From contig JAFYAT010000132.1 of assembly GCA_017540585.1 (NCBI GenBank), positions 1 through 37,965 of the forward strand: a DNA stretch of 37,965 nt, given 5' to 3'. Made by a program: the position numbers and the translations under genes. Positions 1 through 37,965 of the stretch are shown here, in pieces (the stretch's first letter is position 1; the number at the start of each line of letters is the position of its first letter). The notes under the pieces were generated by a model. It did not search any database, was not told where the DNA came from, and saw only the letters and a list, made by a program, of their open reading frames with translations. The DNA comes from Bacteroidaceae bacterium (lineage in GTDB: Bacteria; Bacteroidota; Bacteroidia; Bacteroidales; Bacteroidaceae).

Positions 1-641
1 GAACAAAAACAAGAAAAAACATGTTTTCTTTTGTTTTTACCATGTTTTTTTAACTGGCCGCACTGCGGCAAAAAAAGCATACAATTTCAACAGTACAGGT
101 CGAATATAGACATGCTCACCAACTGATGTTTGTCCTATTTGTACAAAACGGTAAATCGGGCTTATCGTAATTCCTGCACACAAAAAAGAAGTTGTTTCAT
201 GAGATAATCAAAATTTGGTCTCGAAGAAAAATTATCTGCATCGCGAAAGAGAATTATTTTGTACGCGTACAAAATTTTTTTTCTACGCGCACAAAAAAAT
301 CGCCCATTCCTGAGCGATTTTAAAGGACAAATGGATGCGTATTCATAAATGGCAGGCTTATCGTATTTATACAGCCACAAAGATATGGTTTCCGCAACCA
401 CGCTATAGCCAATACAGGAGGAATAATTGACATTGAACAAGCACAGACAATAATTCCAGCAAACACAGATATAATCACTCCATGATTAAAAAACAGTTAT
501 GAATATCTTGTAGTGTACTGAATTAGTTGACAGTTCTGTTTGTTAGAACCAAGTTGTTTTACGCATCACCTTTATATTCCTAACATGGTTGTCAAATACT
601 GTTGTAAGGTTGTTCATTCCATTTCTCAAGGGGAAAAATTC
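1..641. other. AT-rich flank without a supported gene
   Basis: No convincing coding region lies here. An open frame on the minus strand (162-440) has no recognisable domain and runs through a terminator-like hairpin, so it is not called. The stretch holds several symmetric elements: an A/T-rich imperfect inverted repeat at 5-38 centred on ACATGT, a GC stem-loop GCCGC-ACT-GCGGC at 57-69, a perfect 20-bp palindrome at 256-275 (core GTACGCGTAC flanked by A/T runs), and a hairpin with a minus-strand T-tract at 290-321. The next 3' gene on the minus strand, the lipoprotein ending at 642, could be terminated here. Confidence 0.5.
290..321 (-). terminator. Intrinsic terminator, minus strand
   Basis: Read on the minus strand, an 8-bp stem AAAATCGC / GCGATTTT closes a 10-nt loop and is followed by seven T in a row. 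That is the form of a rho-independent terminator. It could end transcription from the lipoprotein gene 320 nt upstream, or end a short transcript starting from a TATCTTTG element on the minus strand at 378-385. The 20-bp palindrome at 256-275 lies just beyond it. Confidence 0.55.
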
Positions 642-2204
642 TCAATCCTTACTCACATCGCAGACAGCTCGCACACTTTGACCCATGCTACGGCGGCAGT
701 CAAAGCCGTTGCTGTCACGTATTCTCCAATCGAAGTAGAATTCGCGTGCGTAGTAGCTGTAGCCACCAACGAGCGAAGATGCCCAGTAATTGCCACACTT
801 GCCCGCATAGTTAAGCGAGCCATAGCGACGATAGCCAGCAGCAGGAAGGAAAATATGTGTATCGGAGAGTGAATGGTGGCTTGATGCAGAAATTGCAGAA
901 TATACGATATAGCCAGCTACGCCAGAACCGTCATAGTTTGATGTCCATTCCCAGTAACACTTGAATAGGAGTTCCATCTGTTCAACATGAGTTGGCATAC
1001 GCCATCTACCACCCCAATTCTGTGTGGCAGCATCATCCTCTGGGTCGAGAGCAGTCTTTGTATCAGCCGTATATTTGTAGAATAAGTTGCCAATGTCATC
1101 ACTTGACCACTTGTATGTTGCCTCGTCATAATATGTCTTCGTATAACTACGAGAATAGTCGTAGTTTCTTGCATTACTTTCATCTTCCTCTCCGTATGCC
1201 TTTGTCTCGCCCCAAGCATAGTAATTTCCATAATCAGTAACACTTGTTGCACCAACGTTCATGCTTGCCCACTTCAATCCTGATGGCAAACCGAGATCAA
1301 TCCATGTGTAACCATTCTCTGTTCCAGTAGATTGGTTTTGTTTCAAATCAGCTGCGATATGGTAAGCTTTACCTGCCACGAGTGTCTTGCTTGCGATAGT
1401 GGCGGAATACGACCTCTTGCCATAAGTTTCAGCTGTGACTGTAAGGTCACCAGTAGTTGTTGGGAGAACAGCAAGGTAGAGAGTGAGAACATTTTGAGAT
1501 ACTGCTGTGCCTACATTACTGAGCGAGAGTTTAATCTCTGATGATGTTACCTTTGTGGTGACTTCACCTGTTGCCACGTTCATGGTTGCAAGTGTGATAA
1601 ACACATTGTCGTCCGAATCGTTTGTAAGCGTAACGCTCTCCCAAGAGGCAGCATCAGGCACGGTGAGTTCAAGCATCAAGACGGAAGCAACATGATTGAA
1701 ATCAAAGTTCACACTATCGCCAGTCGGAACATTGGCAACTGCATACATATAGTCATAACTTTCGTTGATATGAGCAAAGCTGTTATTGCCGCTCTGCACC
1801 TGTCTTGTCATATCTATAGGAACATCCGTATAAGTTATCTCCGAAAGCATGTTCCAATATGGATAGTATGCAGCATAAGTATTGCCACGAATAAGTGACC
1901 AATCTGTACCATCGAATAATGATCTTGTGCTGTTACCACTACCGTTTTTCAACACCTGTTTTTCCTGATTATTGGTAGTAGGGGCAATCTGGAATATGCC
2001 TATTGCCTCGTCGTTGTCCCAAGAGAAGGGAATCATGTTTTCCGCATTGGTTGGAATAGCAAGAGTATCGCCATCATCAAATGTGTATGGCTCGACTGTA
2101 AGAGTAACGTTGCCGCTGAACATATCATAGTCTGGGTGTTCATCGTCGGAACATGAAACCATCATGGCAGCAGTTACAAAAGACAAAAAGATAGTTTTCT
2201 TCAT
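642..2204 (-). CDS. Surface lipoprotein, fimbrillin-like N-terminus plus FISUMP domain
   Basis: This 520-residue protein begins with a lipoprotein signal peptide ending in VSC (lipid-modified Cys18). It is followed by SDDE, an acidic stretch of the kind that sends Bacteroidetes lipoproteins to the cell surface. Residues about 30-290 resemble the fimbrillin/Mfa-like fold, with stretches such as FSWDNDEAIGIF, YAAYYPY and FNHVASVLMLEL. Residues about 298-516 are a FISUMP-type domain (Fibrobacter succinogenes major paralogous domain, TIGR02145), recognised by WIDLGLPSGLKWA, YAWGE, WGGRWRMPT, LPAAGYR, NYWASS and the C-terminal SVRAVCD. The likely role is a surface structure, perhaps a fimbrial tip or adhesin component; the ligand is unknown. 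It stands alone in its transcription unit, behind a promoter about 450 nt upstream. The fold calls are good; the biological role is inferred. Confidence 0.85.
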   Translation of the reverse strand: MKKTIFLSFVTAAMMVSCSDDEHPDYDMFSGNVTLTVEPYTFDDGDTLAIPTNAENMIPFSWDNDEAIGIFQIAPTTNNQEKQVLKNGSGNSTRSLFDGTDWSLIRGNTYAAYYPYWNMLSEITYTDVPIDMTRQVQSGNNSFAHINESYDYMYAVANVPTGDSVNFDFNHVASVLMLELTVPDAASWESVTLTNDSDDNVFITLATMNVATGEVTTKVTSSEIKLSLSNVGTAVSQNVLTLYLAVLPTTTGDLTVTAETYGKRSYSATIASKTLVAGKAYHIAADLKQNQSTGTENGYTWIDLGLPSGLKWASMNVGATSVTDYGNYYAWGETKAYGEEDESNARNYDYSRSYTKTYYDEATYKWSSDDIGNLFYKYTADTKTALDPEDDAATQNWGGRWRMPTHVEQMELLFKCYWEWTSNYDGSGVAGYIVYSAISASSHHSLSDTHIFLPAAGYRRYGSLNYAGKCGNYWASSLVGGYSYYAREFYFDWRIRDSNGFDCRRSMGQSVRAVCDVSKD

Positions 2205-2447
2205 ATTTATGTTGGTTATGGGATGTTAGTCTATGGACTGTCGTACACGAATCTCAAAAGGCATGTCGGGAACAGTCACATTTCCGTTTATTGTATCGTT
2301 AGATGCTTCGTTGTAAGGGAACTATCGGCAAGAATGTTCATACGCACCCTTGTCTTGCGTACCTCACATAAAAGGCAAAATACGTTTTTATTTTCATTAT
2401 ATTATCTGTATTTATATATTGAAAAAGTTAGTACATTTACAAACGAC

Positions 2448-2490
2448 ACAAGTCCTTCAGGATGTGCTGAGCGCATCTTGAAGGACTTGT
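2448..2490. repeat. 43-bp near-perfect palindrome in the lipoprotein leader
   Basis: The two 21-nt arms (2448-2468 and 2470-2490) surround a single central base. They match at 19 of 21 positions. Both mismatches become G-U pairs in RNA copied in the plus direction, but A-C mismatches in the minus direction, so the structure favours a plus-strand RNA. No plus-strand gene or promoter was found just upstream, and no T-tract follows. Elsewhere between 2205 and 2650 nothing else stands out. Confidence 0.7.
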
Positions 2491-2650
2491 ACATTTCGGA
2501 TTATATAAGTGTTATTCGAGAGAGAGAGAAAAAAAAAATAAACGATAACAGCCAAACAATGTGACCGTTATTTTCCATTTTCAAACATTTATTAAGTTCT
2601 CTCATATCTTTAAAACACTTTATATGGCAATCTGTTTTGTTAATCACGTG

Positions 2651-2682
2651 CAAAGGTATAAAAGTAATCCTTTATATCCAAA
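2651..2682 (-). promoter_or_regulatory. Promoter of the surface lipoprotein gene
   Basis: Read on the minus strand, TTTG (2682-2679), a 20-bp spacer and TACCTTTG (2658-2651) match the Bacteroidetes sigma-ABfr promoter at every consensus base. Transcription would start near 2645, giving a leader of about 440 nt before the start codon at 2204. The interval from here to the aminotransferase stop (2683-2828) shows no other feature beyond a weak AATGC/GCATT stem at that stop codon. Confidence 0.75.
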
Positions 2683-2828
2683 ATTCCGTATAAAAAACAC
2701 ATAAAAAACCATAACAAAAGGGGAGATATGCCACATATTTGAGTGCTTAATATAATGTTTTTGACATCATATAATGCCTTTTGAACAAGAGAAAAGACAA
2801 AAGGATTAAAGAATAATGCTTTTCTGCA

Positions 2829-4013
2829 TTATAACTCAAAATCATTTATGCAATCAACAACATACCTTGCCTCATCCATTGTAAGGGAAGGAGACATAGG
2901 AAGACTCAACTCCTCACGATGTATTCTTTCTGTTATAGGTAAGGAAAGGTGGGAGTATTCCTTGTAACATTCCTGCTGATGAGGGGCAACAGGATAATGA
3001 ATCAAGGTCTGAATGCCATGCTCCTTGAGGTAAGACTGCAAAGCATCACGTCGTTCGCAAAGAACGGGGAAGATGTGATAGACGTTGTTTGCATCTGATA
3101 GACGAACTGGGAGAGCCACATTAGGATTGCTTATATTATCATAATAATATGCGGCAATATGCTGACGATGAGCATTATCTTCGTCCAAATGCTTCAACTT
3201 AACATCAAGAACTGCTGCCTGTAACTCGTCAAGTCGGGAGTTTTCACCTTTGTACTTATATACATATTTGGCAGAAGAGCCATAATTGCCAAGAGAACGG
3301 ATAACTTCAGCAAGTTCCTTGTCATCTGTAGTTACTGCTCCGCCATCACCCATTGCACCAAGGTTCTTGCCAGGGTAGAAAGAATGACCAGCGGCATGAC
3401 CGAGAGAACCAGTGCGGGGAAATGAAGAATGAGGAATGAAGAATGAAGAATCATTCTGACAGATGTCTGCAGTATGAACATCTGACGGATTACCATCCAC
3501 ACCAAAGCAACAGCCATGAGCCTGTGCATTATCCTCAATAAGAAGAAGGTTGTACTTATTGCAAAGTTCACCTATTCTGTCAGTATAGGCGCATCTGCCA
3601 TAAAGATGAACAATCATTATGGCACGTGTACGCTCTGTAATGAGAGACTCAAGACGTGAGTCGTCAATGAGGAGAGTGTCAAAGCGTGGTTCTGCAAATA
3701 CAGGTACAAGATTATTTTCTGTAATGGCAAGTACTGAGGCAATAAACGTATTTGCAGGAACAATGACTTCATCACCATCCTTCAGTTTACCCAGTTCCTT
3801 ATAAGCACGAAGAATGAGTGAGAGCGCTTCAAGTCCGTTGCCCACTCCCACACAATACTTAGTACCAATATATCTGGCAAAGTTCTCTTCAAACTGACGA
3901 GTAGCCTCGCCATGCAGATACCAACCTGAATCAACTACATTATTTATTGCCGCCTTAATCTCGTCGCCATGCAACTCAGTGACGGATTTAAGGTCTAAGA
4001 AATTTACTTGCAT
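2829..4013 (-). CDS. DegT/DnrJ/EryC1/StrS-family PLP aminotransferase (sugar nucleotide type)
   Basis: This 394-residue enzyme belongs to the fold-type I aminotransferases that add an amino group to keto-sugar nucleotides, usually for O-antigen, capsule or glycoprotein sugars. The PLP site is clear: EDNAQAHG (Asp161 for the pyridine nitrogen, Gln164), and SFYPGKNLGA with Lys216 as the Schiff-base lysine. The closest families I can name are the dTDP-3-amino-sugar enzymes FdtB/QdtB, but the substrate cannot be read from sequence. Residues about 174-199 look like an insertion, and part of it (3419-3455) is encoded by a degenerate GAATGAAG repeat; the frame stays open. The gene has its own strong promoter and no sugar-pathway neighbours here. 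Confidence 0.88.
   Translation of the reverse strand: MQVNFLDLKSVTELHGDEIKAAINNVVDSGWYLHGEATRQFEENFARYIGTKYCVGVGNGLEALSLILRAYKELGKLKDGDEVIVPANTFIASVLAITENNLVPVFAEPRFDTLLIDDSRLESLITERTRAIMIVHLYGRCAYTDRIGELCNKYNLLLIEDNAQAHGCCFGVDGNPSDVHTADICQNDSSFFIPHSSFPRTGSLGHAAGHSFYPGKNLGAMGDGGAVTTDDKELAEVIRSLGNYGSSAKYVYKYKGENSRLDELQAAVLDVKLKHLDEDNAHRQHIAAYYYDNISNPNVALPVRLSDANNVYHIFPVLCERRDALQSYLKEHGIQTLIHYPVAPHQQECYKEYSHLSLPITERIHREELSLPMSPSLTMDEARYVVDCINDFEL
3417..3497 (-). repeat. Simple-repeat insertion inside the aminotransferase frame
   Basis: Between the ...AHGC region and the RTGSLGHAAG motif of the aminotransferase, the gene carries about 26 extra codons. The 3' part of this segment on the minus strand (3419-3455) consists of repeats of about 8 bp (GAATGAAG-like on the plus strand). 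They resemble the intergenic octamer tracts found elsewhere in the window. The encoded residues are Ser/Phe/Pro/His-rich, and the reading frame is preserved. Confidence 0.6.
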
Positions 4014-4040
4014 TTTACGCCTGCATTAGTTATTACTACG

Positions 4041-4071
4041 CAAAGATACAACATCGACATTTAAGTACAAA
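4041..4071 (-). promoter_or_regulatory. Promoter of the aminotransferase gene
   Basis: On the minus strand, TTTG (4071-4068), a 19-bp spacer and TATCTTTG (4048-4041) match the Bacteroidetes promoter consensus. The predicted start near 4034 leaves a leader of about 20 nt, so this gene is transcribed separately from asd upstream. Confidence 0.75.
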
Positions 4072-4085
4072 ATAATAGTATGAAT

Positions 4086-4125
4086 AAAAAAGGTTCAGGT
4101 AAACCATTACGGAATACCGGAACCT
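4086..4125 (-). terminator. Intrinsic terminator of asd
   Basis: On the minus strand a stem AGGTTC / GAACCT, continued after one mismatch by GGTA / TACC, closes a 13-nt loop and is followed by six T. It lies about 50 nt past the asd stop codon and before the aminotransferase promoter, so the two genes are separate units. Confidence 0.65.
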
Positions 4126-4127
4126 AT

Positions 4128-4164
4128 GAAGAATTAAGAATTCAAAATTCAGAATTCAAAATTA
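4128..4164. repeat. ATTC/GAATT simple-repeat tract
   Basis: A degenerate tract of about 8-bp units, GAATTAAG and AATTCAAA-like, sits between the asd stop codon and its terminator hairpin. Tracts with the same AATTC theme appear near 19327, 29025 and 34910, each close to a gene end. Confidence 0.5.
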
Positions 4165-4172
4165 TTTTTGCT

Positions 4173-5231
4173 TTACTTTACATTGCCAACCTTGATGAGG
4201 TACTCAGCAATCTGAACGGCATTGAGTGCAGCACCCTTCTTAATCTGGTCACCTGTGAGCCAGAAAGTGAGACCGTTTGGATTAGAAAGGTCCTTACGTA
4301 CACGACCTACATATACGTCGTCCTTGCCTGCTGCGAAGAGTGGCATTGGGTAAGGGAGTCCTTCCATTGTCTCAGCATTAGCGTCCTTGTTTGCCTTTGC
4401 ACCTACGAGTGCAGGATTGTCGATGAGTGTTACACCATCAGCAGCAGCAATAGCCTTCTGGGCATCCTCTACTGCGATTGGCTTCTCTGTCTCAACCCAT
4501 ACTGCTTCTGAGTGAGCACGGAGTGAAGAGATACGTACGCACATGGCAGAGCAGTCAGCATCTGTGTGCATAATCTTCTTTGTCTCGTTGAACATCTTCA
4601 TCTCTTCCTTAGTGTAACCAGTGTCTGTGAAGACGTCAATCTGTGGAATCACGTTGTAGGCAAGCTGATAAGCGAACTTGCTGACAGTTGGATCCTCAGA
4701 GTTAGCGAGCTGCTTGTACTGCTCCTGAAGTTCTGCCATTGCAGCAGCACCAGCACCTGAAGCTGACTGGTAGGAAGCAACGTGGATGCGTTTTATATGT
4801 GAAAGCTTCTCAATAGGTTTGAGAACTACAACCATCATGATAGTTGTACAGTTAGGGTTAGCGATGATACCGCGTGGACGATTAAGAGCATCCTCTGCGT
4901 TGCACTCAGGAACTACCAATGGAACGTCATTGTCCATACGGAAAGCACTTGAGTTGTCAATCATCACAGCACCGTACTTAGTAATGTCCTCTGCAAATTC
5001 CTTTGAAGTACCTGCACCTGCACTTGTGAATGCGATATCTACATCCTTGAAGTCATCACCGTGCTTAAGGAGTTTCACTTCATACTCCTTACCTCTGAAC
5101 GTGTACTTTGTTCCTGCACTACGAGTGGAACCGAAGAGAACAAGGTCATCCATTGGGAAGTTTCTCTCATCAAGAACGCGGAGAAACTCCTGACCTACTG
5201 CGCCAGATGCGCCAACGATAGCTACTTTCAT
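4173..5231 (-). CDS. asd: Aspartate-semialdehyde dehydrogenase
   Basis: The enzyme reduces aspartyl phosphate to aspartate semialdehyde with NADPH, the branch point to lysine/diaminopimelate, threonine and methionine. At 352 residues it has the family's usual length. The N-terminal nucleotide-binding loop is [11 protein letters not shown] (residues 7-17), and the catalytic cysteine is Cys128 in NPNCTT. Further signatures are the SYQSASGAG segment (153-161) and the family's [12 protein letters not shown]-like stretch, here [12 protein letters not shown]. The ATG start is directly in front of the conserved [11 protein letters not shown] likely minus-strand -7 element lies at 5287-5294, and the gene diverges from the antiporter gene. 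Cytosolic; single-gene unit. Confidence 0.97.
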
Positions 5232-5286
5232 ATTATTATGTTATTAAAAAGATAGTTCGATAACAAATTATTCATAAAATCGGGGA

Positions 5287-5294
5287 CAAAATTA
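5287..5294 (-). promoter_or_regulatory. asd: Probable -7 element of asd
   Basis: TAATTTTG on the minus strand fits TAnnTTTG and would start transcription near 5280, about 50 nt before the start codon. No good TTTG is found at the expected -33 distance, so the call rests on one box. Confidence 0.45.
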
Positions 5295-5337
5295 CAACTT
5301 TTAAACGAAACGATAAATATTTATAGCAAAAAGTTAG

Positions 5338-5345
5338 TATCTTTG
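5338..5345 (+). promoter_or_regulatory. Probable -7 element of the antiporter gene
   Basis: TATCTTTG matches the Bacteroidetes -7 box exactly and lies about 48 nt before the TTG start. No TTTG is seen 19-21 bp upstream. It is back to back with the asd -7 element. Confidence 0.5.
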
Positions 5346-5392
5346 CCCGAAATTTAATCAATAAATCACTAACAAAAGTACTATTTAAATAA

Positions 5393-7552
5393 TTGACACT
5401 TAAATTGGACCTGATTAGCACATATCTCAATCTGCCAATTACAAATCCTACGTGGATATTCTTTCTTGTATTGTGCATCATTCTGTTTGCTCCTATGATA
5501 CTTAGCAAGCTACACATTCCGCACCTGATCGGAATGATACTTGCGGGCGTGATAATAGGAGAGAACGGACTCAACATACTTCAGCGTGACCGCAGTTTCG
5601 AGTTGTTCGGACAGGTGGGAATATACTTCATTATGTTCCTTGCAGGTCTTGAGATGGATATGCAGAACCTGAAACTGAACAGGACAAGGGGTATCATATT
5701 CGGAAGCCTTACGACGCTCATTCCTTTCGGGTTTGGATTTGCAACTGGCTACTATCTTCTCGGCTACAGCATACCGGCGTCGCTGCTACTGTCGTGCATA
5801 ATGGCGTCCCATACTCTGGTGGCTTACACCATAGTTGGACGTTACGGCGTGACCCGTAATCCAGCGGTCACAATCTCAGTTGTGGCTACGATGATTGCAC
5901 TACTGGCTTCGCTCATCTTCCTCGCTGCAATGGGAGGCGTGCTCAATGGAAGCACCGATGTGTGGTTCTGGTTGCTGTTCATCGGCAAGTGCGCTGGGTT
6001 TGCATTGGTTGAGTTCCTTGTCGTGCCAAGGCTCACCCGTTTCTTCTTCCGTAAGTTCATAGAACCTGTGATGCAGTTCACATATACGCTCGCCATTGTG
6101 TTCTTCAGTGCAGCACTGGCTGAGGTGTGTGGTCTTGAGGGAATACTCGGTGCGTTCCTCTCTGGACTTGTGCTCAACAGATTCATACCGCACACGTCAC
6201 CACTCATGAATCGCCTTGAGTTTGTGGGCAACGCTCTCTTCGTACCGTACTTCCTTATCGGTGTCGGTATGCTTATCAACATATCTCCAATGTTCCATGA
6301 GATTGAAGCGGTACTGGTTGTCATCACGATGGTAATTGCCGGCACGCTGTCAAAGTACATCGCAGCGCTTTGTGCGAGAAAGGTTTTCCATTTCACTTCA
6401 GGTGAGGGACTGATGATGTTCGGACTTACTGAGGCGCACGCGGCTGGTGCACTGGCGATGGTACTCGTAGGAACGAGGCTGGAGATTGCCCCCGGCGTTC
6501 CGCTCATGAACAGTGCTGTGCTCGACGGTGTCGTCATGATGATTCTCATCTCGTGCATAATCAGTTCCATAGCCACTGATCAGGCGGCAAAGAAGATTAA
6601 GCTCTACGAGAAGGAAGAGAAGTCTGTGCGACACGACAGTACGTCACTCGACGACGAGAAGATTCTCATCCCTATTAATTATAAAGGTACCATCCAGCAG
6701 CTCATGCTCTCCGCCATAATGATGCGCAACCCTAAGTTGAAACGAGGACTCATCTGCCTCAACATCATCAATGACGCTGACCTCAACGATAAGACGCGTG
6801 CCAACAGTCAGGAGTGTCTCGATATGGCGGCTAAGATAGCAGCGGCAAGCGATGTACCTGTACAGACGCAGAGTCGCCTTGCTGTCAACTTCGTGACTGC
6901 AACTATCCACTCGTTCAACGAGAACCACGCATCGGAAATGATCATAGGTCTCCACCGCAAGGCCAATGAGGGGGACGACTACTTCGGACAATTTGCACAG
7001 GGACTCATCGAGAATATGTCACGTCAGCTCATCATAGTTAATCTCAAGCAACCAGCCCACACTCTACATAATATATATGTAGCTGTGCCCGACAAGGCGC
7101 AGTACGAGAAGGGCTTCTACCGCTGGATTAACCGTCTGGCGCGTATGAGTGCCGATCTGGGTGCAAGCATAGAGTTCTTCTCGCCTGAGAACACTGGCAG
7201 TCTCATCATGCGCTACATGAAGGAGCGACACAAGTCGGTACGGGCTGAATACTCGGTTCTCGACTCCTGGGACGACTTCCCTGCACTGCGCCATGAGGTG
7301 AAGCGTGACGACCTCCTCATCGTGGTCACAGCACGTAAGGGAAGTATCTCTTACCAGAACTCCTTCAACAAGCTCGGTTATCAACTGGAACACGACTTCA
7401 CTGACAGCAACATCATGGTGGTATTCCCTGACCAGCAGGAGGAGAACAACGAGACGTACACCTTCTCCGATCCTCACTACACCACTACATCGAGCACTGC
7501 CAACACACGCATAACGCAGTGGTTCAGCAAGTGGATAGGAGAAATGGGATAG
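5393..7552 (+). CDS. Cation:proton antiporter (CPA2/KefB-type) with cytosolic C-terminal domain
   Basis: This 719-residue protein has an N-terminal Na+/H+ exchanger domain (PF00999) of about 12 membrane helices over residues 20-400, including LHIPHLIGMILAGVIIGENGLNIL, LFLAGLEMD-like (here MFLAGLEMD), GLEGILGAFLSGLVLNR and GLTEAHAAGALAMVLVG. Residues about 420-715 form a soluble part resembling paired universal-stress-protein folds. It exchanges monovalent cations for protons across the inner membrane, for pH or salt balance; which ion is unknown. The start must be TTG at 5393 (or TTG 5405): an in-frame stop directly precedes 5393, and the first ATG would cut into the first membrane helix. An 8-bp hairpin follows the stop codon. 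Confidence 0.88.
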   Translation: MTLKLDLISTYLNLPITNPTWIFFLVLCIILFAPMILSKLHIPHLIGMILAGVIIGENGLNILQRDRSFELFGQVGIYFIMFLAGLEMDMQNLKLNRTRGIIFGSLTTLIPFGFGFATGYYLLGYSIPASLLLSCIMASHTLVAYTIVGRYGVTRNPAVTISVVATMIALLASLIFLAAMGGVLNGSTDVWFWLLFIGKCAGFALVEFLVVPRLTRFFFRKFIEPVMQFTYTLAIVFFSAALAEVCGLEGILGAFLSGLVLNRFIPHTSPLMNRLEFVGNALFVPYFLIGVGMLINISPMFHEIEAVLVVITMVIAGTLSKYIAALCARKVFHFTSGEGLMMFGLTEAHAAGALAMVLVGTRLEIAPGVPLMNSAVLDGVVMMILISCIISSIATDQAAKKIKLYEKEEKSVRHDSTSLDDEKILIPINYKGTIQQLMLSAIMMRNPKLKRGLICLNIINDADLNDKTRANSQECLDMAAKIAAASDVPVQTQSRLAVNFVTATIHSFNENHASEMIIGLHRKANEGDDYFGQFAQGLIENMSRQLIIVNLKQPAHTLHNIYVAVPDKAQYEKGFYRWINRLARMSADLGASIEFFSPENTGSLIMRYMKERHKSVRAEYSVLDSWDDFPALRHEVKRDDLLIVVTARKGSISYQNSFNKLGYQLEHDFTDSNIMVVFPDQQEENNETYTFSDPHYTTTSSTANTRITQWFSKWIGEMG

Positions 7553-7574
7553 CTCTGGCACTGGCGTGCCAGAG
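7553..7574 (+). terminator. Hairpin directly after the antiporter stop codon
   Basis: A perfect 8-bp stem CTCTGGCA / TGCCAGAG with a 6-nt loop begins on the base after the stop codon. No T-tract follows, so it may protect the 3' end or slow polymerase rather than act as a classical terminator. Confidence 0.4.
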
Positions 7575-7582
7575 AGGTAACA

Positions 7583-7725
7583 GTTAAGAGTTAAAAGTTA
7601 AGAGTGTAAGTTGTGAGTTTGTAAGTTTGTGAGTTTTTGAGTTCGTGAGTTTTTGAGTTTTTAAGTTATTAGTTTTTAAGTTTTAAAGCTATTGGCTATT
7701 GAGCTTTAAAGCTATTGGCTACTGA
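7583..7725. repeat. RAGTTYKT octamer tract followed by a 21-bp direct repeat
   Basis: From about 7583 to 7685 the DNA is a degenerate tandem of octamers such as GAGTTTGT, AAGTTTGT, GAGTTCGT and GAGTTTTT. It is followed by two 21-bp copies (7682-7702 and 7705-7725) sharing TTTAAAGCTATTGGCTA and spaced 23 bp apart. A second octamer tract of the same kind lies at 15746-15855. The function is unknown. Confidence 0.6.
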
Positions 7726-7813
7726 ACTTGTGAACACATCTCAGTTAACAAGAACTTACTGAAACAACTAAGATACACATTCGGACAATACAAGGACATA
7801 ATACATATAGACG

Positions 7814-7851
7814 TTCAGGGCGCATCAACTGTGTGGTTGATGCGCCCTGAA
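7814..7851. terminator. Perfect 16-bp hairpin between convergent genes
   Basis: Arms 7814-7829 and 7836-7851 are fully complementary (TTCAGGGCGCATCAAC and its complement) around a 6-nt loop, and pairing nearly continues three bases further. It lies between the plus antiporter gene and the minus HU-like gene, where a bidirectional terminator is expected, but neither side has a T-tract. Confidence 0.5.
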
Positions 7852-7954
7852 TCGTTATACTATATCATTAAACAATACGCTATTACCTATCCAGACAAAG
7901 CATAACTGAATATTCAATAGTTGTATAATAGTAAAGCTAATAAACGAATAATTA

Positions 7955-8015
7955 CCAATCAAACATATTACTAATTACTCATTGCTCATTAGTCATTACA
8001 TATTACTCATTATGT
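7955..8015. repeat. ATTACTCATT-type simple-repeat tract
   Basis: Degenerate repeats built on ATTACT, ATTGCTC and ATTAGTC run up to and slightly into the 3' end of the HU-like gene. It is another of the octamer-like tract types in this window. Confidence 0.45.
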
Positions 8016-8635
8016 TTAAGGAAGTACACAAGCGATGGTCCGCTGCCGCTGGAGTCTATGCCAGTTGTGGAGACGCTTGCAGCAAACCGACGAAGCTCGA
8101 CTGATGCAGTAGTGCGTGAGAGACCAGTCAGGCGGACATAGTCGGATATGCGCATTATCTGGTGAGAGGACAGATAGTCACGAGCTGCATTGAGACGCTG
8201 CGGAAGGGTGAGACGGCATCGGTTGATGCGCGAAGTGTATCCTCGTACAAGCTTGCATTCGTGATTAAGTGCACTGACGAGCTTCTTGTCCGCACGGTAG
8301 TTCACGTCTCGTATTATGATGCTTGTCGCGTTCCTCTTGGTCGTGCCTTCCATGTCCTCCACGGTCTTGTCCTTGTCCACACCTAATGACATGCTGAAAC
8401 ATCCGAGACCATCAATTGTGACACTGAATCCCTGACGCATCAGCTCCACAATAGCTTCGGTCATGCGATGTATGGTCATTGCCGCAACGCCTTCCGACAG
8501 ACCACGCAAAGCCATCTGCCTTAACAGGTCCTTGTGTGTCATATTGCCTCGTGTCTCGATGCGATAGTAACACTTCTTCTCTCCCTTGTGGTGGATGTCT
8601 GGCATCTCCTGCTTGATGTACTTTATCATAATCAT
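8003..8635 (-). CDS. HU-family (HU-HIG type) DNA-binding protein
   Basis: The 210-residue protein has an HU-like fold in residues about 1-125, of the divergent Bacteroidales HU-HIG type (PF18291), with TRGNMTHKDLLRQMALRGLSEGVA, a central VTIDGLGCFSMSLG segment and a basic arm (KRNATSIIIRDVNYR). Residues about 145-205 look like a helix-turn-helix (ISDYVRLTGLSRTTASVELRRF). It is expected to bind and bend chromosomal DNA as a nucleoid or regulatory protein; targets are unknown. Two starts are possible (Met1 or Met3); the longer is given. The gene is preceded by a long leader that contains four 21-bp hairpin repeats, so autoregulation through its own leader is conceivable but unproven. Confidence 0.8.
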   Translation of the reverse strand: MIMIKYIKQEMPDIHHKGEKKCYYRIETRGNMTHKDLLRQMALRGLSEGVAAMTIHRMTEAIVELMRQGFSVTIDGLGCFSMSLGVDKDKTVEDMEGTTKRNATSIIIRDVNYRADKKLVSALNHECKLVRGYTSRINRCRLTLPQRLNAARDYLSSHQIMRISDYVRLTGLSRTTASVELRRFAASVSTTGIDSSGSGPSLVYFLKHNE

Positions 8636-8674
8636 ATAGATTTAGTTAGACATTCTGCTATCATTAACTCGTCG

Positions 8675-8882
8675 TGTAACTAATGTAAGTTACTGACATA
8701 ACCAATAGAAAGTTCTGCGGTAGTTGATATTACTTGTTCGGCAAGTTGTGAACCATCGTTCACAACTTGCGAACGAAGGTTCGGAACTTGTGAACCTTGG
8801 TTCGCAAGTTGTGGGCTACTGCCCAAAACTTGTCTGATAAGTATTCTTCGTTGATTGGCGAAGTATTGTTGACTATCAAACA
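8675..8882. repeat. Composite 21/22-bp periodic repeat array (copy 1)
   Basis: The core is four adjoining 21-bp units at 8747-8767, 8768-8788, 8789-8809 and 8810-8830. Each holds a small hairpin with a 4-base centre. Three have GAAC-N4-GTTC; the fourth has GGGC-N4-GCCC, so both arms have changed together. On the left, three looser 22-bp units run 8675-8740. On the right, AAGTATT recurs at 8839 and 8861, again 22 bp apart. The array lies in the predicted 5' leader of the HU-like gene. Confidence 0.75.
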
Positions 8883-8897
8883 AATTTGTTTCAGTTG

Positions 8898-8929
8898 CAA
8901 ATGTACTTTTTATTGGTGAGACGCACAAA
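8898..8929 (-). promoter_or_regulatory. Promoter of the HU-like gene
   Basis: On the minus strand, TTTG (8929-8926), a 20-bp spacer and TACATTTG (8905-8898) match the Bacteroidetes consensus at all fixed positions. The start near 8891 gives a leader of about 255 nt that includes the whole 21-bp hairpin array. Confidence 0.7.
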
Positions 8930-8990
8930 ATAAATTGAGTAAATAATGAAAATAATCGATAATAATGAATGAAATAAGAATGAAACTATG

Positions 8991-8998
8991 TATCTTTG
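8991..8998 (+). promoter_or_regulatory. Probable -7 element of the thioredoxin-fold gene
   Basis: TATCTTTG fits the consensus exactly and lies about 84 nt before the ATG at 9082. A clear TTTG at the -33 distance is missing. Confidence 0.5.
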
Positions 8999-9081
8999 CC
9001 ATGCAGTATGAAAATACAAGCTAATATCATATAGGAAGAAAGATAATAATTCAACTAACTACAAATAAAACAAATAACGGT

Positions 9082-11475
9082 ATGAAAAGTAAAGTGATTA
9101 TAACTCTACTAATTGCTATGCTATCCGTCGTTGGATATGCAAAGAACAGGACAGTGGTTTGGAACGAAGTTGAGGTCGAAACAAATAAGTACTGGGACGT
9201 AAGTAACGGAAGTAGGATTGAGATAACTCGTGTGGAGTTGGCTGATGATGAGACTCGCATCTGGCTGCACGTCGAGACGCTACCTGAGTACTGGTTCAGA
9301 ATAGAGACATCAATGGAACTGCGAACAGGTGATAAGCGTTACCCTATAAAGCGGATTGACAAGATGGAGCTTGGTAAGGAGAAGTATTTCAGGGAAACTA
9401 ACTGGAAGGACGACATCGTATTAAGCTTCGAACCGCTGCCAAGTAACACAACGACTTTCGACTTTATTGAAGGAGACGGCGACAACTTCTATAACATCTA
9501 TGGTGTGCATAACAGCAAGAAGGCAAAGAATGAACTGATTACGTCAAACTGGAGAAACGAGAAGACGGGTGACTGGGAAATTGGCTTCTATGAAGACTTT
9601 GCGATATACGACTGCAAGTACTGGAACTATAAGAAGAAGGTGAAGTCAGGTGACAAGTATTCGATTGTTATGGTGAACGGCGACACGGAACTAACTGTGA
9701 GCGTGGGCAAGAACAATGGAGGAAAGCGCACAATAACAATTGGAAACCGAAAGAATGAATACTCGCTGATTAATGGCAGCACAGTTGGAGACTACCCTGA
9801 CAAGGAATGGAATGCAAGTCTGAAGGATAGTCACTATGTGATAGACACAATAACGTTCAGAGGTTGGTTAAAGAATATGCCAGAGGATGTAAAGGCAAAG
9901 GGAAACGAGTTTGCCGTTCTATACGATGACATCTTTACAGATAAGCATAAGTCGATCAGGTGCAAAATGGATTCATTGGGCCGTTTCGAACTGAAATGTC
10001 CTTTCATCAATACCACGGAAGTGATGTTTGACTGGATTCACATTTATGAGAAGGTAGTATTGGAACCAGGAGAGACATACTACTTACTCTATGACTTCAA
10101 GCAAGGAAAGAAGCTCTTCATGGGCAGTAGCAGTCGATTGCAGAATGAAATTATTGCACACAACATCAGGTGGTCAAGTAACAGATTGCTCGAAAAGACT
10201 TTAGATGCCCACGAACTACTTGAAGGATTAAAAAGCGACAAGCAGAAGAAAATAGAGGAGATTAACAGGATAGTTGCTGAACATCCTACCGTGTCGGAGC
10301 GATACATCAACTACATGAAGGACAGGATGCGAGTAACAGAGGGACGCGACCTGATGCAGGGAAGGTACTGCATCAAGAACAGGAATGTGCCTGATGATTA
10401 CCTTGAATATGTGGGCGATACACACTGGAAGAAGCGTTCAAAGCCATACACGGTGTATGGTGATTTCACAACGTTCATCAGAGACTACATTGAACAGCTT
10501 GTCCTAAAAAGATTCAGTGTAGATAGAGGAGAGTATTTCTTTATTACAGACGAATATGCAAAGCGATACATACTGAAGAAGTATAGTGAGGAAGGAAAGC
10601 TGTCAATAACTGATGATGATTTAGCTTTGATGCTGAGATATGCAGACGGATATAAGGAGAAGATGAATAAGATTGACGATGAAAACATAGAAGAGCTTCG
10701 ACTGATTGTTAAAGAGTTCAATGAACAGGAATACGTTAAGCAATACAACAGGCTGATGGAGCGGGAAGACATTAAAAAGATATTGGAAGAAGAAAAGAGT
10801 ATGCTTACGATATATAATAGGCTAATGATTCTTGACTCAATAGGCTGCGACCAGGACTTGCGTGACATAATAATCGCAAAATACTTATTCAAAGAACTGG
10901 ACCACGACTGCAAACCACTTAGCGAAATAGCTATGCGCTATCTCGAAGACAACGTGAGAATGCCAGCTGCCAAAGCGTTCGTCAAAACGGAGAATGACAA
11001 GTATCTCGCCCTGCAACGAAGGGACATCACAAAAATCAAGAGCCTGAAGAGAGCAGTGGATGTCAGTGAGATGAGCGATGGAGAGAAAATAATTCGCAAG
11101 TTGATTGAACCATACAAGGGCAAGATTATTCTCATCGATATATGGGGCACATGGTGCGGAGGTTGCAAGAAGGCTCTGTCGCACTCTGACGAAGAGTATG
11201 AACGTTTGAAGGACTACGACATGATATTCATGTACCTTGCGAACGAAAGTCCGGAGGAGTCATGGAAGAATGTTATCAAGGAATACAACGTACTGGGCGA
11301 CAACGTAGTGCACTACAACTTGCCGAAGGATCAGCAGAATGCAATACAGAGCTTCCTTGATGTACACTCATTCCCCACATACAAGCTTATTGACCGCGAC
11401 GGTAACATACTCGAAATCAATGCTGACGCCCGTGACCTCGAAAGGTTGGCAGGAATAGTGGAACAGATTAAGTAA
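9082..11475 (+). CDS. Large secreted protein with C-terminal TlpA-like thioredoxin domain
   Basis: This 797-residue protein has an N-terminal signal peptide (cleavage likely after the GYA of residues 18-20). Its thioredoxin-like domain spans about residues 655-797 and has the redox motif WGTWCGGC (Cys692 and Cys695). SFPTY, with the cis-proline expected in this fold, and a final IDRDGNIL complete the pattern. Such domains act in the periplasm as thiol reductases or cytochrome-maturation-like factors. The first 270 residues look like beta-sandwich material, and the middle (about 390-640) is helical and charged; I do not recognise a family for either. Bacteroidetes carry many large TlpA/AhpC-TSA fusions of unclear role. 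The gene appears monocistronic, followed by a long hairpin. Confidence 0.75.
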   Translation: MKSKVIITLLIAMLSVVGYAKNRTVVWNEVEVETNKYWDVSNGSRIEITRVELADDETRIWLHVETLPEYWFRIETSMELRTGDKRYPIKRIDKMELGKEKYFRETNWKDDIVLSFEPLPSNTTTFDFIEGDGDNFYNIYGVHNSKKAKNELITSNWRNEKTGDWEIGFYEDFAIYDCKYWNYKKKVKSGDKYSIVMVNGDTELTVSVGKNNGGKRTITIGNRKNEYSLINGSTVGDYPDKEWNASLKDSHYVIDTITFRGWLKNMPEDVKAKGNEFAVLYDDIFTDKHKSIRCKMDSLGRFELKCPFINTTEVMFDWIHIYEKVVLEPGETYYLLYDFKQGKKLFMGSSSRLQNEIIAHNIRWSSNRLLEKTLDAHELLEGLKSDKQKKIEEINRIVAEHPTVSERYINYMKDRMRVTEGRDLMQGRYCIKNRNVPDDYLEYVGDTHWKKRSKPYTVYGDFTTFIRDYIEQLVLKRFSVDRGEYFFITDEYAKRYILKKYSEEGKLSITDDDLALMLRYADGYKEKMNKIDDENIEELRLIVKEFNEQEYVKQYNRLMEREDIKKILEEEKSMLTIYNRLMILDSIGCDQDLRDIIIAKYLFKELDHDCKPLSEIAMRYLEDNVRMPAAKAFVKTENDKYLALQRRDITKIKSLKRAVDVSEMSDGEKIIRKLIEPYKGKIILIDIWGTWCGGCKKALSHSDEEYERLKDYDMIFMYLANESPEESWKNVIKEYNVLGDNVVHYNLPKDQQNAIQSFLDVHSFPTYKLIDRDGNILEINADARDLERLAGIVEQIK

Positions 11476-11498
11476 CAGGTAAACAAGTCTTACATACG

Positions 11499-11540
11499 TA
11501 ACAGCGATTAGACGGTTGCATAACTGTTTAATCGCTGTTA
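11499..11540 (+). terminator. 19-bp hairpin after the thioredoxin-fold gene (hairpin family A)
   Basis: Arms 11499-11517 and 11522-11540 pair over 19 positions around the tetraloop GCAT. The two imperfect positions are G-U pairs only in a plus-strand RNA, as expected for a 3'-end structure of the plus gene ending 23 nt upstream. The stem TAACAGCGATTA resembles the hairpins at 23106 and 36798. No strong T-tract follows. Confidence 0.6.
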
Positions 11541-11597
11541 GTTATATTGGACAAACAATGAATATTACCTTATATAATAGGATTTTGGTAGTTATGA

Positions 11598-11629
11598 TTT
11601 CCTTATCTCAGTAATTTAGATTAACTTTG
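11598..11629 (+). promoter_or_regulatory. Promoter of the C26/M19 fusion gene
   Basis: TTTC (11598-11601), a 20-bp spacer and TAACTTTG (11622-11629) fit the Bacteroidetes promoter with one mismatch in the -33 box. The predicted leader is about 40 nt. Confidence 0.55.
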
Positions 11630-11675
11630 CACATCAATGTAAAAATCTGCAAACAGAACCATAAACAATCAAGCG

Positions 11676-13520
11676 ATGAATTATGACTGGAAAGGCGAAT
11701 ATGCCACTATAAACACAGGCTTCAGCAGTAAGGAAGCACGTCCTGTCATAGCTATAAGCGGCAACTATGACAAGGAGACATGCATGCTGGCAGAAGGTTA
11801 TTACCAATCAGTGCTCAAGGCAGGAGGTATCCCGATGATAATACCACCGTTCTACGAGACAGACCGACTCGGCGAACTGCTGGACAGGGTGGATGGTATC
11901 ATCTTCTCAGGTGGAGGCGACATCAATCCGCTACTGTTGGGCGAAGAGCCTGTTAAGGAGCTGCACAGCATCACTCCAGAGAGAGACATGCAGGAACTGC
12001 TACTGGCTCGCCTTGCCTACGACCGTCAGATACCGATGCTCGGAATATGCAAAGGCATTCAGATAATCAACGCAGCGCTCGGCGGCACGCTGTACCAGGA
12101 CATTCACACGCAGATAAGGGATGACAACGGAAACACAGTTAGACTCATCAAGCACTCGCAGGATGAAGACCGTCGCTATCCTTCGCACACCATACACATT
12201 GAAGAGCAGAGCATACTTGGCAAGATATACGGAACGACGTTGCACGTCAACTCTTTCCACCATCAGGCTTGCAAGGAGGCAGCGCCATGCCTCAGAGTTA
12301 CAGCCACAGCCGCCGATGGAGTGATAGAAGCAATAGAGAGCAACGAGCACAAGAGCATACTCGGAGTACAGTGGCACCCAGAGACTTACGTACTCAGGAA
12401 CGACACCGAGATGCTACCAATCTTCGAGTGGTTAGTTGGCGAGTCAGCCGAGTTCAAGTTAGCCAGGAAAGTGCATGACAATATCATAACGCTTGACTCT
12501 CATTGTGACACACCGATGTTCTTCAACCAGAACATCGACTTCAGTTCACGTGACCAACGCATCCTCGTTGACCTGCACAAGATGACGGAAGGTCACCTTG
12601 ACGCAACCATCATGGTAGCTTATCTCCAGCAGCAGAACCGTGACGAGGAGAGTCTGCTCAACGCTACAGCCAAAGCCAACCAGATACTCAACCAGATTGA
12701 AGACATGGTTGCAAGGAACTGCACCGCAGTAGATATCGCACAAACGCCGCTCGATATAGCACGGCTTAAGTCACAAGGTAAGAAGGCGATAATGATGGGC
12801 ATAGAGAACGGTTACGCCATCGGTAAGGACATCCGCAACGTAGAAGCTTTCCGTAACCGCGGTGTGGTATATATGACCCTTTGCCACAATGGTGACAACG
12901 ACATCTGCGACTCAGCGAGACACATAGTCAACTCCTGCCAGCCACTCGACAGCAGTATCGACCCGACAGGAGTCAGGGGAGAACATGGCGGCGTTTCGGA
13001 CTTCGGTGCAAAGGTCATTGCGGAGATGAACCGCGTGGGAATGATGGTTGACCTGAGTCATGCAAGCGAAGACAGTTTCTATGACGCACTGGAGATAAGT
13101 AAGTTCCCAATCGTGTGCAGTCACTCGTCAGCCAAGGCACTGTGCAATCATCCACGCAACCTCAGTGACGACCAGATGCGGTCTCTCGCTAAGGCAGGAG
13201 GCGTTGCACAGGTAACCTTCTATCACGGTTTCCTCAGGGAGAACGGTCAGGCAACAATACTCGATGCAATCGAACACCTTAACCACATGGTCAACGTGAT
13301 GGGTATAGAGCACGTCGGCATCGGTACTGACTTCGACGGAGACGGAGGCGTACCAGGACTTGCAAGTGCAAGTGAACTCATCAATTTCACCCGACGACTT
13401 CTTCGTGAACGATACACTGAAGAGCAGATAAAACTCATCTGGGGAGGCAACTTCCTCCGTGTTATGAGTTTGGTACAAAATGGTGCTCTAACAAGTCAGA
13501 AAAGTGCTAATAAATCATAA
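11676..13520 (+). CDS. Fusion of peptidase C26-type glutamine hydrolase and M19 membrane dipeptidase
   Basis: The first 255 residues form a class I amidotransferase-like domain of the PuuD/gamma-glutamyl-GABA hydrolase type (peptidase C26). Its nucleophile is Cys125 in GICKG, and His234 and Glu236 in WHPE complete the triad. Residues about 262-600 form a renal-dipeptidase-like M19 domain. All expected zinc ligands are visible: His276 and Asp278 in DSHCD, Glu377 in GIENG, His462 in DLSHAS, His483 in CSHS and Asp552 in GTDFDG. Both active sites look intact, so the protein may first release gamma-glutamyl groups and then split dipeptides, for example in glutathione-like or peptidoglycan-peptide breakdown. 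No signal peptide is seen, so it is probably cytosolic. Substrates are inferred. Confidence 0.88.
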   Translation: MNYDWKGEYATINTGFSSKEARPVIAISGNYDKETCMLAEGYYQSVLKAGGIPMIIPPFYETDRLGELLDRVDGIIFSGGGDINPLLLGEEPVKELHSITPERDMQELLLARLAYDRQIPMLGICKGIQIINAALGGTLYQDIHTQIRDDNGNTVRLIKHSQDEDRRYPSHTIHIEEQSILGKIYGTTLHVNSFHHQACKEAAPCLRVTATAADGVIEAIESNEHKSILGVQWHPETYVLRNDTEMLPIFEWLVGESAEFKLARKVHDNIITLDSHCDTPMFFNQNIDFSSRDQRILVDLHKMTEGHLDATIMVAYLQQQNRDEESLLNATAKANQILNQIEDMVARNCTAVDIAQTPLDIARLKSQGKKAIMMGIENGYAIGKDIRNVEAFRNRGVVYMTLCHNGDNDICDSARHIVNSCQPLDSSIDPTGVRGEHGGVSDFGAKVIAEMNRVGMMVDLSHASEDSFYDALEISKFPIVCSHSSAKALCNHPRNLSDDQMRSLAKAGGVAQVTFYHGFLRENGQATILDAIEHLNHMVNVMGIEHVGIGTDFDGDGGVPGLASASELINFTRRLLRERYTEEQIKLIWGGNFLRVMSLVQNGALTSQKSANKS

Positions 13521-13567
13521 AAGTGACTGTGCTAATTATAAAAAACATTAAAAAGAGAGGCATACTC

Positions 13568-13598
13568 TTTCTTAATGAGGAAATTGTTTGTAATTTTG
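13568..13598 (+). promoter_or_regulatory. Promoter of the DUF6242 lipoprotein gene
   Basis: TTTC (13568-13571), a 19-bp spacer and TAATTTTG (13591-13598) fit the consensus with one -33 mismatch. Transcription would start near 13605, which puts an upstream in-frame ATG at 13607 almost at the RNA end and supports the start at 13631. It may drive the envelope cluster downstream. Confidence 0.55.
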
Positions 13599-13630
13599 CG
13601 AAATAATTGTCATATTGCACATTAAAGATA

Positions 13631-15016
13631 ATGAAAAAAATATATGCTATTCTCGCACCGCTAAGTATTGCCGTGCTTTCTTTTACAAGTTGTATCTCTG
13701 ACGAAGAGGTTGTCACATCATCCGAATGTGCCATAGTAAGCTTCAGCGTCGGCGATATCAAGAGTGCTGTAACCGTAAAGAACGCAAGTGGAAAAGACAC
13801 TGTGGTTTACAAGACCATCGGTGGTAGCGAGATTAAATTCAACATAGACCAGGTAGGTGGAAAGATATATACAGTCGATTCACTTCCTAACTGGACTGAC
13901 CTCACTGCCGTAGTACCGACATTCAGTGCCTATGGCAATGTGTTCGGACAGAGGAATATCAACGCAAAAGACTCATTATACTACTATATCACAAGCAGTA
14001 AAGACTCATTGGACCTCAGTAAGCCATTTGACATTTACGTCATTGCAACTGACGGTGTGTCAAAGAAGCACTACACTATCGAGATGTACAAGAGAGAGGC
14101 AAACACTGATACTCTTGAGTGGAAGCTTGACAATATCAATACCACATTCGGCGAGAACAACAGATTTGCCGTTGCAGGCAACAAGCTCTACATGTTCTAT
14201 GAGAACAATGGCGAACTGTTCGTATCATCAACAACTAACGGAACTGAGTGGACAGTCAAGAATACAAGCGGAATCAACTACGAGACTGTAACTGCATTTG
14301 AAGATAAATTATACGCCCTTGGCGAAGACTCATACATCTACTCATCAGCAGACGGTGACAACTGGGACAAGGCATCATCCGTTACAGTAGAAAGAATCCT
14401 TGCAGCCGACAAGTTACGTCTGTACGCTTATGACGGAGCAAAGATTATCGGTTCATCAGACCTCCAGACATGGGAAGTATATGGTGATGAGAAAATGGAT
14501 ATGCTTCCTGAGACTTGCATATCTATCCAGAGCATAACATCAAGAACAAACAAGAACATCGAGCTTGTAACAATGGTTGGTCTCTCAAGCAACAATACCG
14601 ACAACGCAGTAAGCTGGTTCAAGGTAAGTGCTGAGGACAAGAACATCGACCAGAAGTGGACATACACAGAAAACATCAAGGTAGATGACAACTACTATGT
14701 ATATCTTGCAGGTTCAGCACAAAGTCCAATACAGTATATAATACAACTCGACAACAACAAGTACAAGTTCCCATACCTTGAGGACCTTAGTACTACGGTA
14801 TATGACAATGCTATATTCGCAATCGGAAAGAACGATGGTAAGTATGACTACATTTATCGTTCAGACGACAACGGAATATCATGGCATCCATTGACAAGCA
14901 AGTATCCTCTTCCTGAAGGAATCAACGACGACACAGCCAAGGCATCAATAATGACCGTAGGCAACGAGTTGTGGATTGTCAAGGGTGGCAATATCTGGAA
15001 AGGTAAGATACAATAA
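13631..15016 (+). CDS. DUF6242-type lipoprotein with beta-propeller-like repeats
   Basis: With the start at 13631 the protein has 461 residues and a clean lipoprotein signal ending in FTSC (Cys21), followed by ISDEE. An ATG at 13607 in the same frame would put eight extra residues before the signal and nearly coincide with the predicted RNA start, so it was rejected. Residues about 30-155 are a beta-rich domain. The rest contains Asp-box-like repeats (TTNGTEW, SADGDNW, SSDLQTW, RSDDNGISW) typical of BNR or sialidase-like beta-propellers. I assign it to the Bacteroidales DUF6242 family. Its place just before the DUF6089-uppS-bamA genes suggests an envelope role, but the molecular function is unknown. 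Confidence 0.78.
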   Translation: MKKIYAILAPLSIAVLSFTSCISDEEVVTSSECAIVSFSVGDIKSAVTVKNASGKDTVVYKTIGGSEIKFNIDQVGGKIYTVDSLPNWTDLTAVVPTFSAYGNVFGQRNINAKDSLYYYITSSKDSLDLSKPFDIYVIATDGVSKKHYTIEMYKREANTDTLEWKLDNINTTFGENNRFAVAGNKLYMFYENNGELFVSSTTNGTEWTVKNTSGINYETVTAFEDKLYALGEDSYIYSSADGDNWDKASSVTVERILAADKLRLYAYDGAKIIGSSDLQTWEVYGDEKMDMLPETCISIQSITSRTNKNIELVTMVGLSSNNTDNAVSWFKVSAEDKNIDQKWTYTENIKVDDNYYVYLAGSAQSPIQYIIQLDNNKYKFPYLEDLSTTVYDNAIFAIGKNDGKYDYIYRSDDNGISWHPLTSKYPLPEGINDDTAKASIMTVGNELWIVKGGNIWKGKIQ

Positions 15017-15077
15017 CAAACGGATGTGAAGTCTATAATCCATAATATATAGATTGAGATTTACAACAAAAGGAATC

Positions 15078-15746
15078 ATGAGACTCAAAAGCCTTATAAC
15101 ATCAATTACTTGTCTGTTAGCCATAGCAACCAACACTATGGCACAGGAGCTTGAATACAAGTATGAGATTGGCGGTCTCTTGGGCACATCCTTCTATCTT
15201 GGCGATGCCAACACGAACAAGCTGTACAAGAACAACAGACTGGCTGGAGGTGCGATGCTCCGCTACAACATCAATCCACGTATGGCTTTGAAGTTCGACA
15301 TCTGTGCAAGCGGCATCTCAGGCGATGTAAAGACAACAGGCAACTATATCCCTGAACGTAGCGGAATGAGCCAGTCATTCAAGAATACAGTATGGGACAT
15401 CGGCTGTCAGTACGAAATAAGCTTCTGGGGCTATGGCACAGGAAGGGGATTCAAGGGAACTAAGCGTTTCACTCCTTACATACAGTTGGGTCTCGGATTC
15501 ACATACAGCAATGAGCTATGCCTCAACTTCCCATTAGGAGTAGGCGTAAAATACAAGATTGCAGACAGGGTCAACGTAGGACTTGACTGGGCAATGCACT
15601 TTGCCACATCAGACAAACTGGACGGAATATCCGACCCATACTACATCAAAAGCGGATTCCTGAAGAACAAAGACACTTATTGTAACACACTTCTTTACCT
15701 CACTTACGATATCTGTCCTAAACTCCGCAAGTGCAACAATGACTGA
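15078..15746 (+). CDS. DUF6089-type outer-membrane beta-barrel protein
   Basis: The start at 15078 gives 222 residues with a standard signal peptide ending in TMAQ; the ATG at 15054 would add eight polar residues and is less likely. The mature part has alternating beta-strands with a small-barrel outline: YEIGGLLGTSFYLGD, the repeated turn regions, FTPYIQLGLGFTY and VGVKYKIADRVNVGLDW. That matches the DUF6089 family, which in Bacteroidales commonly lies directly before uppS and bamA. It probably sits in the outer membrane; its function is unknown. It lies 61 nt after the DUF6242 gene, probably in the same transcript. Confidence 0.8.
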   Translation: MRLKSLITSITCLLAIATNTMAQELEYKYEIGGLLGTSFYLGDANTNKLYKNNRLAGGAMLRYNINPRMALKFDICASGISGDVKTTGNYIPERSGMSQSFKNTVWDIGCQYEISFWGYGTGRGFKGTKRFTPYIQLGLGFTYSNELCLNFPLGVGVKYKIADRVNVGLDWAMHFATSDKLDGISDPYYIKSGFLKNKDTYCNTLLYLTYDICPKLRKCNND

Positions 15747-15855
15747 TGAGTTTGTAAGTTTTTAAGTTCGTGAGTTTTTAAGTTTTTTAGTTCTCGCGGA
15801 TTTAGAGTGCTTAAGTTTTTAAGTTTGTAAGTTCTTAAGTTTTTGAGTTCTTGCT
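15746..15855. repeat. RAGTTYKT octamer tract (second copy)
   Basis: A run of degenerate octamers (GAGTTTGT, AAGTTTTT, AAGTTCGT and similar) begins next to the DUF6089 stop codon. It is of the same type as the tract at 7583. It separates the DUF6089 gene from uppS. Confidence 0.6.
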
Positions 15856-15864
15856 GCTTTCGAT

Positions 15865-15878
15865 AGGACTTCAGTCCT
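15865..15878. repeat. Short palindrome AGGACT-TC-AGTCCT
   Basis: A 6-bp perfect stem with a 2-base centre lies in the spacer before uppS and is followed by GACTTTTAATAA. It could be a weak terminator or a protein site. Confidence 0.35.
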
Positions 15879-15917
15879 GACTTTTAATAATAGAAATAGA
15901 AAGAAACTAACAACAAT

Positions 15918-16655
15918 ATGTACAAAGAACAAGTAGATATGAATCGAGTGCCACAGCACGTGGCAATAATCATGGACGGCAACGGTCGCTGGGCCCAGGC
16001 TCGTGGTATGGAACGTACTATGGGACATCAGGCAGGCGCAGAAACCGTTCACGACATTATGGCAGCGGCTGTAAAACTCGGAATCAAATATCTCACATTA
16101 TATACATTCTCCACTGAGAACTGGAACAGACCAGAGGCTGAAGTCTCTGCTCTTATGGCTCTCCTCCTCAAGCATCTTGAGGAAGAACTATTCATGAAGC
16201 AGAACGTGCGCTTCAGAATCATCGGAGAGAAAGAAAGACTTCCTAAAAACGTTCGTGAGGCTTGCGAACAACTTGAAGAGAGAACAAAGAACAATTCTGC
16301 ATCATGTATGGTTCTTGCACTCAGTTACTCTTCAAAGTGGGAGATAACAAATGCTGTAAAGAACATTGCAGACAAAGTAAAGAAGGGAGAACTTAACCCT
16401 GAAGACATCAATGAGAAAACAATAGACGAACATCTCGCAACATCTTTCATGCCAGACCCAGAACTCCTTATACGTACTGGAGGCGAGCAGCGTCTCAGCA
16501 ATTACCTCCTTTGGCAGAGTGCTTACTCTGAATTCTACTTCACAGATGAGTACTGGCCAGACTTCAACGAAGAGTCTCTCTGCAAGGCCATTGTGGATTA
16601 TCAAGGTCGCCAGCGTCGATTCGGCAAGACAGGCGAACAGGTAGAGACAAAGTAA
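15918..16655 (+). CDS. uppS: Isoprenyl transferase (undecaprenyl diphosphate synthase)
   Basis: The enzyme condenses isopentenyl diphosphate onto farnesyl diphosphate to make the C55 carrier lipid for peptidoglycan and surface glycans. The family signature is present: [10 protein letters not shown] with catalytic Asp20, then [12 protein letters not shown], and near the end [23 protein letters not shown] in consecutive segments. At 245 residues it has normal length. The cytosolic enzyme is encoded just before bamA (57 nt), a standard Bacteroidales order. Confidence 0.96.
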
Positions 16656-16712
16656 AGGAGTGTTACCTTTTAAAACAATCATTACGAATTAGAAAAAGAT
16701 ACTCAATAATAA

Positions 16713-19328
16713 ATGAAGAATATTAGACTATTCCTGCTTTCACTTGTGATGGCTGGCTGTCAGTTTGCGGCAGCGCAGAACAAACCAAGCATCGTTTATG
16801 GTCAATCACATAAGCTTGAGATTGGTGGCATCAAGGTTGAAGGTGTTACTAACTATGAAGATTATATCCTTATAGGTATTTCAGGTCTCACAGTAGGTGA
16901 ACAGATTTCTGTACCAGGTGACGAAATCACTCAAGCTATCAAAAGATACTGGAGACATGGTCTATTCTCTTCTGTCCGCATAGAGGCAGACAGCATCGCT
17001 GACGACAAGGTGTTCCTCAAGATTGTCCTTGCCATGCGTCCACGTGTTTCACAGGTTAACATCAATGGTGTGAAGAAGGGTGAACGTGAAGACCTTGAAT
17101 CCAAGATGGGACTCATCAAGGGAAACCAGATAACACCTAATATGGTGGACAAAGCAAAGATTGTCATCAAGCGTTACTTTGACGACAAGGGATTCAAGAA
17201 TGCAGAAGTCGAAATCGTACAGCGCGACGACTCTGTCAAGAAAGATGAGATTATCGTAGATGTAAACATCAACAAGAACGAAAAGGTCAAGGTTCGCAAG
17301 ATTCACATTACAGGTAACGAACATATAGCACGCAAGAAATTCGATGGTGGATTCTTCTCTGGCGGTCTCCTCAAGAAAACCAATGAGAAGGGCTTCAAGA
17401 GTCTCTTCAAGGCTAAGAAGTTCATTGCTGAGAAGTACGAGGAAGACAAGAACCGTGTAATCGAGAAGTACAACGAGCTTGGATTCCGCGATGCCATGAT
17501 TGTGGCAGACAGCGTTGTAGATTCAGGCGACAACCTCGTGGATGTGTATATACATATTGATGAAGGACAGAAGTATTATGTACGTAATATCACATGGGTA
17601 GGTAACACCGTTTATCCTACAGAAGGTCTTAACAAGGTACTTCGTATGAATAAGGGCGACGTATATAATATGAAACATATCACGTCACGTCTTAATTCAG
17701 ATGAAGATGCTGTCGGTAACTACTACTACAATCAGGGATATGTGTTCAGTCAGGTTACTCCAACAGAAATAAACATTGACGGCGACTCTATCGACCTTGA
17801 GATTCGTATCACAGAAGGTCCACAAGCTTATATCAACAAGATTAAGATTTATGGTAACACTCGTGTGTATGAAGAAGTAATCAGACGTGAACTTGATCTC
17901 AAGCCAGGTGACCTCTTCAACATGGATGCCTTCAAGCAGACATATCAGCGAATAGGACAGATGGGACACTTTGACCCAGAGGCTATTGACTTCAAGCCTG
18001 TACCTGACAGAACGACAGGTACAGTTGACCTTAACCTCGGACTTACTCCAAAGGCAAGTGACCAGGTTGAGTTCTCACTCGGATGGGGACAGACAGGTAT
18101 CATCGGTAAGATTGGTCTCAAGTTCACTAACTTCTCAATGCGTAACCTCCTTGGTAAGGATAAGAACCGCCGTGGAATCCTTCCACAGGGTGACGGTCAG
18201 GAGTTCAGTATCAGCGGTTCTACCAACGGTTCTTACTACCAGTCATACAGCGTTTCGTTCTTCGATCCATGGTTTGGAGGCAAGCGTCCTAACTCATTGT
18301 CTGTATCTGCATTCTTCTCTCGTCAGACAGATATCAGCAGCCAGTACTACAACAACAGCTATATGAATAGTTACATGGCTAATATGTACGGTTATGGTGG
18401 CTATTATAACAATTACTATAGCAATGCTTCATCATACTATGACCCTGACAAATACATCCAGTTGTTCGGTTTGTCATTAGGTTTGGGTAAGCGTCTCAAC
18501 TGGCCAGACAAGAACTTTATGTTCCAGGTGGCATTGGGTTATACTCGCTATATGTTGAAGGACTGGGATTACTTCCTTATCAAGAACGGTAACTGTAACA
18601 ACATCAACCTCCAGTTTACTCTTTCACGTAGTTCGATTGACAACCTTATTTATCCACGTCATGGTTCTACAATCAGTGCATCCGTAGCATTCACACCTCC
18701 ATATTCTCTCTTTGATGGCATCGACTATGAGGGCTTGACAAATAACTCTTCAAGTGCTTCTTATCAGTCAGATATGCAGAAGAAGTACAAGTGGATTGAG
18801 TACCACAAGTGGAAATTCAACTCTAAGTTCTATACTCCACTCTCAAGTGCTAAGAAGTGTTTCGTACTCATGACACGCTTCGACTTCGGATTCCTCGGTC
18901 ACTATACCAAGTACAAGAAGTCACCATTCGAGACATTCTATGTAGGTGGTGACGGTATGTCAGGATATTCTACAAGCTACTATCAAGAGACTATCGGACT
19001 TCGAGGTTACGACAATGGTGCTCTCACTCCATACGGATATGAAGGTTACGCATACTCACGTATGTCACTTGAACTTCGTTATCCACTCATGCTCCAGAAC
19101 TCTACCAACATCTACGCTCTTGCTTTCGTCGATGCAGGTAATGCTTGGACAGATATCAAGAAGTTCAACATCTTCGACATGAAGCGTTCTGCTGGTGCAG
19201 GTGTACGTATCTTCCTTCCAATGGTCGGATTGATGGGTATTGACTGGGCATACGGATTTGATAACGTCTTTGGCTCTAAGTCACAGGCAGGAAGCCAGTT
19301 CCATTTCATTCTCGGACAGGAATTCTAA
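16713..19328 (+). CDS. bamA: Outer-membrane protein assembly factor BamA
   Basis: BamA folds and inserts beta-barrel proteins into the outer membrane. The 871-residue protein has a signal peptide (cleavage near AAAQ, residue 22), about five POTRA domains over residues 30-430, and a 16-strand barrel to the C-terminus. The last strand ends in aromatic HFILGQEF, as insertion signals do. The barrel contains the family's VRGY-like segment, here GLRGYDNGALTP. A loop around residues 543-585 is unusually rich in Tyr, Asn and Ser and probably faces outside. Neighbours uppS and three OmpH/Skp genes fit the assembly pathway. Confidence 0.95.
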   Translation: MKNIRLFLLSLVMAGCQFAAAQNKPSIVYGQSHKLEIGGIKVEGVTNYEDYILIGISGLTVGEQISVPGDEITQAIKRYWRHGLFSSVRIEADSIADDKVFLKIVLAMRPRVSQVNINGVKKGEREDLESKMGLIKGNQITPNMVDKAKIVIKRYFDDKGFKNAEVEIVQRDDSVKKDEIIVDVNINKNEKVKVRKIHITGNEHIARKKFDGGFFSGGLLKKTNEKGFKSLFKAKKFIAEKYEEDKNRVIEKYNELGFRDAMIVADSVVDSGDNLVDVYIHIDEGQKYYVRNITWVGNTVYPTEGLNKVLRMNKGDVYNMKHITSRLNSDEDAVGNYYYNQGYVFSQVTPTEINIDGDSIDLEIRITEGPQAYINKIKIYGNTRVYEEVIRRELDLKPGDLFNMDAFKQTYQRIGQMGHFDPEAIDFKPVPDRTTGTVDLNLGLTPKASDQVEFSLGWGQTGIIGKIGLKFTNFSMRNLLGKDKNRRGILPQGDGQEFSISGSTNGSYYQSYSVSFFDPWFGGKRPNSLSVSAFFSRQTDISSQYYNNSYMNSYMANMYGYGGYYNNYYSNASSYYDPDKYIQLFGLSLGLGKRLNWPDKNFMFQVALGYTRYMLKDWDYFLIKNGNCNNINLQFTLSRSSIDNLIYPRHGSTISASVAFTPPYSLFDGIDYEGLTNNSSSASYQSDMQKKYKWIEYHKWKFNSKFYTPLSSAKKCFVLMTRFDFGFLGHYTKYKKSPFETFYVGGDGMSGYSTSYYQETIGLRGYDNGALTPYGYEGYAYSRMSLELRYPLMLQNSTNIYALAFVDAGNAWTDIKKFNIFDMKRSAGAGVRIFLPMVGLMGIDWAYGFDNVFGSKSQAGSQFHFILGQEF

Positions 19329-19444
19329 ATAATTCAGAATTCAGGATTATATCTGGCGAGTTAGAACTAACAATTATAAATTCATTTAGGGAAATTACTT
19401 ACACTAATAGATATTTTCCGCAAGACAATAAAAATAAACTTGTG

Positions 19445-19452
19445 TACCTTTG
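19445..19452 (+). promoter_or_regulatory. Probable -7 element of the OmpH gene cluster
   Basis: TACCTTTG matches the -7 consensus exactly and lies 24 nt before the ATG at 19477. The -33 box is weak. It could give the OmpH genes their own transcript in addition to read-through from bamA. Confidence 0.55.
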
Positions 19453-19476
19453 CGTCACACTTAAAAATCGAAAGAT

Positions 19477-19989
19477 ATGAAAAGATTAGTTTTGACACTT
19501 ATGGTGATTGTTGCTTCAGTAGCAGCCAACGCACAAAAGTTTGCACTCGTTGATATGGAATATATCCTCAAGAATGTTCCTGCTTACGAAAGAGCAAACG
19601 AACAGTTGAACCAGATTTCAAAGAAGTGGGAAGCAGAAGTAAATGACCTACTACTCAAGGTAGAGACTCGATATAAGAAGTACCAGTCAGAATCCGTTTT
19701 CCTCTCTGATGCACAGAAGGCAAAGGCTGAGGAAGAGATTATGAATCTTGAGAAGAAAGCAAGTGAACTCAAGAAGAAGTACTTTGGTAACGACGGTGAA
19801 CTCTACAAGAAGCGTCAGAGTCTTATGTCCCCTATCAATGATGAAATCTACAATGCCGTAAAGGATATCTGTGACCAGAAAGGCTATCAGCTTGTCCTCG
19901 ACCGTGCATCAGGTGGCAGCATCATCTACGCATCACCAAAGATTGATATCAGCGACGAGGTACTCACTAAGCTCGGATATAAGTATTAA
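19477..19989 (+). CDS. OmpH/Skp-family periplasmic chaperone, paralogue 1
   Basis: The 170-residue protein starts with a signal peptide (cleavage at ANAQ) followed by KFALVDMEYILKNVPAYE, the usual first strand and helix of the OmpH/Skp family. A long charged coiled coil (about 45-125) forms the tentacle, and VLDRASGGSIIYASPKIDIS belongs to the end of the body domain. Skp holds unfolded outer-membrane proteins in the periplasm and hands them to BamA, whose gene lies directly upstream. This is the first of three tandem paralogues. Confidence 0.92.
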   Translation: MKRLVLTLMVIVASVAANAQKFALVDMEYILKNVPAYERANEQLNQISKKWEAEVNDLLLKVETRYKKYQSESVFLSDAQKAKAEEEIMNLEKKASELKKKYFGNDGELYKKRQSLMSPINDEIYNAVKDICDQKGYQLVLDRASGGSIIYASPKIDISDEVLTKLGYKY

Positions 19990-20107
19990 AGAGTAGTGAG
20001 TTATGGATGGAGATATAAGCTATAGAAATATATAATAAAAGTTTCAATAGAACCTCTATCCCGACTAAAAAGTAAATATTAATTAAAACCAATAAAAAAT
20101 AAACAAA

Positions 20108-20605
20108 ATGAAGAAATTAATTTTAGCAGCACTTATTGCTCTTCCAATGAGTGTATTTGCACAGAAGTTTGCTCACGTAAACTCTGCTACTATCATTCAG
20201 GCAATGCCAGAATATACTACTGCTCAGACAGAGATGCAGACTCTTACTAAAACTTATGAAGATGAGTTGACTCGTATGCAGGACGAACTCAAGACTAAGG
20301 CTGAGGACTACCAGAAGAATGGTGCAACTCTCCCAGATGCAGTTAAGCAGCGCCGTGAGACTGAACTTCAGGAACTCAACCAGCGTATTCAGCAGTACTA
20401 TCAGACTTCACAGGAGGAACTTCAGAAGGCTCAGCAGACTAAGATGCAGGCTATCCAGAAGAAGGTAACTGACGCTATCAAGGAAGTTGGTGTATCTGGC
20501 GGATATGTTTACATCATGGATGTAACTGCTGGAATCCCATTCATCAACGAAACAATCTCTACAGATGTTACCTCACAGGTAATGGCTAAACTCGGTATAA
20601 AGTAA
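20108..20605 (+). CDS. OmpH/Skp-family periplasmic chaperone, paralogue 2
   Basis: This 165-residue paralogue has a signal peptide ending in VFAQ and continues KFAHVNSATIIQAMPEY, parallel to the first copy. Its coiled coil is Gln-rich (ELNQRIQQYYQTSQEELQKAQQ) rather than Lys-rich, which suggests a different client surface. It lies 118 nt after paralogue 1 and 7 nt before paralogue 3, so at least 2 and 3 are co-transcribed. Confidence 0.92.
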   Translation: MKKLILAALIALPMSVFAQKFAHVNSATIIQAMPEYTTAQTEMQTLTKTYEDELTRMQDELKTKAEDYQKNGATLPDAVKQRRETELQELNQRIQQYYQTSQEELQKAQQTKMQAIQKKVTDAIKEVGVSGGYVYIMDVTAGIPFINETISTDVTSQVMAKLGIK

Positions 20606-20612
20606 GAAAATC

Positions 20613-21191
20613 ATGAATAGAACCATAGTAACAGCAGCATTGCTTGCGCTAACAACTATGGTATCAGCGCAGGAGGTGGCAGATGCAACAAACGCATCCG
20701 CTGCCTCTTCTGCGGTTGAAACCACAGTTGCCACTAAAGCACATTTCGGTTTCCTCAGTTATGACGAGGCTCTCAAGTCCATGCCAGAATACACTATCGT
20801 GGAGCAGACTATGGAAGAGTTGAAGGCAAAGTACAACGAAGAGATGGCTCGTGCTGAGCAGGAGTTCACAAAGAAGTATTCGGAGTATATTGATGGTCAG
20901 CGTACATTCCCTGAGAACATCATGCTCAAGCGCCAAAAGGAACTTCAGCAGTTGATGGACCAGAGTCTGGCTTTCAAGAACGAGGCAAAAGAGACACTTG
21001 CCAAGGCTCAGAAAGAGGCAATGGAACCACTCTACAAGCGTCTCAACAGCGTCATAAAGGCAGTAGGTACAAGCCGTGGCTACTCATACATTCTCAATAC
21101 AGACGGCAACACATATCCCTTCATCAATACAGCAGCTGGCGATGGTGAGGATATCACCGAGATTGTAAAGACAGAACTTAACAAGTTTTAA
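20613..21191 (+). CDS. OmpH/Skp-family periplasmic chaperone, paralogue 3
   Basis: The third copy has 192 residues, with a signal peptide ending in VSAQ and then an extra Ala/Thr/Ser-rich linker (about residues 22-45) absent from the other two. The family start HFGFLSYDEALKSMPEY follows, then the coiled coil and the body strand YSYILNTDGNTYPFI. The linker may extend it from a partner or membrane. It ends the OmpH run, before a 160-nt spacer and murI. Confidence 0.9.
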   Translation: MNRTIVTAALLALTTMVSAQEVADATNASAASSAVETTVATKAHFGFLSYDEALKSMPEYTIVEQTMEELKAKYNEEMARAEQEFTKKYSEYIDGQRTFPENIMLKRQKELQQLMDQSLAFKNEAKETLAKAQKEAMEPLYKRLNSVIKAVGTSRGYSYILNTDGNTYPFINTAAGDGEDITEIVKTELNKF

Positions 21192-21202
21192 TATTATCTG
21201 GT

Positions 21203-21331
21203 AGTAAAAGGTAGTAAGAAGGAGTTAATAGAAGTAAAAAGACGATACTCTGTTCTTCAATAGTAATACACTTTAATTTGTATCTCATTCGTCTCTTTAG
21301 TCCTATTTACTCCATTTTACTTCCCTTTACT
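21203..21331. repeat. 43-bp imperfect inverted repeat before murI
   Basis: Arms 21203-21245 and 21289-21331 match at 35 of 43 positions across a 43-nt loop. Both arms are built from AGTAAAAG/AGGAGT-like units, so the structure looks like two oppositely oriented simple-repeat tracts. It fills the spacer between the third OmpH gene and murI and ends 20 nt before the murI start. Confidence 0.65.
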
Positions 21332-21351
21332 TCTTAAAAAACAAATAAACA

Positions 21352-22167
21352 ATGGGACCAATAGGAGTGTTCGATTCAGGCTATGGAGGCTTGACTATTC
21401 TTGACGGCATAAGACAGCTTATGCCACAGATGGATTATGTCTATTTGGGAGATAATGCGAGAACGCCCTACGGTACCCGTTCGTTTGATATCGTATATGA
21501 GTTCACGCTTCAGGCTGTAAAGAAACTATTTGAAATGGGATGTCCGCTCGTCATCCTTGGATGTAACACAGCCTCAGCAAAGGCATTACGCACCATCCAG
21601 CAGACATATCTTCCAGACAATGCTCCCGACAGACGTGTGCTGGGCGTTATACGTCCAACAGCAGAAGTGGTAGGTCAGTTGTCCAACACTATGCATATTG
21701 GTGTTCTTGCTACCGAAGGAACAATCCGTTCTGAGTCCTACAAACTTGAAATAGAAAAGTTATACCCAGGTTCTACCATCGTAGGACAAGCATGTCCTAT
21801 GTGGGTTCCACTTGTAGAAAACAACGAGTTTGACAAGCCAGGAGCAGACTACTTTGTCAATGACAGCCTCAACAAGTTGCTTGCTAAAGACCCAAAGATT
21901 GACACCATCATCCTCGGTTGCACACACTATCCTCTCCTACTTGACAAGATAAAGAAATACTGTCCATCAGGTATCACTCTCGTACCACAGGGCAAATACA
22001 TTGCCAAGAGCCTTGAGGATTATTTTGTACGTCATCCAGAGATGGAAGCACGAATATCCAAAAACGGTACTTGTCAATACTTTACTACTGAATCAAGCAC
22101 CAAATTTGCGGAGAGCGCAAGCATTTTCCTCCGTGAACAAGTCATGGCAGAACGCATCACTCTGTAA
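21352..22167 (+). CDS. murI: Glutamate racemase
   Basis: MurI turns L-glutamate into D-glutamate for the peptidoglycan stem peptide. The two-base mechanism residues are visible: Cys71 in LGCNTASA and Cys190 in LGCTHYP, with Asp8-Ser9 in FDSGYGGL and LGDNARTPYG also matching. The 271-residue length is usual for the family. Placement after the OmpH genes fits the envelope cluster. It is cytosolic. A long inverted repeat precedes it and an 18-bp hairpin follows it. Confidence 0.96.
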   Translation: MGPIGVFDSGYGGLTILDGIRQLMPQMDYVYLGDNARTPYGTRSFDIVYEFTLQAVKKLFEMGCPLVILGCNTASAKALRTIQQTYLPDNAPDRRVLGVIRPTAEVVGQLSNTMHIGVLATEGTIRSESYKLEIEKLYPGSTIVGQACPMWVPLVENNEFDKPGADYFVNDSLNKLLAKDPKIDTIILGCTHYPLLLDKIKKYCPSGITLVPQGKYIAKSLEDYFVRHPEMEARISKNGTCQYFTTESSTKFAESASIFLREQVMAERITL

Positions 22168-22175
22168 GATGTTAA

Positions 22176-22225
22176 AACGAAAATTTAGAAAATCAAAGTG
22201 ATACATTATTTTCTAAATTTTCGTT
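22176..22225 (+). terminator. Perfect 18-bp hairpin between murI and the ComF-like gene
   Basis: Arms 22176-22193 and 22208-22225 are fully complementary (AACGAAAATTTAGAAAAT) around a 14-nt loop, starting 8 nt after the murI stop. The stem is AT-rich and followed by CAAAC rather than T, so it may be a processing or partial termination site. Confidence 0.55.
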
Positions 22226-22255
22226 CAAACTAACCAAACAAAAACACTTGACCTT

Positions 22256-22990
22256 ATGGTTCCTATATTGAAAGACATAGTAAATTTCTTCTTCCCAGCT
22301 TATTGCGTATCATGTGGTGAACGTCTCTCCACACAGGAACAATATCTATGTATGACTTGTATAGCAACACTTCCACGAACCCATGCACACCAATATCAAC
22401 GAACAATACTGGAACAAGCATTCTGGGGACGCATACCCGTGGAGAAAGCTGTCAGCTTCTTCTTCCATGAAAGCGACAATACCAAGCAGATAATATGGGC
22501 GATGAAGTACAACTCGCAACCAAAATTGGGCAAGTACCTTGCACAGATGTACGCTCATGAGATAAAGTCATCAGGTTTCTTCGACGGAATAGACATCATC
22601 ATACCTGTACCTCTCACATGGCGTAAGACTCTCAAACGAGGATATAACCAGTCAAATTATATTGCAAAAGGAATAAGCATCGAAACGGGCATACCTGTCA
22701 TAACTAATGCAGTACGAAAAACAAAAGATACAGCTTCACAGACAAACTTCAACCATCTCGAGCGTCTCAACAACGTGACAGGAGTATTCAGTCTTGTCCG
22801 TCCCGAACTTGTACGTGGCAAACATATTCTTATTGTAGATGATGTTCTCACCACAGGTGCAACAATTTGTTCCCTTGCCAACACAATCATGTCTGCAGGC
22901 GATGTACGTTTCTCAATACTCACACTCTCACTTGCTGGCAAACTCAAAGGTATGCCTTTCACACGTTCACAAGAAGACGATGATGAATGA
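22256..22990 (+). CDS. ComF-like phosphoribosyltransferase-family protein
   Basis: The 244-residue protein has an N-terminal zinc-ribbon pair, CVSC and CMTC (Cys17, 20, 32, 35), and a type I phosphoribosyltransferase domain with the PRPP loop ILIVDDVLTTGAT (Asp195, Asp196). The conserved IPVPLTWRKTLKRGYNQS segment of ComF/GntX proteins is present. In naturally competent bacteria, ComF assists uptake or handling of transforming DNA; in others the role is unknown. It probably follows murI in the same transcript, subject to the hairpin between them. Cytosolic. Confidence 0.9.
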   Translation: MVPILKDIVNFFFPAYCVSCGERLSTQEQYLCMTCIATLPRTHAHQYQRTILEQAFWGRIPVEKAVSFFFHESDNTKQIIWAMKYNSQPKLGKYLAQMYAHEIKSSGFFDGIDIIIPVPLTWRKTLKRGYNQSNYIAKGISIETGIPVITNAVRKTKDTASQTNFNHLERLNNVTGVFSLVRPELVRGKHILIVDDVLTTGATICSLANTIMSAGDVRFSILTLSLAGKLKGMPFTRSQEDDDE

Positions 22991-23038
22991 TGTCCGAACA
23001 GCTTTCGAGCACAAAAATCTATACACGCAAAAAAAAGG

Positions 23039-23083
23039 CTGACGTAGCGTCAACTTTTTATTGACGCTACGTCAGTCATTTTT
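23039..23083. terminator. Bidirectional terminator, TGACGTAGCGTCAA stem
   Basis: Arms 23039-23053 and 23061-23075 (CTGACGTAGCGTCAA) pair perfectly around a 7-nt loop. The plus strand continues TCATTTTT and the minus strand CCTTTTTTTT, so it can stop transcription from both sides between the convergent ComF-like and GH43 genes. The same 15-bp stem recurs at 37096. Confidence 0.8.
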
Positions 23084-23105
23084 AACCCATATAAATGATT
23101 GTGTA

Positions 23106-23166
23106 TTTTAACGGCGATTAAACACCATTTAGTCAGTATTAAAACACAGTTTAATCACCGTGAAAA
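23106..23166 (-). terminator. 18-bp hairpin after the GH43 gene (hairpin family A)
   Basis: Arms 23106-23123 and 23149-23166 match at 16 of 18 positions around a 25-nt loop. One mismatch becomes G-U only in a minus-strand RNA, which fits the minus gene ending 15 nt away. The stem core ACGGCGATTAAAC is related to hairpins at 11499 and 36798. Confidence 0.55.
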
Positions 23167-23180
23167 TTCAATACCATTAA

Positions 23181-24332
23181 TCAAAAGTTAGGAGTCCACT
23201 TAATTACTGGCTTGCCATCCTTTCCAAACTCGATTGGTAACCATAGATGAAGGGACTGGCTAAGATGCTCAGGATTCCAAATGTCAGCCATGAATATGAA
23301 GCGTGACTTGGTGCCCTTGATACCAAGTGACTTGGTGTCGAGGATATATGTACCCTGTGCGCCGAATGTCTTGCTGGCAGGGAAATTCTTATATGTAGCA
23401 TTTGCTCCCGTAAATGGAGATGCGACTTGAGTCCAAGGTCCCCAGATGCTCTTACTATGGAACATACGTGCCTCGTTAGGTGCCCAACCAGTACAACCAG
23501 AGCATATCATCCAATAAGTACCATTGTGCTTGAGAATAGTTGGTGCCTCGTTCTGACCACCAGGTGCAACCATGACATACTTGCCAGTGAAGTCACTATA
23601 ATCGTCATTAAGTTCACTGATGAGAAGTGTGAGGTTCTCCTGTGATGATGTGATGTGATAGGCCTTGCCGTCATCATCAATATATACAGTCATATCACGG
23701 CTCATCTGTCCACCTTCAAAGTCACGCCAGAGATACATACCTCTTTCTGTCTCCTGTCTCCACTCAGGTGTCCACCAGTCTTTCCAGTCATTTGCCTTGG
23801 TAGTCTTGGCGTATGCAATCTCCTGCTCAGTCATGTTGAAAGGCCATCTGCCAGCATGAATACGTGTAGAACGGAGATAACGGAATGGACCTGTTGGTGA
23901 GTCACTCTCAGCAAATGCAACTCGCGCAGCTTCATAGCCCTTACCCTTCAGTTCGAGATGGAAAAGCATAATGAACTTATTGGTTTTACGGTTGTAGATA
24001 ACCTTTGGACGTTCCATGATACAACCACGCTCTATATCATGTCCTTTCTGCTCTGATACGGCAAGCGCAATACCTTCGTCCTTCCATATCTTCAGGTCCT
24101 TACTTGAATACACACCAACACCAGCCTCAGTGGTGAAGCCACGGTAAGGACGGTTCTCTCCATACCAATAGAATGTACCTTTGTACTTAATGATATTTCC
24201 ACCATGTGCATTGATATGCTTACCCTTCGTGTCGGGCCATAGTTCACCATTCACTTGTGCATAAGAACGGAGCGGAACTGCGCAAAGTGCCATGAGCACC
24301 AATGCACATAAGGTTGTTACTGTTCTCTTCAT
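23181..24332 (-). CDS. GH43-type glycoside hydrolase (subfamily 24/34-like)
   Basis: The 383-residue secreted protein has a signal peptide (cleavage near SYAQ, residue 26) and a five-bladed propeller typical of GH43. INAHGGNIIKYKGTFYWYGE (from residue 40) is the first blade. The usual catalytic-base Asp of most GH43 enzymes is absent there, as in the galactanase-like branch (subfamily 24). Glu107 in ERPK, Asp213 in SRDM and the likely acid Glu262 in NEAPTI are present. It probably removes sugars from plant side chains, with beta-1,3-galactan as one candidate. It has its own promoter and no SusC/D genes nearby. The subfamily is an estimate. Confidence 0.82.
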   Translation of the reverse strand: MKRTVTTLCALVLMALCAVPLRSYAQVNGELWPDTKGKHINAHGGNIIKYKGTFYWYGENRPYRGFTTEAGVGVYSSKDLKIWKDEGIALAVSEQKGHDIERGCIMERPKVIYNRKTNKFIMLFHLELKGKGYEAARVAFAESDSPTGPFRYLRSTRIHAGRWPFNMTEQEIAYAKTTKANDWKDWWTPEWRQETERGMYLWRDFEGGQMSRDMTVYIDDDGKAYHITSSQENLTLLISELNDDYSDFTGKYVMVAPGGQNEAPTILKHNGTYWMICSGCTGWAPNEARMFHSKSIWGPWTQVASPFTGANATYKNFPASKTFGAQGTYILDTKSLGIKGTKSRFIFMADIWNPEHLSQSLHLWLPIEFGKDGKPVIKWTPNF

Positions 24333-24437
24333 AAGTAGTTCGTTTAGTTTAGTATATAGTTTGACTTTTTATTCGTTAGCCTGAAAACGCTTATTTATAT
24401 AATTGAGTGACATTTGTGTTTGCGAATAACTCTGTGG

Positions 24438-24469
24438 CAAAGGTCGGAGAAATAAATGAGAACTGCAAA
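24438..24469 (-). promoter_or_regulatory. Promoter of the GH43 gene
   Basis: On the minus strand, TTTG (24469-24466), a 20-bp spacer and GACCTTTG (24445-24438) differ from the consensus at one base. The leader would be about 100 nt. Confidence 0.55.
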
Positions 24470-24559
24470 TAAATGATAGTCTAAATTAGTCAAGATAAAA
24501 GTTTATTGTCCGAAAAGTAGATATTTTCGTGCTGTTTGTAGATTAGAACATGAAATCAA

Positions 24560-24591
24560 GTTGCGTGATTGGATGATTATTCATACTTTTG
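24560..24591 (+). promoter_or_regulatory. Promoter of the carbohydrate-binding/two-component operon
   Basis: GTTG (24560-24563), a 20-bp spacer and TACTTTTG (24584-24591) fit the consensus with one -33 mismatch. The start codon at 24632 is about 35 nt after the expected RNA start. Confidence 0.55.
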
Positions 24592-24631
24592 CCATGTCTT
24601 ACGAAGGTAATAAAAAAAGAGTTAAACAGTT

Positions 24632-25051
24632 ATGAATAAAACGGGAATACTATTAGCATCGCTGTTGATGTCACATTTATATATATACGCAGATGGTGAC
24701 AAGTCAATGACGATTACATCAACTAACCACACGGATGCCGAATACTCCGTGACAAGCATCTCATCTGTGAAGTATGAGAATGGCAAAATGATTATCGCTC
24801 TCAAGAATGGAAGTGTACAGTCGTTCAACGTGGCAGACATCAAGTCAATGATTTTTGGCAGTATCACTTCTGCTATAGAATCCATGACGAGTAATGATTC
24901 GTCAGTGCCATATACTATATTTGACGATAGCGGAAAGGTAGTCGCAAGTGGTATGACCAACGAGAACGGCAAAGTCGATACTCCTGCTAACATGAAAGGT
25001 GTGTTTGTCATCAAGGTTGGTGACAAATGCAAAAAGGTGATAATAAAATAA
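24632..25051 (+). CDS. Small secreted protein with sorting-domain-like C-terminus
   Basis: This 139-residue protein has an N-terminal signal-like segment (about 1-20) and a short beta-rich region (SVKYENGKMIIALKNGSVQSF) that resembles the start of the next protein in the operon. Its last 50 residues (YTIFDDSGKVVASG..., GVFVIKVGDKCKKVIIK) have the pattern of a type IX secretion system type A sorting domain: strand, Gly turn, GVxVIKV, Lys-rich end. I infer that it is exported and perhaps anchored at the surface, but the score of a proper profile is not known to me. First gene of an operon of four. Confidence 0.6.
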   Translation: MNKTGILLASLLMSHLYIYADGDKSMTITSTNHTDAEYSVTSISSVKYENGKMIIALKNGSVQSFNVADIKSMIFGSITSAIESMTSNDSSVPYTIFDDSGKVVASGMTNENGKVDTPANMKGVFVIKVGDKCKKVIIK

Positions 25052-25113
25052 AGAACGATAACCATGTTCATCGTTTTAGGAAACAAGCATTCATACAGAT
25101 AACAAGAGGATAA

Positions 25114-26988
25114 ATGAACAAGATACTTACAGCTACAATGATGTTTCTTGCGACATCAGCTTCAGCACAGGACAGTCAGGATGCACTATATATAGTCATG
25201 AACAATGGAGTGACAAACACTATTGCTCTTGACAATATCAATGAGATAACATTCAATGAGGCAGGCGACAAACTTATCGTCAATGGTACATGGAGCGTAA
25301 GCCTCGATGACATAGTAGAACTGACATACGGAACAAGGCAAAGCGAACTAACAGTAAACTACAACGATGTGGAGGCAAGAGCCGTCAATCCGTTCTTCTT
25401 GGATGGTGTGAGCGTGAGCGTAAATGGAACTGACGTGATCATCAACAACGAGAATACCACTGACGAGATAAAGACCGTACTAAGCGGTACAACAACCAAC
25501 GGTCTGTTCCAATACAACGGAACATACAAGACTTCCATCGTTCTTAATGGCTTGACACTTACCAACACACGCGGTGCGGCAATAGACATCCAATGCGGCA
25601 AACGAATAGCTCTCGACATTAAGAAAGGAACTGTCAATACACTCGTGGACGGTAAGAACGGCGAACAGAAAGCAGCCCTCTACTGCAAGGGACACCTTGA
25701 GATAGACAAGGATGGAACACTTAACGTGACAGGCAATACTGCACACGCCATTTCTGCCAAGGAGTACATCAAACTCAAGAAGTCTGACGGAACAATCAAT
25801 ATCCTTGGTGCCGTTAAGGACGGAATACACTGCAAACAGTATTTCCTTGCTAACGGCTTCAACGTGAATATCGACAAGGCAGGCGGTGACGGCATTGATG
25901 TGGAACTGGACGGAGAAGCAAACGAGGATGGATATGAGGATGGAAGCCTCAACATCAACGCTGGCACGTTTACCATCACTTCATCTGCCGATACCATCAA
26001 GGGACTCAAGGCTGACAGCGACATCAATATTGCCGCAGGAACACTAAACATAGCTATGAGCGGTAAGGGAAGCATGGGTATGAAGGCTGATAACAACATC
26101 AATATTGGTTTGTCTGATGACAGCACTGGTCCAGCACTTACAGTATCAACATCAGGTAGTTCATACTCTGACACATCGAGCAGCACAAGCACTTTCCCTT
26201 GGGGAGGCGGTGGAAATCGTCCTGGAGGAGGCGGACAATTCGGTCCTGGTGGTGGCGGAATGTTCGGCGAGAGCACAGGAACATCTTCCAAAGCAATAAA
26301 GGCAATGAATATAGTCAACATTAACGGTGGCGACCTCACAGTGACTACACAGACTGATGGTGCAGAAGGTGTGGAAGGCAAGCAAGGCGTCAACATCAAC
26401 GGTGGCAAGCTTTACCTCAAGTGTTATGACGACTGCATCAACTCTGGTGGCAAGATATTCTTCAATGGCGGTACTACTGTGTGTTGGTCAAACGGCAATG
26501 ATGCCATTGACTCCAACGCAGGAACAAGAGGCGCAATAACCATTGCAGGTGGCAATGTCTTCTCTTACTCTACCAAGGGTTCGCCAGAGGAAGGATTTGA
26601 CTGTGACAATAACTCATACATCGTAGTAACTGGCGGTATAGCCGTAAGCGCAGGAGGCTCACAAGGTGGTGGAATGGGAAGTTCATCAAGCAGTATCGGC
26701 TCTTCTTCACAGGGTTACTACCTCGGCTCTTCACCATCAAGTTACAGTTCTAGTAGATATTATACGCTTTGCTCAACGGACGGAACGGCAATATGTACGT
26801 ATAAGTTTGAAGCAAACTGTTCTAACTCATTGTCATTGCTTACAGCACCTAACCTTGGCAAGGGAAACGTAACAGTAAAGTATGGTACAAGCAAACCGAC
26901 GGCATGTAGTGACAGTGTGGGCGAAGTCTTCTGGATAAATCCGACTGTAACAACATCGGGTACTACAGCAACAATAACAGCAAAATGA
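25114..26988 (+). CDS. Cthe_2159-type carbohydrate-binding beta-helix protein
   Basis: The 624-residue secreted protein has a signal peptide ending in ASAQ (residue 19). From about residue 75 it shows repeated short strands with turns such as GTTTNGLFQYNGTYKTSIVLNG, GKNGEQKAALYCKG, DGIHCKQY and GGDGIDVELDG. This matches the Cthe_2159/DUF4353 carbohydrate-binding family (PF14262), a calcium-binding beta-helix known to bind polygalacturonic acid and cellulose. Residues 361-392 form a Gly-rich disordered loop that splits the domain, and a Ser-rich stretch lies near 530-555. It probably binds plant pectin at the cell surface. Its stop codon overlaps the next start by 4 bp (ATGA), tying it to the sensor kinase. 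Ligand inferred. Confidence 0.85.
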   Translation: MNKILTATMMFLATSASAQDSQDALYIVMNNGVTNTIALDNINEITFNEAGDKLIVNGTWSVSLDDIVELTYGTRQSELTVNYNDVEARAVNPFFLDGVSVSVNGTDVIINNENTTDEIKTVLSGTTTNGLFQYNGTYKTSIVLNGLTLTNTRGAAIDIQCGKRIALDIKKGTVNTLVDGKNGEQKAALYCKGHLEIDKDGTLNVTGNTAHAISAKEYIKLKKSDGTINILGAVKDGIHCKQYFLANGFNVNIDKAGGDGIDVELDGEANEDGYEDGSLNINAGTFTITSSADTIKGLKADSDINIAAGTLNIAMSGKGSMGMKADNNINIGLSDDSTGPALTVSTSGSSYSDTSSSTSTFPWGGGGNRPGGGGQFGPGGGGMFGESTGTSSKAIKAMNIVNINGGDLTVTTQTDGAEGVEGKQGVNINGGKLYLKCYDDCINSGGKIFFNGGTTVCWSNGNDAIDSNAGTRGAITIAGGNVFSYSTKGSPEEGFDCDNNSYIVVTGGIAVSAGGSQGGGMGSSSSSIGSSSQGYYLGSSPSSYSSSRYYTLCSTDGTAICTYKFEANCSNSLSLLTAPNLGKGNVTVKYGTSKPTACSDSVGEVFWINPTVTTSGTTATITAK

Positions 26989-28196
26989 CGCAATACAAAA
27001 AGACAGAAAACTTAATCATCGCAATAGGGTGGGCGGTGATATTCATCCTGCCTGCCCTATATCTTTACTACGTCTCTGTAACTGACGAGTCTGAGTTCGA
27101 CAGTTTCGAGTTGTGGCAGACATGGAAACTGCTCCTACCATACGCAGTGATATTCTGTACACATCACTATCTGTTGCTACGTCTCTACCACAAGCATCAC
27201 TATGTCATCTATGGACTGACACTGCTTATGGTCATGGGATGCTACACCATGTACCTTATCACATTCCGCCCTGACCTGCCACGCAAGGAGATAATATTTC
27301 GTAAAGGATTTGATAATCCACCTTTCGATGCACCACACGGCCACTTCAATGCACCACCATTCCATGGCAAAGGTATGCCACCACGCCTAAAGCATGATGG
27401 CTTCGATATGAGACATGGACACAATGAGCAACTTCATCCGTTGGCACACCATCATGACAAGATAGGTCCTAAGTACATACTATTGCGTGCTCCACTCATG
27501 GGACGTATAGTCATTGCACTCCTGATGATGGGTGTTGACCTCGGCATAGTTTCACTCATCAATGCAAGTATGACACGAAGCAGACTGCTGACACTGGAAA
27601 AGGAGAAACTGAAGATGGAACTGGAGTATCTGAAGTATCAGATTAACCCCCACTTCTTCATGAACACACTCAACAATATCCACGCACTCGTAGATATTGA
27701 CCAGGAAACTGCCAAGCGTACCATCATAGACCTCTCAAAACTGATGCGTTACGTGCTCTACGACAGTGGCGAGAAGTTCGTACCGCTCGACAAGGAAATA
27801 CAATTCATACAGCTGTACATCTCACTTATGAGGATTCGCTATTCGACAAATGTTGACATACAGGTCAGCACTCCCGACAACATGGGTGGCGTGATGGTTC
27901 CACCGCTCCTGTTCATCTGCTTTGTTGAGAACGCTTTCAAGCACGGAGTGAGCAACCGTCAGCAGAGTTTCATCAACATATACGTCAGCTACGATGACTC
28001 TCATGAGCATCTCTCGTTCCTCTGCGTCAACAGCATTGTGGAACAGACAAAGAAAGACAATCACCACGGCATAGGAATAGAGAACGCACGCAAGCGACTC
28101 GAACTCATCTATGGCGATGATTATATATTAAGGATAAAAGAAAACGAAGAAAAGACTTTTGAAGTATGGTTACAGATTCCGATAACACAGCAATGA
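26985..28196 (+). CDS. LytS-type sensor histidine kinase with His-rich periplasmic loop
   Basis: This 403-residue kinase has four membrane helices (about 10-31, 48-68, 73-93, 170-192) and a cytosolic His_kinase/HATPase part (PF06580 type). The phosphoacceptor is His223 in QINPHFFMNTLNNIH. The ATP lid region is ENAFKHG and HHGIGIENARKRL. The loop between helices 3 and 4 (about 95-165) should face the periplasm. It holds ten His within residues 118-157 along with Pro, Gly and Met, which suggests binding of a transition metal or a pH response. The gene overlaps its neighbours on both sides by 4 bp, so it is tightly co-translated with the carbohydrate-binding protein and the LytTR regulator. Confidence 0.9.
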   Translation: MTQYKKTENLIIAIGWAVIFILPALYLYYVSVTDESEFDSFELWQTWKLLLPYAVIFCTHHYLLLRLYHKHHYVIYGLTLLMVMGCYTMYLITFRPDLPRKEIIFRKGFDNPPFDAPHGHFNAPPFHGKGMPPRLKHDGFDMRHGHNEQLHPLAHHHDKIGPKYILLRAPLMGRIVIALLMMGVDLGIVSLINASMTRSRLLTLEKEKLKMELEYLKYQINPHFFMNTLNNIHALVDIDQETAKRTIIDLSKLMRYVLYDSGEKFVPLDKEIQFIQLYISLMRIRYSTNVDIQVSTPDNMGGVMVPPLLFICFVENAFKHGVSNRQQSFINIYVSYDDSHEHLSFLCVNSIVEQTKKDNHHGIGIENARKRLELIYGDDYILRIKENEEKTFEVWLQIPITQQ

Positions 28197-28906
28197 TAAG
28201 ATGCCTTGCCATCGATGACGAGCCACTGGCTCTTATACAGTTGAAGTCGATGATAGAGCGCACACCATACCTCACCCTCGTAGAGGCATGCAGCGATGCT
28301 ATTCAGGCTCAACAGGTATTGGCACAGCAGAGTGTGGATGCAATCTTTGTGGATATCAACATGCCTGAGCTTAATGGTCTTGACTTCGTAGCATCACTCA
28401 CCAATCCTCCACTCGTAGTATTCACCACAGCCTACAGCGAGTACGCACTCGACAGTTACAAGGTCAATGCTGTTGACTACCTGCTCAAGCCGTTCGGACT
28501 TCTTGAGTTTCAACATTCGGCAGAGAAGGTAAAGCGTCAGTATCAGCTGTTGCAGGCAGAGCAGAACATACAGCCAACGGACGATAATGTGCTCTACCTC
28601 AAGGCAGACCACAAGGTGGCACGTATCAATATCCCTGAGATAAAGTATATAGAGTCAATGCGCGAGTATCTGCGCATCTATCTTGAAGGAGGTGAGAAAC
28701 TGATGACGCTCATGCCGATAAGCAAGATAATAACGATGATAGACAATCACGGCTTTGTCCGCATCCATAGGTCGTTCATCGTCAACATGAGCAAGGTGGC
28801 AGAAGTGGCAAAGAACAACGTCAGACTCAATGACGGAACAACACTTCCGATAGGCGACTCATTCAAGGACAATGTAAAGGAATATATACAACCTAAAATC
28901 GTTTAG
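28193..28906 (+). CDS. LytTR-family response regulator
   Basis: The start at 28193 gives 237 residues and an ATGA overlap with the kinase stop codon. An upstream ATG at 28166 would add nine residues before the conserved MIRCLAIDDEPLAL, so it was not used. The receiver domain has Asp9-Glu10 and the phosphoacceptor Asp54 in FVDINMPE, with the switch Lys in YLLKPF. The C-terminal LytTR DNA-binding domain (about 135-235) is recognised by IKYIESMREYLRIYL and FVRIHRSFIVNMSKV. It is the partner of the kinase just upstream. LytTR proteins usually bind pairs of direct repeats about 21-22 bp apart. Confidence 0.94.
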   Translation: MIRCLAIDDEPLALIQLKSMIERTPYLTLVEACSDAIQAQQVLAQQSVDAIFVDINMPELNGLDFVASLTNPPLVVFTTAYSEYALDSYKVNAVDYLLKPFGLLEFQHSAEKVKRQYQLLQAEQNIQPTDDNVLYLKADHKVARINIPEIKYIESMREYLRIYLEGGEKLMTLMPISKIITMIDNHGFVRIHRSFIVNMSKVAEVAKNNVRLNDGTTLPIGDSFKDNVKEYIQPKIV

Positions 28907-28964
28907 GTATGTTTTCATAGTAGATCATTTGAATAGTTTATATGATTATTGTTTTTACAAAAGT

Positions 28965-29000
28965 ATGGCTCCTTTCTTGTGAAAGACGGGAGCCATTTTT
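28965..29000 (+). terminator. Intrinsic terminator of the two-component operon
   Basis: The stem ATGGCTCC / GGAGCCAT (28965-28972, 28989-28996), with an inner TTTC / GAAA pair, is followed by five T. It lies 58 nt after the regulator stop codon, between convergent genes. Confidence 0.75.
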
Positions 29001-29044
29001 GTTTGTACCAGAGGCACAAACTAAAGATTTAAGATTCAAATTAA

Positions 29045-29824
29045 CTATCCCATAACCACATCCAATACCATCATCAGTACAAAACCGATGGCAAAGCCAA
29101 TGGTACTGAGATTAGAATGTTGACCACTTGAAGCCTCTGGGATTATCTCCTCCACTACTACATACAACATTGCACCAGCAGCGAAACTCAACATATATGG
29201 AAGGATTGGCAACGTGACTCCTAAGAGTAACATAACAACCAATGCACCGACTGGTTCAACCACACCACTCAATGTGCCAATGACAAACGAACGCCAACGA
29301 CTCTTGCCAGCAGTGCGCATAGGTATAGACACGATTGCACCTTCGGGAATGTTCTGAATGGCAATACCAATAGCAACTGCCATCGCACTTGCAAACGAAA
29401 TATTGGTCACACCACTGTTCACTCCAGCAAGTACCACACCCACAGCCATGCCCTCTGGCAGGTGATGTATGGTGACTGCAAAGGTAAGCATCGACGTGCG
29501 TGACAGATGCATCTTCATACCTTCAGGCTTGTCCGTACCGATATGCAGATGAGGAACGATGCTATCTATGGAAAGCAGAAACAGTATTCCTACAAGGAAA
29601 CCAACAGCAGCAGGCATGACAGCCCACTTGCCACTATTGCTACATGAGTCAATGGCAGGAATAAGCAGTGACCACACAGATGCAGACACCATCACACCTG
29701 ACGCAAATCCCAGCATGGTCTTCTGTGCCAGTTCTGGTATCTTGTCACGAATGAAGAAAACAAAGGCTGAACCCAGCATCGTGCCAAGCAGCGGAATGAG
29801 CAGTCCAATGATTATTGTTGCCAA
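29045..29824 (-). CDS. ZIP-family divalent metal transporter (GufA-like)
   Basis: The 259-residue inner-membrane protein has about eight helices. It carries the two ZIP metal motifs: HHLPEGMAVG (His120, His121, Glu124) in the fourth helix and QNIPEG (Gln157, Glu161) in the fifth. A short loop PHLHIG (His92, His94) lies before them. It is expected to import zinc, iron or manganese into the cytosol; GufA/ZIP11-like members are the closest group. It is the last gene of a five-gene minus operon with flavodoxin and DUF2023, which suggests a response to metal shortage. The gap to DUF2023 is 26 nt. Confidence 0.92.
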   Translation of the reverse strand: MATIIIGLLIPLLGTMLGSAFVFFIRDKIPELAQKTMLGFASGVMVSASVWSLLIPAIDSCSNSGKWAVMPAAVGFLVGILFLLSIDSIVPHLHIGTDKPEGMKMHLSRTSMLTFAVTIHHLPEGMAVGVVLAGVNSGVTNISFASAMAVAIGIAIQNIPEGAIVSIPMRTAGKSRWRSFVIGTLSGVVEPVGALVVMLLLGVTLPILPYMLSFAAGAMLYVVVEEIIPEASSGQHSNLSTIGFAIGFVLMMVLDVVMG

Positions 29825-29850
29825 ATTAATCTATATTATTCTGAATAAAA

Positions 29851-30234
29851 TTAGCACTTGCCATATTTGTTCTTTCTCTCGCAGTATCTTTCACACTGCA
29901 CGCAGATGTCGTATCCAAGCATTGCTCCAAGAATAAAGTCCTCTTCGGGTGTCAACTCATGAAGAGGACGTGTGACAAACAGACGGATGGCATCAAGGCA
30001 TTCACGACGACCAAAATAAATGTTAACATTATCACGACCTGCTGGTTGAGCAATGTAGTCTATTGACTGACTTTTTAGGCGAATGCAAGCTTGTTGTTCA
30101 AAGCGTCGTGGACAAGTGAAAAGAATCATCCTACGTACTCCTTTCTTGTATTCATAAATATGGTTCATCAATACCTTGATTTCTGATGGGACAACCATCT
30201 GTCCCACACCATTATCCATCATCATCTGTAACAT
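29851..30234 (-). CDS. DUF2023-family protein with Cys-rich C-terminus
   Basis: The 127-residue protein matches DUF2023 (PF09633), a small Bacteroidetes family, through VLMNHIYEYKKGVRRMILFT and the LTPEEDFILGAMLGYD region. It ends in four cysteines, Cys111, 114, 118 and 127, which could hold a metal or iron-sulphur centre. The family is often found next to flavodoxin, as here (gap 15 nt), which hints at a shared redox or metal role. The start among Met1, 4, 5 and 6 is uncertain. The function is unknown. Confidence 0.8.
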   Translation of the reverse strand: MLQMMMDNGVGQMVVPSEIKVLMNHIYEYKKGVRRMILFTCPRRFEQQACIRLKSQSIDYIAQPAGRDNVNIYFGRRECLDAIRLFVTRPLHELTPEEDFILGAMLGYDICVQCERYCERKNKYGKC

Positions 30235-30249
30235 AGTCCAATTGCAATA

Positions 30250-30744
30250 TTATAGTGTTGGGAGTATATCTGCTATCCACGCATCAATACGCGAGTCTGT
30301 CTTGTCATCCTCGTTCACGTCATCAAGTGGCAAGCCAATGAACTTACCATCAACAAGTGCCTCTGAGTCATCAAAGGAATAGTCGTCAGTACCGACAGAA
30401 CCGACAAAGTGTGCGCCACTTGATTTGATTCCATTATACAATTCTCCCATTCCACCTACGAAAGTGTCACTATAAGAGCCACAGTCACCACAGCCGAAGA
30501 GTGCAATGGTCTTGCCTGAAAGGTCTGCTCCCTGCAATACCTTCAGACCATCATACCAGTCATCCTGCATCTCGCCAGCACCCCATGTTGATGTTCCGAG
30601 TATGAGGTTCTTGTTGTTACCTACCACGTCTGCAGTGAGGTTCTGTACATTGATAGCCTCACATCCCAGCTTCTTGGCAATCTTGTCGGCAATAGCCTCG
30701 CATGTTCCTGTTGAGGAACCATAAACTACAATTGTTGCGTTCAT
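30250..30744 (-). CDS. fldA: Flavodoxin
   Basis: Flavodoxin carries one electron on FMN and often replaces ferredoxin when iron is short. From the start at 30744 the protein has 164 residues and begins directly with the FMN phosphate loop (VVYGSSTGTCEAIA). LGTSTWGAGEMQDDW and FGCGDCGSYSDTFV are the other two FMN-contact loops. An ATG at 30774 would add ten basic residues and overlap the upstream gene, so it was rejected. It lies in the operon between the methyltransferase (26 nt) and DUF2023. Confidence 0.93.
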   Translation of the reverse strand: MNATIVVYGSSTGTCEAIADKIAKKLGCEAINVQNLTADVVGNNKNLILGTSTWGAGEMQDDWYDGLKVLQGADLSGKTIALFGCGDCGSYSDTFVGGMGELYNGIKSSGAHFVGSVGTDDYSFDDSEALVDGKFIGLPLDDVNEDDKTDSRIDAWIADILPTL

Positions 30745-30770
30745 ATCCTTTATATATTGTTTACGTATTA

Positions 30771-31382
30771 TCAATTTTTTGTTCCGATGATTGTGGCGTA
30801 TGATGGTTTCTTGTAATGTACTTCGGTATCGACAAAACCAGCATCCTCAAGCATTGACTTGAGTTCCTCAGGAGGATAGACCACCATACCATCTACCACA
30901 TTTGTCCACTTGCTATCAGTCTCAACCACCTCAAGCATGATGGCAAATCGCCCGCCTTTTTTAAGGACTCTATGTACTTCATTAAAACACTTAGGCAGGT
31001 CTTGCCAGAAATATACAGTCTCAACAGCTGTCACGAGATTGAAATGTTCATCGTTATATGGCAGCTTGTCTGCCGTACCCTGTACCACGAACACCTGCTT
31101 GTCGAGTACATCCGCATTGACCTTACGGGCTTTAGCAACACTTTCCTCTGAGATGTCAATACCATAGACATGAGAATCCTTGCTGCGCTTCAACAGTCGC
31201 TTTATCGTTGCTCCGCCACCACAGCCTATGTCAAGCATCGTCCAACGGTCTTCAATATTCACAAGGTCAAGTCCCCAGTTTGTCAGAGGTGCATGGCACG
31301 TATTCATGAACTGGAGCATCAGTTTTCCCATGCGTCCTTTTGGATGCGCACAGTTGGTAAACAATTTGCTTAATAATCCCAT
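30771..31382 (-). CDS. Class I SAM-dependent methyltransferase
   Basis: The 203-residue protein has the Rossmann methyltransferase motifs: LDIGCGGG (residues 50-57) for SAM, YGIDIS for the ribose, and VETVYFWQDLPKCFNEVHRVLKKGG for the post-motif strand and helix. The substrate cannot be told; the UbiE/type 11 group is the nearest. It follows the small membrane protein by 3 nt and lies before flavodoxin, so it belongs to the metal-linked operon. Cytosolic. Confidence 0.88.
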   Translation of the reverse strand: MGLLSKLFTNCAHPKGRMGKLMLQFMNTCHAPLTNWGLDLVNIEDRWTMLDIGCGGGATIKRLLKRSKDSHVYGIDISEESVAKARKVNADVLDKQVFVVQGTADKLPYNDEHFNLVTAVETVYFWQDLPKCFNEVHRVLKKGGRFAIMLEVVETDSKWTNVVDGMVVYPPEELKSMLEDAGFVDTEVHYKKPSYATIIGTKN

Positions 31383-31385
31383 AAC

Positions 31386-31775
31386 CTATTCCTCCTTAAT
31401 TGCTTTAACACTCTGGTATGCAAGGATGAATCCCACTACAACCAACAATGGAAGTATAACGTACTGACCAGCATTGTCAGAAGGTATCTCCATGCATAGA
31501 TGAGCCACATTGAAGAGAGCAATGATGCAAGCCAGCGCTACATTTACATAATTTGTCCAATTCTTTCTGAACATCATACACAACAGACCACAGCAAGGGA
31601 CAAGGAACGAGAGTGTCATCATGAATACTATCATTCCCTGGTCCACATTGCCATTGGCGTCCATTACTGCCATGTCCTTACCCCAGAACATAGGGAGAAC
31701 ATCACAAATGGAGTGGCAAGCAAAGCCACAAACGGTCGTTAGCCATAAAATAATAATCTTAATGTTTCTTGTCAT
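31386..31775 (-). CDS. Small four-helix membrane protein, unknown function
   Basis: From the start at 31775 the protein has 129 residues and about four membrane helices (roughly 5-25, 45-67, 74-93, 105-123). I do not recognise the family. An ATG at 31805 falls inside the -7 promoter box and cannot be used. It is the first gene of the five-gene minus operon, so it may share the metal or redox role of its neighbours, but nothing in its residues shows this directly. Confidence 0.65.
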   Translation of the reverse strand: MTRNIKIIILWLTTVCGFACHSICDVLPMFWGKDMAVMDANGNVDQGMIVFMMTLSFLVPCCGLLCMMFRKNWTNYVNVALACIIALFNVAHLCMEIPSDNAGQYVILPLLVVVGFILAYQSVKAIKEE

Positions 31776-31802
31776 AGTGCTTTGTATTATGAATTTGCGC
31801 TG

Positions 31803-31834
31803 CAAAGGTATGGCGAAAAAACGGATGGCGCAAT
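31803..31834 (-). promoter_or_regulatory. Promoter of the metal/flavodoxin operon
   Basis: On the minus strand, ATTG (31834-31831), a 20-bp spacer and TACCTTTG (31810-31803) fit the consensus with one -33 mismatch. RNA would start near 31796, which decides the start codon of the first gene (31775). Confidence 0.65.
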
Positions 31835-31901
31835 ACCTAAAAATGAGTGTTTTAGTCAGTTATGTGGGTAAGCACATCAAAAGTTCACATTTTGCTTGCA
31901 T

Positions 31902-31917
31902 ACGAATGAGTATTCGT
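31902..31917. promoter_or_regulatory. Palindrome ACGAAT-GAGT-ATTCGT between divergent promoters
   Basis: A 6-bp inverted repeat with a 4-base centre lies about 85 bp upstream of the metal-operon promoter and about 150 bp before the porin promoter. It could be an operator for a dimeric regulator; no regulator is assigned. Confidence 0.3.
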
Positions 31918-32039
31918 TGGAAACATTTGGCATACTCAGAACATGTTATTCGTATTCATCATCTGTGTCAATATACCAATTAACAATTACTCACTTCTGG
32001 GTATTTTTACCTTTTGAGTAGGTATTATTGCTACCAATG

Positions 32040-32072
32040 TTTATATATAATGTATATAACAACATATATTTG
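32040..32072 (+). promoter_or_regulatory. Promoter of the porin-like gene
   Basis: TTTA (32040-32043), a 21-bp spacer and TATATTTG (32065-32072) fit the consensus with one -33 mismatch. RNA start near 32079 leaves about 10 nt before the ATG at 32089 and rules out the upstream ATG at 32014. Confidence 0.55.
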
Positions 32073-32088
32073 CAACAAAAATAAACAG

Positions 32089-33099
32089 ATGAACAGAAAT
32101 TTACTAATCATTTTGATGGCTGCACTCATGAGTGGCAGCCTTAATGTCTATGCCCAAACAGTGGGTATAGAATACACTTCGGAACTACAGACAAACTTCA
32201 AGGGTGACAACAACTACGTCAATCTTCTACGTCTCAATGCAGAACTGCCATTGTCAGATAAGGTACGACTCAGAGCATCAACCATCAGTTCTGCCAAGAG
32301 CAATCCAGAGTCTATTGCCAATGACATCCAGACATTCTCCAACATAGAGATAGATAACCTCGCACTCGGACTATCCATTGCTGCCATAGAGTGGGACATT
32401 GACGAGCACAACTCAATACTTGCTGGTGTACATCATGTCAATGAGGACTGCTTTGCAAGTGATGTCACATCACTCTTCACCAATAGTTCATGTGGCATCT
32501 ACCCTACTCTTTCGAGCAATTATCCTATTGCCAACTATCCTGTGGCGTCACTTGGAATACACTTCAAACATGACGATGAGCACTTCGGCTTTGTCGCAGC
32601 ATTATACAATGGTGTAGGTTACAACCACTTCTGGGGACGTGAAAATGCGTTCCGCTTCTGCCCTAACAGCGATGGTATCTTCACCATTACACAGGGCGAA
32701 TACAAATATCGCGGTAGCCATTACTTTCTCGGTGCTTGTCTCCACTATGGCGAACTTGACGACATAGAAGGCAAGAAGACACGCACTTCACTCTGGACTT
32801 ACGCAGAGCAGAAAGTGTCAAACACACTTACACTTATTGGTGGCTACTCACACGCATTCCACTCAAGCAGCTACTGCCGTGACTTTGCTGGCATTGGTGG
32901 AAAACTCGACATTGGAAAAGCAGAACTTGGACTCTTCAGCGACTATGCCCACTTCAATGATGCAGACGAATGGGCAACAGAATTGACATGCAAGTTCCCT
33001 TTAACAGAGCACACTTATCTGCAACCTACCATTCACTTCATTTCTCAAGAAAGCAATCAACGCATCATTGGTCTTCTTCGCTTCGGAATTGAGTACTAA
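32089..33099 (+). CDS. Porin-like outer-membrane beta-barrel protein
   Basis: The start at 32089 gives 336 residues with a good signal peptide ending in VYAQ (residue 23); the 25 residues before it belong to an untranslated region. The mature part alternates strands and polar loops across its whole length (NLLRLNAELPLSDKVRLRAS, FGFVAALYNGVGYNHFWG, SHYFLGACLHYG, LTLIGGYSHAF) and ends in LLRFGIEY, as barrel proteins do. It resembles OprB-like or other small porins but has no firm family here. Loops contain several His and Cys. It diverges from the metal operon, so a shared regulation and a role in metal or nutrient entry is possible. Confidence 0.75.
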   Translation: MNRNLLIILMAALMSGSLNVYAQTVGIEYTSELQTNFKGDNNYVNLLRLNAELPLSDKVRLRASTISSAKSNPESIANDIQTFSNIEIDNLALGLSIAAIEWDIDEHNSILAGVHHVNEDCFASDVTSLFTNSSCGIYPTLSSNYPIANYPVASLGIHFKHDDEHFGFVAALYNGVGYNHFWGRENAFRFCPNSDGIFTITQGEYKYRGSHYFLGACLHYGELDDIEGKKTRTSLWTYAEQKVSNTLTLIGGYSHAFHSSSYCRDFAGIGGKLDIGKAELGLFSDYAHFNDADEWATELTCKFPLTEHTYLQPTIHFISQESNQRIIGLLRFGIEY

Positions 33100-33154
33100 C
33101 TTCCGATGATGATGTAAGTTATTTAGCTGCACATAAATAAAACATGCTTAATCA

Positions 33155-33186
33155 CTTGCTGTTTCCACAAATATAAATTATTTTTG
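33155..33186 (+). promoter_or_regulatory. Possible promoter of the pectinesterase gene
   Basis: CTTG (33155-33158), a 20-bp spacer and TATTTTTG (33179-33186) fit the consensus with one -33 mismatch. If used, the leader would be about 325 nt and would contain the entire 33.2-kb repeat array. Confidence 0.4.
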
Positions 33187-33188
33187 CA

Positions 33189-33489
33189 ATGGAAACAAAA
33201 TTCGTTAGACACGGATAAAAAGTTCGCTATACCACGATAAAAAGTTCGTTAGTAGCCGATAAAAAATTATTCACAAGCCTTTGAACATTTGTTCAAAGCC
33301 CTTGAACGATTGTTCAAAGGCTTTGAATATTCATTCAGAGCCTCTGAACGAACGTTCAAGGATTTCTGAACAATTTTATATCACGATGTAGCAAAGTTTT
33401 TATCGAGCTACAGCAAACTTTATATACGGATGTAACGATTTTTTTACGTGGATACGGCATTTTTTTACAGTCGCATAGCGAACTTTAAT
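33189..33489. repeat. Composite symmetric 21/22-bp repeat array (copy 2)
   Basis: The array has three parts. Four 22-bp units at 33189-33276 each carry an A-tract followed by TTCG-like bases (GATAAAAAGTTCG in the best two). Four 21-bp hairpin units follow at 33280-33363, with GAAC-N4-GTTC cores (one is GAAT-N4-ATTC, with both arms changed). After a 16-nt link, five 22-bp units at 33380-33489 carry T-tracts and AGCGAACTTT-like bases, the reverse complement of the left theme. The A- and T-tracts repeat every two helical turns, so the DNA is probably curved. It precedes the pectinesterase gene. Confidence 0.8.
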
Positions 33490-33518
33490 TAGTAGCAACT
33501 GAATAAACTTACAGGATT

Positions 33519-34826
33519 ATGGGAAGGATAATATCAGTGATAATCATAATGATGATGTGCATGGCAAGGACTTATGCACAGAGGGAACGATGGGTGTATG
33601 ACTTCGTAGTTCCCGATAGTGGTAGTTTCACTGATGCCATTCACAGAGCTAACGCAAGGGAGGATATGCAGAGGCGTTTCCGCATATTCATCAAGTCGGA
33701 CTATTATATCGTAAAGGGAGATGGCGATACGATAACAACGGTAGAGAACGGCGATACAGTACGCTTCCCAAGTCCTATGACTATACTCAATGCTCCAAAC
33801 ACGTCTATCATAGGCGAGAACTGGAAAGACACAAAGATTGTCAACATTCCTCGACACGAAGGTATCAGCATAACATCAACGCTTTATCTCAACCGTGCTG
33901 ACAGCACATATATTCAAGATATTGAACTGTGGTGCAACTACAAGAATGATGCCAAGGCTTTTGCCAACCGTTCAGTGGCTCTCAACGAGAAGCGTTGCAG
34001 GGGTAATATTCTTAAGAACGTGATGCTGACAAGTACACAGGACACATATTATACGAACAATGAGGGCACGACTTACCTCGAAAACTGCAAGATAAACGGT
34101 ACGGTTGATTTCATCTGTGGTGGCGGAACTGTATTTTTCAACGACTGTGAACTCACAATGCTATCACGTGGCAAGGCTGGAAGCAAGGACATCATAACAG
34201 CAGCAGCCACAGAAAATAAACTGAAGTTTGGTTATGTGTTCAATAACTGCACCATCAATGGATCAGAAGAGCAGAACAACAAATACTTCCTTGGACGTCC
34301 TTGGAAGAATGCTCCGCAAGTGGTGTGGCTCAATACACGCATGAACATTGTACCATGCGAACAAGCATGGCGAGATATGCACGGAACACTTCCTCGACTG
34401 TTTGCCGAATATAATAGCCATACAGCAGATGGCACAACGATAGACACAAGCAACAGAAAGAAGACGTACAAGAACACGAAGAACAAGGAAGTAACAGTTA
34501 AGTTCAATGGAACACTAACTGATAAGGAAGCCAACAATTACACAATAGATAAGGTTCTCGGCAACTGGAATCCGCAGGAGAGTTGCCAACTTGTTCTGGC
34601 TCCCGAACTTACAATCAAGGGACGCAGGACTCTGCAATGGAAGGATGTTCCCGATGCTTACTGCTATGCCATACTCATAGACGGCGATGTGGTTACCTTC
34701 ACCACCAAGAACGAATATGTTATTCCTGATGACACCGAAGAAGGTGCATGCTTCTCTATCCGCTGTGCCAACTGGTATGGAGGACTCGGAACAGCATCCA
34801 ACGAAGTGGTCTATCCGAACCGATAG
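33519..34826 (+). CDS. Pectinesterase (CE8 family)
   Basis: The enzyme removes methyl esters from pectin so that lyases can act. The 435-residue protein has a signal peptide ending in TYAQ (residue 21) and a right-handed beta-helix. The CE8 catalytic residues are visible: Asp175 in QDTYY, Asp197 in GTVDFI and Arg260 with Trp262 in LGRPW. Residues about 350-435 form a beta-sandwich tail (LQWKDVPDAYCYAILIDGD) resembling a fibronectin-type module. It is not next to SusC/D genes. It follows an unusual 301-bp repeat array and is ended by a strong hairpin. The carbohydrate-binding protein at 25114 may bind the same polymer. Confidence 0.93.
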   Translation: MGRIISVIIIMMMCMARTYAQRERWVYDFVVPDSGSFTDAIHRANAREDMQRRFRIFIKSDYYIVKGDGDTITTVENGDTVRFPSPMTILNAPNTSIIGENWKDTKIVNIPRHEGISITSTLYLNRADSTYIQDIELWCNYKNDAKAFANRSVALNEKRCRGNILKNVMLTSTQDTYYTNNEGTTYLENCKINGTVDFICGGGTVFFNDCELTMLSRGKAGSKDIITAAATENKLKFGYVFNNCTINGSEEQNNKYFLGRPWKNAPQVVWLNTRMNIVPCEQAWRDMHGTLPRLFAEYNSHTADGTTIDTSNRKKTYKNTKNKEVTVKFNGTLTDKEANNYTIDKVLGNWNPQESCQLVLAPELTIKGRRTLQWKDVPDAYCYAILIDGDVVTFTTKNEYVIPDDTEEGACFSIRCANWYGGLGTASNEVVYPNR

Positions 34827-34828
34827 GT

Positions 34829-34856
34829 CCCCTCTAACTCCCCCAAGGGAGAAGAA
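34829..34856. repeat. CCCCTCTAACTCCCCCAAGG-type intergenic motif
   Basis: Just after the pectinesterase stop codon, a CTCCC/GGGAG stem with C-rich surroundings appears. It resembles a short motif I recall as recurrent in Bacteroidetes spacers, and is related to the CCCTCCCT-GT-AGGGAGGG hairpin at 37189. Confidence 0.4.
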
Positions 34857-34859
34857 AAG

Positions 34860-34909
34860 TTTGACCATTACGCATTTGCTTACTGTAAAGCAAACACGTA
34901 ATGGTCAAA
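34860..34909. terminator. Bidirectional terminator between pectinesterase and acyl-CoA synthetase genes
   Basis: Arms 34860-34872 and 34897-34909 (TTTGACCATTACG) are fully complementary, with a second inner stem TTTGCTT / AAGCAAA. The plus side continues into a T-rich stretch (TTCTTAACTCTTTATTTT) and the minus side into CTTTTCTTCT. It separates two convergent genes. Confidence 0.7.
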
Positions 34910-34962
34910 TTCTTAACTCTTTATTTTAGATTCTTAATTTCTCAAATCTTAATTCTTAAATC

Positions 34963-36636
34963 TTATTTTTTTTCTTTTCCCCTGATTTCCGCCCTGCGTA
35001 TCTTACCGCTGATGGTCTTAGGCAGTTCAGTTACGAACTCTACGACACGAGGATACTTGTATGGAGCTGTCTCATGCTTCACGTGATCCTGAAGTTCCTT
35101 GATGAGTTGCTTACGCTGTGCATCAGAATCGGCAATCATGTCACGATACTTAGGAGTGAGCACAATGGTAGCCTTGATAATCTGTCCACGTATTGGGTCA
35201 GGCACAGCTGTGATGGCACATTCCACAACGGATGGATGAGTCATGAGGGCTGACTCTACCTCGAAAGGACCGACACGATAACCAGAAGTCTTGATGACAT
35301 CGTCCGAACGGCTGACATACCAGAAATATCCATCCTCATCGTAATACACGATATCGCCAGTATAGTACAATCCATTCTGTATGCGTTTCTCCGTCATCTC
35401 CTCATTACGATAGTAACACTTAAATAGACCGAGAGGCTTTGTCTCGCCAACCTTGATTACAAGTTCGCCATGCACCATTGGTGCTACGTGCTTGCCCTCT
35501 TCATCCACCACGTCGATATTGAACTGAGCGTTACGTCTTCCCATAGCTCCAGCCTTAGGCTTGACCCAAGGATATGTGCCCACAACAAGTGTGGTCTCTG
35601 TCTGTCCGTATGACTCGTATATCTTGATGCCTGTCTTCTGTTCCCACTCATCAAAAACGCTTGGAGAGAGAGCCTCGCCAGCCGTTGTACACCATCTGAG
35701 CGAAGACAGATTGTATTTAGTCACATCTTCAAGCAGAAGCATACGGTAGATGGTAGGAGGTGCACAGAATGATGTGATACGATGATTCTGCAATACATCA
35801 AGCAGCTCCGATGCCTCGAACTTACCCTCATAGTCATATACGAAGACCGTAGCACCACAAATCATCTGTCCGTAGAACTTGCCCCATACAGCCTTACCCC
35901 AACCTGTGTCGGCAAGAGTAAGATGTACATCACCATCATGCAGATTGTGCCAGAAGCGTGCTGTGATGATATGTGCAAGAGGATATGAATAGTCGTGCAT
36001 CACCATCTTTGGCTCGCCCGTCGTTCCACTCGTGAAGTAGAGGAGGAAGTTATCCGTAACGCTATTGCGCTTAGGAGCAACGAAAGGCTCAGCCTCAGCC
36101 AGTCCACGATTATAGTCGTACCATCCATTAGGAACAGAAGGACCAACAGAGATACAATGACGCAACATTGGTGAGAATCGTCGTGCTCTTTGGATGTGCT
36201 TGAGTACAATCTGGTCACCACAAGCAATAATGCAACATATACCAGCCATGTGGCAACGGTAGATGATATCCTTGTCTGTAAGCATGTGTGTGGCAGGGAT
36301 AGCCACAGCACCAATCTTATGGAGTGCAACCATCGTAATCCACCATTCAACCCTACGCTTGAGGATAAGCATAACCCTATCACCCTTATCTATACCTATA
36401 CTCATAAGGAATGATGCACACTGGTCGCTCAGATGCTTCAGTGCGCTATATGTGATATGTCTTTCCTCCCCTTTGTCGTTAGTCCACAAGATGGCTTCCT
36501 TATCAGGATATTCTGTTGCATATCTATCCACAACATCATATCCGAAGTTGAAGTCATCAGGAATGTTTACCTTATAGTTTGCGAGGAAATCTTCGTATGA
36601 GTCAAAATCCGTTTTTGCAAGAAATCTTTCTATCAT
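34963..36636 (-). CDS. AMP-binding acyl-CoA synthetase (acetyl/medium-chain type)
   Basis: The enzyme activates a carboxylic acid with ATP and joins it to CoA. From the start at 36636 it has 557 residues with all class motifs: YFTSGTTGEPKMV (AMP loop), YESYGQTE, YYTGD, SRSDDVIKTSGYRVGP (hinge) and PKTISGKIRR with the catalytic Lys near the end. It is closest to the acetate/medium-chain acyl-CoA synthetases that are frequent in Bacteroidetes; the acid used is unknown. An ATG at 36666 overlaps the predicted -7 box and was rejected. It stands alone; the usual cupin regulator gene is not adjacent in this window. Confidence 0.92.
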   Translation of the reverse strand: MIERFLAKTDFDSYEDFLANYKVNIPDDFNFGYDVVDRYATEYPDKEAILWTNDKGEERHITYSALKHLSDQCASFLMSIGIDKGDRVMLILKRRVEWWITMVALHKIGAVAIPATHMLTDKDIIYRCHMAGICCIIACGDQIVLKHIQRARRFSPMLRHCISVGPSVPNGWYDYNRGLAEAEPFVAPKRNSVTDNFLLYFTSGTTGEPKMVMHDYSYPLAHIITARFWHNLHDGDVHLTLADTGWGKAVWGKFYGQMICGATVFVYDYEGKFEASELLDVLQNHRITSFCAPPTIYRMLLLEDVTKYNLSSLRWCTTAGEALSPSVFDEWEQKTGIKIYESYGQTETTLVVGTYPWVKPKAGAMGRRNAQFNIDVVDEEGKHVAPMVHGELVIKVGETKPLGLFKCYYRNEEMTEKRIQNGLYYTGDIVYYDEDGYFWYVSRSDDVIKTSGYRVGPFEVESALMTHPSVVECAITAVPDPIRGQIIKATIVLTPKYRDMIADSDAQRKQLIKELQDHVKHETAPYKYPRVVEFVTELPKTISGKIRRAEIRGKEKK

Positions 36637-36663
36637 ATTATTTGTGTTCGTTATTTCACGGCA

Positions 36664-36671
36664 CAAAAGTA
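36664..36671 (-). promoter_or_regulatory. -7 element of the acyl-CoA synthetase gene
   Basis: TACTTTTG on the minus strand fits TAnnTTTG and would start RNA near 36657, between two candidate start codons, so the ATG at 36636 is used. The -33 box is imperfect (ATTG at a 22-bp distance). Confidence 0.55.
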
Positions 36672-36797
36672 TTACGACTTAGTCTTTTATAAGCAATAAA
36701 GGTAATTATATAATACCGAAACGTCAATATGACGTACTGAATCGTCTTTCCGTCCGCACACCACACTTTTGGATGTGACGCAGAACGAGAACAATAA

Positions 36798-36836
36798 CAG
36801 CCATTAAACAGTTGTTAAACGACTGTTTAATGGCTG
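36798..36836. repeat. Perfect 15-bp hairpin (family A)
   Basis: Arms 36798-36812 and 36822-36836 (CAGCCATTAAACAGT) are fully complementary around a 9-nt loop. The stem is related to those at 11499 and 23106 (ACRGCSATTARAC core). It lies in the spacer between the acyl-CoA synthetase promoter and the LytTR gene. Confidence 0.6.
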
Positions 36837-36852
36837 CTAAACGCTTCGTAAT

Positions 36853-37050
36853 AAGAAGCAACAAAGAGCCACCATTGCTTTAGGGCATTATGACTAAAGC
36901 TTTCGTTCACTTCCGTCAAAGCTTTGAACGGATTCGACAGAAGCTTCTACACAATGCATTAGAAGCTTTTATGAAAACTGGCAAAAAAGTTGAGAACTTT
37001 GAATCAAATGTTGCGCATCAATAGCAACAAAGTCGAGGACTTTGGAGAGA
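36853..37050. repeat. 22-bp periodic array with AAGCTT (copy 3)
   Basis: AAGCTT occurs at 36897, 36919, 36941 and 36963, exactly 22 bp apart each time. The period continues in weaker form to about 37050, with AAAAGTTGAG, AATGTTGCG and AAAGTCGAGG starts, and perhaps backwards to 36853. Several units contain short inverted repeats around AAGCTT. It lies just downstream of the second LytTR gene. The period links it to the arrays at 8675 and 33189, though the sequence theme differs. Confidence 0.65.
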
Positions 37051-37095
37051 TTGACGCGTGTCGATGAAAAGTGCTCACGCTGCGTCAATAAAAAA

Positions 37096-37138
37096 CTGAC
37101 GTAGCGTCAACCAAAAATTGACGCTACGCCAGCCTTTT
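37096..37138. terminator. Bidirectional terminator, second copy of the TGACGTAGCGTCAA stem
   Basis: Arms 37096-37110 and 37118-37132 pair with one mismatch, which becomes G-U in a minus-strand RNA, matching the minus gene upstream. Six T follow on each strand. The stem is the same as at 23039. A partial third half-site (GCTGCGTCAAT) lies at about 37079. Confidence 0.75.
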
Positions 37139-37188
37139 TTATGAGGATTCTGTATATCGTTCTTAATAGAGGACAATGTAACTCAGTC

Positions 37189-37206
37189 CCCTCCCTGTAG
37201 GGAGGG
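37189..37206. repeat. Hairpin CCCTCCCT-GT-AGGGAGGG
   Basis: An 8-bp perfect GC-rich stem with a 2-base centre lies 17 nt past the stop codon of the LytTR gene. It may be a 3'-end structure and resembles the motif at 34829. Confidence 0.45.
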
Positions 37207-37222
37207 ATAGGGTGGGTCTCCT

Positions 37223-37965
37223 CTACGCCTTCAGCACCCACTCGTGGACAGCATTCCTCTTGTCACGACTGATTATGATTTCTGGTACATCATCACCCTT
37301 GATAATCATACGCTCCTTACCATTGGTATCACGTTCAAAACCGACAACCTCACTTGCAGGAATAATGAACTGACGATTAACTCTCATAAAACGAGTAGGG
37401 TCAAGCTGAGAATCTATATCGGTGAGACTCAAGTCTGTGTTGTACATCGTACCATTGTGGAGCACAATGAACGAACTCTTGTTCATCGTCATGATGTATC
37501 TCACCAGCGAGAGCGGAACAACCATCTCGCCAGTGGAAGTATGCAACAGGAAACGTTCACGATACTGCGAGTGTTGCGACATGAGACGAAGCAGTTCTTT
37601 GCGTTCCTCGTCGGTAATGAGTCGTGACAAAGCTTTATTGATGGCTTTCTGGAGACTGTCAGTATCAACAGGTTTGAGTAGATAGCTCAGACTGTTGAAC
37701 TCAAATGCACGGAGTGCGTACTCATCGTATGCCGTTGTGAATATTATAGGAATATCAGCAGGAGCATCGACAAGTGCAGAGAAACTGAGTCCGTCATTCA
37801 ACTGAATGTCGGCTATGATGATGTCAGGACGTACCTTGCCATCTGCAAAGAACTTACGTCCTTCCGCCACAGTACTTATCGGTTCAAGTATATTGCAACT
37901 TGGCAATATCTTCTGCAACATATCACACATAAGGTGATAGTTGAATATCTCATCTTCAAATATTA
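37223..37965 (-). CDS. LytTR-family response regulator, 5' end beyond the window
   Basis: The reading frame stays open to the window edge. The codons before an internal ATG at 37930 read IFEDEIFNYHL, the expected start of a receiver domain with its acidic pair, so the ATG at 37930 is not the true start and the gene is partial here. The phosphoacceptor is the Asp of IIADIQL, and YLLKP holds the switch Lys. The C-terminal LytTR domain follows (YIMTMNKSSFIVLHNG, FMRVNRQFIIPASEV). A histidine kinase gene probably lies just outside the window, as usual for this pair. A 22-bp periodic array lies directly downstream. Confidence 0.93.
   Translation of the reverse strand, partial: IFEDEIFNYHLMCDMLQKILPSCNILEPISTVAEGRKFFADGKVRPDIIIADIQLNDGLSFSALVDAPADIPIIFTTAYDEYALRAFEFNSLSYLLKPVDTDSLQKAINKALSRLITDEERKELLRLMSQHSQYRERFLLHTSTGEMVVPLSLVRYIMTMNKSSFIVLHNGTMYNTDLSLTDIDSQLDPTRFMRVNRQFIIPASEVVGFERDTNGKERMIIKGDDVPEIIISRDKRNAVHEWVLKA

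Follow-up and report, generated by a model that had tools for sequence, protein, structure and literature searches.

A repeat array upstream of a pectinesterase gene in a Bacteroidaceae genome belongs to a family of multi-dyad arrays that, in our assessment, quite likely serve as operator and anchoring sites for cognate HU-HIG proteins with a C-terminal winged helix, acting as DNA. Comparison across loci and genomes supports a common layout, linkage to the HU-HIG genes, covariation between protein and site, set promoter spacing and, where tested, conserved position.

Anatomy of the array

The array lies in the spacer 33099-33519 of the window, by which we mean the whole stretch of 37,965 nucleotides that was analysed. 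The succession of A-tract, hairpin and T-tract units described in the earlier note was confirmed by sequence reading, self-match and shuffles, and occupies 33189-33489 (Table 1). Over this interval, self-match peaks at lag 22 (0.52) and lag 21 (0.43), compared with 0.19 at lags 15-17. The spacer has a four-dyad score (the number of complementary pairs over four dyads of 17 bp) of 25 out of 32, and the highest score among 1000 dinucleotide shuffles is 22. The unit first proposed, GAAC-N4-GTTC, is present as four joints starting at 33283, 33304, 33325 and 33346, but the better unit is the dyad RTTC-N9-GAAY (17 bp), of which there are five rather than four, the two outermost having N10 (18 bp). 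The array therefore has the layout of at least four dyads of about 17 bp at a 21-bp period. A two-unit pattern with up to two mismatches matches the window five times, three of them in this array (shuffle mean 0.18, maximum 3), and at a threshold of 22 the window contains one further array only, at 8736-8837. On reading the sequence, CRISPR-like spacers are absent, the 17-18-bp dyads being joined by 4 bp.

Table 1 Features of the window, with strand where assigned.
Feature	Position	Strand	Description
Predicted -7 box of the HU-HIG gene	8898-8905	-	TACATTTG; 68 bp before its array
HU-HIG-linked RTTC-type array	8736-8837	.	Dyads 8736-8753, 8758-8774, 8779-8795, 8800-8816; degenerate 8821-8837
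HU-HIG and winged-helix-like protein gene	8003-8635	-	PF18291, E=1e-11; HU domain and C-terminal part
Predicted Bacteroidetes-type promoter	33156-33186	+	TTG 33156-33158, 20 bp, -7 box TATTTTTG 33179-33186
Left flank	33197-33268	+	A-tract units of ~22 bp; A-runs at 33197, 33217, 33239, 33261
Core	33269-33371	.	Five dyads RTTC-N9/10-GAAY, period 21, 4-bp joints
Core dyads	33269-33286 (18 bp), 33291-33307, 33312-33328, 33333-33349, 33354-33371 (18 bp)
Right flank	33374-33489	-	T-tract units; by eye, the inverse of those in the left flank
Right-flank T-runs	33374, 33397, 33419, 33439, 33460, 33484
Pectinesterase gene	33519-34826	+	PF01095, E=3.6e-25; downstream of the 33189 array

Chance low-complexity drift, or a plain minisatellite, could be entertained for an AT-rich spacer in a window that holds other tandem repeats. 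We regard it as next to impossible in view of the score of 25 against the shuffle maximum, the recurrence of this layout at other loci and in other genomes, and the presence of exactly four units in 34 of the 40 arrays of two genomes, G033 and G013. The other AT-rich tandem repeats (7573-7729, 15747-15849 and 34908-34969) have 7-, 8- or 23/24-bp periods (e.g. AGTTTTTA, AATTCTT) and are of a different type. Two further short palindromic repeats, one at 36805-36855 (TTAAAC..GTTTAA) and one with a 22-bp period at 37082-37130 (GCGTCAA..TTGACGC), score under 22 as four-dyad arrays and may be remnants of other array sets.

Occurrence across genomes

The earlier note held that absence of such arrays from related genomes would point to drift; instead, relatives proved to carry them. 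Two further copies were recovered with a 361-bp stretch, one on contig C145 of the same genome and the other in a relative (G029); both keep the three-part layout although their gene neighbourhoods differ. The two-unit pattern is present in 12 of 41 genomes, with most forward matches in G008 (21), G020 (16), G010 (14) and G011 (11), while single matches in G021, G022, G040 and G044 are perhaps due to chance; the reversed control gave one forward match in G000 and four in G046. Inner array sequence is genome-specific among these matches. An RTTC pattern occurs in 15 of 61 genomes, including G033 (26 forward matches) and G059 (12), with those in G021, G022 and G044 probably due to chance and three matches of the reversed control, all in G046. 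Since G006, G016, G026 and G029 have two matches each, corresponding to about one array per genome, dispersal is not universal. Flanking A-tracts are visible by eye on copies of G000, G006, G008, G016 and G029, and copies of G010, G011 and G020 consist of the core only.

In named genomes, a three-joint pattern matched at least 119 stretches, many of them in Prevotella/Segatella, Parabacteroides distasonis, Bacteroides fluxus and Phocaeicola, and among the matches listed those in other phyla appear by eye to be tandem repeats or chance. Repeats of a Planctomycete, Nostoc and lake Bacteroidetes (L084, L091, L116, L126) have GAAC/GTTC-like joints at 21-bp steps and appear by eye to be plain tandem repeats. 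A phage origin was also considered and rejected: 23 viral stretches match the pattern, none contains an HU-HIG gene within the stretch, and by eye they are other repeats. Several arrays lie within ~60 bases of contig ends (G033 C5, C8, C49, C84, C101 and C129; G013 C61 and C63), and arrays so placed may break assemblies and hide cognate genes.

Linkage to HU-HIG genes

When genes neighbouring the arrays were clustered, the largest cluster comprised four genes from as many genomes, each with its start next to an array, and the other clusters, of two or three members, mostly reflected loci common to G010 and G011. All four proteins exceed the PF18291 (HU-HIG) cut-off and match TIGR01201, one of them above its cut-off, and they share a further conserved C-terminal part with a predicted winged-helix-like motif. 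By sequence, the nearest solved structures to HU-HIG are HU and IHF, whose clades are reportedly the subject of a paper by Burroughs and colleagues. Among open-licence PMC papers, the term 'HU-HIG domain' was found in PMC11035120 alone, where it serves only to name a gene. A profile identified 15 distinct HU-HIG genes among the collected array loci, all 15 with the array directly upstream of the start; for the 11 in named contigs, among the matches listed, the start is 47-126 bp from the core.

HU-HIG protein matches, which include HU genes without the C-terminal part, were found in 38 of 61 genomes. As a converse test, the 400 bp upstream of full-length HU-HIG genes were scored blind to sequence. 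A score of at least 22 was reached upstream of 27 of the 51 genes and at least 20 upstream of 38, with 13 below 20, whereas control HU genes lacking a full match gave 0/16 and 2/16 at these thresholds and shuffles 0.1% and 2.1%. The best period was 21 for every full-length gene scoring at least 20. The reading frames of the scored genes and the regions downstream of them gave 14-19, apart from one downstream region at 21. The dyad sequence varies between HU-HIG gene types, e.g. TTTTCAAAGTTTGAAAA or AAATCACTGAGTGATTT. As the profile was built from array-linked proteins, the test favours their kin, yet it found many arrays with other half-sites. It leaves out partial matches at contig ends, weaker matches of G059, L256 (a duplicate of L193) and L205 (no DNA upstream); three of the 16 controls are partial HU-HIG matches (L216, L218, L219), with L249 unscored, and L201, whose score of 20 is probably due to chance, is kept in the converse, promoter-spacing and class counts and excluded from the specificity analyses. 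Unit delimitation in linked arrays forces at least four units per array, so that unit count is not independent there.

The window itself encodes an HU-HIG protein of 210 residues (8003-8635) that scores 45.4 bits against PF18291, over the cut-off of 26.2, and 63.9 bits against TIGR01201, under the cut-off of 68.6. The array beside its gene has a four-dyad score of 22, which 3 of 1000 shuffles of that spacer also reach. Its outer half-site bases, RTTC, are those of the 33189 array, and the inner bases differ. At the DNA level, the 33189 array is closest to the one linked to the HU-HIG gene of G029, with 75% identity over 144 bp, so that its half-site agrees with linked HU-HIG arrays both in its own genome and in a relative. 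The product of 8003-8635 is likely to be the cognate or a near-cognate protein of the 33189 array. No cognate gene was found in three genomes with RTTC arrays (G010, G011 and G020).

The genome of the window (G000) contains three full-length HU-HIG-winged-helix genes on contigs C24, C58 and C89, with upstream repeats of AAATCACT (score 26), GTTCACAA (score 22) and a by-eye GTAC-like type (score 19), respectively. These different half-sites suggest separate array sets in one cell.

Covariation of protein and site

Across 47 arrays, half-site similarity correlates with winged-helix identity (rho 0.32) more than with HU-domain identity (0.18), and the partial correlations are 0.29 and 0.08. Among 36 non-redundant pairs, the top residue-base pair couples alignment residue 173 with half-site base 4 (z 8.2; 95% of permutation maxima below 5.6), and the largest summed score belongs to residue 176 (31.3), followed by residue 6 (29.9). 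Residues 173 and 176 of the alignment, both in the presumed recognition helix, correspond to 175 and 178 of the 210-residue window protein. In that numbering, T at 175 goes with C at base 4 in 25/25 cases and S with T in 9/11, and S or E at 178 goes with T at base 2 in 32/33, as against 4/14 for other residues. Since HU-domain residues 96, 6, 81 and 35 also score highly with base 1 (z 7.2-7.9), shared ancestry contributes and the covariation is partly phylogenetic.

A TTT-type pattern, derived from the arrays of genes that encode an 'AE' (or 'AD') helix, occurs in 12 of 61 genomes and has no reversed-pattern match. All eight genomes in which an AE/AD-helix gene was read contain it, with 6-20 forward matches each, of which the linked array accounts for at most three; so do 4 of the 53 others, with 2-5 matches, the weak HU-HIG matches of the 61 genomes having been read in part. 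In two composite arrays, L315 (G010:C4:45850-46450) and L331 (G011:C35:73850-74450), TTTC-type dyads directly abut dyads of the RTTC type, which could reflect a meeting of two HU-HIG specificities or the exchange of one.

Promoter geometry and action as DNA

The Bacteroidetes -7 box has the consensus TAnnTTTG. Such a box follows the array in 31 of 48 linked arrays, at 22-23 bp (6), 32-38 (17), 43-44 (4), 55-56 (2), 66 (1) or 18 (1); it precedes the array in eight, at 23-25 bp (6) or 68 bp (2), and none is in range in nine. At these spacings, a list drawn from the same data, TAnnTTTG is found in 32 of the 48 linked arrays, compared with 1.4 on average and at most 6 over 500 random placements. 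By this comparison, linked arrays appear to keep set spacings to HU-HIG promoters. The suggestion of a multi-site operator in the earlier note is supported by this spacing and by array sequence tracking the HU-HIG recognition helix.

An RNA leader, whose transcript would fold into four or five hairpins acting at the RNA level, had also been proposed, and could appeal to the strength of the dyads and to a -7 box just before the array at 33189 and in the 8/48 linked arrays, which would hence be transcribed. The more frequent position of the box, after the array, argues against it, as does the behaviour of the paired arms in 118 arrays. Here neither the dyad ends (odds ratio 0.83, p 0.37) nor the joint ends (odds ratio 0.68, p 0.10) covary, and inner pairs are complementary in 1161/1888 cases, a swap of arms among the units of an array giving 1188 +/- 12. 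The concerted change of arms noted earlier thus holds for the four joints of the 33189 array and not across arrays. An excess of G.T over A.C is limited to arrays followed by the box (83 to 42), which the predicted promoter would not transcribe; the counts are 22 to 20 in those that would be transcribed and 20 to 20 in the remaining class. An Rfam search returned microRNA matches only, far under gathering scores. We therefore consider an RNA leader very improbable. Without arm covariation, the half-sites behave as independent copies of one DNA site. These counts, and those of the 105 dispersed arrays below, follow the manual removal of 35 loci that were taken on visual inspection for tandem repeats or chance matches (20 from other phyla and 15 from Bacteroidota, of which L163 and the own-genome array L069 may be real), with L010 unscored and identical arrays counted once.

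The pectinesterase locus

At 33189, the -7 box TATTTTTG, which we take to be one from the consensus above, is separated from the core by three to four 22-bp units and would place the transcription start near 33193. The promoter side of this array can be aligned with its counterparts at the HU-HIG genes of G029 and the window, and the pectinesterase start codon follows the last array unit by ~30 bp. As an HU-HIG-like promoter and array precede it, the pectinesterase gene is probably under the same control.

The earlier note had called for alignment of orthologous pectinesterase spacers. The 700 bp before the match start at 16 other pectinesterase loci (L392 left out) score 16-19 and contain no array, and a conserved pectinesterase element is rejected. 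This result would also be expected if an HU-HIG protein bound the 33189 array with no regulatory role at pectinesterase, whether the array were an anchoring site or a remnant from the loss of an HU-HIG gene that left its promoter and array in front of pectinesterase. Dispersed arrays lacking promoter spacing agree with this alternative, as does the nearest relative of the array being linked to the G029 HU-HIG gene, promoter side included. It is opposed by an intact promoter layout directed at pectinesterase, with the start codon close behind the last unit, and we judge it unlikely while giving it real weight. Our reading is that the 33189 array probably puts pectinesterase under an HU-HIG protein, or else marks the site of a lost HU-HIG gene. 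A curved architectural element, another of the roles suggested earlier, is possible given the phased A-tracts, the HU protein and the many copies without promoter spacing.

Dispersed arrays

Among 105 RTTC arrays away from the HU-HIG genes found, no fixed -7 box spacing was detected, and within 200 bp boxes directed into the array are outnumbered by those directed away from it (16 to 62). With neighbours called by a simple in-house script, 45 of these arrays lie between tandem, 21 between convergent and 17 between divergent genes, 15 are near stretch ends and 7 overlap short, doubtful reading frames. Repeated spacing was likewise not found in a set of 20 TTT-type arrays that includes two with scores of only 19-20. 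Neither set supports promoter control by every array, and the 105 dispersed arrays indicate that a single mechanism cannot account for them all.

High copy numbers in some genomes, together with genome-specific sequence, might suggest a mobile repeat (MITE or REP/REPIN-like) spread by transposition, with the HU-HIG gene as neighbour or host factor. As the 33189 array is palindromic overall, terminal inversion alone does not discriminate a MITE. However, one array is kept at a common locus in three species (G011, G033 and G013) despite diverged flanks, and at the counterpart locus of G010 the gap is larger than the array and shows no visible target duplication. Two loci were compared in this way; their copies differ by 21 and 42 bp, and transposition, for which an empty site with target duplication would speak, is unsupported at both. 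Five array pairs of G010 and G011 share neighbours, array sequence follows the recognition helix, and none of the 23 viral stretches carries an HU-HIG gene. We consequently hold a mobile repeat to be very improbable; where examined, the dispersed arrays appear to be vertically inherited and intergenic.

Unit number differs between genomes with and without a detected RTTC-type gene. In G033 and G013, which have one, 38 of 40 arrays contain at least four units and 34 exactly four, compared with four units kept in 13/35 arrays of G010 and G011, two genomes that have many loci in common and yielded no such gene; the genomes are incomplete and the arrays were taken from match lists. Unit loss in G010 and G011 fits decay after loss of the protein, and may represent one evolutionary event.

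Proposed mechanism and significance

From these comparisons we infer binding, bending, repression and a chromosomal role as follows. The winged helix would read the outer four bases of each half-dyad (RTTC at 33189), and four to five dyads, two helical turns apart, would load a row of protein on one face of the DNA. Phased A/T-tract units on both sides could extend the complex, probably via the HU domain, which may bend or bridge DNA. An array at set spacing to the promoter of its own gene would provide autoregulation of HU-HIG, while at 33189, just past the predicted transcription start, it could act as a roadblock before pectinesterase. The further copies, one to ~20 per genome depending on type and genome and mostly without promoter spacing, are probably anchoring or boundary sites, the most likely of several roles for the dispersed arrays.

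More tentatively, and as a proposal that may well prove wrong, a Bacteroidales chromosome could harbour several mutually orthogonal HU-winged-helix systems, each an autoregulated gene with up to ~20 dispersed four-dyad arrays co-evolving with the recognition helix, which jointly organise or partition the chromosome. This would constitute a new class of site-specific nucleoid system, with 33189 as one site and specificity switching at two helix residues.

HU proteins are usually seen as DNA binders with little sequence preference. A large HU-derived Bacteroidales family nevertheless seems to own private sequence-specific arrays with a readable protein-DNA code, different half-site sets within one genome and perhaps natural examples of a lost gene and a switched specificity. 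If this is true, one can test directly what a widespread DNA-binding family of gut bacteria with no assigned function does, and the family would be a source of orthogonal DNA-binding modules.

Comparison with known systems

The array-adjacent proteins belong to a known family, HU-HIG (PF18291, overlapping TIGR01201 HU_rel). At the level of titles and abstract starts in open-licence PMC, we recognised no description of an HU-HIG binding site, of the arrays, of how often these lie beside HU-HIG-winged-helix genes, or of the code.

Autoregulated site-specific regulators with multi-dyad operators exist, and the present system resembles them in keeping an array at a set distance from the promoter of its own gene, but differs in the many array copies elsewhere that lack promoter spacing. 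Chromosome-organising site sets such as ParB-parS and MatP-matS similarly combine one protein gene with dispersed specific sites, as seen here in many genomes. Unlike these, HU-HIG systems have several half-site sets within a single genome (in G016 and G000), four-dyad arrays, some of them A-tract-flanked, and a protein composed of HU and a winged helix. REP/BIME and REPIN-RAYT elements are dispersed intergenic palindromes tied to one gene, which is also true of the arrays; however, the gene here encodes an HU-HIG DNA-binding protein, the dyads are in tandem with a 21-bp period, and no sign of mobility was seen at the loci compared.

Within Bacteroidales, the BrickBuilt MITE of Porphyromonas gingivalis is intergenic, with 19 elements in one strain, and is built of tandem units, namely 23-nt direct repeats in 1 to 22.8 copies with insertion-sequence-like terminal inverted repeats; the main text of its description contains no word in 'palindrom-' (PMC4596501). 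As far as that text describes it, BrickBuilt is like the arrays in its Bacteroidales host, intergenic site and tandem units, and differs from them in unit, copy number and ends.
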